Made by a program: the position numbers and the translations under genes. A stretch of DNA of 50,495 bases from a virus: positions 1 through 50,495 of the IMG/VR virus record IMGVR_UViG_3300046780_000167. The stretch is one strand, 5' to 3'. Under the pieces are notes generated by a model, which had not been told where the DNA came from, searched no databases, and was given only the letters and a program-made list of their open reading frames with translations. Positions 1 to 50,495 of this stretch are shown here, one piece after another. The stretch's first letter is position 1; each line of letters starts with the position of its first letter.

Positions 1-111
1 GACATCCGCGCGAACTCTGGTCCTGGCAAGAACGGTGGCGGCTACAAGCTGTTCCCCGTGACCACCGCTCCCTCGCAGAGGCTGGCCGATGACAACACCG
101 CAAACGCCTGA
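1..111 (+). CDS. C-terminal part of a winged-helix/HTH protein (joins the right-end fragment)
   Basis: An open frame enters from the left edge and ends with TGA at 109-111. It encodes a Gly-rich hairpin (GKNGGGYKLFPV) of the kind that forms the wing of a winged-helix domain, then a short polar tail. The frame starting at 50372 ends in a recognition-helix-like stretch (PEPSVRRNVQ) at the right edge. Joined with a one-base overlap the two give a continuous small winged-helix protein of about 78 residues. This looks like one gene cut by linearising a circular map. The next gene starts at 89 inside this one, so the pair is translationally overlapped. DNA binding is inferred; the target is unknown. 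Confidence 0.6.
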   Translation, partial: DIRANSGPGKNGGGYKLFPVTTAPSQRLADDNTANA

Positions 112-1006
112 CCTCATGGAGCCCGTCGTGGGGCTCCGCGCGTGGCTCGTTCGAGAGACCGAAGCCGGACCTCGCCTCTACGGGGCGGGGTTCGGTCGCA
201 AGGAACGGTGGGCACCCTACGCGCCCATCGAGTCCAGGCACCTGTTTCTCAAGCAGGGAGAGTATGTGGCCTACGACGGCTGTGGCTCTCCCTGCGATGG
301 CATCGTGGACCCCGCGCATCCACTGGCTGACCTGCAGCCGCGTGATGACATATTCAAAACCTTCTGCGGCATTCACGCCTATCGCCGCAGCGAGGCCACG
401 CGCGCCAAGGAACATCTGCGCGCCCACTTCGGCGGCATCATCCCGCTGTCGGTGCTCCAGGCGACCCCTGTGTGGGTCGTGGGGCTCGTCTCACTCTGGG
501 GACGCATAGCCGAGCACGAGCACGGCTACCGCGCCCAGTATGCGTATCCACGCGAGCTGCACTATGCGACCAGCGGGGTCGACGCGTCGGCGCTCGCAGC
601 CGCTTATGGCATCACCTTCGAGGAGGACGCGTCATGGAAATCGGTGTTCCAGTTCGTCGAATCATCTCTGAGCCCCTCGCACTTCCAGTTCCCGCTCCAA
701 CAAACCACCCTGAGCCAGCCGTGGCCCCGGCTCCAGCTCTCCCCGTCGACCGTCCCACCGAGCAGCCGGTCCTCGTTCCAGCCTAACTACATCACCGTGC
801 CGAACGCTCGCTATCGACAGGTGCTAGAGGAGGAGAAGAACAAGCGGATGACTGAGATGGTCAACCTGATGGCGGGCATGCAGTGGCCTGCCTTCCCGAA
901 GGCGCTGCTGGCAGAGATTCAGGCGGCAGAGGAGAAAGCCATCATGGCGACCTCACCTGCGGCGACCGCGAAAATCCTGAACATTGTCACCGAAGAGGAG
1001 AAGTAA
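89..1006 (+). CDS. Conserved phage-type hypothetical protein, 305 aa
   Basis: I do not recognise a function. The first 180 residues look like a compact domain: a GLRAW segment near the N-terminus, a LYGAGF turn, and VSLWGRIAEHEHGYRAQYA around residues 133-151. Trp-Gly-Arg followed by Glu-His-Glu and Tyr-Arg-Ala is a pattern I associate with hypothetical proteins of phages and actinobacteria. Residues about 190-235 are a Ser/Pro/Gln-rich linker. The C-terminal 70 residues are helical and charged, ending in acidic residues. The ATG at 89 overlaps the upstream winged-helix gene by 23 bases. The next gene follows after 2 bases, so it belongs to the early operon. Third-position GC is high throughout, which supports this frame. 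Confidence 0.75.
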   Translation: MTTPQTPDLMEPVVGLRAWLVRETEAGPRLYGAGFGRKERWAPYAPIESRHLFLKQGEYVAYDGCGSPCDGIVDPAHPLADLQPRDDIFKTFCGIHAYRRSEATRAKEHLRAHFGGIIPLSVLQATPVWVVGLVSLWGRIAEHEHGYRAQYAYPRELHYATSGVDASALAAAYGITFEEDASWKSVFQFVESSLSPSHFQFPLQQTTLSQPWPRLQLSPSTVPPSSRSSFQPNYITVPNARYRQVLEEEKNKRMTEMVNLMAGMQWPAFPKALLAEIQAAEEKAIMATSPAATAKILNIVTEEEK

Positions 1007-1008
1007 CC

Positions 1009-1386
1009 ATGTGCTACGTCTGCGCGCGCAAAACCCTCGACTCGCTGAAGAACGACCCGCGCTTCCCGGAGAACGATGCCGAGAAGCGCACCGCTGCCAA
1101 GCTCGAAGCTCTCGGCAACCGGGACACCTACGTCGACACGCTGACCGCGCTCGCTTGCATCTTTGCCGCGTCGGATTCTGCCTATGGCTCGCTGCTGCAG
1201 GTCGTGCAGAACATGCGGCGCCAGATGGGTCCGCTCGCGGGCTACGTCGAGGTAGAGAACAACGATTTCGACGAAGTGGACCGCGTCGAGAACCGGCCCA
1301 AGCCGAACGAGGCGACCGACGTCTCCAAGAGTATTGATAAGGATGGTCCGCTGCTGTCCCCTGGCTCGAAACGGACGGACAACTGA
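1009..1386 (+). CDS. Small hypothetical protein with N-terminal CxxC, 125 aa
   Basis: The ATG at 1009 is preceded by a GAGGAG Shine-Dalgarno sequence seven bases upstream, so I prefer it to longer in-frame starts. The protein begins MCYVCARK, giving one Cys-x-x-Cys pair that could bind metal or be redox active. An amphipathic helical middle and an acidic, Pro-rich tail follow. No known family is recognised. The stop overlaps the ATG of the AAA ATPase gene at 1386 (TGATG), which indicates translational coupling within the replication operon. Confidence 0.7.
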   Translation: MCYVCARKTLDSLKNDPRFPENDAEKRTAAKLEALGNRDTYVDTLTALACIFAASDSAYGSLLQVVQNMRRQMGPLAGYVEVENNDFDEVDRVENRPKPNEATDVSKSIDKDGPLLSPGSKRTDN

Positions 1387-2345
1387 TGGCGTCACCCTCG
1401 ACGCTGTCGCTCACGGCTCCCGGTCGGGTCCGGCTCTACTCGACTGCCGAGCTACTCAAGCTGCCACCACCCGAATGGCTCGTCGACGGCATCATGCCAG
1501 CCGGTGGGCTCGTCGGGCTCTACGGGGCGCCAGGAGACGGGAAGAGTTTCCTGGCGCTCGACATTGCGCTCAGTGTCGCCACGGGGCGCCCCTGGCACGG
1601 GCATCCCGTCAAACGCGACTACGTGCTCTACATCGCCGCAGAGGGTGGCACGGGCATGGGCAAACGCGCGCGGGCATGGCTGCTCCACTATGGCGTCGAG
1701 GCACCCGACGTCAGCATGGCGTGGATGATAGACTCACTGCCCGTTCACGCAGAATCCTCGGACCTCGATACACTGCTCGAACGCTTGGAGCACGAGGTGG
1801 ACCGGCGTCCTGGGCTCGTCATCATCGACACCCTGGCGCGCTGCTTCGATGGGAACGAGAACCAGCAGGAGGATATGGGGCGCTTCGTCAATGGCGTCGA
1901 TAAGTTCAGGCGCGCGTATGGTGCTACGACGTTGGTCATCCATCACACGGGGCTCGCCTCTGGTCGGGAGCGCGGCTCCACGAGCTTCCGAGGGGCGGCT
2001 GAGACGATGATGTCTGTCGACATGAACCAGCAGACGCAGACGATGACCATCACCTGCGACAAGCAAAAGGACGCGCTGCGCTTCGAGCCCATCAACCTGA
2101 CGCTGACCGATGTCGTCGAGGCTGAGTCTGCCGTGCTGACGCAGCCGGGGCTAGAGGCGGCTATCGCGCGGAAAGCGGAGCTGCTCGCCATCCTGGTGAA
2201 GGGGCCGAGGACCGCGAAGCAGATACAGGCCAAGTCTCACGGGGAATTGAGCCGTTCGACGCTGTTTCGGCTTTTGCGTGACACTGTCAAAACTGGTGAA
2301 ATCATTAAGGAAAATGATGAATATCGGTTATCAGTCCCACGCTAG
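1386..2345 (+). CDS. RepA-like AAA (RecA-fold) ATPase, probable replicative helicase or loader
   Basis: A 319-residue P-loop ATPase. Walker A is GAPGDGKS at residues 47-54. A Walker B strand reads GLVIIDTLARCF around residue 142, and a sensor-like VIHHTG follows near residue 186, then a Gly/Ser-rich loop (GSTSFRGA). This order matches the RepA/AAA_25 group, which includes the hexameric RepA helicase of plasmid RSF1010 and many phage replication ATPases. The last 70 residues resemble a winged helix (RTAKQIQAKSHGELSRSTLF), so the protein may also contact DNA or a partner. It starts inside the stop of the preceding gene and is followed by a 120-base non-coding stretch. No separate DnaB-type helicase or primase is seen, so this is the best replicative-helicase candidate, though a helicase loader is possible. 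Confidence 0.8.
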   Translation: MASPSTLSLTAPGRVRLYSTAELLKLPPPEWLVDGIMPAGGLVGLYGAPGDGKSFLALDIALSVATGRPWHGHPVKRDYVLYIAAEGGTGMGKRARAWLLHYGVEAPDVSMAWMIDSLPVHAESSDLDTLLERLEHEVDRRPGLVIIDTLARCFDGNENQQEDMGRFVNGVDKFRRAYGATTLVIHHTGLASGRERGSTSFRGAAETMMSVDMNQQTQTMTITCDKQKDALRFEPINLTLTDVVEAESAVLTQPGLEAAIARKAELLAILVKGPRTAKQIQAKSHGELSRSTLFRLLRDTVKTGEIIKENDEYRLSVPR

Positions 2346-2468
2346 TCTCACGTCGTTGGGACGGTTAAGTAGTAGAAAATAAAGGGCTTGCCCTAAAATC
2401 CAGTAGTCAAACCCCACACACCGTAGGTGTGGGGGTGACACTGGGTGGGTGAGATTGGAGGGCGGAAA
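2346..2468 (+). other. Non-coding stretch with two hairpins between replication genes
   Basis: No gene is visible here. Two inverted repeats stand out. AGGG-CTTG-CCCT lies at 2383-2394. CCCCACAC at 2412-2419 pairs with GTGTGGGG at 2427-2434 around a 7-base loop. Neither is followed by a T run, so they are not classic intrinsic terminators. They could be processing stems or protein-binding sites that separate the ATPase transcript from the next gene. The stretch ends in GGAGGG at 2457-2462, the ribosome binding site of the gene at 2469. Confidence 0.5.
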
Positions 2469-2840
2469 ATGGACGGCTTGTTTCATCGAGACATCGGGTT
2501 CCCTATCGACGCGAGATTGCCGGTTCCTGGGCTCAGGCTTCGCTACACGGCACACGCGATGACGCGGTCAGTCGAGGAGGGGGTGCCCGCCGACGCGCTG
2601 CCTGGGGAGCTTCCTGGCCGGTTTGACGTCATCGAGCTGAGCATCGAGGGTGGAGACCTCAGACGGTGGCTGGTCCGCTTCCCCTGCCTCCAGGTGGACG
2701 GATGGGACTGGGTGCTGGCCGTGACGCCTGCCGGGGTCGTGGTCACCGTCTGGTTGAACCACGAGGACGACTACCACCGGAACCTCGACACCTCGAAATA
2801 CTTGGCACCGCGTTTGCATCTACCAGAAGCGGAGGACTGA
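2469..2840 (+). CDS. Small protein resembling DUF4258/RelE-type mRNA interferase fold, 123 aa
   Basis: I start this gene at ATG 2469, six bases after GGAGGG; a GTG at 2445 lacks such a site. Residues 21-32 (RLRYTAHAMTRS) match the start of DUF4258-type proteins, which have a Tyr/Phe-Thr-x-His-Ala signature followed by an Arg. A V-x-V-x-V-W-L strand near the end fits the final beta strand of that fold. These small RelE-like proteins can be mRNA interferases, but many phage members are uncharacterised. No antitoxin-like partner lies next to it, so a toxin role is only a possibility. The 3' end carries a sigma-54-type promoter at 2803-2818. Confidence 0.55.
   Translation: MDGLFHRDIGFPIDARLPVPGLRLRYTAHAMTRSVEEGVPADALPGELPGRFDVIELSIEGGDLRRWLVRFPCLQVDGWDWVLAVTPAGVVVTVWLNHEDDYHRNLDTSKYLAPRLHLPEAED
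2803..2818 (+). promoter_or_regulatory. Sigma-54-type promoter (exact consensus) ahead of the UvrD-like helicase
   Basis: TGGCAC at 2803-2808, a 5-base spacer, and TTGCA at 2814-2818 match the -24/-12 consensus exactly, with GG and GC ten bases apart. The predicted start of transcription is near 2829, giving a short leader before the ATG at 2844. The site lies inside the end of the preceding gene. Confidence 0.7.
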
Positions 2841-2843
2841 GAC

Positions 2844-4439
2844 ATGCGATTCAGCGCCCTGGCAGAACCCGTCGTCGACACGAGCGCGGCAAAGGCCACA
2901 TGGTTGTCGTCGCGGAAGTGGTCGAAGGAACAACTAGCGATTTTCAAGTGGTTTGAGACCAAACGCAAGAAGGCCATCACGCACCTCGTCGTGCGAGCCC
3001 GTGCGGGCACCGGCAAAACGACCACGCTCCTGGCGTGCGTCGACTTCGCCTGGGAGTCCTCGATTCTGGTCACGTCGTTCTCGGGGCGCATCACCAAAGA
3101 GCTACAGCGTCGGCTCAAGAGCCCGAAGGCTGTCGCGCAGGGGCTGCATTCGCTCGGCAACAGCTTCGTCACCGAGCAGTGGGGCGCGCACAAGGTCGAC
3201 AAGTGGGCGCGCGGCAAAGGCGTGACGGCCCAGGTCTGCACCGCGACCAAGGGCGACCGGCCCGCCAAGTATGCCATCGTGCCGTTCGAGGTGCAGAAGC
3301 TGATTACCAAGCTGCACGAGAAGGGCCGCGAGCTGAAGCCGCACGCGACGACACCAGCGGAGCTGGAGGAGCTGCTGTATCGCTTCGACTGCGACCTCGA
3401 CCCGCAGGTGTTCGGCCCGCAGCACGAGCTGTGGCAGAACGCGTTCATCCTCGACATGGCCGTCAAGGCAATGGCGCACGCTGCCGAGGGGATGACGGAC
3501 GGCTGCATCGACTTCGCGGACATGATTTTCCTCCCGCTCCGCAATGCCTGGGTGCGCCCGAAGTTCGACCTCGTCATCTGCGACGAGGCCCAGGACACCA
3601 GCGAGCCACAGCTCGAACTGGCGATGAAGGCGTGCAATGGGCGCTTCTGCCTCTTCGGAGACAACCGGCAGGCCATCTTCGCCTTCCGGGGCGCCGACTC
3701 GCACGCGCTCGACCGTCTCAAGCAGACGCTGAGCGCCGACGAACTGGGGCTCAAGACGACCTACCGCTGCGCCCAGGCGATTGTCCGGCTGGCGCAGGAG
3801 TTCGTCCCCGACATCGTCGCGGCGAAGACCAATCCCGAGGGCGAGATTCGCGTGGCAAATGCGCTGCCCCTGGAGAACTGGTTGCACGAGGCGACCCCTG
3901 GCGATTTCATCCTGTCCCGGCTGAACGCGCCGCTGACCTCGTTCGCGCTCAAGCTGCTGAAGCGGGGCGTGCGCGCGCGTGTCGCCGGTAAAGACCTCGG
4001 CGCCGGACTGACCACCCTGGTCAAGACCCTGGCGACCAAGTCGCGTGACCTGTCGCAGTTCGCGGTCAATCTGCGGACGTGGCAGCTCGCCCAGGTCGAC
4101 TACGCGCGCTCGCAGGACCGTGCCGACAAGGTCGAGCGCATCAACGACCAAGTCGAGATGCTGATGGCGGTTGTCGAGTCCGCTGAAGACCTCAACGACC
4201 TCCTGGACCGCATCACCGTGCTGTTCGTCGACGAGGACGAAGACCACCCCGACACGGTCATCTGCTCGTCCATTCACAAGGCCAAGGGGCTGGAGACCGA
4301 CCGCGTCTTCGTCTACCTGCCGTCGTTCAAGTTCAAGGGCCAGGAGGAGGAGAACATCGAATACGTGGCGATTACGCGCGCCAAGTCGACGCTGGTCCTG
4401 GTCGGGGCCAAGCCAGAGCCGACGAAGGGATGGGCCTGA
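2844..4439 (+). CDS. UvrD/Rep-family superfamily 1A DNA helicase, 531 aa
   Basis: All diagnostic SF1A motifs are present in order. Motif I (Walker A) is RAGTGKTT at residues 53-60. Motif II is LVICDEAQDT near residue 243. Motif III is FGDNRQAIFAFRGA, motif IV is TTYRC, motif V is SSIHKAKGLE and motif VI is YVAITRAKS near the C-terminus. Proteins of this family move 3'-5' on single-stranded DNA and unwind duplex during replication, repair or recombination. At 531 residues it is shorter than bacterial UvrD (about 720), because the accessory subdomains are reduced, as in many phage versions. A sigma-54-type promoter lies just upstream. The next gene starts at the stop codon (TGATG), so it heads a coupled group. 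Confidence 0.9.
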   Translation: MRFSALAEPVVDTSAAKATWLSSRKWSKEQLAIFKWFETKRKKAITHLVVRARAGTGKTTTLLACVDFAWESSILVTSFSGRITKELQRRLKSPKAVAQGLHSLGNSFVTEQWGAHKVDKWARGKGVTAQVCTATKGDRPAKYAIVPFEVQKLITKLHEKGRELKPHATTPAELEELLYRFDCDLDPQVFGPQHELWQNAFILDMAVKAMAHAAEGMTDGCIDFADMIFLPLRNAWVRPKFDLVICDEAQDTSEPQLELAMKACNGRFCLFGDNRQAIFAFRGADSHALDRLKQTLSADELGLKTTYRCAQAIVRLAQEFVPDIVAAKTNPEGEIRVANALPLENWLHEATPGDFILSRLNAPLTSFALKLLKRGVRARVAGKDLGAGLTTLVKTLATKSRDLSQFAVNLRTWQLAQVDYARSQDRADKVERINDQVEMLMAVVESAEDLNDLLDRITVLFVDEDEDHPDTVICSSIHKAKGLETDRVFVYLPSFKFKGQEEENIEYVAITRAKSTLVLVGAKPEPTKGWA

Positions 4440-4636
4440 TGCCCTGGGACGAGGACGAGGACCGCTACCTGGACTACGTGGCACGCCACGAGTCCGGGTT
4501 CTGCGGCAGTGACCCGCCTCAGCTCATGTCGCTCGACGAATACCTGTTCAGGATGGTCATCGAACCGAGGGAGGAGACCAGTGCGAAAGCTCTCACACAT
4601 GTGCGGCGCAGGCGTTCACGACGGCTGCTCAAATAG
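4439..4636 (+). CDS. Small acidic hypothetical protein, 65 aa
   Basis: A short frame whose ATG overlaps the helicase stop codon (TGATG at 4437-4441). An in-frame ATG at 4430 is an alternative start. The N-terminus is acidic (DEDEDRYLDYVARH) and the C-terminus is strongly basic. It overlaps the next gene, which starts with GTG at 4581 in another frame. No family is recognised. Close packing and translational coupling to the helicase are the main support. Confidence 0.5.
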   Translation: MPWDEDEDRYLDYVARHESGFCGSDPPQLMSLDEYLFRMVIEPREETSAKALTHVRRRRSRRLLK

Positions 4637-4784
4637 TGGACAGATGATTGACCTCACCGGGAGACAGTTCCGGTGCCACTGCATCTGCCACGCGACGAAG
4701 AAGACACTACCCCTGGTGCCAGAGCGAGCGCGGCGCTCTGGTAAGCGCGCCACGGAGGGTGGCACGCGCTTTGCATCCGAGTAG
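4581..4784 (+). CDS. Small Cys/His-rich putative zinc-binding protein, 67 aa
   Basis: GTG 4581 is preceded by GAGGGAGGAG at 4567-4576. The product has Cys and His residues spaced like a small zinc knuckle: MCGAGVHDGC near the N-terminus and FRCHCICH in the middle, with a basic C-terminal half. Small proteins of this kind are common in phage early regions. The function is unknown. The last 25 bases contain an exact sigma-54-type promoter (4760-4775) that reads into the next gene. Confidence 0.55.
   Translation: MRKLSHMCGAGVHDGCSNSGQMIDLTGRQFRCHCICHATKKTLPLVPERARRSGKRATEGGTRFASE
4760..4775 (+). promoter_or_regulatory. Sigma-54-type promoter (exact consensus)
   Basis: TGGCAC at 4760-4765, spacer GCGCT, TTGCA at 4771-4775. 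Transcription is expected to begin near 4787, about 40 bases before the ATG at 4829. Orientation and distance fit a promoter for the following gene. Confidence 0.7.
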
Positions 4785-4828
4785 GGTGCAACCCGTTACG
4801 TCAACCGCAGAAGAGGAGACAGACACCT

Positions 4829-5695
4829 ATGGCAAGTTTTAGTCAGTTGAAGAAGGGCGGCGGATTCCTGGACGAAGTCGATGTGGTCATCAAGGACGCC
4901 GTCTGGACCGACGAGTTCAACGGGGAGCCGTTCGTCGCCGGGAAGATTCCGAGCTACGACGGCAAGGGCAAGATTGACAAGCCCCACACCCTCAACCTGT
5001 TCGTCACCGTGCGCGTCGACGGTGCGGACGAGGACACGTCGACGACGTTGAAGGCGGCAAACAACTTCGACGACTTCGAAATCTCCGAGGAGGACCACAA
5101 GGTCACCGCAGGAGACGGCGGCAAGATTGCCGTCAGCGCCAACAGCGCAGCCGGGAAGTTCCTGTCGTCGTTCTGCGCGCCGAGCACCACGGGCGCCCTG
5201 GCCGACGACGAGTTCGACCAGGACGAGACCTTGCTCGATACGACCCCCATCATCGGACGTCGCGTCCGGCTCGTCCAGCGGGTGGACGCCGAACGCACCA
5301 AGAAGTATGGGCAGAAAATCGACAAGAAGACCAAGAAGGGCTACGACCGCAAAGACCTCGTCGTCGCAGAGGTCTATCCTGCGGACGAGAAGCCTGCCAA
5401 GGGTGGCAAGTCGAGCACCAGCTCGAAGGGCTCGTCCAAGTCCAAGAAGGACGACGACGAGGTCGACATCGACCAGCTCGCCATCGACACGTTGAAGGAG
5501 ATTTTGTCCGACAACGATGGCAAGCTGCCGAAGTCGAAGCTCTCGATGGCGGTCCTCAAGAAGCTGCAGAAGCACGACAACCGTGAGGACGTGCGGAAGC
5601 TGCTCGGCTCGGACAAGTTCCTCGAACAGGAGGACGGCTGGACCTACGCGAAGGCCAGCAAGACGCAGCTCGTCGAACTCGTCGACGAAGAGTAA
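4829..5695 (+). CDS. Possible ssDNA-binding or replication accessory protein, 288 aa
   Basis: Residues 1-170 look like a beta-rich domain (FVTVRVDGADEDTST and GRRVRLVQRVD are strand-like). A Ser/Lys-rich flexible linker follows at about 190-210. A helical, winged-helix-like C-terminal domain of 70 residues ends in an acidic tail (LVELVDEE). A beta-rich DNA-binding core, a flexible linker and an acidic C-terminus recall phage single-stranded DNA-binding proteins, and the gene sits between a helicase and nucleases. I recognise no specific family motif, so the functional call is weak. It has a good AGAGGAGA ribosome binding site and its own sigma-54-type promoter, which suggests strong or timed expression. 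Confidence 0.75.
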   Translation: MASFSQLKKGGGFLDEVDVVIKDAVWTDEFNGEPFVAGKIPSYDGKGKIDKPHTLNLFVTVRVDGADEDTSTTLKAANNFDDFEISEEDHKVTAGDGGKIAVSANSAAGKFLSSFCAPSTTGALADDEFDQDETLLDTTPIIGRRVRLVQRVDAERTKKYGQKIDKKTKKGYDRKDLVVAEVYPADEKPAKGGKSSTSSKGSSKSKKDDDEVDIDQLAIDTLKEILSDNDGKLPKSKLSMAVLKKLQKHDNREDVRKLLGSDKFLEQEDGWTYAKASKTQLVELVDEE

Positions 5696-6027
5696 GACAG
5701 AGATTGCTCGCCCGTCACAGGAGGGCAGCGACGGGGCTACACGGGGAGCCGCTTCACCCGGAACACGAAGCGGCCACAATTCGCCGGTTGCAGGCTAACG
5801 CCTCCCGGCAACAAGGTCTCAGCCACATGCTGCGAAAACGCGAGGAGGAAATGCCTCGACGATGCACAGGTGGAGTCAAAGCTCGGGGTAACGTCTGGGC
5901 CTGGGAAGAGATTGGTGGCGGGGAACGGGCACCTCGGCTAGGGCACCGGGGAACACGACAGAGGGCGCGCGGTCAGACGCTGCGCCGGTTGACGCCCGCC
6001 ACCAACCCTACACCCCTGGAGGACAGA
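5696..6027 (+). other. 332-base intergenic region with an 8-bp hairpin
   Basis: I see no convincing gene here. An in-frame extension of the next gene through this region gives Arg-rich, low-complexity sequence and has no ribosome binding site. GCCGCTTC at 5748-5755 pairs perfectly with GAAGCGGC at 5767-5774. A second foldable segment around 5782-5812 contains AGGC-TAAC-GCCT. The stretch could hold a terminator, a small RNA or an origin. Nothing in it is specific enough to name. Confidence 0.4.
5748..5774 (+). repeat. Perfect inverted repeat (8-bp arms, 11-base loop)
   Basis: GCCGCTTC and GAAGCGGC flank an 11-base loop, 52 bases after the stop of the putative ssDNA-binding gene. There is no T run afterwards, so it may be a factor-dependent terminator or a 3'-end stabiliser. 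Confidence 0.55.
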
Positions 6028-6243
6028 ATGTTTCCAACCCTCGTGCAGAGTGGCGACCGTGCGGAATACTTCGGCTACCCCGTGTCGATTCGCAGCGATG
6101 GGCGCCTGCTGCAGGTGTCCTTCGACGCGGGCATCCTCGACGCACGCAGCCACGACCTGCAGACACGCACGTTCGAGTGGCCCTGGCGCGTCACCGTGGG
6201 CGTGCGGCCTGCCGACATGCCGCTCTCGATGGTGGTGTTTTGA
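6028..6243 (+). CDS. Small hypothetical protein, 71 aa
   Basis: The ATG at 6028 follows GGAGG with good spacing. The product is beta-rich (EYFGYPVSIRSDGRLLQVSF) with two Trp residues in a FEWPWRVTVGV strand. Its size and strand pattern suggest a single small beta domain. The TTGA at its end overlaps the nuclease gene. No family is recognised. Confidence 0.65.
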   Translation: MFPTLVQSGDRAEYFGYPVSIRSDGRLLQVSFDAGILDARSHDLQTRTFEWPWRVTVGVRPADMPLSMVVF

Positions 6244-6866
6244 AAATCACCCCGGTCCCGCACGGCTTCGACGGCATCGTCGGCATCTCCCCAGGCGACC
6301 GCTCCGAGGGGCTGCACATGTCAGCCATCTACGGGGAGATGTTCAAGCAGATTGACCCCAAGCGATACGGGCGGGGCGGGCATCCTGACCCCGTGGTGCT
6401 CGAAGCGGGGCTCGCGGTCGAGTTGATATTCGAGCGCGCTATCCGCGAGCGCCTCGTCGGCAGTGGGCGCCCTGGGGAGTTCACGCACGTCGACCCGAAG
6501 CTGGCGACCCCCATCATCTATTCGCCGGACCTCATCCTGTTCAACGGACACACGCGCCTCGGTGAAATCAAGCTGACGTGGATGAGCACGAGCGAAGTCC
6601 CGAACACCCCGACGAACAGCTTCCCGGAGAAGTTCGACAAGTATGTCTGCCAGATGCAGTCGTATTGCTGGTGCCTGGAGACGCCGTATGCGCGCCTCAT
6701 CACCTACCACGTCAACGGGGGCTACGAGTTCCTGAAGAAGGGCCACGACAAGAAGCGCGGCCCGCAGCCCAAGCTCCTGGCCTGGGACATCGAGTTCTCG
6801 GCGCGCGAGCTGAAAGAGAACTGGGCTGCGATTATTAACACCGCGAAGTCGATGGGGGTGAAGTGA
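6240..6866 (+). CDS. PD-(D/E)XK nuclease of the Cas4/RecB-like type, 208 aa
   Basis: I place the start at TTG 6240, which overlaps the previous stop as TTGA; the polymerase gene in this genome uses the same arrangement. The catalytic core is clear: a helix with Glu61 (GLAVELIFERAI), then Asp97 in YSPDLIL, then Glu109 and Lys111 in LGEIKLTW, and a Gln-x-Gln-x-Tyr helix at 138-142. These are the motifs of RecB-family exonucleases. I do not see the four-cysteine iron-sulphur set of canonical Cas4. It likely processes DNA ends for replication or recombination together with the Sak4-like and XPF-like proteins encoded downstream. Confidence 0.8.
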   Translation: MKITPVPHGFDGIVGISPGDRSEGLHMSAIYGEMFKQIDPKRYGRGGHPDPVVLEAGLAVELIFERAIRERLVGSGRPGEFTHVDPKLATPIIYSPDLILFNGHTRLGEIKLTWMSTSEVPNTPTNSFPEKFDKYVCQMQSYCWCLETPYARLITYHVNGGYEFLKKGHDKKRGPQPKLLAWDIEFSARELKENWAAIINTAKSMGVK

Positions 6867-6964
6867 TGTTCTGGTTCCTGATAGCAGTCCTCGGACTGAT
6901 GTGCGCGTGGCTCGGTTACGAGCTGAGTCCCGCGATTGACTTCTGGTGCGGGAGGGCTCGATGA
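6866..6964 (+). CDS. Very small single-pass membrane protein, 32 aa
   Basis: ATG 6866 overlaps the nuclease stop (TGATG) and the stop overlaps the next ATG (ATGA). The product is one hydrophobic helix (FWFLIAVLGLMCAWLGYEL) followed by a short polar tail. Stop/start coupling on both sides supports a real gene despite its size. The role is unknown; an inner-membrane phage micropeptide is the likely class. Confidence 0.5.
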   Translation: MFWFLIAVLGLMCAWLGYELSPAIDFWCGRAR

Positions 6965-7260
6965 AGGCGCCCTTCAAGATTTACAACGTCGACGAAGACT
7001 TCGACGACACACCCGAGCTGCAGGTGGCGACCGTCTGGAAGGTGACCGACCAGTATTGGTGGATTCGCTGCAAGGATGGCTGGCTCGCATTTCAGTGCCG
7101 CTCGCGTGTCGGTATTGGCGAATACGAGACCGACCCACACCGCGCCTGGGCGACCTATGTCGAGGCACGACGCGCCGCTGTAAAGAAGGCCCAGGCCATC
7201 CTCGACGCGACGGCAATCGCCTACGCGCGATGGAACACCAAGAAGAGGAACAGCAAGTGA
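6961..7260 (+). CDS. Hypothetical protein, 99 aa
   Basis: The start at ATG 6961 overlaps the upstream stop. The N-terminal half is rich in aromatic residues (QYWWIRCKDGWLAFQ), and the C-terminal half is a long basic helix. This may be a compact beta domain plus helix. No family is recognised. The GTG of the next gene overlaps the stop (GTGA). Confidence 0.65.
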   Translation: MKAPFKIYNVDEDFDDTPELQVATVWKVTDQYWWIRCKDGWLAFQCRSRVGIGEYETDPHRAWATYVEARRAAVKKAQAILDATAIAYARWNTKKRNSK

Positions 7261-7382
7261 CGCGCCTCGAAGCCTGGAGGTGCGTGCGGGCGATTGCCGA
7301 CTATCTCACCCGTCGTGATGAGAGCCCGCGCGCGGGTGCGGACCTCATCGAAGCCGTGAAGACACTGGAGAGAACCAAGTGA
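7257..7382 (+). CDS. Small hypothetical protein, 41 aa
   Basis: GTG 7257 overlaps the previous stop and follows AAGAGGAAC. An in-frame ATG at 7230 would add a Glu/Gln-rich extension. The product is a two-helix peptide with a conserved-looking RAIADYLTRRD segment. GTGA overlaps on both sides place it in the coupled run of small genes from 6866 to 8513. Confidence 0.5.
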   Translation: MTRLEAWRCVRAIADYLTRRDESPRAGADLIEAVKTLERTK

Positions 7383-7519
7383 GCTATGTCACCGCAGAGA
7401 ACCTCCAGCTTGCGCTGGCGGCATTCGGCATCTTCACCAACGCAGAGAACCCTGGGAAGCTGCTCTACTGGTCCGGCGTGATTCTGCTCACGCTCGGTCT
7501 CAAGCTGATGAAAGGATAA
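7379..7519 (+). CDS. Small protein with a C-terminal membrane helix, 46 aa
   Basis: GTG 7379 overlaps the upstream stop as GTGA. Residues 1-20 form an amphipathic helix. Residues 29-43 (LLYWSGVILLTLGLK) are a probable transmembrane segment. No homology is recognised. It lies between replication genes and is too small for an enzyme. Confidence 0.5.
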   Translation: MSYVTAENLQLALAAFGIFTNAENPGKLLYWSGVILLTLGLKLMKG

Positions 7520-7521
7520 CG

Positions 7522-8316
7522 ATGCCCAAGTCTAAAGAGAGCCCGTTCGACCGCTTCGTGAAAGCGGACCAGCCACTGAAGAACCGATTGTTCGGCGCGT
7601 CCTACGGCGAGCCGGGGAGTGGCAAGACCCACTTCTGGCTCGGCGCCCCCGGTCCCATCGTCCTGTTCTCGATGGACAAGGGCCAGGAAGGCGTCGTCGA
7701 GAAGTTCCAGGACGAGAAGGACATTTACATCAAGGAATACGAGTGGGAGCCGACCCCGAACCCGCGCGAGGATTCGGACATCGACGAAGCGAACCAGGAA
7801 GCGGCGACCCTCGTGCGTGACGCGTTCGTCGAAGACTTCCAGCACGCCATCACCATCGCGCGCACCGTCATCATCGACAAGGAGACGGACATCTGGGAGC
7901 TGTTCCGTTATGCCGAGTTCGGCAAGCCGAAGGACGCGCCGCTCAACTACGCGCCGCTGAACCAGGGCTACCGGCAACTCATCAACATGCCGAAGGCGCT
8001 CGACATCAACTTCGGACTCATCCAGGCGATGAAGGAGCCCTGGATGCCCAAGGTCAACAAGAAGTCCGGCGCCATCGGGGCTGGCCCAAGCGGCGACCTG
8101 AAGCGGCACGGCTTCAAAGAGATTGAAGGGCTCGTCCACATCAACATCTTCCACTCGTGGAAAGCGGGCGACGACGGTCCCGAGTTTATGATGGACATCG
8201 GCAAGACGCGCGGTCCCGCGACGAAGACCATCCAGGGCACGCACCAGGAGAACTTGTCGTTCGTCGAACTCGCGCAGCTCGTGTTCCCGGATTCCACTGA
8301 AGAGGACTGGCAGTGA
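7522..8316 (+). CDS. Sak4/AAA_24-like RecA-fold ATPase (recombination)
   Basis: A 264-residue P-loop protein. Walker A is GEPGSGKT at 29-36. A strand ending in Asp (TVIIDKETDIWEL, around 117-129) is the Walker B. The short N-terminus before the P-loop and the single RecA-like core match phage AAA_24 proteins of the Sak4 group, which act in single-strand annealing or recombination with an SSB partner. The gene sits between two nucleases and upstream of the polymerase, as expected for a recombination module. A weaker alternative is a general nucleotide-binding replication factor. The GTG of the next gene overlaps its stop. Confidence 0.75.
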   Translation: MPKSKESPFDRFVKADQPLKNRLFGASYGEPGSGKTHFWLGAPGPIVLFSMDKGQEGVVEKFQDEKDIYIKEYEWEPTPNPREDSDIDEANQEAATLVRDAFVEDFQHAITIARTVIIDKETDIWELFRYAEFGKPKDAPLNYAPLNQGYRQLINMPKALDINFGLIQAMKEPWMPKVNKKSGAIGAGPSGDLKRHGFKEIEGLVHINIFHSWKAGDDGPEFMMDIGKTRGPATKTIQGTHQENLSFVELAQLVFPDSTEEDWQ

Positions 8317-8513
8317 GCACGCAGACATCCTGCGACCGCTGCCATCGCACGTCGACGCCTGAACAGCCGCTGGCGTTCAAGCAGTTCCCTTGTAACGATG
8401 TCTCGGTGGTCGTCTACCTTGCGATGGGCGAATGCGAGAAGGACATTTGCGTTTACTGTTGGCAGGCTGCAGTGCTGGCGCTCAAGGCGTGGTGGAAGAA
8501 GGGGGCAAAGTGA
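8313..8513 (+). CDS. Small Cys-rich putative zinc-finger protein, 66 aa
   Basis: GTG 8313 overlaps the previous stop (GTGA). Cysteines occur as CDRC near the N-terminus and CEKDICVYC in the second half, a spacing that could bind one zinc ion. The C-terminus is a basic Trp-containing helix. The function is unknown. The stop overlaps the start of the XPF-like nuclease gene. Confidence 0.6.
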   Translation: MSTQTSCDRCHRTSTPEQPLAFKQFPCNDVSVVVYLAMGECEKDICVYCWQAAVLALKAWWKKGAK

Positions 8514-9256
8514 TTCTCGTCGACAAACGCGCCGGTTCGGAGGAACTCATCGTCGGGCTCGAAGCGCGCGGCCTGACTGTGGAGGCGACCACCCTCGACT
8601 TCGGGGACGTCGCCTTCACGGGGCGCGGCGAGGGTAAGAAGACCCTCGACATCGGCATCGAGTTCAAGAAGGTCGGGGAGTTGATTCAGTCGATACGCGA
8701 CGGGCGTTTCGCTGGTCACCAGCTCCCTGGCCTGACGGGCGAGCGCAAGATGTATGACCATGCGTGGCTGCTCGTCGAGTGGGGCAAGGAAGAGGTGCGC
8801 GGCGGCAACATCTGTTTCTACCAGCGGCGCGGCTGGCGCGTGCTCATGCCCCTGTCGGAATATCAGAAGCATCTGCTGACCTACGAACTGCTCGGAGGCA
8901 TTCATGTTCAATCCACAAGTAACCGCCGCGCTACTCTCGCTTGGCTTGTGTCTCTCTATCGGTGGTGGACTGACCGTCCTCTTGATGGGCATACGTCACA
9001 TCTGGCGGTCCATCAGCCTGCGGTCTTCGGGGAACTCAGCCCCTTCCGCAAAGCCGTCACGTCCTGGCCCGGTATCGGGCGCAAGCTCTCGAAATCCGTG
9101 GAGGGGGCGTTTCAACGGAATGGAAAACCCTCACTTCGTGCCGCCGTTACAGCCCCGGCAACAGCCTGGGCAGGGGTCACGACGCGGGACGACAAGGGCA
9201 CCGAAAGGCGGCTAGGGCTCTCCGCAGCGGAGAAGCTCGTGGAGTTCTTTAATTGA
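8510..9256 (+). CDS. XPF/ERCC4-type nuclease with C-terminal helix-hairpin-helix, 248 aa
   Basis: GTG 8510 overlaps the upstream stop. The ERCC4 nuclease signature is present: Asp5 in LVDKRAG, Gly-Asp at 32-33 (DFGDVAF), then EFKK at 51-54 and SIRDGR at 61-66. The usual Glu-Arg-Lys is Glu-Phe-Lys here, a substitution worth noting. Near residue 185 the sequence SWPGIGRKLSKSVEGAF fits a helix-hairpin-helix DNA-binding motif. Such proteins cut branched or flapped DNA. Codon use is GC3-rich up to about 8890 and then drops sharply where another ATG-started frame begins at 8904. The stop overlaps the polymerase start as TTGA. Confidence 0.8.
   Translation: MILVDKRAGSEELIVGLEARGLTVEATTLDFGDVAFTGRGEGKKTLDIGIEFKKVGELIQSIRDGRFAGHQLPGLTGERKMYDHAWLLVEWGKEEVRGGNICFYQRRGWRVLMPLSEYQKHLLTYELLGGIHVQSTSNRRATLAWLVSLYRWWTDRPLDGHTSHLAVHQPAVFGELSPFRKAVTSWPGIGRKLSKSVEGAFQRNGKPSLRAAVTAPATAWAGVTTRDDKGTERRLGLSAAEKLVEFFN
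8904..9215 (+). CDS. Possible embedded +1-frame gene: membrane protein, 103 aa
   Basis: This frame lies entirely inside the XPF-like nuclease gene. ATG 8904 has GGAGG at 8894-8898, five bases upstream. The product would have one hydrophobic segment (TAALLSLGLCLSIGGGLTVL) and a long basic Pro/Gly-rich tail. In the first 40 nuclease codons from this ATG only 18 end in G or C by hand count, far below the surrounding sequence. Those third positions are second positions of the embedded frame, where T gives hydrophobic residues. Dual coding would explain this, but a low-GC3 patch also makes any +1 frame look more protein-like, so the call is tentative. Confidence 0.35.
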   Translation: MFNPQVTAALLSLGLCLSIGGGLTVLLMGIRHIWRSISLRSSGNSAPSAKPSRPGPVSGASSRNPWRGRFNGMENPHFVPPLQPRQQPGQGSRRGTTRAPKGG

Positions 9257-12018
9257 AAACTCTCCCGTCGAACTTCATCCCAGGCGAGGGGCATATCGGC
9301 AACGGCATCTTCGTCGTTGGCAATACGCCCCACTGGCAGGACGCGCGCGAGCGTCGAGCGTTCGCAGGCAGAGGCGGCGCCGAGCTGGACCGCTTGATTG
9401 CCGACACGCCAGGGCTCCCGAAACGCGCGTGGCTCTACCTGACCTACTACATCAAGAAGTATCTCGACGATGCGGCGGGCAAGCACGTCTCCGAGGAGGA
9501 CCGCAAGGAAAGCGAGCCGTTCCTCCTGGAGGAGTTGGAGCGCGGACGTCCGCACCTCATCATCACGCTCGGCACTGACCCGATGCAGTTCTTCCTCGGG
9601 CGCGGCGAGAGCATGGAGGTGCGCCAGGGCATTCCCTGGATACACCCCGACGACATCGTCAAGACGAAGCGCGGCGCGAAGACCATCCGCACGTTCACAA
9701 AGGACGCGCGCGTCGTCTTCCCGATTTACAACCCGATGGTCAGTTTCAAGAACGCCGACCTGAGCCCGCAGGTCATCTACGCGTTTCAGGAGCTGGCCCA
9801 GTTTCTTGCGGGGAAACGTCCCGCGAGAATGATGTATCACGACGAGTATCCCGACCCCGTCTATGAGGAGATTACTGATGTCGAAAGGCTCAAGGAAATA
9901 CTTCGTCAAAGCACAGTCGGCACCCGAGACGCCATCAATATCGCCATTGACACCGAAGGCTTCCCCGGCAAACCCTGGTCCCTTCAGTTTTCGTTTGAGC
10001 CGGGAACAGGCTATCTCATTCGGACAACATCTACAGCGTGTCTCCGCTGCCTCCGTGACTATTTCCGTAGTGTGCGACCCCGCCTCACATTCCATTCGGC
10101 GCTTCACGATTTATCCGTGGGGCGAGAACTCGGAGTCTTTGACGCTGAAAGTGCGCTAGACTTCGACGACACGATGGTCATGGCGTGGCTGCTGCAGCTC
10201 GAACAGCAAGGGCTGAAGCCCCTGTGCGTCCGTCATCACGGCATGCGAATGCAATCATTCGATGAGGTGATGGGGGACGCGCAGGAACGGTTGATGAACG
10301 ACTACCTGACGTGGATTTGGGATGCAGAGGAGTTCGACTATGAGGAACGACAACAAGCAGCATTCGCTGCTATCAATGCTACACCCTTGGTGGACAAGCA
10401 GTCAGGTCGCCCCAAGCACGACAAACAAGGTCGTGTCCGGTATCGTCGGACCACGAAGCCTCCGAACGTCCCCAAGACGCCGCTCCACAAAGCAGTTGTT
10501 CGTTGCCTTGGAAGCAAGAACGCGACAAAGCTCTGGAGCGACCAAGTCGAAGACATACAGGTTGCGGGCTACCATCGCATGGGTGAACCCCCGCAGGCGA
10601 CACTTGACTATATCCCTCGCGCCGCTGCCGTTCGCTACGGCTGCAGAGATAGCGATGGGACAACTCGCGTTCGTCATACACTCCGACCCCGAGTCCATGA
10701 CATGGGACTCGATGAGGTCTATGCACTTGAACTCTCGACCATCCCGCTCATCGACCGCATGTCGCAAGTCGGCATCAAGCCGGACCTCGACCATTTTGCC
10801 TACGTCAGCGAAGGGCTCGGCTACGAAATCGAGTCGCTGAAGTGGGAGCTGGAACGCGAGACGGGCATCACCGGCTTCAATGCGAACAGCGGCGACCAAG
10901 TCGAGGCGTTTCTCGCGCCGTTCGGCGTCATGGAAGGGATGCGCCGCACCAGCTCTGGCCGTTTCTCGACGAACGACAAAATCCTTGAGGCGCTCGAACA
11001 TGAACATCCTGAGCTACCTGTCCTGTCGAAGATTCGTGAATATCGAGAAACATATAAGCTCAAGAACACGTTTGTGGATAGGCTTCCTGATTTCGTTCAT
11101 CGCTGGCCTGACGATGGGCGCGTCCACGCCACCTTCCGCACGACCAGGGTGGTTACTGGTCGTCTTGCGGCTAGCGAGCCTAACATACTTGCTCAACCTG
11201 AGCACGGCAAGTTCGCTGCCGACTTCAAACGCGGATGGGTGCCGGACGACGGACATGTCCTTGCCGCATGGGATGAAAGCCAAATTGAGCTACGAGGACT
11301 CGCACATCTTAGCCAAGACCCTGTCATGCTGGCGGTCTTTCGTGGCGAGAAGCGGAACAAAGACGGTAGCATCATCGACCTGCACGCCGCTCTGGCAGAG
11401 AGAATCTTCGGGGTCAAGCCACATCTCCAGGACAAGCACAAACACCGATTCCCCGCTAAAGCCGTGAACTTCGGCATCCCGATGGGGATGACCTGCAAAG
11501 GGCTCGCAGTCGAGCTGAGAAAGAATGGAGTCTATGTCACAGAAGAAGACGCGCAGCGGTGGCTCGACGAAACGCTCGGCCTCTACAAGGGGGTTGCTCG
11601 ATACATGGATACTCGCATCGCTGAAGCTCGACTTCAGGGTTATGTCCGATGCCTCTCGGGACGCGTCCGTTACATCGGAGGTATTCGAAGCTCTGACGAA
11701 CGCACTCGCGCAGAGGCAGAGCGTTTTGCATTCTCTACGCCGATACAGGAGTCCGCGCAGTTCATTATGAAACAGGCCGAGGCCCAGGTGTGGACGATGC
11801 TCAAGGGCTGGTGGCGCGAAGGGCTCTACGTGGAGCCGTTGTATCAGCAGCACGATGCCCTCAAGTTCGAGGTCCAGGAGGGCCAGGAGCAACGATTGCA
11901 CCGGGAGGTGACCAGGGCGATGACCCAGGTGCCGAAGGGCTTCACGGTGCCCCTGGAGGTCGAGGGGGAGTGGGGCTACAACATGGCGGATATGACGAAG
12001 TTCAAGGAGGCAGCATGA
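9253..12018 (+). CDS. DNA polymerase: UDG-like domain + 3'-5' exonuclease + family A polymerase, 921 aa
   Basis: TTG 9253 overlaps the nuclease stop. Residues 1-195 resemble a family-4 uracil-DNA glycosylase fold: FIPGEGHIGNGIFVVGN, a FAGRGGAELDRL loop, LIITLGTDP, and a late FPIYNPMVSF. The exonuclease follows, with Asp233-x-Glu235 (AIDTEG), HSALHD, and YGCRD as the third motif. The family A palm and fingers come next. Motif A is WDESQIELRG (Asp674). Motif B is RFPAKAVNFGIPMG (Arg732, Lys736, Phe740) with Met where Tyr is usual. Motif C is QQHDAL (His867-Asp868) with Ala in place of the usual Glu. UDG-like domains fused to family A polymerases are known from SPO1-type phages. This is the replicative polymerase. 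Codon use alternates between GC3-rich and GC3-poor blocks. Confidence 0.9.
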   Translation: MKTLPSNFIPGEGHIGNGIFVVGNTPHWQDARERRAFAGRGGAELDRLIADTPGLPKRAWLYLTYYIKKYLDDAAGKHVSEEDRKESEPFLLEELERGRPHLIITLGTDPMQFFLGRGESMEVRQGIPWIHPDDIVKTKRGAKTIRTFTKDARVVFPIYNPMVSFKNADLSPQVIYAFQELAQFLAGKRPARMMYHDEYPDPVYEEITDVERLKEILRQSTVGTRDAINIAIDTEGFPGKPWSLQFSFEPGTGYLIRTTSTACLRCLRDYFRSVRPRLTFHSALHDLSVGRELGVFDAESALDFDDTMVMAWLLQLEQQGLKPLCVRHHGMRMQSFDEVMGDAQERLMNDYLTWIWDAEEFDYEERQQAAFAAINATPLVDKQSGRPKHDKQGRVRYRRTTKPPNVPKTPLHKAVVRCLGSKNATKLWSDQVEDIQVAGYHRMGEPPQATLDYIPRAAAVRYGCRDSDGTTRVRHTLRPRVHDMGLDEVYALELSTIPLIDRMSQVGIKPDLDHFAYVSEGLGYEIESLKWELERETGITGFNANSGDQVEAFLAPFGVMEGMRRTSSGRFSTNDKILEALEHEHPELPVLSKIREYRETYKLKNTFVDRLPDFVHRWPDDGRVHATFRTTRVVTGRLAASEPNILAQPEHGKFAADFKRGWVPDDGHVLAAWDESQIELRGLAHLSQDPVMLAVFRGEKRNKDGSIIDLHAALAERIFGVKPHLQDKHKHRFPAKAVNFGIPMGMTCKGLAVELRKNGVYVTEEDAQRWLDETLGLYKGVARYMDTRIAEARLQGYVRCLSGRVRYIGGIRSSDERTRAEAERFAFSTPIQESAQFIMKQAEAQVWTMLKGWWREGLYVEPLYQQHDALKFEVQEGQEQRLHREVTRAMTQVPKGFTVPLEVEGEWGYNMADMTKFKEAA
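9878..10159 (+). CDS. Possible embedded +1-frame gene inside the polymerase, 93 aa
   Basis: ATG 9878 follows GAGGAG (9865-9870) by seven bases. The product begins MSKGSRKYFVKAQSAP and is a basic, strand-rich peptide with one Cys. By hand count 51 of 94 polymerase codons within its span end in G or C, against 41 of 54 just before and 48 of 60 just after. The drop begins at the ATG and ends at the stop. It encodes no recognisable family. Either it is a real overlapping gene or this part of the exonuclease domain has a different codon history. Confidence 0.35.
   Translation: MSKGSRKYFVKAQSAPETPSISPLTPKASPANPGPFSFRLSREQAISFGQHLQRVSAASVTISVVCDPASHSIRRFTIYPWGENSESLTLKVR
10340..10840 (+). CDS. Possible embedded +1-frame gene inside the polymerase, 166 aa
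   Basis: ATG 10340 has GAGGAG at 10327-10332, seven bases upstream. The first 120 codons coincide with a GC3-poor stretch of the polymerase (74 of 134 codons end in G or C by hand count). The last 35 codons lie over normal GC3-rich sequence and read as Ser/Thr/Arg-rich, as a shadow frame would. The 5' part is thus a better candidate than the 3' part. No homology is recognised. Confidence 0.25.
   Translation: MRNDNKQHSLLSMLHPWWTSSQVAPSTTNKVVSGIVGPRSLRTSPRRRSTKQLFVALEARTRQSSGATKSKTYRLRATIAWVNPRRRHLTISLAPLPFATAAEIAMGQLAFVIHSDPESMTWDSMRSMHLNSRPSRSSTACRKSASSRTSTILPTSAKGSATKSSR
11000..11467 (+). CDS. Possible embedded +1-frame gene inside the polymerase: membrane protein, 155 aa
   Basis: ATG 11000 has a GAGG nine bases upstream. 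The product would contain two hydrophobic segments, LWIGFLISFIAGLTMGA and WLLVVLRLASLTYLLNL, then a polar Ser/Thr-rich tail. The polymerase GC3 falls from 31 of 39 codons before this ATG to 17 of 40 after it (hand count). It covers the DNA encoding the region just before motif A through to motif B. A membrane protein encoded within a polymerase gene would be unusual. The caveat about +1 shadows in low-GC3 sequence applies in full. Confidence 0.3.
   Translation: MNILSYLSCRRFVNIEKHISSRTRLWIGFLISFIAGLTMGASTPPSARPGWLLVVLRLASLTYLLNLSTASSLPTSNADGCRTTDMSLPHGMKAKLSYEDSHILAKTLSCWRSFVARSGTKTVASSTCTPLWQRESSGSSHISRTSTNTDSPLKP
11525..11770 (+). CDS. Possible embedded +1-frame gene inside the polymerase, 81 aa
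   Basis: The frame starts at ATG 11525, with a second ATG at 11534, and ends where the polymerase returns to GC3-rich codons. The ribosome binding site is weak (GAGAAAG). The product is basic with a helical middle (VTSEVFEALTNALAQRQ). It is the least supported of the embedded set. Confidence 0.2.
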   Translation: MESMSQKKTRSGGSTKRSASTRGLLDTWILASLKLDFRVMSDASRDASVTSEVFEALTNALAQRQSVLHSLRRYRSPRSSL

Positions 12019-12407
12019 CGACGACAGAACTCAACTACGACATTCAACACTGCGATGTGCTCTCGCGTTTGCTGGTGCTCGCGTGTCACGGGGTGTGCTA
12101 CGACAGCGACACCAAGCGGTCCATCCGTATCACCCCCTACGCTGGTGCGTATGGCATCGCTGGCTACGTCTGCACGCTCGAAGGCACGCCCCCTCCGGCG
12201 ACTGTGATTGTCCTGAGCGACAACCACGGGGAGACAGCCGACTCCCTGGTGATTATCAAGACCACAGGCGCGCGCAGGGTCTACACCGAGGGCTACGGGA
12301 AGGGCTACGCGAACAAGAAGCTGAACGAGCTGGCCGTCTACGTGATGACCCACGTCGCCAAGGTGGAGGGGCGCAATGTGGCACAGGCTATGCAGCAGTT
12401 TAGGTAG
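12015..12407 (+). CDS. Hypothetical protein, 130 aa
   Basis: ATG 12015 overlaps the polymerase stop and follows AAGGAGG. The sequence alternates short beta strands and loops, with a Gly/Tyr-rich segment (YTEGYGKGYANKKLNE). No motif is recognised. It is coupled to the polymerase and is probably made at the same time. A near-consensus sigma-54-type site lies within its last 30 bases. Confidence 0.65.
   Translation: MTTTELNYDIQHCDVLSRLLVLACHGVCYDSDTKRSIRITPYAGAYGIAGYVCTLEGTPPPATVIVLSDNHGETADSLVIIKTTGARRVYTEGYGKGYANKKLNELAVYVMTHVAKVEGRNVAQAMQQFR
12379..12394 (+). promoter_or_regulatory. Near-consensus sigma-54-type promoter
   Basis: TGGCAC at 12379-12384, spacer AGGCT, ATGCA at 12390-12394. One base differs from TTGCA, but the essential GG and GC and their 10-base spacing are kept. 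The expected start near 12405 gives a short leader before ATG 12417. Confidence 0.45.
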
Positions 12408-12416
12408 GAGGAGAGA

Positions 12417-12785
12417 ATGCCCAAACTGTCAACTGCCATCACGACGACCACGACCGAGGAAGTGAAGCTCGCACCGGCCCTGAAGGTGAAGCTCCGTAAG
12501 CGGCTGCAAACCTATGCCGCTCTGCATGCTGAGAAGAAAGCCATCATCGAAAAGATGGACAAGGAGAAGGCGCTCATTGGCGAGCTGCGGGACGAGGCCG
12601 AGGTGCTCAGCCTGGATTTCGAGGGGTTCAAAGTGACCTATGTCCAGGGCACGTCCTCGAAACTGGACAAGAAGAAGTTCGTCGCCCTGGGGGGTTCGCT
12701 CAAGATGTTGGAGAACGCGACCGTGACGACCCCGAAGAAGGCGTATGAGCTGGTCACCGTTCCCGGCGAGAAGGGGGACGACTAG
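12417..12785 (+). CDS. Coiled-coil hypothetical protein, 122 aa
   Basis: The ATG follows GGAGGAGAGA. Residues 15-65 are a long Lys/Glu-rich amphipathic helix with heptad-like spacing (LRKRLQTYAALHAEKKAIIE). The C-terminal half is a compact mixed domain containing FKVTYVQGTSSKLDKKKF. The overall plan resembles small phage proteins of unknown function. It is probably soluble and oligomeric. The next gene starts immediately after the stop. Confidence 0.65.
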   Translation: MPKLSTAITTTTTEEVKLAPALKVKLRKRLQTYAALHAEKKAIIEKMDKEKALIGELRDEAEVLSLDFEGFKVTYVQGTSSKLDKKKFVALGGSLKMLENATVTTPKKAYELVTVPGEKGDD

Positions 12786-12989
12786 ATGCCCATCCTCTTC
12801 CGCTGCGACAACTGCAACGACGAACGTGAGGTCTCCCTCGGTCACGAGGCGGATGGCCTTGCCCGCAACTGTAGCGAATGCGGGCAAGACCTCTGCGACC
12901 GCTGCATCAGCGAGTCAGGCTACTGCGAGCCGTGCGAGGAGAAGAGTAAGAGCGCCGACTACCACGACTTCGACGACGTCGACGACTAG
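12786..12989 (+). CDS. Cys-rich zinc-ribbon-like small protein, 67 aa
   Basis: The ATG directly follows the previous stop. Cysteines are arranged as CDNC, CSECGQDLCDRC and CEPC, enough for two zinc sites as in cross-brace or double-ribbon folds. The C-terminus is very acidic (DFDDVDD). The role is unknown. It is the last gene of the plus-strand block; its stop shares the palindrome CTAG with the stop of the converging protease gene. Confidence 0.7.
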   Translation: MPILFRCDNCNDEREVSLGHEADGLARNCSECGQDLCDRCISESGYCEPCEEKSKSADYHDFDDVDD

Positions 12990-13633
12990 TGCTGCCAGTA
13001 GGCACCCGTGTCCCGAGTCAAATCCGGGAGCGTGGTGCCTCCACTGGGGCTCCCGCACGAGCCCTCCGATAAGACAATCTGCATCACCGACATCACCTTC
13101 CCGTTCGCGCTATTCAGCACGGGGCTCCCGCTGTGCCCGTGGCACACCGGCATCGAGAAGAAGTTGAAGAACATCCCCCAGGGTGAATACACGTTCACCG
13201 CTGCGACGTCCCCGTGGAACCATGTCGTGTTCTCCAGGCCGAGCCCGTGGCCCGCCATCTCGACCTTCTCCCCCTCGTAGACCTCCGTGTCGTCGAGCTG
13301 GAAGGCGAGCGCGGTCTGCCCAGGCGTGAACAGAATCGCCACCCCTGACTCCGGGAAGAACTTGTAGGGCACCGTAGCCTCCCCGCCAATGAACGCCGGA
13401 TACGGGTCACCCTGGGGCGTGCTGGAGCCCTCTGCGAGCCCGACCGCGCAGTGGAGGGCCGTCATCCATAGGTGCTCGGTCTGGTTGATGGGGAACACGG
13501 TGCAGAAAATCTGTCCCTTGGGGTTGCGGAGCCCTTCGACGTGCGGGCGGGCGATGACGAGGGGGTGCCGCACCGGCAGGGACGCGCAGGCGACGGACAG
13601 AGCTATGACAAAGGCAAGAAGGATTCTACGCAC
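12986..13633 (-). CDS. Secreted trypsin-like serine protease lipoprotein, 215 aa
   Basis: The N-terminus is a bacterial lipoprotein signal: Arg-Arg, a hydrophobic stretch, then SVAC with the lipid-accepting Cys16. The mature part has the chymotrypsin-fold landmarks TALHC (catalytic His61) and GHSGSP (nucleophile Ser168), plus Cys164. The strand that normally carries the catalytic Asp (Asp-x-Ala-x-Leu) reads SGVAILF, with Gly97 in place of Asp. The protein may therefore be a degenerate protease or use a different acid. A lipid-anchored protease-like protein is unusual in a phage. It would sit in the periplasm or envelope, where exclusion of other phages or envelope processing are guesses. A strong hairpin separates it from the upstream gene. 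Confidence 0.75.
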   Translation of the reverse strand: MRRILLAFVIALSVACASLPVRHPLVIARPHVEGLRNPKGQIFCTVFPINQTEHLWMTALHCAVGLAEGSSTPQGDPYPAFIGGEATVPYKFFPESGVAILFTPGQTALAFQLDDTEVYEGEKVEMAGHGLGLENTTWFHGDVAAVNVYSPWGMFFNFFSMPVCHGHSGSPVLNSANGKVMSVMQIVLSEGSCGSPSGGTTLPDLTRDTGAYWQH

Positions 13634-13635
13634 AG

Positions 13636-13691
13636 GGCACCTCGGGACTGGAGACGGGCTCGTTCTGCTCCCGTCTCCAGTATAAGGTGCC
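13636..13691. terminator. Strong nested hairpin between late genes
   Basis: A perfect 12-bp stem, ACTGGAGACGGG at 13647-13658 with CCCGTCTCCAGT at 13670-13681, is enclosed by a second pair, GGCACCT at 13636-13642 with AGGTGCC at 13685-13691. It fills the 61-base gap between two minus-strand genes. There is no T run on either side, so it may act as a Rho-dependent or partial terminator, or as an RNA-stability element. Confidence 0.6.
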
Positions 13692-13694
13692 GTT

Positions 13695-14282
13695 CTATGC
13701 AGTCACAAGGTGAGATTCGAGGACCGCTGCGAAGTCGTCGAGCACCGCAAGTCGCGGCACGCCAGGAACTTCGTGGTTCCAGGGACGCGCCAGCATGAAC
13801 GTCTCGACGCCCGCCTCGTGCGTGCTAACGCAGTTCTCGTCCTTGTCATCCAGGTAGAGCTGCACCCCGAGCGCCTTGCAGCAGTCGGCCTTCTTCGACG
13901 AGATGAGCACAGCCGGGTGGTAGTAGCCGTGGCGCTTCAGCCACTCTTCGGTCTGCTGTTTTGCGGTCTTGCCGGGTCGGTTCGTGATGAAGTAGGTGTT
14001 GGTATGCCCCTGGTCCTCCAATAGGCTCAGGAGCTGCAGCAGGTCGGGCGCCGTCTCGTGCGCCGGGAGCTTTGACCAGAAGTTGTTCGAGCTGGCGATG
14101 TCGTCCCAGATGGCCTTCTCGTCGTCCTTCTGGAGCCCTGCGGCGCGGTCCCAATACCAGACATCGGGCCACGTCGGGTCGTCGGCGCGCGGGAACGTGA
14201 TGCCTGTGCGAGCCGTGATGAGGGGCATGTAACCGGCCTCGAACTTGACGAGGACTCCGTCGACGTCAATGCCGATTATCAT
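13695..14282 (-). CDS. HAD-superfamily 5'(3')-deoxyribonucleotidase-like protein, 195 aa
   Basis: ATG 14282 overlaps the previous stop (ATGA). The N-terminus MIIGIDVDGVLVKF carries the HAD motif I Asp6-x-Asp8. Motif II is FITNRPG, followed by a helix typical of NT5C-type enzymes. The late LYLDDKDENC supplies the acidic motif IV. Enzymes of this group remove phosphate from deoxyribonucleoside monophosphates, so it may adjust nucleotide pools late in infection. The length matches the family. It lies at the end of the late operon just before the nested hairpin. Confidence 0.8.
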   Translation of the reverse strand: MIIGIDVDGVLVKFEAGYMPLITARTGITFPRADDPTWPDVWYWDRAAGLQKDDEKAIWDDIASSNNFWSKLPAHETAPDLLQLLSLLEDQGHTNTYFITNRPGKTAKQQTEEWLKRHGYYHPAVLISSKKADCCKALGVQLYLDDKDENCVSTHEAGVETFMLARPWNHEVPGVPRLAVLDDFAAVLESHLVTA

Positions 14283-14863
14283 TTGCCACCTGCCACGGGC
14301 GACTTCGGCCAGATGCCGAGCAGCGGCTGGTTCAGGTCGTGTCCGCTGTAGGCTTCGTGGTCCCCGATGTGTCCTCGGCTCCGCGAGCAGAAGAAGTGTC
14401 CACCGGGGAGCTGTGACCGGCACAGGTTGTCCTTGGTGCTCTGCTGCAGACCAAAGGTCGCCTTCACCGGCACAATCTGCGCCTCATTTGCCGCCTTGAT
14501 AGCGTCGTTCACGAGCGTGTTCGGCGTCTTCCACACAGGCCCAGGCGACGGCTTGTTCCGCTGCGCTTCGATGAGCAGCGCCTCGCCCAGATACATGTAG
14601 TTGATGACGTCGTCGAAGCGTCCCTCAATCGCCTCCGACTCCGCTTTGCCGGTCTTGATGAACGCCATGATGGCGTCGAGGTGCTTGTTCACGAAGATAG
14701 CCCACACCTGCAGCGGGTCGAGCCCGATGGCGGCGGCTGACCGCTTGAAGTTCGAGAGCCGGTCTTCCTCGTGGCGGGTGTAGTCGAGTCCCTTCGAGTT
14801 GAGAATCTTATCCTGGCGCGTCCTTGCGTTGGTGACGATGTCCAGGAAATCTTGGCTGTTCAT
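14279..14863 (-). CDS. Phage protein with Nmad1/DUF1599-like helical domain and a Cys/His tail, 194 aa
   Basis: ATG 14863 follows GGGGGAGG. The first 120 residues are helical. A KGLDYTRHEEDRLSNFKR segment, FVNKHLDAI and a GRFDDVINYMYL helix recall DUF1599-type 'nucleotide modification associated' proteins of phages, though I cannot confirm membership. The last 50 residues hold CRSQ, FCSRSRGHIGDH and further His residues in a zinc-finger-like pattern. The neighbouring gene is a deoxyribonucleotidase, consistent with a nucleotide-related role. Confidence 0.65.
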   Translation of the reverse strand: MNSQDFLDIVTNARTRQDKILNSKGLDYTRHEEDRLSNFKRSAAAIGLDPLQVWAIFVNKHLDAIMAFIKTGKAESEAIEGRFDDVINYMYLGEALLIEAQRNKPSPGPVWKTPNTLVNDAIKAANEAQIVPVKATFGLQQSTKDNLCRSQLPGGHFFCSRSRGHIGDHEAYSGHDLNQPLLGIWPKSPVAGGK

Positions 14864-14999
14864 GTGTCCTCCCCCTCGCGTATACGATGTCGTTGTCGCC
14901 TTCGTTGCCGATGTCCTCTTCCATCTCGAAGCGACGGTCGCAGCCATCCAGCCCGTCGCCGGAGATAGGCTGCAGTCTATCAATGGTTCGACATTCCAT
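14808..14999 (-). CDS. Possible small acidic protein, 63 aa
   Basis: This frame starts at ATG 14999 inside the loop of an inverted repeat, fills the gap between two late genes, and overlaps the next gene by 56 bases. Residues 17-45 are acidic and GC3-rich (RRFEMEEDIGNEGDNDIVYA), which looks like coding sequence. The ribosome binding site is poor. It may be real but weakly expressed, or the region may be purely regulatory. Confidence 0.35.
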   Translation of the reverse strand: MECRTIDRLQPISGDGLDGCDRRFEMEEDIGNEGDNDIVYARGRTHEQPRFPGHRHQRKDAPG

Positions 15000-15013
15000 A
15001 GCCTGCAGCCTAT
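14965..15013. terminator. Long inverted repeat (11-bp arms) after a holin-like gene
   Basis: ATAGGCTGCAG at 14965-14975 pairs perfectly with CTGCAGCCTAT at 15003-15013 around a 27-base loop. It begins just past the stop of the 149-residue membrane protein gene on the minus strand. No T run follows. It may reduce read-through or stabilise the upstream message. Confidence 0.5.
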
Positions 15014-15019
15014 ACCCTT

Positions 15020-15469
15020 CTACCCGTTCGAGTGTTGCGCGGATTTCACCGCGTTGATGGCCTTGATGGTCGTGTTGATGCCCGAGACGATGGCATCGTT
15101 GACCGCAGCCCCGTCAATGGTTCCCGGCTTCACGGCATTCAGCGCCGCGATACCGTTGTTCACTTCAGCCACGGCAATCGCCAGCTTCTGCTGGCCGGTC
15201 GCGCCCTGGGTCTGCTCGGCCACCTGCAGGCCCGAGATGATGAACGGAGTCAGCTTGCTGAGCGCCGGACCACCCGGCACCAACGGCAGGAATACGGGGA
15301 CGAGAGTTTCAGCAGTCTTGAGAAAGTCGAAGAACGACGGCATGTGTGCAGCCTCCTGAATGGGGTGACGAAGAAACGCAGTGATGCGACGATGGTAGAG
15401 CCCGCAGAGAAACGCCACAGCCGCCGCTGCTGTGACGAGGTCGTAGACGTGTGCGCGTAGATAGTCCAT
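15020..15469 (-). CDS. Small membrane protein, possible second holin-type lysis protein, 149 aa
   Basis: ATG 15469 lies just after the metallophosphoesterase stop. A hydrophobic helix at residues 10-28 is followed by a basic segment (YHRRITAFLRH). A second in-frame ATG at 15342 has a clear AGGAGG site and would start a shorter product, MPSFFDFLKTAETLVPVF, so two nested proteins from one frame are possible. The rest is Ala/Val/Ile-rich and helical. Dual starts and a membrane helix near lysis genes recall holin/antiholin pairs, but this is inference. Confidence 0.55.
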   Translation of the reverse strand: MDYLRAHVYDLVTAAAAVAFLCGLYHRRITAFLRHPIQEAAHMPSFFDFLKTAETLVPVFLPLVPGGPALSKLTPFIISGLQVAEQTQGATGQQKLAIAVAEVNNGIAALNAVKPGTIDGAAVNDAIVSGINTTIKAINAVKSAQHSNG

Positions 15470-15470
15470 G

Positions 15471-16619
15471 TTACTTCGTGAAGAGAATCGGCCATGTGCA
15501 GGTGCGCCCGCGCTTCTTGTCGAGCAGGAGCAGCGTCTGCTTCGGGCGCTCGTAGTCGGCCTTAATCGAGAGCGCGTAGGTGTTGAAGCCGATGAGCGAA
15601 CCGTTCGAGACGAACTTGCCGCCATCCTTGTGCTGATGGAAGTGTCCGAAGATGTCGAGGTCGGCCTGTTTCATCTTGTCCCACTGGGAGATAGCTTTGA
15701 AGGCCGGGATGAAAATGCCGCCTACGCCACCAGCGTAGTTGATGGCGTGCCCGTGGTGGAACCGCAGGAGCTTGTCATAGACCTGCACGTAGGAGTGGTA
15801 GCCGTCTGGGATGTTGAACGACACGCGCCGCTCGTCCTTGAAATACGCCGCGAGATGCAGATACATCAGGTATTCGAGGCTGTGCCCGTTCTCGGTAGCG
15901 AAGCGCACCGTCTTGGTGGTGCGTGCGTGGTTGCCCGAGTGGCAGACGAAGTGAAGGTCGAGCTGCGAGTTGTTCAGCAGGAACTCGATGCCGCTGATGA
16001 GCATGTTCTGCGCGGCGACAATGGCGTGCGTCGGCGTGAGCTGGTTGATTTCCGGGAACTCGTCGTGAATGTCGTTCGAGATGAAATCCCCGAGGAGGCC
16101 GACGACTGCGGTGCGGATGCTGATGTCCTGCTGCAACAGGCGAATGAGCCGCAGGCTGGCGCGGAAGAACTTCGCCGCGCGCTCGTGGGCGATGTCCATG
16201 TTGAACTCGTTCATGCCGCTGACCTGCCCCGGCTTGACCTCTTCCTCGACGTGCCAATCACTGGCGACGAGCACGACCGTGCCCTCGGCGTCCCCTTCCG
16301 ACTTCACCGGCTTGATGGTGTAGGGCGCCTCCCCCTGCGCCAGGATGTTCGTCGCGTGCAGCTCGGCCTCCTGCTGCGCGATGGTGCTCTGCGCCTCTTT
16401 GTATTTCAGCTTGAGCAGGTTCAGCTCGCCGGTCAGCCGCTGCTTCTCGCGGTCAGCCGCTAGGAGCTTCGGTGCGTCGACGAGGGGCGGGGCGGGCACC
16501 CGTCGCGCGTTCTGGTAGCAGTTCGCGCACTGGCGCGCGCTGCGCTCGCTGATGATGCCCAGGCACCCTGGCAGCTTTAGGGGACACTTCGGCTCTTTAC
16601 CGACCGCATATCTGGACAT
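15471..16619 (-). CDS. Calcineurin-like metallophosphoesterase with N-terminal zinc motif, 382 aa
   Basis: ATG 16619 has AAGGAG six bases upstream and lies about 24 bases after the predicted start of a sigma-54-type promoter, so I prefer it to the longer start at 16646. Cys12, Cys19, Cys31 and Cys34 form a probable zinc site, followed by a coiled coil at 50-90. The phosphoesterase motifs are complete: SDWH (Asp121, His123), LLGD (Asp178), SGNHAR (Asn230, His231), HHGH and FGHFHQH. Related phage enzymes resemble SbcD/Mre11 nucleases or general phosphodiesterases; the substrate cannot be read from sequence. Tandem promoters give it dedicated expression within the late block. Confidence 0.8.
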   Translation of the reverse strand: MSRYAVGKEPKCPLKLPGCLGIISERSARQCANCYQNARRVPAPPLVDAPKLLAADREKQRLTGELNLLKLKYKEAQSTIAQQEAELHATNILAQGEAPYTIKPVKSEGDAEGTVVLVASDWHVEEEVKPGQVSGMNEFNMDIAHERAAKFFRASLRLIRLLQQDISIRTAVVGLLGDFISNDIHDEFPEINQLTPTHAIVAAQNMLISGIEFLLNNSQLDLHFVCHSGNHARTTKTVRFATENGHSLEYLMYLHLAAYFKDERRVSFNIPDGYHSYVQVYDKLLRFHHGHAINYAGGVGGIFIPAFKAISQWDKMKQADLDIFGHFHQHKDGGKFVSNGSLIGFNTYALSIKADYERPKQTLLLLDKKRGRTCTWPILFTK

Positions 16620-16653
16620 CAGAAGCTCCTTTTGAGGGTAGGCCAACTGCTAC

Positions 16654-16669
16654 TGCAAGAACCGTGCCA
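16654..16669 (-). promoter_or_regulatory. Sigma-54-type promoter (exact), proximal copy
   Basis: Read on the minus strand: TGGCAC, GGTTC, TTGCA, from 16669 down to 16654. Transcription is expected near 16643, 24 bases before ATG 16619 and upstream of its AAGGAG site. This is one of a tandem pair 41 bases apart. Confidence 0.75.
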
Positions 16670-16675
16670 TTCGCA

Positions 16676-16692
16676 ATTCGAGAATCTCGAAT
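16676..16692. promoter_or_regulatory. 17-bp palindrome between tandem sigma-54-type promoters
   Basis: ATTCGAGA-A-TCTCGAAT is a perfect inverted repeat with 8-bp arms. It lies between the two promoters and covers the predicted start of the distal one. It is a good candidate operator for a repressor or activator. Confidence 0.5.
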
Positions 16693-16694
16693 GC

Positions 16695-16710
16695 TGCAAG
16701 AATCGTGCCA
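16695..16710 (-). promoter_or_regulatory. Sigma-54-type promoter (exact), distal copy
   Basis: Read on the minus strand: TGGCAC, GATTC, TTGCA, from 16710 down to 16695. It sits directly after the endolysin stop codon and points to the metallophosphoesterase gene. Confidence 0.7.
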
Positions 16711-16715
16711 ACTGC

Positions 16716-17138
16716 CTAGCTCGGCAGCTCGAAGTGGTCCCGGTCGACCAGGGATTTCCAGTTCCCTCCCCAGACGAGGCCCAAACCCTGTGCAGCGCGG
16801 CCCAGGCTGGCCCAGGGCCACACATCGCTCCAGGGGTCATGGGTCTGGGGGTCCGGCAGGAACGCGAGGTCTACAGCGTGCCCAAAGCCGTCCTGGAGCT
16901 TGGGCTGGTGGGCGCTGCGCCTCGTGTAGCCGTCCTTGTCAGTGATGATGGGTCCAGGGTGCCCCGGCTCGCGTCCTTGCTCGTAGAGCAGGTGCTGCTG
17001 TGTCGCGGTGCGAACGCCTTGCACCACGAACAGGTGGTAAGCCGGGAGCCCCAGGTAGAGCTGCTCGACCTTATGAATCAAAATCGGATGGACCCCTTGC
17101 AGTCGTTCTTGGTCGTGTGCTGAGAGCATACCAACCAT
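16716..17138 (-). CDS. Endolysin: M15-family peptidase (L-alanyl-D-glutamate or D,D-type), 140 aa
   Basis: A single-domain M15 peptidase of normal phage size. Zinc ligands are visible as SAH (His77), GHAVDLA (Asp90) and RDHFEL (His135), with the typical VHPILIHKV helix near the N-terminus. Such enzymes cut peptide cross-links of peptidoglycan. No signal sequence is present, so release needs a holin. The start is uncertain: ATG 17138 or ATG 17129, both with weak ribosome sites. A sigma-54-type promoter at 17142-17157 would begin transcription near 17131, almost at the second ATG. The gene follows the holin-like gene directly. Confidence 0.85.
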   Translation of the reverse strand: MVGMLSAHDQERLQGVHPILIHKVEQLYLGLPAYHLFVVQGVRTATQQHLLYEQGREPGHPGPIITDKDGYTRRSAHQPKLQDGFGHAVDLAFLPDPQTHDPWSDVWPWASLGRAAQGLGLVWGGNWKSLVDRDHFELPS

Positions 17139-17141
17139 GCC

Positions 17142-17157
17142 TGCAAGGGGCGTGCCA
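17142..17157 (-). promoter_or_regulatory. Sigma-54-type promoter (exact) at the endolysin start
   Basis: Read on the minus strand: TGGCAC, GCCCC, TTGCA, from 17157 down to 17142. The predicted transcript would start near 17131, leaving almost no leader for the endolysin. It may serve the downstream genes more than the endolysin itself. Confidence 0.65.
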
Positions 17158-17163
17158 GGAGGG

Positions 17164-17391
17164 TTATTTAGGATGGACTGATGCCTGTGGTATCAGCTTG
17201 TCGGTGAGGAGGTCGAGTTTCGCTTCGATACGCACGAGGCGCTCGTGCTGCCCCGCATGCACCACGACGTCGAGCGCCTCGTGTGCGTCGACTCGGTTTT
17301 TCAGTGTGACCGCTTTCGCAATCAGCGTGATGCCAATCGTAGACACCGGCACGGCTGCGGCAAGGAATGTGTAGATGACGGCTGCGTCCAT
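17164..17391 (-). CDS. Holin-like protein: one membrane helix plus coiled coil, 75 aa
   Basis: Residues 4-26 (AVIYTFLAAAVPVSTIGITL) are a strong transmembrane helix. Residues 30-65 form an amphipathic, heptad-like helix (HERLVRIEAKLDLLTDKL). This plan matches single-span holins and XhlA-like proteins. It lies immediately upstream of the endolysin in the same direction, the usual lysis-cassette order. ATG 17391 overlaps the stop of the large virion gene (TAATG). Confidence 0.65.
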   Translation of the reverse strand: MDAAVIYTFLAAAVPVSTIGITLIAKAVTLKNRVDAHEALDVVVHAGQHERLVRIEAKLDLLTDKLIPQASVHPK

Positions 17392-19391
17392 TATTTCTTC
17401 CCTGTCGCCTTCCGGCGAAGCATCTGCTGTTGACGAACGGCACGGTTCAACTGGTCGATGGCTTGCGTGTCCCCGTTTGCCGTCGCCGTCTTCAGTTGGT
17501 CGCGGAGGTCATTAAGTGTGCGGTGGACGCTGATGTCCCCTGTGCGGTGCGGCGCAATCTCGTCGCCCTTGTAGACGGCTTCCAGGTTGGGCGACTTGAT
17601 GCCGGTCACCGCTGCGTCGAGGCGCGAGGGGGTGCCTCCGGCGCGAATACGGTCGATGGAATCGAGCGCCTCCTGGTTGACGGTGCGCGAGACGGGCACG
17701 CCTTTGTAGAAGTCCACACCACCCTGGCTCGTCCAGTCGCTCGCGGCGCCCTCTCCCGGCTTCGCGGTGACCTTCACCTCGGGTGGCGCGCCGGTCTGCT
17801 TCGCCCCAATGCGCGAGACGGCATCTCCCAGGGTCTCCTGGGTCTTCGCCGCGACAGACGGCCCGCCGTAGTTCTTCCACGAGTCCTGGAGCTGCAGCCC
17901 GCTGCGCCCGGTTGGTGCTGGCTCGCCAGCCACCGTGTAATCCTTGAGCGAGAACGCCGGACCTTCAGGTGTGAGCGCGTCCAACGACGCAGTCGGGCGC
18001 GCACCCGGTGCGAAGGCGCCAGGACCAGCGGTCCCTGCGGGGGTATTCGTGAACGTCGCGCGCGGCTGCATGGCCCACGGGCTCAACGGACCAGAGTCCG
18101 AGACGCCATACGCCTGCTGCTTGAGTGTCTCCTGCGCGAGTGGGTCGTTGCCGACTGTCAGGCGCGCGGCGTTATCCGGGTGATAGCCGGACTCGACCAT
18201 CTGTCGATAGCCCGCGATGTCGTCAGCCGTGATGCCGCCGAGCTGCTTGGGCTCGGGCGCGGCGTTCATGCTGCCAGGGGTCGGAGCCTCGGGTGCCGCC
18301 GCGAGTCCACGAATGGACGGTGCAGCCGCCGCAGGTGCCGCCTCGGGGACAATCGTGCCCTGCTTCGCAGCCGAGTAAGCCTCCGGCGTGATGTCCACCG
18401 AGCGCGGCGTCCAGCCCGCAGGTTTCGTCACCGGCTGCTCGAACATGCTACCGGCCGCATCAGAAACCGACGATGTGATGCCCTTGAGCGCATCAGACAG
18501 CCGTGTCGGCGCGCTCTCCAGGAGCCCGCCCGCCCCTTCGATGAGCTTGCCTGCGCCTTTAACCGCATACGGCGTAGCTGCCGCGACGAGTCCCCACGGG
18601 TTGCGCTGCAGAATCGCGTCGAGAATCCCGGCGCCAGGGACGCCGAACCCGCCAATCTTCGCGTTCGCCAACTTCTCGCCACCCGCCGCAATGCCGCCAC
18701 CGATGTTCTTGATGGCGCCGCCTACCCCCCGTGCCGCGCCCGACGCTGTGCCGCCAATCGCCTCCGCTGTCGCTTCAGGATTTGCCGTTGCTGCCAGCAG
18801 CGCGAGGTCGCCCGCTGCAGCGCCCGTAACGTGCGGGTCGGCGGCACCCTGGAGGAACGCAGGACCGAACTCTTCCGGGTGACTGATGGCTTCACGCGTA
18901 GCCTCCAAGACAGGGCTCGGTGCAGACGGCTTCCCAATGCCGAGGAACCGCTGCATGATGTCGGCCTGCGTCGGCACGCCGGAGACCATCGACGCGAGGT
19001 CATACGCCCCGTGGACAGCCTTCGAGCCGAGTTCCTGGGCCACGGCTGGCGCCATGCTCGCTATCGTCGGGACAGGATTCTCCGCTTGGTGTTCGAGCGC
19101 GGTCTGCGCCGGGAGGGACGCATTCGACGCGTTCGCGGCATCGAGCCCTGACGACGAGGAGAGCCCTCGTGCGCGCGCCAACGTCGCCTTCGCCTCGGTG
19201 ACCGGGTCGTGACCGGCCTCGGCGTGCCACTTGTCGTAGGTCGCCCAGTCGAAGTCGGGGTCACCCGGCTCGGGGAGCTTGTGCGTCCCCGGCATGATGT
19301 TCCGCAGCGTCGACGGGTCAGCGGTCGCAATGCCGAGCGGCTGCGGCGCGTAGTCTGCGAGGTCGGCGTTCGTGAAGGAGTTCTTCGGCAT
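17391..19391 (-). CDS. Large internal virion / ejection protein candidate, 666 aa
   Basis: A long Ala/Gly/Pro/Ser-rich protein with few aromatic residues. There is a hydrophobic Ala/Gly-rich middle (AAGDLALLAATANPEATAEA), disordered Pro-rich linkers and a helical basic C-terminus (LNRAVRQQQMLRRKATGKK). It is the third of a coupled row of similar-looking genes placed after the tail genes and before lysis, the place where podoviruses encode proteins ejected with the DNA. No enzymatic domain is recognised, so the ejection role rests on position and composition. Confidence 0.65.
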   Translation of the reverse strand: MPKNSFTNADLADYAPQPLGIATADPSTLRNIMPGTHKLPEPGDPDFDWATYDKWHAEAGHDPVTEAKATLARARGLSSSSGLDAANASNASLPAQTALEHQAENPVPTIASMAPAVAQELGSKAVHGAYDLASMVSGVPTQADIMQRFLGIGKPSAPSPVLEATREAISHPEEFGPAFLQGAADPHVTGAAAGDLALLAATANPEATAEAIGGTASGAARGVGGAIKNIGGGIAAGGEKLANAKIGGFGVPGAGILDAILQRNPWGLVAAATPYAVKGAGKLIEGAGGLLESAPTRLSDALKGITSSVSDAAGSMFEQPVTKPAGWTPRSVDITPEAYSAAKQGTIVPEAAPAAAAPSIRGLAAAPEAPTPGSMNAAPEPKQLGGITADDIAGYRQMVESGYHPDNAARLTVGNDPLAQETLKQQAYGVSDSGPLSPWAMQPRATFTNTPAGTAGPGAFAPGARPTASLDALTPEGPAFSLKDYTVAGEPAPTGRSGLQLQDSWKNYGGPSVAAKTQETLGDAVSRIGAKQTGAPPEVKVTAKPGEGAASDWTSQGGVDFYKGVPVSRTVNQEALDSIDRIRAGGTPSRLDAAVTGIKSPNLEAVYKGDEIAPHRTGDISVHRTLNDLRDQLKTATANGDTQAIDQLNRAVRQQQMLRRKATGKK

Positions 19392-20350
19392 TAGAGACCA
19401 CCGGCTCCCGCTTCGAGCTGGTCATGGACCGAGTTGTATTCCTCGGGCGTCTTGGCGCTCGAATACATCCGCAGCCACTGCTCGGCCGTATCGAGCGCAC
19501 CACGCAATGCGGCCGGTGACTGATTCGGGTTGAACAGCTCGTCGAAGCGCGCCTGCATCGCGGGCGACGACCCGCCGCGCGCCGCACCGTGAGCATACGC
19601 GAGGTTCGACTTCGTCAGCGAGAGCTGCGTCTTGAACGCGTTGAACGCCTGCGAGCTACCCTTCGGGGTGAGCCCGAGGTATTCGGTCAGCGGGTCGAGG
19701 CCGGTTGCCGCCGCGCCACTTTCCACACGGCTGGTGAACGGCCCAATGGCCCCCTGCTTGTCGAGTTCGTCGAGCATCGCACGCGTGAACGGAATGCGCG
19801 AGGCGCCCGCCGCAGCGGCGTGCATCTGCGCTTCAATCTGCTGCGCCGGTTTGCTCGGGGTCATGCCGATGGACATGCCGCCCTTGTCGTTGATGGTCGG
19901 ATGAATGTCGTAGGCGCCATTGCCGGTCGCGGAGGGGTTCGCACCCCCGCCCGCCCCGACTGCCGTGCCCGTGATAGCCGCTAGCGAGTCGCGGCTGTTC
20001 TGTGACTCGGTGTTCGCCAGCTCCTGCGCGCCCTGTTCCTTCTGCTTTTCGAGTTCGAGCGCCGACTGGCCGGTCTGCCCCTGCAGCGCGAGCGCGCCTT
20101 GCTGCTTCACGCGCTCGGGAGCCACCTGCGCCTCGATGTCCGCTGCGCGCTTCTGGTCAGCCGCCGACTGCAGGTCAGCCTCGGACAGGAAGCCGTGCGG
20201 GTCATCGGGGATGCCGAGGAACTTCGCCAGGGCCGCAGCGTTGGCCGGGTTGCGATACGACCGCTTGGTGATGTCTCCCGGCCCTGAATCTTGGTAGAGC
20301 CCGCCCTTGGGGTCGAGGAGGATGGACAGTGCGTCGAGAGGATTCGGCAT
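19391..20350 (-). CDS. Internal virion / ejection protein candidate, 319 aa
   Basis: I use ATG 20350; an upstream in-frame start at 20362 lacks a good site. The middle is Gln/Ala-rich and helical (SALELEKQKEQGAQELANTE), with a Gly-rich linker, then a globular helical C-terminal half including SLTKSNLAYAHGAARGG. The stop overlaps the next ATG (TAATG). It belongs to the ejection-protein cluster by position. No motif of known function is present. Confidence 0.65.
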   Translation of the reverse strand: MPNPLDALSILLDPKGGLYQDSGPGDITKRSYRNPANAAALAKFLGIPDDPHGFLSEADLQSAADQKRAADIEAQVAPERVKQQGALALQGQTGQSALELEKQKEQGAQELANTESQNSRDSLAAITGTAVGAGGGANPSATGNGAYDIHPTINDKGGMSIGMTPSKPAQQIEAQMHAAAAGASRIPFTRAMLDELDKQGAIGPFTSRVESGAAATGLDPLTEYLGLTPKGSSQAFNAFKTQLSLTKSNLAYAHGAARGGSSPAMQARFDELFNPNQSPAALRGALDTAEQWLRMYSSAKTPEEYNSVHDQLEAGAGGL

Positions 20351-20351
20351 G

Positions 20352-20714
20352 TTAGCTCCCAAGTCCTTTAAGGGCGGCAGTCATTCGAGAAGGCGGGGCG
20401 CTGTGCTTCGCGCGGCCGTAGAAGCCCATCGCGCCAGTCGGGTCAATCGCGTCAGCCATGACCTTGCTCCGCAGCGCGCCACCGTTCTGCATGGTCTCGG
20501 CGGCAAACGGGTTGGTCGGGTCAGATGCGTAGGCGGTTTCGTCGGTCACCGCTTGCTGTCGTCCCTGGCCGGTCGCCTGGGTCCAGAGGTTCTCCAGGTT
20601 GCCGCCACGGAAGGTTTCATCGGACTGCGCGACCCCCGCCAACTGGTTCGGGTCGGCTGCGCCACCGGACAGGCTCAGGAGAATCTGTGCGAGACGTGAA
20701 TTAGCTGCGCTCAT
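20352..20714 (-). CDS. Small virion-associated protein candidate, 120 aa
   Basis: A short protein with a helical N-terminus (RLAQILLSLSGGAADP) and an otherwise polar, Gly/Ala-rich sequence. It lies between two ejection-protein candidates with gaps of one base, so it is co-translated with them. No family is recognised. Confidence 0.6.
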   Translation of the reverse strand: MSAANSRLAQILLSLSGGAADPNQLAGVAQSDETFRGGNLENLWTQATGQGRQQAVTDETAYASDPTNPFAAETMQNGGALRSKVMADAIDPTGAMGFYGRAKHSAPPSRMTAALKGLGS

Positions 20715-20715
20715 G

Positions 20716-21594
20716 TTAGTAACTCAGTCCGACGTTCAGTTTGCCGGAGATGCCCGAGAGAATCTGCATCAGCCGTTGCTGCTGCATCTGCTGCTCGGCT
20801 AGATTGATGTCCGCTTGCGTCTTGTAGGCTGTGAGCCCGAAGTCGTTCTGCGCGTTTGCCGCTGACTGCGCCAGCGAGTTCGCGGCGACCTGGGCACTGA
20901 TGTCCTGGCCGCGCGCCGAGACGTCTTGCCCGCGCTGCGCGACACCCGCGTTGAGGTTCGCCTCTGCCTGCTTCTCTGCGAGGTCAGCGGTCTGCTGCGC
21001 GTTCTGTCGGGTCGTCTTGCCCAGTTCCTGCTGGCCCTGGTTGATGATGCCCGCCGACGCCATCGACTGTGAGCCCGAGCCGAGCATCCCCGAGGCGCCC
21101 AGTTCGGAGCGCAAGCCCCGCAGCGCGGCCTGGGACGTCTGTCCGACTTGGTCCTTCGCGGCGTTATACGCAGCCTGCTGCGCGTGCGAGGTGTCCGGCA
21201 TGGTCAGCGGTGCAACCGAGGCCACGCTACGCCCACCTGTGCCCCCGCCAGCCGTCGACGGCTGCACGTAGGCTGGCGCGCTGCCCGCCCCTGACCCGCT
21301 GCCCGAGCTGGACGAGCTGGACATGATGCCATTCGGCCCGAGCAGGCCCATGTAGGCATCGAACAGCTTCTGCTCCTGCTCGTTCCCGATGTCCTGGATG
21401 CCCTGGGCGCGCGACGTGCCCGCAGTCGGGGAAAAGCCCCCGTTGCTGTTCGGCGCATAGCCCTGGCTGGCGTAGAGGTCGTTGGTGCTCGCAGCCGTGC
21501 GCTGGCGTGCCGCTAGGGCCGCAGCCTCGCGCGCCTTGGCGTCAGCGACCGACTGTTGCTGAACCTGGGTTGCATAATCCATGCCAGTTGCCAT
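20716..21594 (-). CDS. Internal virion / ejection protein candidate, 292 aa
   Basis: An Ala/Gln/Ser-rich protein. The N-terminal helix is Gln/Ala-rich. A Ser/Gly spacer follows at about 90-105 (SSSSSSGSGSGAG). A long Gln/Asn/Ala-rich helical region then runs to the end (QTADLAEKQAEANLNAGVAQ). This composition resembles small podovirus core proteins such as the gp14-type internal virion proteins. The call rests on composition and gene order. It is the first gene of the ejection cluster. Confidence 0.65.
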   Translation of the reverse strand: MATGMDYATQVQQQSVADAKAREAAALAARQRTAASTNDLYASQGYAPNSNGGFSPTAGTSRAQGIQDIGNEQEQKLFDAYMGLLGPNGIMSSSSSSGSGSGAGSAPAYVQPSTAGGGTGGRSVASVAPLTMPDTSHAQQAAYNAAKDQVGQTSQAALRGLRSELGASGMLGSGSQSMASAGIINQGQQELGKTTRQNAQQTADLAEKQAEANLNAGVAQRGQDVSARGQDISAQVAANSLAQSAANAQNDFGLTAYKTQADINLAEQQMQQQRLMQILSGISGKLNVGLSY

Positions 21595-21658
21595 CGTCGT
21601 GTCCTTCTTGTCCTAAAGTATGGACGATTTCGGGTCTAAATGTCCACTTTCACTCGAC

Positions 21659-22216
21659 TTAGAACTCGATTGCCGAAATCGAGATGTTCGTCGCCGCAGC
21701 GGTGCCCGCCACAATCGCGGCCAGGGTGATGTCAATCCAGTAAGCCGTGCCAGGGGTCAGGCCGGTGACCACGGCATTGCACGAGAACGGCTGCACCGTG
21801 TTCGCGGTCGTCGACTCGTTCACCGAGGAGATGGTGGTGCCGACTGCGTTGCCCGTCAGGGCTCCGGCGTTCGCGGGTGCGCTACCCGTGCCGTAGCGAA
21901 TCTGCGCCTTGGCTCCGTTGCCAATCGACGTGCCCGAGTTCTGTAGGTTGCCCGAGATGATAAACAGGACGCGCCCGCTGGTCGCTGGCGTAATCGTGCC
22001 CGCGAGCCCCATCATCAGGCCGGTCGTGTTCGTGGTGCCGGTCGGGTTCGTCGGGGTGGCCTGATAGTTCGCGCTGCCACCCAGGAACACGGCTGCAAGC
22101 CCCGCATCATCGACGGTGGCGAGCTGCTTGCTGGCGTTGATGAAGAGAATGGTCTTCCCCGCCGCTGGAGTGGCAGGGGTCGCACCGTTGGTCAGAAGCA
22201 GTTGTGAAGCAGCCAT
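21659..22216 (-). CDS. Tail-fibre or virion surface protein candidate, 185 aa
   Basis: Rich in Gly, Ala, Thr and Asn with short alternating strands (VLFIISGNLQNSGTS, YWIDITLAAIVAGTAAATN). This is the composition of phage appendage beta-domains. The C-terminal 80 residues could be a jelly-roll-like or trimerisation domain. It follows two other fibre-like genes and precedes the ejection cluster. No sequence family is recognised. Confidence 0.6.
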   Translation of the reverse strand: MAASQLLLTNGATPATPAAGKTILFINASKQLATVDDAGLAAVFLGGSANYQATPTNPTGTTNTTGLMMGLAGTITPATSGRVLFIISGNLQNSGTSIGNGAKAQIRYGTGSAPANAGALTGNAVGTTISSVNESTTANTVQPFSCNAVVTGLTPGTAYWIDITLAAIVAGTAAATNISISAIEF

Positions 22217-22218
22217 AG

Positions 22219-23154
22219 TTACAGACTCCCGAGTGTGATGGCGATGACGTTGATGTTCGGGGTCGTCGTCGCTTTGTTTGCGGCAATGTAGCTCACGAGC
22301 AGCTCGTCTCCCGGTTCACCGAAGTAGGCAATCTTGTAGCACTCCGCGCGCCCCGTCGTGGTGCTGGCCGAGTTGGTGCAGGTGTAGGTCTTCGTCGGCA
22401 CGGCTCCGCTTCGCAGTGACACGGTGAGGACCGCATCGCATTCGAAGACGCCCGCGTAAAGCCGCAGCACGCGTTGCGCGCGGTCGGCGGGCACCCGGAA
22501 TGCGTAGCCGTAGCCGTTCGCGTTCTGCGTGATGAGGACGCCGGTCGTATTCGATGACAGCGTCGAGCCGTTCGACGTATCATCCGCTGCCGCCGCCGAC
22601 GAGAGCAACCCACTAGAGAACGTCGACAGGGTCGCACCTCCGTTGAGCAGCCAGCGGAAGCTCTTGAGAATCCAGCCGCCGATGCCCTTCGCGTGCGCGG
22701 GTGCCGCGTCAACCGGGTTCGTCGTCACCAGCGGATAGAACCAGTCAATCGTGCCCTCGGTGACGAGGTTCAGCGGCTGCGAGCCAATCGCCAGCACGTT
22801 CTCTGGGCTGATGACAATCTTGCCGCACCGCTCGCGTGTCGAGGACAGGATTTCGAGAATGGAGCCGCTGCCAATCTCGTAGGAGATGCCCGCGCCAATC
22901 TCCATGAAGACGGGCACGATGGTGCTGGTCCCGGCCACCAACGTCGCGTTCGACGCGATGACCTGATTGGACGCAGCGGTGCTGCCGACAATCTTCACCC
23001 AGGCCGAGCCGTCCCACACGTAGGTGTCGGGCTCGCTGTCAGTGACGAACCAGATGTAGAGCACCTTGCTCGATGCAGCCGGTGCGGGCGTGAACGCGAT
23101 GCGCGCGGCGTTCGTCCCATACTGGATGATTTTGTTAAGAGAGGTATCACTCAT
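22219..23154 (-). CDS. Tail appendage protein candidate, 311 aa
   Basis: The N-terminus (DTSLNKIIQYGTNAARI) is followed by YTWDG-like strands (PDTYVWDGSAWVKIVGS), common near the start of phage receptor-binding or fibre proteins. The rest is beta-rich with Thr/Ser/Asn repeats. The start overlaps the stop of the preceding fibre-like gene by four bases. The role in host recognition is inferred from position and composition. Confidence 0.6.
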   Translation of the reverse strand: MSDTSLNKIIQYGTNAARIAFTPAPAASSKVLYIWFVTDSEPDTYVWDGSAWVKIVGSTAASNQVIASNATLVAGTSTIVPVFMEIGAGISYEIGSGSILEILSSTRERCGKIVISPENVLAIGSQPLNLVTEGTIDWFYPLVTTNPVDAAPAHAKGIGGWILKSFRWLLNGGATLSTFSSGLLSSAAAADDTSNGSTLSSNTTGVLITQNANGYGYAFRVPADRAQRVLRLYAGVFECDAVLTVSLRSGAVPTKTYTCTNSASTTTGRAECYKIAYFGEPGDELLVSYIAANKATTTPNINVIAITLGSL

Positions 23155-23651
23155 GGTGTATACGTCACGTAGATGAAGCTCCCGAACCCGTCATCGAGGG
23201 GCGCGGGAGTTGGGGTTGCGCCATCGCTAGCGACGACATAGTCAGCCGTCGCCCCGCCTGTCAGCGCAATCGTGATGCCGTGCGCTGAGTTCGTAATCGT
23301 GATGCCCGTGCCTGCGGTCAGGTTCGCCAGGGCCAACGAGTGGTCGCTGGTCGCCCCAATCAGCAGTTGTCCGTCGAGCGCACCCGACGCGTCGATGCCG
23401 GTGCCGCCCCGTGCCGGGGACAGCGTCCCGACCCACCCGAGGACCAGCTCCACAGCCTGCAGGAGCGCATGGTCCGAATCCCCGACCAGCGTCAGCGTGA
23501 CGTTGGTATCATCCTGCTCGGTGAGCGCCGCCGACTGCACAACGACGTTCCGCTGCACCTTGAACAGCGTCTGCAGCATGTCGTCGAGGTCGACGACCTG
23601 CTTGGGCGTGAGCGGCCACGACAGCTTGTGCTGTTGCGGGCGGTTTGCCAT
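23151..23651 (-). CDS. Tail-fibre-like protein, 166 aa
   Basis: After a helical N-terminal anchor region the sequence shows the classic fibre module: ARGGTGID, DGQLLIGAT, LTAGTGITITNSAHGITI. These Gly-Thr-Gly and Gly-Ile-Thr-Ile repeats are typical of trimeric tail-fibre shafts. The protein is short for a whole fibre and may be an adaptor that attaches a larger fibre to the tail. ATG 23651 overlaps the stop of the nozzle-like gene. Confidence 0.75.
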   Translation of the reverse strand: MANRPQQHKLSWPLTPKQVVDLDDMLQTLFKVQRNVVVQSAALTEQDDTNVTLTLVGDSDHALLQAVELVLGWVGTLSPARGGTGIDASGALDGQLLIGATSDHSLALANLTAGTGITITNSAHGITIALTGGATADYVVASDGATPTPAPLDDGFGSFIYVTYTP

Positions 23652-25249
23652 TACCGGCGCCCCACCGTGTGGACGTTGTCCAGCTCGAAGCCTTCAATCG
23701 CCACGTCGACGCCTACTTCAGCGTTCGCGTATTCGAGGAGCATCCATTTGCCGGTGCCGAGCCGCCCCTTGCGGTCGCGCGCCTTCGTCAGGTCGAACGT
23801 CTGCGTGAGCAGGTTCGCGGTGCCCAGGTCACCGACGCGCGAGCGCACCGTCAGCGTGCCCGACGCCATTGGCTTGTAGAGCATCGACAGCTTGCCGAAA
23901 TACTTCTCCTGGTCAGGATACGCGGCATCGTGCGCCTGCGAGATGACCTCGAAGTCGATAGCGGTCGCCGCGCCATCGGTGCGCGTGTCCTGCTCCTGGA
24001 ACACGAAGCCCGAGCCCGAGCCCAGGACCGGGGGCAGGTTCGAGCCCGTGATGGTCGGTGCCAGCGAGAACACCGACGTCGGCGCGAACGCGTCCGTCTT
24101 GTGCGGCCCCCACCACGTCCCGGTCTTGAGGTCGTATTCAATCCAGCGGTCGATGACGTTCGAGCCCGCCGCTGCCAGGAACAGGCGATACTTCAGCCGG
24201 ATGGGGTCCACGTAGGCGAACGCCGACGAGAACAGCTCTCGGTTGAACGTGTCGTCCTTCGTGAACCAGCTCCGCACCTTGTCGTCGGTGATGGAGTGGA
24301 GCCCCGTGTCATTCCAAATGTAGACCCCGTCATACCAGAGCCAGAACACCGTGTCGCGGTAGATGGCGACCGAGCCCTGGTCGAGGATGCCGAGGTTCTC
24401 ACTGAGGCGCACCGTATCGAAGTCGATGGTGCCGTCGACGTTCTGTGTGCCGGTGCCGGTAATCTGCCAAATCTGCTCGCGGCGCGCACACCCGAGCGCG
24501 TCCCGGCGCGCCGCCAGTGCGGTGATGCCGACCGAGTCCGAGCCGAGTGCGCCGATGGGAATCGAGTTCGACGCGGGCCACGCATAGCGCACGCCCGCCT
24601 CGGAGTAGAGCACGTAGTCGTGCTGGTCGCCGGGAACGCCAAACAGCCGTCCTCGGAAGTCTGCGATGTGCGTCAGGTAGGGTGGCGTGCCGAGCACGGG
24701 CGCCGCGACGAGCGACAGCTCCGCGTCGGAGAGGTCATCGGCCACCGATGTGATGACGTTGCCGTCGAGGTCAATCCACTCGAACAGGACCGCGCCATCG
24801 GACGTCGGTCGATAGAGCCGCCGCCCCGTGATGTTGTCCGGCGACAGGTCCAGGTTCGACGCCTGGAGAAACTTGTTCGTAATCGTCACCGACGACGAAG
24901 CAGGCGAGTAGCCCGACTCCGCAATGATGTTGCCGAAGTCATCGGTGACGATGAACGTGTAACGGACGCCGTTATACGTGCCTGACAACGTGCCCCCGTT
25001 GACGGCTGCGAGAACCGGCGCGAGCCGTGGAGGCAAGGGTGCCAGGGTGCGAACAATGCCGTTGCCGTCGATGGTCAGCGGCTGACTGGGTGTGTTGACC
25101 AGGACGACGATGTCGGTGAACGTGTGAAAGCGCGGCGTCTTCAGCGTCGACAACGTCACCCCAGGCGGCAACGTCAGCGGCGCCGACACACTCCCGTCCT
25201 CGTTGATGAACTGGAGGTTCGCGCCAGCCTGGATGAGTGTGAATGCCAT
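23651..25249 (-). CDS. Tail nozzle / stabilisation protein, P22 gp10-like beta-propeller, 532 aa
   Basis: Beta-rich throughout, with features seen in podovirus nozzle proteins: RRLYRPTSDGAVLFEWIDL, DFRGRLFGVPGDQHDYVLYS, an SENLGILDQGSVAIYRDTVF blade and WFTKDDTFNRELF. These fit the P22 gp10 / T7 gp12 type, a propeller that forms the tail tube below the adaptor. Length is in the usual range. It is translated from a stop/start overlap with the 1238-residue tail gene, near the adaptor gene, which supports a short-tail morphology. Confidence 0.7.
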   Translation of the reverse strand: MAFTLIQAGANLQFINEDGSVSAPLTLPPGVTLSTLKTPRFHTFTDIVVLVNTPSQPLTIDGNGIVRTLAPLPPRLAPVLAAVNGGTLSGTYNGVRYTFIVTDDFGNIIAESGYSPASSSVTITNKFLQASNLDLSPDNITGRRLYRPTSDGAVLFEWIDLDGNVITSVADDLSDAELSLVAAPVLGTPPYLTHIADFRGRLFGVPGDQHDYVLYSEAGVRYAWPASNSIPIGALGSDSVGITALAARRDALGCARREQIWQITGTGTQNVDGTIDFDTVRLSENLGILDQGSVAIYRDTVFWLWYDGVYIWNDTGLHSITDDKVRSWFTKDDTFNRELFSSAFAYVDPIRLKYRLFLAAAGSNVIDRWIEYDLKTGTWWGPHKTDAFAPTSVFSLAPTITGSNLPPVLGSGSGFVFQEQDTRTDGAATAIDFEVISQAHDAAYPDQEKYFGKLSMLYKPMASGTLTVRSRVGDLGTANLLTQTFDLTKARDRKGRLGTGKWMLLEYANAEVGVDVAIEGFELDNVHTVGRR

Positions 25250-28200
25250 TATTGCACCAGCCCCACGGTCGGGATGGGCGCCCGCTGCGCGCCGACGAGT
25301 TCAGCGGTGAGGTCGAGCCACGTCACGCCATCGTCCGACGTGGTGATGAGCGCCGCTGCCTGGGTCGTCGAGCCGCCATACGCAAAGACCTGCTTGACAG
25401 CCTTGAACAGCAGAATGAAGGGGCGCAGCGTGCCCGATGCTCCATTATAGACCGTCGACCATGCCGTCCCGTTGAACTGGTAGATTTTGGCGATATTCGT
25501 CGCGTCCGCGTTGAAGTAGGACGCGTAGATGAAGCCGTTGTCGACCAGCATCGAGGGGAAGCGGTTGTTGACCGCTGCCGCGCCGCCCGTGGCCGTCAAC
25601 GAGGTCGTCCAGGTGCCCGACGAATCGCGTTTGTAAACGTGCGCGAAGTTCCCGACCGTGTTGTCGGTGCCGACGTAGAGTTCGCCCTGGTAGCTGACCA
25701 TCGAGACCGCGCCACCCGCCGCCAGGACGTGGTCCGTCGTCCAGGCTGTGTCGAGCCCTGGGCGAATGTAGTAGATGGTCCCGGCGCTGCCGTCGCCCTT
25801 GTTCGTCCCGACCCACAGGCGCCCCATGTGCCACACCATCGCGTAGGGCACCTCGCCCGCCGAGAAGCCGGTCGACAACTGCGCCAGCTCGGTCGTCAGC
25901 GGATTGAAGGTGAACACGCGACCGGCGAAGTTGGCCGAGGTCGTGCCGCTGTCGAACGACGTCAAGTAGACGATGCCCGCATTCAGCAGCATCGAGACGA
26001 TGGCTTGCGAGATGGTCGCACCCGAGTTCGGGATGTTGCCGACGAGCCGGTCGGTCACGCCATCGAACAACCGAATCGGCGGCTGGTCCGTGCTGACCAC
26101 GTAGTCGTTGCCGGGGTAGATAATGTGGTTGTGGAACGTCACCGACGCTCCCGGCGACCCACCGAACTTCGCAGAGAACGCCGACAGCTTGTCCCAGTCG
26201 CGTGGTGGGCGCGGACGTCCGTTGAACGTCGTCACCTGCACGTTCCCGGCGAACGCCTCGTCGCTGTAATACCAGCCGCGCACCACGTCAGGGATGAATG
26301 GTCCCGGCGCCGCTTGCTCGGTCGGCGCGGTCGCCACGTCGACCACCTGTCCCGACCAGCCGCCAGGGTTGATAGCTCCGGCGATGACGAAGACGTGGTA
26401 GACGACTGCGTTCGTGTTCAGGTTCGAGGCGACGGTAATCTGGTTGAGGTCGCCCCCGGTAATGCCGGTCGTGATGATAGTGCCCGCAATGCCCGCACTG
26501 TTCGTGCCGGTGAAGCCGGGGTCGCGGTAGACGCACCCGCCCGAAGTCTCGGGGAAGATGAAGGCCAGCAAGGGCGAACGCCCACCGAGCGCGACCGCGA
26601 TGTTGCGCGCACCCGTGCCGTCACCCGTGTAGGTGAGGATGTCGACCGAGCCGCTGTCCCCGTTCTGGTCGGTGTCTCGCCAGCACGAGAACTGTGAGCC
26701 CACCCCCGTGCGCTGCACGCTGGAGTCGACGTTCAGCGAGCCAACGCCACAGGTGAACTTGTTCGTCGTCGTGTTGCCGGTGATGGTCGAGGCGACTAGC
26801 GCAGCCATCGCACTGTCCGCATACCACTGCTGGTTCACACCCGTGTCTGGGGCTTCGCGTCCACCGAACGCCGCACCGATGGAGAACAGCGGGTCCGCGA
26901 GCAGACACAAGTTCTGCGCGGTGCCCGCCGACTGCGAGAAGCCCGCCATCTCAGCGTTACACATGAAGCGCATCGCGGTATCCGAGACCGCGACATACTG
27001 ATACGTGAGCCCGTTGCCGTTGAGCACGGTATCCGTGCCGGACAACTTCATCGTCGTCGGGGAGAGCCCCGAGACATTCACGCCTTCGAGCAACGAGCCA
27101 TTCGCGGAGTCGATTGCCATCGGACTCACGCGCGTTGACCACCACAGGCGCGTCGGCGCCGAGGCGGCAACCTTGCGGATGAAAATCCAATGCACCGGCT
27201 GGACGAAGGAAATCTCCTGGCCCGCCCCAGTGCCGGTGTATTGTCCGCTGTAGACCACGAACGGGGCGGGCGGCGGGGCAACAGCCAACGACGCCTGCGA
27301 CTTCGGGTAGGGCGAGTTGTGGACCTGCGGGTTCGGGCGCGGCGTATCGACGGACGCAGGCAAGTCCTCGCGTCCCCAGTAGCCGAGACACTCTACCTGC
27401 ACCGACAGGAGGGCCATCTTGATGGTGCCGCCAATCGTGCCAGGGTTGAGAATCAAGTCGAGCTGGTCGAGCGGGGTCGGCTGCGTCAGTCCGGCTGGCA
27501 GACCCTGCATGAGGATGGTCGAGACGAACCCGGCGCCGGAGTTGATAAGGGTGACCGTGCTCAGCGCCTCGGTCTCCACGACGCCAGCAACAGTCGCCTG
27601 TGAACCGAGCTGCGCGGTCGCGGATGTGTTCGCGGAGTTCTGATAAGCCGCGATGCACCACGCTGCAACCCCAAGCCGCTGGTCAGGAATCGCCTGTAGC
27701 AGGTCCGTCGTGATGGCGAGCCGTGACGCCGAGGTTGCCGTCGACATGAACGAGGTCAGCGTGTCGCCGGGAACCACGAAGTCGTTCAGGAGGTTCTCAT
27801 ACTTCCCGGTCCAGTTGACGCTGGTATCGGCACGCAGGCCACTCGCGCGCACCTGGAAGACGTGCGAGCCATAGAGCCAGTCGGGCGAGTTCTCCAGGAA
27901 CCCCCCGTCGATGATGTTCCCCGAGAAGAAGTTGATGGGGTTCAACCCACGGCAAATCCAATCGTCGATGTCGTAGTCGAGCGTCGAGTCCGTCGTGGCG
28001 ATGAGCGTCGAGTTGGTGATGAGGTCGCCCCCAATCGCAGCCGTCGACAGCACGAGGCCCGCGCCTCCACCGATGGGATACTCCGCATTCGGCCCCGTGA
28101 AGGCACCCGTGCCGTCCACCGATGGGCCTTCGCCACGAATCGAGACAATGGCGAGCCCCGACCGACTATCCGCCGCTGCCTCTCCGAACTTGAAGCAGAT

Positions 28201-28965
28201 GTCGATGCGATACCAGCCGTTGGCCGTCAGACTCAGCGACGACGTGCCCTTCACCGTCGCCGCACCCTCGATGACCTGGATGGTGCCCGAGGTCGTGATA
28301 GCGAGACTCAGGTTGCGCGTGCTCGACTGCGAGTTCGTCGCAGTCCAGATTTTCGTCGCCGCAGTCGGGTTGTGGTTGACGCGGAGGTAGAACGTCTCCC
28401 AGGCGAAGTTCGGGTCGGGCGTGATGCCGAGACTGGCATACGTCATCGTGACCGTGCCAGGGGTCGTGCGGCGATACGCGAAGCCCTTGCCGCCCGTCAT
28501 GCGCGAGGCCGACCAGTTGTAGCCTCGGTCGGACGTCGAGTCGCCCCCGAGCCCGATATTGCACCCAGACTCGAAGCCGACAATCCACCGACGCGCGATG
28601 AGCGGATAGGGGGTCGGGAACGTCGTCACCGGGGCGCTGAACGAGAAGTAGCCCTTCCACGCGATGGTGCCGGACGCGTTCCCGGTCAATGGGTAGAGAA
28701 TGCCGTCGCCATCGACCGTGTAGTCGGCAGGCCACGTCGCACTGAGCGCCGACGTGGCGAGAATCGACGATGCGGAGTGTCCACCGACGAGGTCGATGCG
28801 CGGAGGAGCCAACGGCACGGTGCCGGTCTCGTCAATCGGCGCCGAATACGCAATCGCCGCTGCATCCGGCGACAAATCAACCCCACTCGGGTTCGCTGCC
28901 GCCAGATTGGTCGCCGCGACTGGGTCGTCGAGCACAATCAGGTAATTTCGGTAGATAGTCGCCAT
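25249..28965 (-). CDS. Giant tail protein with C-terminal propeller-like repeats, 1238 aa
   Basis: The largest gene here. Residues 1-600 hold several beta-sandwich-like modules including WTATNSQSSTRNLSLAI and LTANGWYRIDICFKF segments, which resemble lectin-type or carbohydrate-binding folds. The last 350 residues have repeated Gly-x-Leu-Tyr-Val-Gly and GFIYASYFN strands like kelch or WD-type propellers (GTWTTSLT, GVTWLDLTAEL). It could be a tail hub or spike that contacts the cell surface. No catalytic motif was recognised. It sits between a small virion gene and the nozzle gene with TAATG overlaps on both sides. Confidence 0.7.
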   Translation of the reverse strand: MATIYRNYLIVLDDPVAATNLAAANPSGVDLSPDAAAIAYSAPIDETGTVPLAPPRIDLVGGHSASSILATSALSATWPADYTVDGDGILYPLTGNASGTIAWKGYFSFSAPVTTFPTPYPLIARRWIVGFESGCNIGLGGDSTSDRGYNWSASRMTGGKGFAYRRTTPGTVTMTYASLGITPDPNFAWETFYLRVNHNPTAATKIWTATNSQSSTRNLSLAITTSGTIQVIEGAATVKGTSSLSLTANGWYRIDICFKFGEAAADSRSGLAIVSIRGEGPSVDGTGAFTGPNAEYPIGGGAGLVLSTAAIGGDLITNSTLIATTDSTLDYDIDDWICRGLNPINFFSGNIIDGGFLENSPDWLYGSHVFQVRASGLRADTSVNWTGKYENLLNDFVVPGDTLTSFMSTATSASRLAITTDLLQAIPDQRLGVAAWCIAAYQNSANTSATAQLGSQATVAGVVETEALSTVTLINSGAGFVSTILMQGLPAGLTQPTPLDQLDLILNPGTIGGTIKMALLSVQVECLGYWGREDLPASVDTPRPNPQVHNSPYPKSQASLAVAPPPAPFVVYSGQYTGTGAGQEISFVQPVHWIFIRKVAASAPTRLWWSTRVSPMAIDSANGSLLEGVNVSGLSPTTMKLSGTDTVLNGNGLTYQYVAVSDTAMRFMCNAEMAGFSQSAGTAQNLCLLADPLFSIGAAFGGREAPDTGVNQQWYADSAMAALVASTITGNTTTNKFTCGVGSLNVDSSVQRTGVGSQFSCWRDTDQNGDSGSVDILTYTGDGTGARNIAVALGGRSPLLAFIFPETSGGCVYRDPGFTGTNSAGIAGTIITTGITGGDLNQITVASNLNTNAVVYHVFVIAGAINPGGWSGQVVDVATAPTEQAAPGPFIPDVVRGWYYSDEAFAGNVQVTTFNGRPRPPRDWDKLSAFSAKFGGSPGASVTFHNHIIYPGNDYVVSTDQPPIRLFDGVTDRLVGNIPNSGATISQAIVSMLLNAGIVYLTSFDSGTTSANFAGRVFTFNPLTTELAQLSTGFSAGEVPYAMVWHMGRLWVGTNKGDGSAGTIYYIRPGLDTAWTTDHVLAAGGAVSMVSYQGELYVGTDNTVGNFAHVYKRDSSGTWTTSLTATGGAAAVNNRFPSMLVDNGFIYASYFNADATNIAKIYQFNGTAWSTVYNGASGTLRPFILLFKAVKQVFAYGGSTTQAAALITTSDDGVTWLDLTAELVGAQRAPIPTVGLVQ

Positions 28966-29249
28966 TACGAGAGGACTCCCTTGCCGAGGTAGATGGTCGG
29001 GTTCCCGGCGAGCGTCGTATTCGCCAGGGGCACCGGAATCCCACCGAGAATCGCCCCTGCAGCGACGTTGGTGGTGTATTCGACGAGCCCAGGCCGCTTC
29101 CGCACAGCTCCACGCTCCCCGAGCGGGTCGGGAATGCCGTTTTGCGTCTGGGTGAAGGTCGTTGCGGGGGAACCCACGGGCATCGTGTCAATCACGACGC
29201 CATACGTGTCCATCCCTCGGACAACGAACGGTCCTGCCGGGTTCGCCAC
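28965..29249 (-). CDS. Small tail-associated protein, 94 aa
   Basis: GTG 29249 follows a GGAGG site. The segment RKRPGLVEYTT is a pattern often found at the beginning of podovirus nozzle or hub proteins, so this may be a split-off N-terminal domain of the following 1238-residue protein. The sequence ends in a strand-rich Gly/Leu segment. It is coupled to both neighbours by overlapping or adjacent codons. Confidence 0.55.
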   Translation of the reverse strand: MANPAGPFVVRGMDTYGVVIDTMPVGSPATTFTQTQNGIPDPLGERGAVRKRPGLVEYTTNVAAGAILGGIPVPLANTTLAGNPTIYLGKGVLS

Positions 29250-29250
29250 G

Positions 29251-29634
29251 TTACCCTCCGATGAACAGTTCGTAGGACGTAAGCGCGACACTCCCCGTGA
29301 GGTGCAGAGCGGAGATGCCGTAGGTCGCAGCCGTCGTCGGCGCCCAGAACGAGATGACGTGCCCAGGTCCGAGCACAATCACGGTCGCAATCGAGCCCGT
29401 CGTCGGCGTCCACTTCACGGTGAGGGTTGCCGTCGCGTGCGTATTGCGAATCCAGACGTGCCGCGCAATCGACACGATGAGATTGATAGTCGTCTCACTC
29501 GTATCGGGCAGCGATGCCGCCCGCAGCTCGCCCAACGTCGGGGTCGCGTCGGTGAAGGCGATGTTTCGGCTGGCGAGCAGGTAGTTCTGTGCGTCGAACT
29601 GCTCAATCAGCGTCGTCAGTCGGTTCGTTGCCAT
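29251..29634 (-). CDS. Small virion protein, 127 aa
   Basis: ATG 29634 begins MATNRLTTLIEQFDAQ; a longer in-frame start has no site. The sequence is beta-rich with Thr/Ala content (RHVWIRNTHATATLTVKW, HVISFWAPTTAATYGI) and resembles small head-tail or surface decoration proteins. Similar strands occur in the products at 30622-30996 and 31731-32405, suggesting a related fold. The function is unassigned. Confidence 0.6.
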   Translation of the reverse strand: MATNRLTTLIEQFDAQNYLLASRNIAFTDATPTLGELRAASLPDTSETTINLIVSIARHVWIRNTHATATLTVKWTPTTGSIATVIVLGPGHVISFWAPTTAATYGISALHLTGSVALTSYELFIGG

Positions 29635-29635
29635 G

Positions 29636-29884
29636 TTAGCTCCCCTGAATCGACTGAATGATGGTCTGCAGGCGCCGACGCGCCGAGTCAATCGGGCTCT
29701 CGGGCAGGTTGATGTCGTGTGCCGGTGGTCGCCCACTCATCGCCGGGATGATTTCAGACGGCAGCGAGTTCGGATTCTTCGCCAGCAGCTCCTGCGCCTG
29801 CGGGTCGAGCGGTTTCGGGGCGCTCGGGTTCGTGGGTCCGGCCCCGATGAGTCCTTTGATGGCGTCAATGATGCTATTCGGCAT
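29636..29884 (-). CDS. Small hypothetical virion-region protein, 82 aa
   Basis: A Pro-rich, mostly disordered middle lies between two helices (IIDAIKGLIGAG at the start and RRRLQTIIQSIQGS at the end). The pattern suggests a linker or assembly factor. It follows the adaptor gene closely. No family is recognised. Confidence 0.55.
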   Translation of the reverse strand: MPNSIIDAIKGLIGAGPTNPSAPKPLDPQAQELLAKNPNSLPSEIIPAMSGRPPAHDINLPESPIDSARRRLQTIIQSIQGS

Positions 29885-29896
29885 GATAGTGTCCCT

Positions 29897-30622
29897 TTAC
29901 CAAAGGCTCCCGAAGCCCTGGAACAAGTCTTCCACGATTTCCGGCTCCTGCTCCTCGCGCGGCGTGAGTCGGGTGAGAATGAGCTGCTTTTCCGTCGCGT
30001 AGACCGACAGCCAGCCTGGGTCCGGCTGGTGTTCGTCGGTTTCCTTGGCGCGCGCGTAGGCGATTGTCCACGCCTTGAGCGCATTGTCGGACCCACCGGG
30101 CACCGGGTTCTTCGAATCGAACTTCAGCGGCGCCAGCGACGGGTTGTAGACGACCCGCAGCTTCAGGTCAGCCGACAATTTCGGCGCGGTGACGATGTGC
30201 GGCGCCTCGATGGGTGGCCCGAGCCCCGTCACCTGATAGTAAATCATCCGCGAAGCCGACGAGGACGGGTCGACAGCGGAAATCGTGCGCGCGACCGCGA
30301 AATCGGTGTCCTTGTATTTGCGCGGGACGAAGATGACCTGATGCCCCGAGCCGTCGACGGTCGTGTCGGCGGGCTCGATGAGCTGAATGCGGAAGCAGTC
30401 CTCGGGCAGGCCACTGATTTCGCTGGTGTTCGCCAGCAGAATCGGGTGCTCCTCGTCGACCTTGAAGTAGTGGTCCTGGTGCAGGTCGAGAATCCCACCC
30501 CACAGGTCCACAGCCCCGTTCTGCATGATGGAGACGAGTTCGTCATCGCTCCAGAAGTTGGCAGACGTCTCCTGGAGCTGATTGCGCGCCTGCGTGAGGA
30601 TGTCCGAGACGAGGGTTGCCAT
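29897..30622 (-). CDS. Head-tail adaptor protein of podovirus type, 241 aa
   Basis: The N-terminal helix VSDILTQARNQLQETSANFW followed by SDDELVSIMQNG is the hallmark of phage adaptor proteins (P22 gp4 / T7 gp11 type, DUF6682-like) that dock to the portal. Later segments (YYQVTGLGPPIEAPH, ADLKLRVVYNPS, NALKAWTIAYARAKETDE) fit the same fold. The ATG overlaps the upstream stop (TAATG). The adaptor, nozzle and ejection genes together define a short tail. Confidence 0.75.
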   Translation of the reverse strand: MATLVSDILTQARNQLQETSANFWSDDELVSIMQNGAVDLWGGILDLHQDHYFKVDEEHPILLANTSEISGLPEDCFRIQLIEPADTTVDGSGHQVIFVPRKYKDTDFAVARTISAVDPSSSASRMIYYQVTGLGPPIEAPHIVTAPKLSADLKLRVVYNPSLAPLKFDSKNPVPGGSDNALKAWTIAYARAKETDEHQPDPGWLSVYATEKQLILTRLTPREEQEPEIVEDLFQGFGSLW

Positions 30623-30996
30623 TAGACCAGCTCCGTCACCTGGGCATCACCGTTGACGCTCGACCACAGGCCGGACACGATGCCCGTGTAGCCATCGGTC
30701 GGAATCTCCAGCTCAGCGCCGGACGCGAGCTTCGAGGTGAACGCCGAGGTCGTAGTCGTCGCCCCGAAGGTCAGGTAGAGAATCTTGGACGAGTTGTTGA
30801 CGATACGCGCACCCTTACGCGCGGCATTCGCGGCCAGGATGGTCACACTCGATGCCGAGGAGGCCACGGTCGTGTGCGCGGCTGTCGCCGGGTGGGCACC
30901 CGACAACGACGTGACGGGGTTACCTGCCCCGTCGTAGATGACGACAGCGGCGAGCCGGAGTTCAGCCGCGTCAATGAGGGAGGGTCCAACCAACAT
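30622..30996 (-). CDS. Small structural protein, 124 aa
   Basis: Beta-rich sequence with VTILAANAARKGARIVNNS, KILYLTFGAT and GIVSGLW segments. This pattern is widespread in small phage virion proteins in which a strand pair is followed by a Gly-Ile-x-Trp end. It may decorate the capsid or connect head and tail. The gene is co-translated with the adaptor gene. No precise role can be assigned. Confidence 0.6.
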   Translation of the reverse strand: MLVGPSLIDAAELRLAAVVIYDGAGNPVTSLSGAHPATAAHTTVASSASSVTILAANAARKGARIVNNSSKILYLTFGATTTTSAFTSKLASGAELEIPTDGYTGIVSGLWSSVNGDAQVTELV

Positions 30997-31008
30997 GGGG
31001 CACCTTCT

Positions 31009-31227
31009 TTACTGCAAGAACGTCACGGTGGTGTAGCAGTGCGTCCACTCACCGTATTTTCCCACCGAGACGACCCTGGTGTCGACCGCGAGCACGTTTC
31101 GCGGGTCCAGGGTCGCTAGAAACGCATTCACCTCGTAGAGCACCCCATCATCCTGCGCGTTCATGGCTGACGGGTCGAGGGAGTATGGCTGCGTGGACCG
31201 AAAGAGCCGGGTTTGCACGACAGCCAT
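31009..31227 (-). CDS. Small hypothetical protein, 72 aa
   Basis: A short mixed alpha/beta peptide: a basic start (MAVVQTRLFRSTQPYSL), an acidic middle and a strand-rich end (GEWTHCYTTVTFL). It is placed between small virion genes in a packed order. No family is recognised. Confidence 0.55.
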   Translation of the reverse strand: MAVVQTRLFRSTQPYSLDPSAMNAQDDGVLYEVNAFLATLDPRNVLAVDTRVVSVGKYGEWTHCYTTVTFLQ

Positions 31228-31240
31228 ACATGGGCCGGTC

Positions 31241-31666
31241 CTAGTTCTTGTTGTTCGCGGTCAGGTTCTCGTTGATGGTCTGGGTCAACTTCTCATAACC
31301 CTCAATGTGAACCACTCCGACCACCCCGCCCGTGCCGGTCTGCGTGACGACGAGGTCTTTGCCCTCGGTCAGCTTGATACCGTGCGGGCCAGCGTCCAGC
31401 GGGAAGACATCCTGGATGCCGACCGCCGCCGCTGTGTCCTGGTGGTTGAAGATGACCACGCTGTTCGAGTCCTGCACCGCAACGGACTTGCCGGTCGCGT
31501 GCGTGGTAATCGACAGCGTAATCTTCTGCACGAAGAACGCGTGGTTGTTGCCGCGCGAGGTCTTCGCCGTATAGGAGGTCGTCGAGCCGTCGAGATAGAC
31601 GTCAAGCCAGAAGGGGCGCTCGCCCTCTTTCTGGACGACGAGAATGTCTCCACCGGATGCTGGCAT
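31241..31666 (-). CDS. Small virion protein candidate, 141 aa
   Basis: ATG 31666 follows GAAAGGA; a longer start would run through a hairpin. The sequence is beta-rich with an Ig-like feel (LDVYLDGSTTSYTAKTSRG, QKITLSITTHATGKSV). It could be a capsid decoration or head fibre protein. Two tandem hairpins lie directly upstream. Confidence 0.6.
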   Translation of the reverse strand: MPASGGDILVVQKEGERPFWLDVYLDGSTTSYTAKTSRGNNHAFFVQKITLSITTHATGKSVAVQDSNSVVIFNHQDTAAAVGIQDVFPLDAGPHGIKLTEGKDLVVTQTGTGGVVGVVHIEGYEKLTQTINENLTANNKN

Positions 31667-31679
31667 GATGCTGTCCTTT

Positions 31680-31722
31680 CTACCCCGCAGGGTAGTGGGT
31701 GGCACCCCGCAGGATGCCACCC
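31680..31722. terminator. Two tandem hairpins between virion genes
   Basis: CTACCC-CGCA-GGGTAG at 31680-31695 and GGGTGGCA at 31697-31704 with TGCCACCC at 31715-31722. Both stems are perfect. They share the motif CCCCGCAGG in or near their loops. There is no T run. They could be partial terminators or messenger processing sites that set the relative amounts of virion proteins. Confidence 0.5.
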
Positions 31723-31730
31723 GTTGAAAC

Positions 31731-32405
31731 TTAGACGACGGTCGGCGCGATGACCGTAGGCGGCAGCGAGTAGAGCACGGTGACGCGGGTGCGCCCGTTC
31801 GTGCCGCTGACGTTCAGGTCGGTGAGCACCGCAGCGACAATCTGTGCCGTGGCGCTGTAGAGGAAGCCGGTCGTCGCACCCAACTGGGTGTTCGCCGCGC
31901 CTCCGTCAATCGCCGGGACCGACGCACCGTTGGCCGCAGCCGGGTTGGAGAAGTTGAGCGTCTTCCCCGCCGCAGGCTTCGTCTTGACGTCGAGGCCGGT
32001 GTAGAAGCAGTCGTCGTCGCCTCCCTGGATGCCAATCTTCAGGGTAGCCGACGTGCCGCTGTTCCAGACCACCGTGTTGGTGACCAGGATGTCCGTGATG
32101 GTCGCACCAGCCGGAATCGTGAACGCCGCTGTGTGCGTCTTGTTCCCGGCGACCTGGGTGAACAGGGCTTCCTGCGACACAATGAGGCCCGACTTATTCG
32201 TCAGCGCCTGGGTCGCATCGGTGGCGACAAGTTCCTTGATGGCGTCGTTGCCGTTGTATTTGAACGTGTTGCTGGCGCGGTCATACGCGAGACCCGCAGC
32301 GCGCGAGTAGTTCTCGATGATGGCGCGGCCTGTCGCGTCGTCCGCAATCGAGGTTGGGGACGTTTCGGTCCCGGCAGATTTCTTCTGGATGAATTGAACA
32401 GACAT
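31731..32405 (-). CDS. Virion protein candidate, 224 aa
   Basis: ATG 32405 begins MSVQFIQKKSAGTETS and has a GAAAGG site. The sequence is beta-rich with Thr/Ala/Asn content (HTAAFTIPAGATITDILVTN, GRTRVTVLYSLPP). It is similar in style to the small virion proteins downstream and probably a surface or decoration protein made in quantity. No motif of known function is present. Confidence 0.6.
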   Translation of the reverse strand: MSVQFIQKKSAGTETSPTSIADDATGRAIIENYSRAAGLAYDRASNTFKYNGNDAIKELVATDATQALTNKSGLIVSQEALFTQVAGNKTHTAAFTIPAGATITDILVTNTVVWNSGTSATLKIGIQGGDDDCFYTGLDVKTKPAAGKTLNFSNPAAANGASVPAIDGGAANTQLGATTGFLYSATAQIVAAVLTDLNVSGTNGRTRVTVLYSLPPTVIAPTVV

Positions 32406-32466
32406 GGAGGGGAACCTTTCAAGATTGGGGGGACAGCCCCTGCCGTCCCCCCGGTTACGAGTTGTC

Positions 32467-32961
32467 TTACCCGAGGATAGCGAAGCCGTTCGGGCCGTCA
32501 CCCGTCGAGGTCGCGGCGCCGCCCGCAGCGGTCGTTTCCGCAGCCACGCGAATGCCGGTCGCCAGGACGAGTCCCGGCGTGAAGATGCACGCGACTTCGT
32601 CGTTGCCGACGAGCAGCGGCAGGGTCACCGTCATGTTCGCGCCGGACGCGCCACCGGCCACGGTCGCACTGTCGTTGATTTTGAACCACGAGTCGGTCGC
32701 GGTGTTCTGCTTGCGAATGAACAGGGCATACAACGTCGCCCCGCCCGTGCTGACCTCGGGCACCGTCGCCACGTCGGCGGCATGCACGTCCGAGAAGCTC
32801 ACATACTGGAGCTTCGGGTTGCCCTTCTGGGTCGCCAGCCACTGCTTCAGCGAGCGCAGGAATGCGGCGCTCGACACAGGGCTGATGTTGTTGGTGAGCA
32901 GGAACTCGTTGACCCGCTGCCACACCAGATTGGCGCCTTCGAGAGACTTTGCTACGGTCAT
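32467..32961 (-). CDS. Virion protein candidate, 164 aa
   Basis: The helical N-terminus (EGANLVWQRVNEFLLTNN) is followed by a beta-rich C-terminal half with Gly/Ala/Thr-rich strands (VAGGASGANMTVTLPLLVGN). It could be a capsid accessory or decoration protein. It sits in the head gene region, two genes after the major capsid protein's follower. No family is recognised. Confidence 0.6.
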   Translation of the reverse strand: MTVAKSLEGANLVWQRVNEFLLTNNISPVSSAAFLRSLKQWLATQKGNPKLQYVSFSDVHAADVATVPEVSTGGATLYALFIRKQNTATDSWFKINDSATVAGGASGANMTVTLPLLVGNDEVACIFTPGLVLATGIRVAAETTAAGGAATSTGDGPNGFAILG

Positions 32962-33036
32962 GTGCTTACCTCGCCTGCTGCCGTCCGTTACGAGTGTATT
33001 TCACGTCAGCGATTGCAGCAGTTCGACTAGGAGGAG

Positions 33037-33609
33037 TTAGTCGCGCACGAACGCCGCAGGGGGCGCCGCAGAGCCACTAAATCCAGGGACGGGCATTTGT
33101 GTGGCGCGGCCACGGGATGTGGCAGCAAACCCGACGCGTCGTCCTGTCCGCGCCTGATACGACCGATAGGCATCGCGTGCCCGGTGGTCGATGTTGTCGA
33201 GGAGCGTCTTCTGCTTGCGCTCCACTTCGAGGTTCTCGGCGCCCTCGACGCGTGACGCCATTGCCTCACCCCCGCCCGCCTCCCAGGTGTCGTGGTCCTT
33301 CAACCACTGGAACAGCTCGAAGCGGCGCACAGAATCCCCGAGGAGATGCCGCACGTAGATGAGGTTGTGGTCGGCCAGGATGTCTCCGTCCATCCCTGCT
33401 GACATGCGAAGGAGGTTCTTGTCCATGTTGGACAGCTCGACCATCGCGGAGCTGGCGTGTCGCCTGCGCGCCAGGACATATGCCGGTCGCACGCGAGAGG
33501 CAAACACGACCAGCTCCGCATCAGTGTCGAGGAGCTTCTTCAACCACCAGTCGGGCGGGTCGGCCAGATGCCAACGGTTCTCCGACTGTAGGTAGTTGGG
33601 AAACTGCAT
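33037..33609 (-). CDS. Hypothetical head-region protein, 190 aa
   Basis: A mostly helical, basic protein with a Trp-rich N-terminus (RWHLADPPDWWLKKLLDTD) and a long charged helix around residues 95-150 (NLEVERKQKTLLDNIDHRAR). The tail is Pro/Ala-rich. It lies between head genes and may be a head completion or assembly factor. I recognise no family. Confidence 0.6.
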   Translation of the reverse strand: MQFPNYLQSENRWHLADPPDWWLKKLLDTDAELVVFASRVRPAYVLARRRHASSAMVELSNMDKNLLRMSAGMDGDILADHNLIYVRHLLGDSVRRFELFQWLKDHDTWEAGGGEAMASRVEGAENLEVERKQKTLLDNIDHRARDAYRSYQARTGRRVGFAATSRGRATQMPVPGFSGSAAPPAAFVRD

Positions 33610-33611
33610 CG

Positions 33612-34055
33612 TTAGTCTCGCTGGTTCCCGGCGAACCCGGAGTCACCAATCTCGCCCATGCTGACCTGCGCCTCGAACGCGTCGAACGGCTTCTTGCGGA
33701 GGAGGACACGCTTGCCCATGACCTCGCCCCAGAACTCGCCGCTGCGGTCGACCACTTCGAGCTTCGCATCAGCCAGGGCCAGCGTCTCGTCGCTGATAGG
33801 CGTGATGTCGTCCTTCTGCTTCTCACCCTCGAACGCCTTGATGCCGACGAGCGCAATGAACTTCTGTGGGTTCAGCGGGTGCTTCGAGCCCATGAGCGGG
33901 TTCTGCCGCTTCGCGTAGGGCACCGCGACAATCGGGAAGCCGGGGTTCTCTCCTGGCTTCAGGGTGATGTCTTCACCGTCGTAGCGCACGTTCAACTCGC
34001 GGCTGGTGCGGTTCACCAGATTGACTGCATCGCGGAAGTTTCCAAGTATTCCCAT
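33612..34055 (-). CDS. Hypothetical head-region protein, 147 aa
   Basis: A compact mixed alpha/beta sequence containing RELNVRYDGEDITLKPGE and KFIALVGIKAFEGE. It is the first gene after the major capsid protein, where head decoration or capsid-stabilising proteins are often encoded. A GAGAGGGAGAAGG site precedes the ATG. No family is recognised, and a decoration role is only positional inference. Confidence 0.6.
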   Translation of the reverse strand: MGILGNFRDAVNLVNRTSRELNVRYDGEDITLKPGENPGFPIVAVPYAKRQNPLMGSKHPLNPQKFIALVGIKAFEGEKQKDDITPISDETLALADAKLEVVDRSGEFWGEVMGKRVLLRKKPFDAFEAQVSMGEIGDSGFAGNQRD

Positions 34056-34086
34056 AAGTCACCTTCTCCCTCTCTAAAGAGAATTG

Positions 34087-34147
34087 CCTCGGGGGCTTTA
34101 CTGTGTTCCCGGCCAGAAGGCACGGTGTCCAGCAAGCACCCCCGAGG
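34087..34147. terminator. Hairpin after the major capsid gene (9-bp arms, 43-base loop)
   Basis: CCTCGGGGG at 34087-34095 pairs perfectly with CCCCCGAGG at 34139-34147. It lies ten bases past the stop of the major capsid gene. Attenuation after the capsid gene would lower expression of downstream genes. There is no T run, so its efficiency is unclear. Confidence 0.55.
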
Positions 34148-34156
34148 ACTTGGTCG

Positions 34157-35503
34157 TTACAGCTCGGGCACAACCACGAGGGTCTGTCCGGTCACGCCAT
34201 CCCAACGGGCGCAGACGGCCGGGTTCCCCACGAAGTTCTGCTTGCGCGCGAACCACCACGCTTCGAACGCGTGGCGGGCATTGTCACCGACACCGTCGCG
34301 GACCAGGATGCTGCCATCCTCGTCCACGAAGCGACCGGGCTCAGCCACATACTGCTTCGCGGACATCCGTTTGGTGTCCAGAAAGTAGACTTGGTCGAGG
34401 CCCAGGGTGCGGATAGGCGTGACGGGAACCTCACCCAACGTCAGGTCACCCGAGGGGTCGCCAAACGCCTTGGTGCCGGGGTCCGTCCGACGCTTGTCGG
34501 TCGCGTCGTAGTTGTAGCGCCGGTCGGCCACCGTCAGCTTGATGAACTCCCGGCGAACCGAGGGGTGCATCAGGAGACGGTCCACCGTGGCGTTCAACTT
34601 CTGGTAGAGCACGTCAGCCGTCCGCTGCATCGCGTCCGTGGCGAGGGCGCCCGCTGAGGCGACCACGTAGGACTTGTAGAGCGGAACGAGGGACCGCTGC
34701 ACCTCGAAGTAGTTGGCGCGGTTCGTGCCGTCGTCGACCAGGGCCGGGAGACCCCAGTAGGCGTGCTCGTAGCTGGTGTCCAGGACGTCCGTGACGCCTG
34801 AGTTCGCAGCCTGCACGATGTAGTCGCTGGTCGCCCATGCCGTCAGCGTCGAGAACGAGACGTCGATGGTGACGTCCGTGCCGTCCTCGTTGACCGAGAT
34901 GACCTTGGCGATACCCGCGCGAATGCTGCCATCCGCAGGGTTAATCGCCGCGAGAAACATCCCGGCCTGGACGAAGCGGTTGCCGAACGACACGTTGGCG
35001 ACGTTGCCGGGGTTCTTGAGTTCGAGCACGGTGCCCGAGGAACCCGCAGCGATTGCGGCGAGGATGCCGCGACCGTCGCACGACAGCGCAAACTCTTCGC
35101 GTTTGGCGATGTCGTCGATGATACGCGTCATTTCGTCTTTCTTCGCACTGCGCCACGCAGCCTCAGACGACACGCTGTCGTCCATCGACTCCTGGGTCAG
35201 ACGGATACGAGCCATCATCTTGCGGATGGACACCGTGCCGTTGATGTGACGCTGTGCGCCCGCACCCGCGAACGCGCCGTCTTCGGCCACGAACATCGGG
35301 CTCGGGTTACGACCCACATGCGCGACGAAGGTGTGACCCTTGCCGCCCTTGTAGTCGATTTTCTCTTCCTTGAAGACGTCGGTCAGCGGATTGACGTTGT
35401 TCACGCCTTCCGCGATGCCCTCTTCGAAGACATCCTTGTAGAGACCGAAGACCGCAGTGGAGTCAGCGCCGACTCCGGGTGAGGAACTAAGAGTTGTGCT
35501 CAT
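34157..35503 (-). CDS. Major capsid protein, 448 aa
   Basis: Identified by length, composition and position directly after portal and scaffold. Features typical of HK97-fold capsids include the extended N-terminal arm, an RIRLTQESMDDSVSSEAA helix region (spine-helix-like) and a late EAWWFARKQNFVGNPAVCAR segment before the final strand. The latter is a very common pattern near the C-terminus of phage capsids. GC3 is high, as expected for an abundant protein. It is followed by a large hairpin that may limit downstream expression. Confidence 0.85.
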   Translation of the reverse strand: MSTTLSSSPGVGADSTAVFGLYKDVFEEGIAEGVNNVNPLTDVFKEEKIDYKGGKGHTFVAHVGRNPSPMFVAEDGAFAGAGAQRHINGTVSIRKMMARIRLTQESMDDSVSSEAAWRSAKKDEMTRIIDDIAKREEFALSCDGRGILAAIAAGSSGTVLELKNPGNVANVSFGNRFVQAGMFLAAINPADGSIRAGIAKVISVNEDGTDVTIDVSFSTLTAWATSDYIVQAANSGVTDVLDTSYEHAYWGLPALVDDGTNRANYFEVQRSLVPLYKSYVVASAGALATDAMQRTADVLYQKLNATVDRLLMHPSVRREFIKLTVADRRYNYDATDKRRTDPGTKAFGDPSGDLTLGEVPVTPIRTLGLDQVYFLDTKRMSAKQYVAEPGRFVDEDGSILVRDGVGDNARHAFEAWWFARKQNFVGNPAVCARWDGVTGQTLVVVPEL

Positions 35504-35508
35504 GCTTT

Positions 35509-36387
35509 TTACCTACCGAACACCGCGCCTCGTTCTTTGGCGAGCTTCGCCGCGAACTCGATGCGGTCGTCCAGCGAATTGAACTTGTCCGGCCGGGTCA
35601 CAGTGGACACGGCTTGACGTCCCCCCGAGGAGGGAACGGGACGAGCCCGGTTGACAGTTCGGGCTACGCCTTGCCGACGCGCCGGGTCAACCCAGTTCTT
35701 GGTGTAGCGAGCAACGAACTCATCAAGGAGCTTCTCGTCTCCATTCTCGTAGCGGTCGAGGGTCTTACTTTCCGTTCCCCCAGTCGCTTCGAGTTCCGCT
35801 GACGCCTTGGCTTTCAGCCATCCCGCAAAGTTCTCGCGGACGTCGGTGACTTGGTCGTCATCGAGTGCGTCCACGTTCAATGCTTCAGCGATACGGTCGC
35901 TGATGGAATGCACCTGCGTGTTCCCATGTTTCTGCCAGCCTCGCTGCTCTTGGCTTTGCGAGCGAGCAAGAAACTGTGGGGTTTGCAAGAGAGCGTCACG
36001 CTGTTCCGGCGACAGTTCAATGAACGGTCGGAGTTCCGGGACCAGTTCGAGTAGCGCGGCCTTGATGTTCGCAGCCTTTTGTTCGGCTGCGTCGGTCGGG
36101 GCGACTCCTGCGAGCGCCTCCACCCGTCGTTGAGCTTCCGAGAGTTGAGTTGTCAGTGCTTCGACTTGACGAGCCTTCTGACTAACTTCGTTGAACCGAT
36201 GCGGAGGAATCCACTTCGAACGGTCTTCAGCATAAGTGAACCCGGAAGTCGCCCCGGTTGGCGTGGCTGCTGGAGCCGGTGTTCCTGTGCCCGGTTGTGC
36301 TGATGCAGCGCCAGCCCCAGGAGCTGCCGCCCCTGCGCCTGCTTCACCAGCGGGTTGCTGACCTTCGACGACTGCGTTTTCGGCCAT
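35509..36387 (-). CDS. Scaffold (capsid assembly) protein candidate, 292 aa
   Basis: Located between portal and major capsid genes, the standard place for scaffolds. The N-terminal 60 residues are Gly/Ala/Pro-rich and disordered. The middle is a long helix (QVEALTTQLSEAQRRVEALA), and the C-terminus is basic (LAKERGAVFGR). All these are scaffold features. Codon use is clearly less GC3-rich than in the flanking portal and capsid genes, so it may have a separate origin. It starts at ATG 36387 after AAAGGAA. Confidence 0.75.
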   Translation of the reverse strand: MAENAVVEGQQPAGEAGAGAAAPGAGAASAQPGTGTPAPAATPTGATSGFTYAEDRSKWIPPHRFNEVSQKARQVEALTTQLSEAQRRVEALAGVAPTDAAEQKAANIKAALLELVPELRPFIELSPEQRDALLQTPQFLARSQSQEQRGWQKHGNTQVHSISDRIAEALNVDALDDDQVTDVRENFAGWLKAKASAELEATGGTESKTLDRYENGDEKLLDEFVARYTKNWVDPARRQGVARTVNRARPVPSSGGRQAVSTVTRPDKFNSLDDRIEFAAKLAKERGAVFGR

Positions 36388-36442
36388 GATTTTCCTTTGG
36401 TAACGCGGTCTAAGTTCCGCGATGGCTGACCAGCGACCCGGC

Positions 36443-36458
36443 TGGCACGGTTCTTGCC
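36443..36458 (+). promoter_or_regulatory. Near-consensus sigma-54-type site, antisense to the late operon
   Basis: TGGCAC, GGTTC, TTGCC on the plus strand. It lies in the 119-base gap between portal and scaffold genes, both of which are on the minus strand, so it points the wrong way for them. It may drive an antisense RNA over the portal gene or serve as a binding site without transcription. Confidence 0.45.
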
Positions 36459-36488
36459 CTGCCCATTACGAGCCTAGTCTGACATAGT

Positions 36489-36504
36489 TGGCACGAAACT
36501 TGCA
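36489..36504 (+). promoter_or_regulatory. Sigma-54-type site (exact), antisense to the portal gene
   Basis: TGGCAC, GAAAC, TTGCA on the plus strand, 46 bases after the near-consensus copy at 36443. Transcription would start near 36515 and run antisense into the 3' end of the portal gene. Confidence 0.55.
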
Positions 36505-36506
36505 AG

Positions 36507-38990
36507 TTACGCTTGCCCCGGTATGGGCACCTGCCCCGTCTTGACCTGTTGGGCTCGGCCCGCCGCCGACGCGGCTGTGCCCCCGGCACCGGACGAGGAT
36601 GCCCCCACGCCTGCAGCGTTCTGGTCGCTGTTGCGGAGGGCTTGGCGCGCGCCATGATGCCCCTGGTCGGTCGGACGGGCACCAGGAGGTGTCGGCTGAC
36701 CGGGAGCCGGAGCCCCCGGAGCCCCCGGAGCCCCTGGCGCTCCCGGAGGTGCGGGAGGCGCCCCGAGCTGCACGAGGATGCCGTTCGCGTCCAGGATGCC
36801 CGCTGCCTCTTGTTGAATGGCGATGTCCACCTGCATCAGGTAGGCTTCAATCATCAGCTCGGCGGGCGGGTGCTCGGTGAAGATTTTCCGGCCCGCGTCA
36901 GAGAGCGCCCACTTCACCGTCTCGTTGTGGTGAATGCGCGGGTTATACCAGCGTTTGTAATTCAGCGGCGTGACGTTCGTCTGCACCGCTTGCGCCTGCG
37001 CCTGCGGGTCGTTCCAGAACTTCTCGAACAACTCCATGTTCTTCCACGCCTCCTGCACCTGCGCGTCGATGGCGGGCAGCAAGCGGGACATACCGAACTC
37101 CTGATAGATTTGCATCTTCTGGTCGGGGTCGTTGATGTCGAGGAGCCCCATCGTGCCGAGGTGGTCGATGGCAGCGCGCTGCCCGAGCGACGTCTTCGGG
37201 GTCAACGTGCCATCCTCGATGATGATGTCGAAGGCGCCAGTGAGGTTCGCCTTCTTGAACTCCTGGAACGCCCACCCGCGACCGGGCGCCATCATCGCAC
37301 GCGTCTGCGTCTCTTCCCCGAACTCGCGTTCGATTTCGAGCGCGTCCTTGAACCAGCCCTTGTAGGTGCGGCCCCGGTCTTTGTAGGCCGAGGCGTGGCG
37401 ACCCTGGGCGCGTTCGAGGAGCAGGGACATCGTCGCGTAGGCGTCGACTCCCTGGGGCTGCTCGCCGCGCAGAATGTCGTAGACACCCATCAGCTCCTGC
37501 GCCTCCTGCTTGATGAGGGCGCGGTAGGAGAAGATGGACGGGTTGATGCCCTCGCCGGGAATGCGCTCCGGCTTGGCGTTGCCTCCGGCGACGAGCGGGT
37601 TCCACTTCACGACGAGCCCCGGCTCGCCCGTGAACTTCTCGACCTCGGCGCCCTTGGGTTCGAGCCAAATGGGGTTCGCCATACGGCCAATGGTCATCAT
37701 CATGTGCGAGTCGAGCTGGTTCAACTGGTCCTGCTTCTGCACGGCAGGGTCAATGAGGGACGCACCGATGACGCGCCCGCCGATTTGCGAGTAGCGGGTG
37801 TGGTGGAACGTGAACAGCGGGTTGCCGTCTGCCGAGTGGTAGGGGATTGGTCCCGGCAGCGACTCCAGCTCGGAGTGGATGATGACCGGCGCGGAGTCGC
37901 CCGCAATGCGGATGACCTGCCCCTCGGGGAAGTCCGAGCACGGCTTCACCCAGACGTCGTATTCGACCACGCCTTCCGTGTCGACGTTGGCGCCGCCCGA
38001 CGCGAAGTAGGGTGGCGTGATGCCGATGTCGCCCTGGAACGGCAGCGTCTTGAAAATCTGCATCGTGCGTTCCTGCGGCGTCTTCGAGAAGGCGAGCGTC
38101 TTCGCGTAGGTGTCCTTGAACTCCGGGTGCTGCTCGTAATACGACTTGTCGCGCCACCGCATGCGGATGGTGAACGGGATGTCGTCGAACCGTTCATACA
38201 TGAGCGGGAACGCCAGCTCGAACGGGGAGAGCGCGTAGGTGACCCCCTTGGGGAGTTCCTGTGTCGTCGGCGGCACGGGCTGGCCGGTCGTCGGGTCCAC
38301 TGCAGGCGAGAAGGGTCCAGGCGCCTGACAGCTCGGGCACTTCTGACTGTTGTTGGCGATGTCGACCTCGGACGAGGAGACGCCGCACGCCGCGCACGTC
38401 TCCTGGTGGATGTCGATGGTGCCGTTCTTCCGCGCCTTGTCGATAGCGGTGTGGATGAAGGCGTTGCCGGTGACGAGCATCCAGAAGTCGTGCTCGTTCA
38501 TCACGAAGTCCATGTTGTGGGACTCGTGGAGCACCGGGCCGTAATCGTCGGCCACACTCGCGGCCACGACGTTCGTGTTCGCGTTGCCGATGGGGCGCGC
38601 GTTGGCGCCGTAGTTGATGAGGGCGAAGTTCGCGCGCACCGCGTCGACACCATCCTTGAGGATGTTCGTGACGGGGCGCGGAATCCACTTCGCCAGCCGC
38701 TTGTCCTGCCACTGGCCGCGCTTCGAGTCGAAGTAAATCCACTGGCGATTGAGGATATACCAGACGTTCCGCATCCACTGGCGCTCGAAAATCCATCGCT
38801 GGTCGAAGGACTCCTTCTTCCAGCGTTTCCACATGTCCAGGAGCTGCTGGTCGGTGAAGGCCGCAGCAGCCGGTGCAGCCGGGTTCGTGACCCCGGTGCC
38901 TGCGGTGGCTTGGTTGAGGGGCGTGCCGGAGACTGGCCCCTGGGGGACCATCACTCCATTGCCGTCAGACATGAACGAGTTGTTTGGCAT
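36507..38990 (-). CDS. Portal protein with an inserted zinc ribbon, 827 aa
   Basis: A large portal of podovirus type. Early helices (MWKRWKKESFDQRWIFERQW) and WKYF-like NRQWIYFDSKRGQW precede the clip and wing regions. Cys199, Cys202, Cys218 and Cys221 (CAAC and CPSC) form a likely zinc ribbon inserted in the N-terminal domain. A long QKQDQLNQLDSHMMMTIGR helix and WNPLVAGG segment lie in the core. The C-terminus has Gly-Ala-Pro collagen-like repeats around residues 752-768 and a Gly/Ala/Ser tail. Placement between the terminase and scaffold genes supports the call. It forms the DNA channel at one vertex and binds the packaging motor. Confidence 0.8.
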   Translation of the reverse strand: MPNNSFMSDGNGVMVPQGPVSGTPLNQATAGTGVTNPAAPAAAAFTDQQLLDMWKRWKKESFDQRWIFERQWMRNVWYILNRQWIYFDSKRGQWQDKRLAKWIPRPVTNILKDGVDAVRANFALINYGANARPIGNANTNVVAASVADDYGPVLHESHNMDFVMNEHDFWMLVTGNAFIHTAIDKARKNGTIDIHQETCAACGVSSSEVDIANNSQKCPSCQAPGPFSPAVDPTTGQPVPPTTQELPKGVTYALSPFELAFPLMYERFDDIPFTIRMRWRDKSYYEQHPEFKDTYAKTLAFSKTPQERTMQIFKTLPFQGDIGITPPYFASGGANVDTEGVVEYDVWVKPCSDFPEGQVIRIAGDSAPVIIHSELESLPGPIPYHSADGNPLFTFHHTRYSQIGGRVIGASLIDPAVQKQDQLNQLDSHMMMTIGRMANPIWLEPKGAEVEKFTGEPGLVVKWNPLVAGGNAKPERIPGEGINPSIFSYRALIKQEAQELMGVYDILRGEQPQGVDAYATMSLLLERAQGRHASAYKDRGRTYKGWFKDALEIEREFGEETQTRAMMAPGRGWAFQEFKKANLTGAFDIIIEDGTLTPKTSLGQRAAIDHLGTMGLLDINDPDQKMQIYQEFGMSRLLPAIDAQVQEAWKNMELFEKFWNDPQAQAQAVQTNVTPLNYKRWYNPRIHHNETVKWALSDAGRKIFTEHPPAELMIEAYLMQVDIAIQQEAAGILDANGILVQLGAPPAPPGAPGAPGAPGAPAPGQPTPPGARPTDQGHHGARQALRNSDQNAAGVGASSSGAGGTAASAAGRAQQVKTGQVPIPGQA

Positions 38991-38996
38991 GGTCGT

Positions 38997-39374
38997 TTAC
39001 TTCGTGTGAATGAGTTCGCCCGTCGCCTCGTCGTTCGCAAGACCGAGACGTGCGGCTTCGCCGTCTCCGACGTCTTCGAACGATGGCAGGGCATCGAACC
39101 CTGGCGCTGTTGACCGGGGCATCGTGGGCACGATTTCCGGCACGGGCAGCGCGATACCCGCTGCGCGCATCAGGAGGATGCTGCGCTCCTTTTCGAGAGC
39201 ATTGATGCGGTGACGCATCCAGTCGATGGTCACGTCGTCCTTGGCCTTCTGCTCCTGCAGCGCGTGCTGCCCGCCGAACATTTCTCCCATGACGCGTTCA
39301 GCGTGCTCGACACGCTCGGTCATGTGCTTGTTGTCGTCCAGAATGACCTGGAACAGATGTTTGTTGACCCACAT
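38997..39374 (-). CDS. Coiled-coil hypothetical protein between terminase and portal, 125 aa
   Basis: Residues 5-65 form a long charged helix (NKHMTERVEHAERVMGEMF, then DWMRHRINALEKERSILLM) with coiled-coil spacing. The second half is Pro-rich and probably disordered. ATG 39374 overlaps the TerL stop. It may assist packaging or portal assembly. No family is recognised. Confidence 0.6.
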   Translation of the reverse strand: MWVNKHLFQVILDDNKHMTERVEHAERVMGEMFGGQHALQEQKAKDDVTIDWMRHRINALEKERSILLMRAAGIALPVPEIVPTMPRSTAPGFDALPSFEDVGDGEAARLGLANDEATGELIHTK

Positions 39375-40966
39375 TAGTTGAACCCTCCAAAGAGTTCGTA
39401 GTCGTCCCCCTCGTCGTCGTTCCCGTAGATGTTCGCAGCCGGGTAGTCCTTCTCAGCGGGCTCCAGGTCGCGGTTCTCTTTCCCCTCCTGCAGCCGGTGC
39501 ATGCGCTCGACCTCGTAACGCGTCTGCACGTCGAGCTTCCGCACGTCGCGGCTGCTGATGTCCGTCTGCGGGACGGTCGGCTTCGGCAGCGACGGGAAGC
39601 CCATGAGCGCATAGCGGATGGCGTCAGGGAGTTCGTCGTTCTTCTTGAAGACCTGCTCCTTCGCCTTCTTCTGTCCGTCCGGCTGCAGGTTCTCGGCGTA
39701 GCGATAGGCGCGCATCTGCTCGATGGTCTTCGGGCAGCGGGTCGCCACGAAGAACAGTTGACCCGAGAGCAACCACGACTGCGTGCGCTGGATGCCGACC
39801 TCGTGCTTCGCCTCGACCTGCTGCACGCCGACGCCTTTGAGCCCCCACTCCAGGCGCAGTTGGGCCTCGTTCTTGTTGGCGAGGTAGGCGACGTTGTCGA
39901 ACCGCTGCAGCCCGAACGCATCGCGCACAGCGGGCAGGTGCTCCGACATCGCGCGCATGCGCTGTAAGTATTCGCCTACGATAATGAGCCCATACTCGGT
40001 GACGACGAGGAAGACTGCGCCGAAGGGATGGTCCGCACCCGAGTCGAGCCCGACGAGAATCTTGCGCCACGACGCAATCGCGGGCCACTCGGGGATGAAC
40101 TGCTTGACCTTCTCCTCGGTGATGACCTGCTGCGCCAGCGTCTTGTAGTTGTAGATGAGGCCGGTCGCGTTGTGGCGCTCGGCGTGATACTCCTGCGCGA
40201 AGAACTCCGGCGTCATGGTGCGACGGTCGGACTCAATCTGCCGCATCATAATGGGCGACGACTTGAACAGCGGATTCTCTTCCGTCCAGAACTTGCAGGA
40301 CCAGAAGCCGGGTTCGTGTCCTACCTGCGCGGGCTGCTCGATGCGCTCGTAGGTCCAGTCGTAACCGAGGACGGTGGTCGTGCAGATGATGATGCCACCG
40401 GCCTTGATGAGCGTCGGCTTGAAGACATCATAGGCGCGCTCGGGGCACTGGGCGGCTTCGTCGAACCAGCCACAGGTGACACCGTGTGGTCCTCGCGCGC
40501 GCTCAGGGTCTTCCAAGGAACGAAAGGCGATGAGGGTGTCATTTTGCAGCGTCAATTCCATGTGTTCGGCGTCCCACTTCTTGACCCAGTCAGGAGGGAT
40601 GAGCCGAATGAGCGTCGGGAACGTCGAGTCGTGGAGCACCTTGAACGTCGGACCCATCACCCAGATGATGCCGTTGGGGACGAGGGCTTCCTCGCGGACA
40701 GCATGCGCGCCGATGAGCGTCTTGCCGCCGCCGCGACCGGCGAGCACGAGCAGTCGGTCGAACACGCGCGGCGCGGTCAGGTTCGTGTAGTGGACCTTGC
40801 CGCACACGCAGCGGAAGATGCCATCCATTGCCGTCTCCCCGACCGTCTTGCAGTCGAGGCAATACCGCTGTCGGCGGGCATCCTGGAACGCCTGCTGATA
40901 CGGATTGAACAGCAGGGGGACGTCGAGGTCAGCCCCGCAGTTCGGCGGCAGATGGGTCAGCTTCAT
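39374..40966 (-). CDS. Terminase large subunit with N-terminal zinc motif, 530 aa
   Basis: The packaging ATPase carries Walker A AGRGGGKT at 76-83 and a Walker B strand ending in GWFDEAAQ. The coupling motif CTTTV follows near residue 197. The C-terminal nuclease shows VGLDSGADHPFGAVF (first acidic residue) and NDELPDAIRY (last). Before the ATPase core lies a Cys36-x2-Cys39 ... Cys53-x-Cys55 cluster, a probable zinc site that most terminases lack. It cuts and translocates DNA into the prohead through the portal. ATG 40966 overlaps the preceding stop (TAATG). Confidence 0.9.
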   Translation of the reverse strand: MKLTHLPPNCGADLDVPLLFNPYQQAFQDARRQRYCLDCKTVGETAMDGIFRCVCGKVHYTNLTAPRVFDRLLVLAGRGGGKTLIGAHAVREEALVPNGIIWVMGPTFKVLHDSTFPTLIRLIPPDWVKKWDAEHMELTLQNDTLIAFRSLEDPERARGPHGVTCGWFDEAAQCPERAYDVFKPTLIKAGGIIICTTTVLGYDWTYERIEQPAQVGHEPGFWSCKFWTEENPLFKSSPIMMRQIESDRRTMTPEFFAQEYHAERHNATGLIYNYKTLAQQVITEEKVKQFIPEWPAIASWRKILVGLDSGADHPFGAVFLVVTEYGLIIVGEYLQRMRAMSEHLPAVRDAFGLQRFDNVAYLANKNEAQLRLEWGLKGVGVQQVEAKHEVGIQRTQSWLLSGQLFFVATRCPKTIEQMRAYRYAENLQPDGQKKAKEQVFKKNDELPDAIRYALMGFPSLPKPTVPQTDISSRDVRKLDVQTRYEVERMHRLQEGKENRDLEPAEKDYPAANIYGNDDEGDDYELFGGFN

Positions 40967-41142
40967 TACTTCTTCAGTGCGTCGAGCGATGCCGTCGAGC
41001 GATACTCAGGCTTGTTGCCCGCGTTGCGCTTCTCCGACAGCATGATGGCAACAGCCTGCTTGTGGTTCTTGACCGGCTTGCCGTTGCCACCCGACTTCAG
41101 CTTTCCTTTGCCGAACTTTGACATCACTTCGTTCCAAGGCAT
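40966..41142 (-). CDS. Small basic protein with KGKLKSG / QAVAIMLSE motif, 58 aa
   Basis: A Lys-rich peptide containing FGKGKLKSGGNGK and KQAVAIMLSEKRNAG. This signature occurs in small proteins of phages and bacteria (DUF6496-like) of unknown function, often near packaging genes. Both ends overlap neighbours as TAATG, and it lies directly ahead of the large terminase gene. A DNA- or packaging-related role is possible. Confidence 0.65.
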   Translation of the reverse strand: MPWNEVMSKFGKGKLKSGGNGKPVKNHKQAVAIMLSEKRNAGNKPEYRSTASLDALKK

Positions 41143-41408
41143 TACAGTTCTCCTCGTTGGATTTCCGCGTTGGTGAACTCGCTGACGCCGACGAACTTCA
41201 GTTTGCCGAGCGGGTCTTTCTCGTCGACCTCGGCGCGCATCACGAGCGCCCCGTGCCCTGGGACTTCGTAGATGAGCACGAGCTGCTTCTTGTCCTCGAC
41301 GATGTGACGCGCCGAGTGTGCCGGGTGCCGGTCGGGGTCTTCGAATTGCATGAGCGTGGTCGGGCCGTCATAGCGTTTCGGCGGCGCATGAAAGTATTCG
41401 TAGTCCAC
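41142..41408 (-). CDS. Hypothetical protein, 88 aa
   Basis: A small mixed domain with a His/Pro-rich N-terminus (YFHAPPKRYDGPTT) and a strand-rich core (QLVLIYEVPGHGALVMRAE). It sits between the terminase subunit genes and is coupled to the next gene by TAATG. No family is recognised. Confidence 0.6.
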   Translation of the reverse strand: MDYEYFHAPPKRYDGPTTLMQFEDPDRHPAHSARHIVEDKKQLVLIYEVPGHGALVMRAEVDEKDPLGKLKFVGVSEFTNAEIQRGEL

Positions 41409-41411
41409 GGC

Positions 41412-42080
41412 TTACTCCGGGGTCGGCACCGTCTCGCCTTCGACATACGCGGGTGTGCCACCCGTGGTGCCCGCGCGCATCGTCACTTCCTGCCCGTTGT
41501 TCTCGATACGAATGCTGAGCGCCATCGTCGGCAAGCCGGTGCCGGGACGCGCCTGCTCGTTGCCCCACTTCTTGAACACGGTGGACTCGGCCATCCGCAT
41601 TGCCATCTCGTGCTTCACCTTCACGCCGGTCTTCTCATTGCGCGTGTCGTCGTTCAGCGACTCGTTGATGTTCTTGACGACCTTGTGCATCGTCTCGTAT
41701 TCGAGCCGGTCAGCGGGCGTCTCCAGGTCGAGCCAGCCGGACTTGCCCGCGCGATAGAGGTAGGGACCGATGGACGAGCGCGCGATGCCGAGTTCCTTGG
41801 CGATGTCATCGTCGCTGATGCCGTTCGCGCGGAGGGCCACAATCCGCATCGCTTTCTTCTTGATGACCGACTTCTCAGGAATCTGCCAGTTCGGCTTGCG
41901 CCGCCCCTGCCTGACGTCTGCAGGGGACAGGAGTGCCTCAGAAGGAGGACGGGATGCTGCGGTCGCTGCCGGAGGGAGGGACGGCAGGGAGCTGACAGGA
42001 CGCACTGACGCGGGCTCATCCACTGCAGCGTGGCGAGGCTTCCCCGCAGGCGTAGCTGGCTTCCTGGACCGTTGTGGCAT
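41412..42080 (-). CDS. Terminase small subunit (HTH DNA-binding), 222 aa
   Basis: ATG 42080 has AGGAGG five bases upstream. The N-terminal 60 residues are Pro/Ala/Ser-rich and likely disordered. A helix-turn-helix follows (ALRANGISDDDIAKELGIAR at about 85-104), then KSGWLDL and a helical oligomerisation region. This is the usual layout of small terminases that recognise the packaging start. Position as first gene of the late operon, next to the large subunit, supports it. Its promoter must lie in the 82-base divergent region that also holds two plus-strand sigma-54-type sites. Confidence 0.75.
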   Translation of the reverse strand: MPQRSRKPATPAGKPRHAAVDEPASVRPVSSLPSLPPAATAASRPPSEALLSPADVRQGRRKPNWQIPEKSVIKKKAMRIVALRANGISDDDIAKELGIARSSIGPYLYRAGKSGWLDLETPADRLEYETMHKVVKNINESLNDDTRNEKTGVKVKHEMAMRMAESTVFKKWGNEQARPGTGLPTMALSIRIENNGQEVTMRAGTTGGTPAYVEGETVPTPE

Positions 42081-42090
42081 CCCGTCCTCC

Positions 42091-42106
42091 TGGCACAAGT
42101 ATTGCA
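42091..42106 (+). promoter_or_regulatory. Sigma-54-type promoter (exact), first of a pair
   Basis: TGGCAC, AAGTA, TTGCA. It lies in the divergent region and its -24 element overlaps the terminase Shine-Dalgarno on the other strand. It reads towards the gene at 42163. Confidence 0.7.
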
Positions 42107-42126
42107 CGACGGTAACCTGAACGCAA

Positions 42127-42142
42127 TGGCATACTTCTTGCA
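42127..42142 (+). promoter_or_regulatory. Sigma-54-type promoter (TGGCAT variant), second of a pair
   Basis: TGGCAT, ACTTC, TTGCA, 36 bases after the first copy. Expected transcription start near 42153, which includes the GGAG site (42154-42157) of the gene at 42163. Confidence 0.65.
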
Positions 42143-42162
42143 GGTTGTTCAGTGGAGGGCAG

Positions 42163-42342
42163 ATGCCGCTTTACGATTACAAATGTGTAAGCTGCGGCGC
42201 GGTGCGCGCGGACGTGCTCGTCGACAGCGGGACGAAGGCGACCGTGTCGTGTCACCTCTGCAATCGGCCAATGGAGCGTCAGCCACCGGGGCCGAACTTC
42301 TTCATCCACGGTTACAGCTCAAAGAACAACTACTCACGATAG
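42163..42342 (+). CDS. FmdB-type zinc-ribbon protein, 59 aa
   Basis: MPLYDYKCVSCG at the start and CHLCNRPMER later give the two Cys-x-x-Cys pairs of the FmdB-like zinc ribbon. The N-terminal MPxYDYxC is diagnostic. These small proteins are often annotated as putative regulators; their biochemical role is unknown. It is the first gene after tandem sigma-54-type promoters and heads the plus-strand block that ends at 45535. Confidence 0.8.
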   Translation: MPLYDYKCVSCGAVRADVLVDSGTKATVSCHLCNRPMERQPPGPNFFIHGYSSKNNYSR

Positions 42343-42352
42343 GGAGGGACTG

Positions 42353-42703
42353 ATGTCGAGAATCTACACGATTGAAGAAGACCAGTTACGCGACCAGCTT
42401 CGTCGCGTCGGTGCCGTGCTCGCAGACGACACCAAGAAAGACCCGCGCACGCCATACGCTGACGCGCAGCAGAAGCAGTGCAGTGAGCCGAGCAACACGA
42501 AAGCCTGGGGTGCGGAGCAGCCATCACTCACCGGCTCGGGCTCCGGCGTGCAAGGGCACCTCGGCGCGATTGCCGAACGCATCTACTACCACGAGCAGAA
42601 GGCGCGCGAATACAAGGCGCTGCTGAAGGCACTGCCAGAGGAATTGCCGGTGGACGCGTCACGGGCGCTGACCTACGCCATCAACTCATCGCAGAGGTTC
42701 TGA
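42353..42703 (+). CDS. Hypothetical protein, 116 aa
   Basis: Helical ends (TIEEDQLRDQLRRVGAVLAD and RIYYHEQKAREYKALLKAL) flank a Ser/Gly-rich middle. It may form a coiled-coil dimer. Its stop overlaps the next start (TGATG). No family is recognised. Confidence 0.6.
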   Translation: MSRIYTIEEDQLRDQLRRVGAVLADDTKKDPRTPYADAQQKQCSEPSNTKAWGAEQPSLTGSGSGVQGHLGAIAERIYYHEQKAREYKALLKALPEELPVDASRALTYAINSSQRF

Positions 42704-42948
42704 TGATGCTCGGCCTCGCCCCTTGGTCGCGCGACGGGAGCTGGTGCTTCTTCGGTAACGGACACTGCGTCGAGTGTGGGTCGCACGACCGCACACAGGT
42801 GACCGAGTTCGGAGTCGACCACACTCGCGTCAATCGCCAGGGGGCGATTGGTCTGTTCATCTGTCGCGCGTGTGCGATTCTGCATCACTACCCCGACTTC
42901 CTGCCCTCGCTGTTCACCTGGGCATACGGAGAAGACTTCAATGCGTGA
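42703..42948 (+). CDS. Cys/His-rich putative zinc-binding protein, 81 aa
   Basis: Cysteines occur as HCVECGSH and ICRACAILHH, a zinc-ribbon-like arrangement, with an FGVDH segment between them. This resembles the zinc cores of some HNH-type proteins, and the next gene encodes an HNH endonuclease, so the two may be related or act together. The start overlaps the upstream stop. Confidence 0.6.
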   Translation: MMLGLAPWSRDGSWCFFGNGHCVECGSHDRTQVTEFGVDHTRVNRQGAIGLFICRACAILHHYPDFLPSLFTWAYGEDFNA

Positions 42949-43171
42949 CCGCAAGAACGAGAACTACCGCGATGCGGTGCCGGGTGGCCCTCCGGGAAAG
43001 GGCAAAGTGGTGCATCACAAAGATGAGAACAAAGCGAACGACGCACCATCCAATCTGGCATCGGAGGACCGTGGCGCTCACACTGCTCATCACAAGTCTG
43101 GTGTTGGACGCCGTCTCACGAAGCTCAAACGCGCTCTTACAATGGAGGCTCGACGTGAAAAGATTTACTAG
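42941..43171 (+). CDS. HNH endonuclease, small, 76 aa
   Basis: ATG 42941 follows GGAGAAG. The core VVHHKDENKANDAPSNL has the His-His, Asp, Asn-x-x-Asn-Leu pattern of HNH nucleases. A second His-rich helix (RGAHTAHHKSG) follows. It is short and may be a packaging-associated nicking enzyme or a free-standing homing-type nuclease. It overlaps both neighbours. Confidence 0.75.
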   Translation: MRDRKNENYRDAVPGGPPGKGKVVHHKDENKANDAPSNLASEDRGAHTAHHKSGVGRRLTKLKRALTMEARREKIY

Positions 43172-44810
43172 GAGACTGCAGCTCTCGTCGATTGTTCTGC
43201 TCTACACGGCAGTGATACTCACCTCGGTCGCGGCCTCCTGCCGCCCGCCGAACAACGGGGACACGCGCCGCGCGTTTGCGGTCGACGTCGCGGCGACGGA
43301 GGGCTTCGTCACGCTCGACGGATGGGCGTGCCCGCAATCGAACGACTGGTGCGGGGTCGCGCAGAAGATTGTCGACACGGGCAACGGCTACGGCCACGTC
43401 GACTTCCCGGCGCTCCTCGTGTCGGCGCCTTCGATGAACTTCCACATCCGCGCCAATGGGTATCTGCCGCTCGACTGTGTCGGCAGCATTCCTCCTGGCT
43501 CGGGCAGTGCGACCGCGTCGTGGGGCGTGCCCATCATCGCCAACCGCTACCACCCGCAGAACTGTCCCGAGCTGGTGCTCGCTGGCCCGCCGCCGCGCAC
43601 GGGTGCGGTGGTGCCCGTGGGGAAGGCTGTGCGCGACGACCAGGGGTTCTTCCACCCCGAGGGGATGACGTTCTTCTGGGCTATGCACGGGGTAAAGTAT
43701 GAGCCCGCGCGCCTGCAGGCCAACGTCGACTGGTTAATTCAGACGAAGGCGGCGCCGGACTACGTGCGGATTCTGGCCCAGGTCGACTGGGCGGGGAACG
43801 AGATTGACCCGAACTGGCCCGACTACAACGACGTCTTCCTTCGCACGCTGGACGTGTTCGCCAAGGCGCACATCCGCGTCGAGGTGACCGTCCTGGGCTC
43901 GCCCTACAATGACCCGAGTGGGCTCGCGCACCGGCTGTCGGCGCTCATCCGGCAGCGCCCCGCTGGCACGGTCATCGCCATTGAGGTGTGGAACGAGTGG
44001 TCGCAGAACGGCGGCAGCATCCAGGCACTGAAGGATGCGGCGCGCATCTTCTTGAACGAGTCGGGCGTGCCCCTGGTCGGGCTCAGCTCGTCAGGGCTCG
44101 ACGCGGACATCGCCACAGCGTCTGCCGAGGCGGGCGCCACGCTGCGAACGGACCACAGCGACCGAGGCGAGGGCGACGGGGGCTGGCGCATGGTGCGGCA
44201 GTGCTTCGGGGCAAAGGACATGCCTGGGGTCGTCGACGAGAACGAGCCACCAGGACCGAACTCGTCCATCAACGTGCTCGACACGCCGATTCAGCTCGCC
44301 ATGTTCCGCGCCTGCAACATCCAGTCGGGCGGGGCGCTCTGGGTGCTGCACGTCGGTGACATGGTGCAGGGCATCGAAGACCCGGCGCACAACCGGCATC
44401 CCAACCTCTGGCAGGTCGCCAACCTTCCGGCGATTCTGCAGGCCACGCGCATCGTCGACAAGGCGCTGCCGGATGGCGTGGAGAACTGGTCGAAGACGGC
44501 GGGCAACCCGAACACGAACCCGCAGGTCTTCGTGCCGGACATCGCCGGGTGGCCGGACGGGCACACGGGCGTCAACCGCTTCTACGCGGCAATCCAAGGT
44601 GGCGAGTTCACGCAGACGCTGCTCGGTGTTGCCGGGACGCGCGTGATGACGCTGCGGATGCCGGGGTTCAGCCGGTGCTCGCTGACGGGCTTCAACCCGG
44701 AGACGCTCGACATGGTCGAGTTCAAGGATGTCCCGGTCGGCTTCCAGTGGACAATCGCTGGACGGTCGGACGGATTGACCGGCTACGTGTTGCACGGGAT
44801 TTGTCAGTAA
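43155..44810 (+). CDS. Glycosidase-like (clan GH-A type) lipoprotein, 551 aa
   Basis: GTG 43155 has GGAGG at 43144-43148. The N-terminus is a lipoprotein signal: basic residues, a hydrophobic segment (SSIVLLYTAVILTS) and AASC with Cys29. The body looks like a TIM barrel: WLIQTKAAPDYVRILAQVDW strands, then VIAIEVWNEWSQ with Asn280-Glu281, the acid/base signature of clan GH-A glycosidases. A second acidic pair lies in VVDENEPP (359-366). The nucleophile cannot be fixed by eye. A membrane-anchored sugar hydrolase could modify the cell surface during infection, for example by blocking adsorption of other phages. This is inference. Confidence 0.65.
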   Translation: MKRFTRRLQLSSIVLLYTAVILTSVAASCRPPNNGDTRRAFAVDVAATEGFVTLDGWACPQSNDWCGVAQKIVDTGNGYGHVDFPALLVSAPSMNFHIRANGYLPLDCVGSIPPGSGSATASWGVPIIANRYHPQNCPELVLAGPPPRTGAVVPVGKAVRDDQGFFHPEGMTFFWAMHGVKYEPARLQANVDWLIQTKAAPDYVRILAQVDWAGNEIDPNWPDYNDVFLRTLDVFAKAHIRVEVTVLGSPYNDPSGLAHRLSALIRQRPAGTVIAIEVWNEWSQNGGSIQALKDAARIFLNESGVPLVGLSSSGLDADIATASAEAGATLRTDHSDRGEGDGGWRMVRQCFGAKDMPGVVDENEPPGPNSSINVLDTPIQLAMFRACNIQSGGALWVLHVGDMVQGIEDPAHNRHPNLWQVANLPAILQATRIVDKALPDGVENWSKTAGNPNTNPQVFVPDIAGWPDGHTGVNRFYAAIQGGEFTQTLLGVAGTRVMTLRMPGFSRCSLTGFNPETLDMVEFKDVPVGFQWTIAGRSDGLTGYVLHGICQ

Positions 44811-45034
44811 TGGAAGCAGCACTGCTCGGCTTCCTCGTGATGGCGGCAGTGCTGCTCGTCTTCCTCTCATCCATCCGCTACGTCCTTCGCAGCGACCGTC
44901 CCTACACTGGTCCTCAAGTGGGCCAGGGTAGGGGCTTCGAGCTGAAGGAGGACGAGCCTCAAACGGATTGCAGCGCCGGTCACACGGTTGACTGCATTCA
45001 TCGGAGGAAACATGACTGCGACGACGCACGCTAA
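44810..45034 (+). CDS. Small membrane protein with acidic Cys-containing tail, 74 aa
   Basis: ATG 44810 overlaps the upstream stop (TAATG). One strong transmembrane helix (ALLGFLVMAAVLLVFLSSI) is followed by a basic segment, an acidic stretch and a Cys/His-containing end. It could be a partner of the lipoprotein encoded just before it. An i-spanin/o-spanin-like pair is a possibility, though the partner is much larger than an o-spanin. Confidence 0.6.
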   Translation: MEAALLGFLVMAAVLLVFLSSIRYVLRSDRPYTGPQVGQGRGFELKEDEPQTDCSAGHTVDCIHRRKHDCDDAR

Positions 45035-45308
45035 ATACCTCGTTGACACGCTCGACTTCGTGGGCCGGACGATGGCGGAACCCATCCAGGGTTTCTATCC
45101 GACCATCTCTACGTTCGAGCGCCCCTGGATGTCGAACAACTACCTGCTACGCCTCCAGGTCGATGGCATCTACGTTCACCGCGAACTGACGGACATTCAC
45201 CGCGTCATGTATAGCCGCACGGCCTTCTCCATGTTCATCAAAGAACTCGTGCAGGGCATGGTGCTTGAAGCTCTCGACCTGTGGGCATTCGGGCCGGTGA
45301 CGCGATGA
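45012..45308 (+). CDS. Hypothetical protein, 98 aa
   Basis: ATG 45012 follows GGAGG at 45003-45007. The product is a mixed domain with aromatic residues (QGFYPTISTFERPW, MSNNYLLRLQVDGIYVHREL) and a helical C-terminus. It overlaps the end of the preceding membrane protein gene. No family is recognised. Confidence 0.6.
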   Translation: MTATTHAKYLVDTLDFVGRTMAEPIQGFYPTISTFERPWMSNNYLLRLQVDGIYVHRELTDIHRVMYSRTAFSMFIKELVQGMVLEALDLWAFGPVTR

Positions 45309-45535
45309 CGCCTGACGAGACGGCGCTCCTCGAACGCGACCTGCCCTCGAACCTGATGTATATCCCCTACTACCGCTGGTTCGCCAGCTACCTGCTACAC
45401 CGCGACGTCTCGCTCGATGAGATGTATGCGTTCTTCCACGCCTACTACGCCAAACACCGCGACCCGAACGCGCGCACCTGGAACGATGTCGAACGCTCGC
45501 TGACTCCACCTCGCTGGTCTGACTACTCGCGCTAG
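45305..45535 (+). CDS. Hypothetical protein, 76 aa
   Basis: ATG 45305 overlaps the upstream stop (ATGA). A helical, Tyr-rich product (YIPYYRWFASYLLHRD, YAFFHAYYAKHRD). It is the last gene of the plus-strand block. A GC-rich hairpin region and converging genes follow. The function is unknown. Confidence 0.6.
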   Translation: MTPDETALLERDLPSNLMYIPYYRWFASYLLHRDVSLDEMYAFFHAYYAKHRDPNARTWNDVERSLTPPRWSDYSR

Positions 45536-45869
45536 ACCGACCTCCCCACTCGAATAAAAAATCTCGGAGGCACCGCTTCGCGCCCCGGCGCCCTGGGCCG
45601 GGCGGGGGAGCCTGGGGTCTGTCGATGGCGCGCGCGTTACGGGGTTCACTGTAACGCGTTACGGATGTATTTATAATGCTCGAACGCTGGCGCGCGATGA
45701 TAGCGCGTCGACGTGCTACATGTGTAGCATGTGAACGCGCGAACGTGCGCGCGATGATGTCAGCGTTCGAACGTGCGCGCGGATGTCGGGATTAGAAAAC
45801 AGAAACGCGCGCGCCACCTGGAGAGATGACGCGCGCGCTAGTGAGAGGACGAAACGAACGAGAGACGCG
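45536..45869. other. 334-base intergenic region between converging blocks, with palindromes
   Basis: No gene is seen. The first part holds an A6 tract near 45556-45563 and CCCGGC/GCCGGG arms near 45585-45603, which together may form a terminator for the minus-strand block. GTAACGCGTTAC at 45651-45662 is a perfect 12-bp palindrome. CGCGTTACGG occurs twice, at 45633 and 45655, 22 bases apart. TGCTACA-TG-TGTAGCA spans 45714-45729. A plus-strand TATAAT lies at 45672-45677 without a clear -35. The rest is rich in CGCG runs. Confidence 0.45.
45714..45729. repeat. Inverted repeat TGCTACA-TG-TGTAGCA
   Basis: Perfect 7-bp arms with a 2-base spacer, in non-coding DNA. It has the look of an operator for a dimeric regulator. 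Confidence 0.45.
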
Positions 45870-46112
45870 CTAACGCTTTTCTATTCGACGCTGTAACCGT
45901 TTCGCGCGTTCGGACCAGACGCGTAACAGCTCGGCAGCGTTCGAACCTGGAAACACAACGTCATACTCTTTAGCGAGCGTAACAAGTGAACGTTGAGAGA
46001 CGGCTAACAGCTCGCTAAGCTGGTCGTATTCGTCTGAAGTGAACGCAATAGACGCAACCGAACGAGAGACCGAACGAGCGTTAAGCGATTCTGTTTTCTT
46101 ACGGTTAGACAT
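45870..46112 (-). CDS. Small basic hypothetical protein, 80 aa
   Basis: A helical protein with a Ser/Arg-rich N-terminus (KKTESLNARSVSRSVAS) and a basic C-terminal helix (WSERAKRLQRRIEKR), suggestive of nucleic-acid binding. Codon use (many CGT, TCG, GTT codons) differs from the rest of the genome. Last gene of the minus-strand accessory block. Confidence 0.6.
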   Translation of the reverse strand: MSNRKKTESLNARSVSRSVASIAFTSDEYDQLSELLAVSQRSLVTLAKEYDVVFPGSNAAELLRVWSERAKRLQRRIEKR

Positions 46113-46153
46113 TCTCGTTACCTCAGTTTAGAAACAGGAAACCATGAACGCGT

Positions 46154-46807
46154 TTATTCGTCCTCGGTTGCGATTACCACCCATTGTTTACGCGCGTTCA
46201 GTTTCGACGCGCGCGGATGTTTCCGTTTCCAGACGTGCCAGATAATCGCCTGGAATGTAGCGGGCGAAACCTTGCAGCGTTCAGACGCGCGAACGTACGC
46301 GCTAGCGAAAACTAAGTAAGGTCTCCAGGCGAGACGATACGACGCTAACACGTCATCTAACGCTGCTTGCATTGCATGGGTATCGACAGTTACGGCCGTC
46401 TCACATCCGGCTAGATTTTCCGCAAAGTGAAATACCTTTGGTCCTTGCGGAAAGTATTCGCGGATGTGTTCGGCACGTTCGCGCAACATCCGACGCGCTT
46501 TCAGCTCCGAGGACATTAGTCCTCGAATACTTAACGGCCGTTCGGCTAGCACGTCATCCGCTTGTATGAGGTTTCTACTCCATTCGTTCTGAGGCGATAA
46601 CGCTGCTACAACGTTCGCAACCGTTCGAACGGGTAGCGCGTAACTATCGGACCATTCGCGCACGATAGCGCGCGCGTTTGGATACCAGCTCGAACCGAGC
46701 AGCGTATCACTCTCGGTGCGTTCACGGTTGTAGAGCCTGCAGAGGTTTCGAACGAGTTCAGAGATACGCGCGTCGAATTGACAAACGCGCGCGCGATTAA
46801 TCGACAT
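46154..46807 (-). CDS. Phage protein resembling DUF7178 (helix-hairpin-helix glycosylase-like), 217 aa
   Basis: ATG 46807 has GGAGG eight bases upstream. The pattern WYPNARAIVREW, VVAALSPQNEWSRN, KARRML, GPKVFHFAENL and VTVDTHAMQAAL is one I associate with a widespread actinophage and proteobacterial phage family (DUF7178-like). The VDTHA core resembles the catalytic Asp region of HhH-GPD base-excision glycosylases. A role in DNA base removal or modification is possible but unproven. Codon use is that of the accessory block. Confidence 0.65.
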   Translation of the reverse strand: MSINRARVCQFDARISELVRNLCRLYNRERTESDTLLGSSWYPNARAIVREWSDSYALPVRTVANVVAALSPQNEWSRNLIQADDVLAERPLSIRGLMSSELKARRMLRERAEHIREYFPQGPKVFHFAENLAGCETAVTVDTHAMQAALDDVLASYRLAWRPYLVFASAYVRASERCKVSPATFQAIIWHVWKRKHPRASKLNARKQWVVIATEDE

Positions 46808-46845
46808 ACGGGTATACCTCCAGGAAACGAGCAAGGAAACCGAAC

Positions 46846-46880
46846 GCGCGCCAGTAGCGCAACCGTTCATACTGGCGCGC
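46846..46880. repeat. Hairpin with perfect 11-bp arms in a gene leader
   Basis: GCGCGCCAGTA at 46846-46856 pairs with TACTGGCGCGC at 46870-46880 around a 13-base loop. It lies about 40 bases upstream of the ATG at 46807, so it may be a terminator for the preceding gene or an attenuator in the leader. Confidence 0.5.
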
Positions 46881-46927
46881 GCGCCATAGGCTATAGATAG
46901 CGTCGGCCGTTCGAAGTTTTGTCGACA

Positions 46928-47368
46928 CTAGCGCGCCAGCTTTCCGACATCATCGAACGTGCGAAACGGTTCGACGTGTTCGAGTTCGGCGCCAGCTCGA
47001 ACGTCCAAAACCTGAACGTCTGACCAGGTAACGAGTACGCTTTCCTGTTTCCAGGTTTCGCGGATGTCACCTGCAAGGTCGGCTATCCGCTGAACGTCTG
47101 CAGACGTGCCGATAACCTCGATTACGGTTGCGGGTTCCGCTTGTCCCTGCCAAACGCCCGAACCGTGCAGAACGGTTGCACCGGAAAAGTAACGCGTAAT
47201 CAGGACGCGTAACTGTCGGCTATCGTGAACCTCGGTTACCTCTCCAATGTAGAGCCGATAGACGCGCGACACTGGCGCCGAACGTAGCGCGCCAAAATCA
47301 TTGCGACGTGCGCGCGCGGTTTCCTGTTTCGCTGCAAGGTTACGCGTTAGTGATGATGTCTGTTTCAC
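46928..47368 (-). CDS. PII-like/stress-type phage hypothetical protein, 146 aa
   Basis: Starts with GTG 47368 right after the stop of a 20-codon frame. Residues 45-130 carry LRVLITRYFSGATVLHGSGV, VWQGQAEPATVIEVIG and ESVLVTWSDVQ. This order (Phe-x-Gly-Ala-Thr, Gly-x-Trp-x-Gly, Glu-x-Ile-Gly, then Gln/Glu-x-Val-Leu-Val-Thr) matches a family of small phage proteins with a ferredoxin-like, PII-type fold. Function in phages is unknown. It uses accessory-block codons. Confidence 0.6.
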   Translation of the reverse strand: MKQTSSLTRNLAAKQETARARRNDFGALRSAPVSRVYRLYIGEVTEVHDSRQLRVLITRYFSGATVLHGSGVWQGQAEPATVIEVIGTSADVQRIADLAGDIRETWKQESVLVTWSDVQVLDVRAGAELEHVEPFRTFDDVGKLAR

Positions 47369-47369
47369 G

Positions 47370-47432
47370 TTACTTTACCTCCCTGATAATGAGACGTTTA
47401 CCCGCGATGATGATGTAGTCAGCGTTAGACAT
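47370..47432 (-). CDS. Very small leader peptide or micro-ORF, 20 aa
   Basis: ATG 47432 is preceded by CCTGGAGGT, the strong ribosome site shared by genes of this block. It encodes MSNADYIIIAGKRLIIREVK and ends one base before the next GTG. It may be a real small peptide or a leader that couples translation of the next gene. Confidence 0.45.
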   Translation of the reverse strand: MSNADYIIIAGKRLIIREVK

Positions 47433-47448
47433 TCTGCAGACCTCCAGG

Positions 47449-47646
47449 TTAAACGGTTTCGTCGACGACGAACGAGAGAATAGTTAATCCGTAAACGTCG
47501 CACCGCTGACCGCGTCCGTTCGTATCGGCACGAATTAACGCGGTCTGTCCTGCAGAGTCTGCTAGCGCATAGGACGAATAGATACCCACATGGGTAACGT
47601 CCTCAGAATCGTGATGGCACGCTAGGGTAACGAGATATACGGTCAT
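47449..47646 (-). CDS. Small hypothetical protein, 65 aa
   Basis: Preceded by CCTGGAGGT. The sequence starts with a strand (TVYLVTLACHHDSEDVTHVG) and contains two adjacent His residues and a Cys. It may form a small alpha/beta domain. The end is strand-like (GLTILSFVVDETV). No family is recognised. Confidence 0.55.
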   Translation of the reverse strand: MTVYLVTLACHHDSEDVTHVGIYSSYALADSAGQTALIRADTNGRGQRCDVYGLTILSFVVDETV

Positions 47647-47667
47647 AATGTCAGACCTCCAGGTGAG

Positions 47668-47865
47668 CTAGTTAAGGTGAATAATCCCGCGTTCGAGCTG
47701 GCGCAATCGACGCGCGGTCTCACGTTTACCACCGAACGCGCGAACGCTCGAACGCGTCGACGTCGACGCAATCGGGCGCCGAACGCGCGACACAATGAAC
47801 GAGAGAATAGCGAACGAGAGAAACGAACCGAGGACGATAGACAGTAGCGCGATGATGATAGACAT
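47668..47865 (-). CDS. Small membrane protein with basic tail, 65 aa
   Basis: A long hydrophobic N-terminal helix (IIIALLSIVLGSFLSFAILS) and an Arg-rich cytoplasmic tail (RRPIAS ... KRETARRLRQLERG). A CTGGAGA ribosome site precedes it. Probably an inner-membrane protein. Its role is unknown. Confidence 0.55.
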   Translation of the reverse strand: MSIIIALLSIVLGSFLSFAILSFIVSRVRRPIASTSTRSSVRAFGGKRETARRLRQLERGIIHLN

Positions 47866-47934
47866 TGTTAGCGGTCTCCAGGTGAAGAGACGCGCGCGCG
47901 TTCAGGGATTAGAACGTGCGCGCGTCTCACAGTG

Positions 47935-48330
47935 TTAGAGCGTTTCCAGCGTCGACGCGTAATCGGTAATCGGTTCGAGCAGAGAATCGAGGGACATACC
48001 GTAATCCGCGATTACGTCATATCCTGAGTTACCATAGACGAAACGAACGAACGAGCGTTTAACCGAACCGTCAACCGTTCGAACCGTTTCGAGCGTATCA
48101 TCGTCGGTTGCTGCTAGCTCGGCTAGAATCGCGCGTCTATCGGTCGTCGGTTCGTTCGGTCTGTAGTCCTCTCCATCGTCGACGCGTAACGCGTAACCGT
48201 TCGCTAGCAGAACGTCGACGACCCGCTTAACGATTCTCTGCTCCAGGCCGATACGCTTGCACGTCGCGCACCTGGAAACCTCCGAACGCTCGATACTGTC
48301 AATGTGAACGTCGCACCTTGCACGCGTCAT
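47935..48330 (-). CDS. Phage hypothetical protein with VYGNSGYDVI motif, 131 aa
   Basis: Contains CATCKRI near the N-terminus, a helical VKRVVDVLLANGYALRVDDG segment and FVYGNSGYDVIADY in the C-terminal half. This combination is shared by a group of small proteins in Gram-negative phages (from memory; not searched). A single Cys-x-x-Cys pair may bind metal. First gene of the minus-strand accessory block, so a promoter is expected in the region 48331-48600, where two near-consensus sigma-54-type sites point this way. Confidence 0.6.
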   Translation of the reverse strand: MTRARCDVHIDSIERSEVSRCATCKRIGLEQRIVKRVVDVLLANGYALRVDDGEDYRPNEPTTDRRAILAELAATDDDTLETVRTVDGSVKRSFVRFVYGNSGYDVIADYGMSLDSLLEPITDYASTLETL

Positions 48331-48524
48331 AGCAAAACCTCCGACGCTAACCTATGCAATCGACGTGCTAGCAGAGGACGCGTAAACGCTAGCGTTTCCT
48401 ATCGGTTAGAACCGAACGCGCGCGGATGTCCTCGGATTACCGGATTTTGCGTCCTCGAACGCTGACTAGTTCGGCGCCAGTGTCCCAGGATGGAACAGTG
48501 TCCCACTGTGAGACACTTTCCGCT

Positions 48525-48540
48525 TGGCACGCGTTATGCC
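48525..48540 (+). promoter_or_regulatory. Near-consensus sigma-54-type site
   Basis: TGGCAC, GCGTT, ATGCC on the plus strand. It keeps GG and GC at the right spacing but deviates in two bases of the -12 element. Confidence 0.35.
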
Positions 48541-48545
48541 GTGCA

Positions 48546-48561
48546 TTCAATAATCGTGCCA
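48546..48561 (-). promoter_or_regulatory. Near-consensus sigma-54-type site, minus strand
   Basis: Read on the minus strand: TGGCAC, GATTA, TTGAA. The -12 element lacks the usual GC, so activity is doubtful. It points to the accessory block. Confidence 0.25.
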
Positions 48562-48580
48562 GCCCACATTTTTGGTCCTC

Positions 48581-48596
48581 GGCATAAATCGTGCCA
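48581..48596 (-). promoter_or_regulatory. Near-consensus sigma-54-type site, minus strand
   Basis: Read on the minus strand: TGGCAC, GATTT, ATGCC. GG and GC are correctly spaced. It points to the accessory block that starts at 48330. Confidence 0.4.
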
Positions 48597-48773
48597 GGGC
48601 CAGCTTTGCGTCGTAAAGCGCCGGTTTCGTCCTCGTTCCAGGGCGCCGCTGTCCTCGCCGCAGGCCACCGGCCTCCGGCCCCGGCAGCGCGCCAGCTCGG
48701 CGCCCGCCCGCCTCCAGCTCTAGTCAGGCTGTCATATGTCACCAGCCCTTTGGCCTTGAGGAGAGCTGTCATA

Positions 48774-48789
48774 TGGCACAGCGGTTGCA
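48774..48789 (+). promoter_or_regulatory. Sigma-54-type promoter (exact) of the early block
   Basis: TGGCAC, AGCGG, TTGCA. Expected start near 48800, almost at the ATG of the first early gene (48802). The 11-mer GCTGTCATATG overlaps its -24 element. Confidence 0.7.
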
Positions 48790-48801
48790 GGACGACAGGA
48801 C

Positions 48802-49005
48802 ATGCCCATCCATCCATCCATCACGACGACCAAGCTCGTCAACGCCATCAAACGCGACGACGGCACGGGCTACTGCACCGTGTGCGGGCGCAAGGCGAAA
48901 CACTTCTGCGAGCCCGACCTCGACAACCAGCCGTGCCAGTTCAAGGGCTGCGGCGCCCTGGCTGTGTGCGGCGCTGAGCAGATTCTCCTGAAGGTGCAAG
49001 CATGA
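48802..49005 (+). CDS. Small zinc-finger-like protein, first early gene, 67 aa
   Basis: Cysteines as YCTVCGRK and CEPDLDNQPCQFKGCGALAVC (shown here only in part: CEPD, PCQF, GCG, VCG) give two possible zinc sites, like cross-brace fingers. The start is uncertain: ATG 48802 lies only two bases after the predicted transcription start, so translation may be leaderless. The first codons are built from a short CCAT/CATC tandem repeat (48806-48822). The next gene overlaps its stop. Confidence 0.6.
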   Translation: MPIHPSITTTKLVNAIKRDDGTGYCTVCGRKAKHFCEPDLDNQPCQFKGCGALAVCGAEQILLKVQA

Positions 49006-49229
49006 GCATCGACTACGCGGCTGAGCAGAAGCAGTTCGTCAAGTTCAAGTCGGCCCTGACGCGCGCGCAGAGCACACGAGACCCACAGAAGGTGCTCGTG
49101 GCCTGTGACGCGTTCTTCCACTACTACGCGCTGCCGGATAAGGTTCTGCCGGATGCGTGGCACCGCTGGCAGCGGGCGCAGGAGGATGCACTCCTGGCAC
49201 GCGAGCTGAACCGAAGGAGCGCATGGTAA
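49002..49229 (+). CDS. Small helical hypothetical protein, 75 aa
   Basis: ATG 49002 overlaps the previous stop. A fully helical, basic protein (EQKQFVKFKSALTRAQSTRD, WHRWQRAQEDALLARELNR). It may be a small DNA- or protein-binding regulator. No family is recognised. Confidence 0.6.
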   Translation: MSIDYAAEQKQFVKFKSALTRAQSTRDPQKVLVACDAFFHYYALPDKVLPDAWHRWQRAQEDALLARELNRRSAW

Positions 49230-49423
49230 TGACACCCGAAGAACGCCGCAAGCTCATTGAGACACCTATCACGTTCTACGTCGCCCCGAGCAAGGGATGG
49301 GGCGGGCACGTTGTCCACGCCAGTGTGCCCACAGACGGCCAGCAGCGCCCCGTGCTGCGCGCCAGCGAGGACGGGCTGGTGTATGGGCACGACTACCGCG
49401 CCTACATCCCGGAGGGGCTGTGA
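49229..49423 (+). CDS. Small hypothetical protein, 64 aa
   Basis: I choose ATG 49229 (TAATG overlap, AAGGAG nine bases upstream) over ATG 49223, which sits too close to that site. The product has a short N-terminal helix and a strand-rich body (PITFYVAPSKGWGGHVVHAS) ending YRAYIPEGL. No family is recognised. Confidence 0.55.
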   Translation: MTPEERRKLIETPITFYVAPSKGWGGHVVHASVPTDGQQRPVLRASEDGLVYGHDYRAYIPEGL

Positions 49424-49638
49424 CGCCCGCCCAGAAGGGCTACCTGACGCGGACCAGCAACCACGTCAAGTCGAACATCGCCTGGATGCTGGAGACACCC
49501 GCGAAGTGGAACCTCGCAGGTGACAAGGTGAAGCTCGACTACGTCGGCCTGCCCTCGTGGTGGCCGTTCTGGTCGGACAACCTGAAGGCGCAGGTCATCG
49601 AGCTGTGCCGTCTCGCACGTCAACTGGAGGACCAGTGA
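49420..49638 (+). CDS. Small Trp-rich hypothetical protein, 72 aa
   Basis: GTG 49420 overlaps the upstream stop (GTGA) after GGAGG. Contains WMLETPAKWNLAGDKV and LPSWWPFWSDN. The aromatic residues suggest a compact interaction domain. It is coupled to the next gene through GTGA. The function is unknown. Confidence 0.55.
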   Translation: MTPAQKGYLTRTSNHVKSNIAWMLETPAKWNLAGDKVKLDYVGLPSWWPFWSDNLKAQVIELCRLARQLEDQ

Positions 49639-49910
49639 AGCGGAAAATTGACTGGAAGGGTGTGAACGGCAAGCTCCACACCATCACCATCGACACGGGT
49701 CGACCGGCGCCGATACGACCGCGCCAGGAGGCACCGCTCGATGACCTCGACCGCTTGTTTGCGCGCCAGCAGACACGCGTCGAGAACACGCTGAACGCTC
49801 GGCTGGCGAGCTACGATGCGCGGCTGTCGCGTGTCCTGCACACCAGCAAGGGCGACCAGATGACCACCAAGCTCAATCGCCAGGAAACCGACATCGAAAG
49901 GAGACAGTGA
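49635..49910 (+). CDS. Basic hypothetical protein, 91 aa
   Basis: GTG 49635 overlaps the previous stop and has GGAGG upstream. It begins with a strand pair (KIDWKGVNGKLHTITIDTG) and continues as a long charged helix (LDRLFARQQTRVENTLNARL). No family is recognised. Confidence 0.55.
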   Translation: MKRKIDWKGVNGKLHTITIDTGRPAPIRPRQEAPLDDLDRLFARQQTRVENTLNARLASYDARLSRVLHTSKGDQMTTKLNRQETDIERRQ

Positions 49911-49913
49911 CCT

Positions 49914-50132
49914 ATGGCTCAGGACACCCGCAAGACCAACGCGACGGGGCAGCTTCGCCCACTGGAGGACAGAATGTCGAAGGGACAACGGGTTCGACGG
50001 GAAGACCGTAAGGAGTTCCGGCGCTCGGTGGCGCAGCAGGCCGGGATTACGCGTGGCATCGCTCTTGCAACGCTGTCAGTCGTCAACCGTGGATTCTTCG
50101 GGCGCCTCAAGTGGCTGCTCGTAGGGAGGTAG
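49914..50132 (+). CDS. Small basic hypothetical protein, 72 aa
   Basis: Strongly basic N-terminal half (MSKGQRVRREDRKEFRRSV) and a hydrophobic C-terminal helix (GIALATLSVVNRGFFGRLKW). It may bind nucleic acid or associate with the membrane. No family is recognised. Confidence 0.55.
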   Translation: MAQDTRKTNATGQLRPLEDRMSKGQRVRREDRKEFRRSVAQQAGITRGIALATLSVVNRGFFGRLKWLLVGR

Positions 50133-50133
50133 C

Positions 50134-50355
50134 ATGCAGGTCACCGTCGAACACAACGCGCACAGGCTGCAACCGTTCGCTGAGTTCAAGGAAGGCGAGC
50201 TGCTCATCAGCGACGAAACCCTGCTCGCGGGCATCGTCACCCGCGATGGTGGGATTCTCTGGCTGCACAACGGGGGCTACGTCAACCGTCGTGGCGTCCC
50301 GCTCGACAAGCTCTACATCGTCCCGAAGGACTACTCGTTCATCGTCAACATCTGA
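50134..50355 (+). CDS. Small beta-rich hypothetical protein, 73 aa
   Basis: Short strands and turns (EGELLISDETLLAGIVTRDG, ILWLHNGGYVNRRGV, KLYIVPKDYSFIVNI) suggest a single SH3-like or beta-barrel domain. It follows GTAGGGAGGT. No family is recognised. Confidence 0.6.
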   Translation: MQVTVEHNAHRLQPFAEFKEGELLISDETLLAGIVTRDGGILWLHNGGYVNRRGVPLDKLYIVPKDYSFIVNI

Positions 50356-50371
50356 CCAGGAGAGACATCAC

Positions 50372-50495
50372 ATGGCAACCATCAGCTACGTCCAGCAAGA
50401 CATCGTCAACGCGCTCAGGATTGGCCCGCTGACCATCCACGAGCTGTCGACCCTCGTCAACATCCCGGAACCGTCCGTCCGGCGTAATGTCCAGG
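50372..50495 (+). CDS. N-terminal part of a winged-helix/HTH protein (continues at base 1)
   Basis: ATG 50372 follows CAGGAGAG. Forty-one codons are present before the window ends. The helices DIVNALRIGPLTIHELSTLV and NIPEPSVRRNVQ fit the first and recognition helices of a winged helix. The remainder, including the wing, is read from base 1 if the map is closed with a one-base overlap. It is probably a transcriptional regulator of the early block. Confidence 0.7.
   Translation, partial: MATISYVQQDIVNALRIGPLTIHELSTLVNIPEPSVRRNVQ

What the first reader, a model, noticed from the sequence alone, without database searches (positions are those of the whole stretch)
8904..11770. Cluster of +1-frame open frames embedded in nuclease and polymerase genes
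Five +1 frames (8904, 9878, 10340, 11000, 11525) start with ATG, three of them five to seven bases after GGAGG or GAGGAG. Host-gene third-position GC falls near the starts: 41/54 before 9878, 51/94 within, 48/60 after; 31/39 before 11000, 17/40 after (hand counts). Two would encode membrane segments. Caution: low GC3 makes any +1 frame look protein-like, the 10340 frame overruns its low-GC3 block, and the scaffold gene also has low GC3 without such frames. Mosaic recombination is an alternative explanation.
Basis: partly seen in the sequence, partly recalled or inferred. Interest (0 to 1): 0.65.

Follow-up and report, generated by a model that had tools for sequence, protein, structure and literature searches.

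The report
Hidden genes inside phage DNA polymerase
A virus of bacteria, together with seven distant cousins, appears to carry two and probably three extra small genes written in a shifted reading frame inside its DNA-copying enzyme gene, a case that ordinary genome annotation would miss.

Summary
The five +1-frame ORFs exist as described, but only three hold up. I found seven relatives of this UDG+PolA phage polymerase in viral contigs (47-56% amino-acid identity, synonymous sites essentially saturated against the window). A synonymous-codon permutation within 60-codon blocks keeps the protein and the local codon usage, and therefore GC3. Under it, +1 stops are strongly depleted exactly under ORF A (9878-10159), ORF B (10340-10840) and ORF C (11000-11467; only its 5' two-thirds tested positive). 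There is no depletion elsewhere in the gene, in the +2 frame, in more distant polymerases, or in the nuclease. The result holds with the window left out. ATG/GTG codons with a Shine-Dalgarno sequence recur at the aligned start of A in 7/7 relatives and of B in 6/7 (null 2.5 and 1.6). GC3 dips or mosaic recombination cannot produce this. ORF 11525 (stops in every relative) and ORF 8904 (no family signal) are unsupported. Best reading: nested overprinted genes read by internal initiation on the polymerase mRNA. The products match no known family, look little more protein-like than frame shadows, and have no expression evidence, so function is inferred only.

The parts
8510..9256 (+). Nuclease gene (ERCC4 domain), likely GTG start; control gene with no family-level +1 signal
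   Evidence: Pfam ERCC4 1.4e-8; joint test negative
8904..9215 (+). +1 ORF of 103 aa with hydrophobic N-terminus and GGAGG at 8894-8898; not supported as a conserved gene
   Evidence: Window-only null 0.19 such ORFs; +1 stops in relatives, 22 vs 21.6 expected
9253..12018 (+). Host gene: DNA polymerase with N-terminal UDG-like domain and C-terminal PolA domain, TTG start overlapping the nuclease stop
   Evidence: Pfam DNA_pol_A 1.9e-76 and UDG 4e-10; PDB Klenow fragment 9.8e-54
9866..9870 (+). AGGAG ribosome-binding sequence of ORF A, 7 nt before the ATG
   Evidence: SD plus ATG/GTG at win 9838-9877 in 7/7 relatives, null 2.5, p<0.0025
9878..10159 (+). ORF A, 93 aa, overlapping gene in the +1 frame over the presumed exonuclease motif I and II region
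   Evidence: +1 stops 5 vs 11.4 in 7 polymerases p=0.005, p=0.007 without the window; +1 similarity at host-variable columns z=3.6, family-wise p=0.014
9994..10018 (+). About 25-nt tract identical in relative L047 (start accurate to a codon; a second tract of 22 nt begins near 10087) inside ORF A
10328..10332 (+). AGGAG ribosome-binding sequence of ORF B, 7 nt before the ATG
   Evidence: SD plus ATG/GTG at win 10333-10354 in 6/7 relatives, null 1.6, p<0.0025
10340..10840 (+). ORF B, 166 aa, overlapping gene in the +1 frame; its first half lies in a polymerase insertion missing from the distant relatives L048 and L049
   Evidence: +1 stops 3 vs 15.7, p<0.001; +1 similarity z=5.3, family-wise p<0.001; insertion absent in L048/L049
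10987..10990 (+). Weak GAGG ribosome-binding sequence of ORF C, 9 nt before the ATG
   Evidence: start conservation weak, 4/7 relatives, p=0.025 counting GTG
11000..11467 (+). ORF C, 155 aa, probable overlapping gene in the +1 frame; hydrophobic stretch near residues 25-43; support comes from its 5' two-thirds
   Evidence: +1 stops in 10927-11250: 6 vs 15.4, p<0.001, p=0.0017 without window; 11251-11464 not depleted, p=0.17
11525..11770 (+). +1 ORF of 81 aa without SD; chance
   Evidence: stops in every relative, 20 vs 19.0 expected; window P(open)=0.29

Best explanation
The polymerase mRNA of this phage clade is read twice. Besides the polymerase frame, ribosomes initiate internally at Shine-Dalgarno plus ATG sites and translate ORF A (9878-10159) and ORF B (10340-10840) in the +1 frame, and probably ORF C (from about 11000). 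Together the three cover about 45% of the polymerase gene. They arose by overprinting: the start regions of A and B lie in polymerase segments absent from the more distant L048 and L049, so the host insertions and the hidden frames may have arisen together. Shown here: selective avoidance of +1 stops at exactly these zones, recurrence of start plus SD for A and B, and excess +1 conservation in A and B. Inferred: that the proteins are made, their clade-specific origin, and that the products act as small accessory proteins. ORF A looks like a basic tail followed by a helix and beta-hairpin (low-confidence model); ORF C in this phage may be membrane-bound.
For: (1) Local synonymous permutation in 60-codon blocks, seven polymerases: A 5 vs 11.4 stops p=0.005; B 3 vs 15.7 p<0.001; C 6 vs 15.4 p<0.001; flanks and between-zones not depleted, with 31 vs 25.6 in 10126-10335. 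(2) Holds without the window: p=0.007, <0.002, 0.0017; +2 frame, five distant polymerases, nuclease and 11525 zone all negative. (3) ATG/GTG+SD at aligned starts: A 7/7 relatives, B 6/7, p<0.0025 each; the two strongest clusters of such sites in the whole gene. (4) Excess +1 similarity: family-wise p<0.001 for the gene with its peak in B, 0.014 at host-variable columns with its peak in A; gene-wide +1 stops 146 vs 180.7 sd 10, p<0.001. (5) Closest pair L044/L045: third-position divergence relatively low only in zone B, p=0.001. (6) A 26-residue insertion in relative L047 reads as a plausible amphipathic segment in the +1 frame (LARIRQLMDDAIQQHHDYLVREYYRIEPFP). (7) An identical copy of the locus occurs in another contig, so the frames are unlikely to be assembly errors.
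Against: Translated compositions are barely more protein-like than frame shadows: Stouffer 2.2 for B, negative for A and C. OLGenie-style dNN/dNS is inconclusive, e.g. 0.72 with 5-95% range 0.49-1.12 for L044/L045 in B. +1 identity between window and L047 in A is not raised at columns where the host residue differs. In zone B part of the excess similarity is also seen in +2 (family-wise p=0.003 to 0.03), i.e. some of it is plain synonymous constraint. No Pfam or PHROGs hit. AlphaFold models poor: pLDDT 57 for A, 43 for the L052 copy of B. ORF A is only 50 aa in L044; B in L043 needs a GTG start; B is much longer in L044-L046. The polymerases are from uncultured phages with no expression data.
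Confidence: 0.78

Rival explanations
1. The internal sites are translated but the peptides do not matter: the hidden ORFs are regulatory, for example leader-like or coupling ORFs that set ribosome traffic on the polymerase mRNA. Only start and openness are under selection, not the peptide.
For: Starts and openness are conserved more clearly than peptide composition. A and C are not protein-like beyond the shadow.
Against: Zones are 90-160 codons long, more than a regulatory ORF needs. Zone B shows excess +1 similarity (z=5.3 vs 2.7 in +2) and zone A excess at host-variable columns.
Confidence: 0.1
2. Mosaic recombination: low-GC3 blocks came from low-GC3 relatives and the +1 frames are by-products of that codon usage.
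For: Different blocks of the window have their best synonymous match in different relatives (A to L047, B to L043, weakly C to L052); 25- and 22-nt identical tracts with L047. Micro-recombination may well also occur.
Against: Stop depletion persists when local codon composition is held exactly, occurs without the window, and is frame-specific. Host pos1/pos2 divergence from L047 in zone A is not lower than from other relatives.
Confidence: 0.06
3. Programmed +1 frameshifting: SD-like sites promote slippage of polymerase ribosomes into the +1 frame, giving truncated polymerase fusions, as SD-like signals do in prfB (own knowledge).
For: SD motifs lie inside the coding region upstream of open +1 frames.
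Against: A start codon at initiation spacing (4-10 nt) accompanies the SD in 7/7 and 6/7 relatives, which frameshifting does not need. No shared slippery sequence was noticed by eye; it was not searched for systematically.
Confidence: 0.03
4. Chance: host-protein composition and low GC3 leave +1 frames open, and the pattern is post hoc.
For: Window-only tests are not significant for A, B and 11525; 8904 and 11525 are indeed chance-like.
Confidence: 0.03

Closest known systems
Lambda Rz/Rz1 spanin genes and phage T7 nested genes such as 4.1/4.2 (nesting from own knowledge; Rz/Rz1 spanins treated in PMC5295617)
   Same: A complete small gene nested in another frame of a larger phage gene, read by its own internal start.
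   Different: There the outer gene is a lysis or primase gene and nesting is single or paired; here two to three successive nested frames lie in a replicative polymerase, and the products match no family.
Overprinted overlapping genes of viruses (PMC8227390, PMC7017920, PMC8903798)
   Same: Same-strand +1 overlap; stop avoidance and synonymous constraint are the usual signatures. PMC8903798 reports +1 as the commonest type after excluding 1- and 4-nt overlaps.
   Different: In that survey +1 overlaps have a median of 14 nt; here they are 282, 501 and 468 nt, all within one gene of a roughly 50-kb dsDNA phage contig.
Phage PolA-type DNA polymerases (PHROG 17, Pfam PF00476)
   Same: The outer gene is a recognisable member.
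   Different: Clade-specific insertions, with hidden +1 frames in and next to them, and no +1 signal in more distant homologues.

Membership tests
Nested same-strand overlapping gene (A and B) | Alternative frame open beyond what host protein and codon usage explain | tested here: met
   also C for 10927-11250
Nested same-strand overlapping gene (A and B) | Own start codon with ribosome-binding site, recurring in relatives | tested here: met
   A 7/7 and B 6/7 relatives; C only 4/7
Nested same-strand overlapping gene (A and B) | Purifying selection on the alternative protein | tested here: inconclusive
   Excess +1 similarity but dNN/dNS inconclusive
Nested same-strand overlapping gene (A and B) | Protein product detected | not testable with these tools
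   Needs ribosome profiling or mass spectrometry
Nested gene: ORF 8904 | Conserved open frame in relatives | tested here: not met
   22 stops vs 21.6 expected
Nested gene: ORF 11525 | Conserved open frame in relatives | tested here: not met
   20 stops vs 19.0 expected
DNA polymerase family A (outer gene) | PolA domain with motifs A (DESQIELR), B (NFG) and C | tested here: met
   Pfam 1.9e-76; motif C reads HDA here instead of the usual HDE
Known phage protein family for A, B, C | Match to PHROGs or Pfam profile | tested here: not met
   (C only for the window copy)

The most novel reading that the evidence does not exclude
A clade of phages has built a nested mini-operon of three new protein genes inside its replicative DNA polymerase gene, where insertions in the polymerase were kept because they extend the hidden genes, so that the polymerase protein was reshaped by selection on another frame.
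Probability: 0.3. Interest if true: 0.85.

Novelty: new variant of a known kind. Interest (0 to 1): 0.68.

Why it matters
Standard annotation suppresses frames inside long genes, so nested genes in large dsDNA phages are probably undercounted. This case shows that a codon-order permutation on a handful of saturated relatives can expose them where dN/dS tests lack power. If the proteins are made, nearly half of a replicative polymerase gene is dual-coding, which would constrain the evolution of an essential enzyme and add two to three protein families with no known relatives.

Tried and rejected
Gene-wide and local-GC3 synonymous nulls on the window alone: not significant for single frames. Plain synonymous-conservation scan with gene-average codon usage: only weak, at 10654-10792, because codon usage shifts along the gene. 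OLGenie-style dNN/dNS: inconclusive. Pairwise +1 identity at host-variable columns: inconsistent between pairs. Protein-likeness by composition: negative except slightly for B. The protein-like look of ORF B in L052 was not confirmed by AlphaFold. Bacterial PolA as GC3 control: no comparable dips, so the dips are not a general PolA property. Bacterial PolA hits from genome contigs and the phage collection were too distant to use for frames. Terminase relatives lacked a recognisable copy of the polymerase. tblastn of ORF A in phage records: only chance-level matches. No structure search was run because both models are of low confidence.

Full report
What is there. The window is a 50,495-base record from a virus collection, GC 62%. 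The gene at 9253-12018 is a DNA polymerase with a UDG-like domain at residues 11-141 and a PolA domain at residues 516-911. Upstream lies an ERCC4-type nuclease, probably starting at GTG 8510. The low-GC3 blocks are also real, with a rise in GC2. A second contig carries the locus without a single difference.

Is it more than chance in this sequence alone? Barely. Given the host protein and local GC3, single frames are open by chance with probability 0.06-0.39. Across 26 genes of the window, five +1 ORFs of at least 80 aa have an SD-ATG against 1.5 expected (p=0.01), three of them in the polymerase against 0.64 expected; the +2 frame has none.

Relatives. Degenerate motif searches (NFGIPMG, FAF[SA]TPIQ) and an alignment-based search recovered seven polymerases with 47-56% amino-acid identity: L047, L173, L043, L052, L044, L045, L046. 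Five more distant ones (L048, L049, L056, L060, L063) served as outgroup. Synonymous sites between the close ones are nearly saturated except within L044-L046. This makes each an almost independent test of the +1 frame.

The decisive test. For each polymerase I permuted synonymous codons within 60-codon blocks. This keeps the protein, GC3 and local codon usage and changes only codon order, which matters only if another frame is read. Across seven polymerases (window, L047, L173, L043, L052, L044, L046) +1 stops are 5 vs 11.4 in zone A (p=0.005), 3 vs 15.7 in zone B (p<0.001) and 6 vs 15.4 in zone C (p<0.001). They are at or near expectation before A and after C, and in excess between A and B (31 vs 25.6). 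Leaving out the window gives p=0.007, <0.002 and 0.0017. The +2 frame, the five distant polymerases, the nuclease and the 11525 zone show nothing. A codon-resampling version with family-wise correction gives p=0.0003 for stop depletion and p<0.001 for +1 similarity.

Starts. ATG codons preceded by SD motifs cluster at two places in the aligned gene: win 9838-9877 and 10333-10354. Counting GTG, they occur in 7/7 and 6/7 relatives against nulls of 2.5 and 1.6 (p<0.0025 each). For C it is 4/7 (p=0.025), and 3/6 (p=0.12) when only one of the close pair L044/L045 is counted. The starts of A and B fall in host segments missing from the distant L048 and L049, in line with a clade-specific origin.

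Limits. Peptide-level evidence is mixed. dNN/dNS is inconclusive, composition is no better than shadow except slightly for B, part of the similarity excess in B appears in the +2 frame too, no family matches were found, and structure models are poor. ORF lengths vary: A is 50-109 aa and B 106-240 aa. The 3' third of C is not supported. So I am confident that the +1 frame is read in A and B, fairly confident for C, and uncertain about what the products do.

The two ORFs that fail. 8904 has a good SD and a hydrophobic N-terminus, but relatives carry +1 stops at the expected rate; it could be a gene of this phage alone. 11525 has no SD and is broken in all relatives.

GC3. The dips partly coincide with the ORFs and are shared by relatives over B and C. 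Relatives with high GC3 under A still have its start, and high-GC3 bacterial PolA genes show no dips. The dip is thus a side effect at most. Identical tracts between the window and L047 exist but do not explain stop avoidance.

Against the literature. Overprinting and nested phage genes are well known (PMC8227390, PMC7017920, PMC8903798, PMC5295617). Four searches of the held library found no description of +1 genes nested in a phage family-A polymerase; split cyanophage polymerases in different frames (PMC10976474) are a different thing. The library holds open-licence papers only, so novelty is a provisional judgement.

Noticed in passing
window 6936-7382: A +1 ORF of 99 aa with SD-ATG at 6961 inside a low-GC3 (0.54) TTG frame; the 6961 frame may be the true gene there.
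   Followed up: no
window 11843-11870: Polymerase motif C reads QHDA instead of the usual HDE; relatives have HDD or HDC, so the second acidic residue varies in this clade.
   Followed up: no
window 9253-9256: The polymerase starts with TTG overlapping the nuclease stop (TTGA), whereas relatives L043, L047 and L052 have about 310-460 nt between the two genes.
   Followed up: partly
window 9994-10018 and near 10087: 25-nt and 22-nt tracts identical to relative L047 amid saturated divergence: short recombination tracts or DNA-level constraint.
   Followed up: partly
L047 reverse strand, place equivalent to window 11254: A 26-residue insertion in the L047 polymerase whose +1 translation (LARIRQLMDDAIQQHHDYLVREYYRIEPFP) looks more protein-like than the polymerase frame there.
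   Followed up: partly
L048 and L049, place equivalent to window 11008-11340: High-GC3 distant polymerases also show a strong GC3 dip here (down to 0.30) with long +1 frames, yet no stop depletion; cause unknown.
   Followed up: partly
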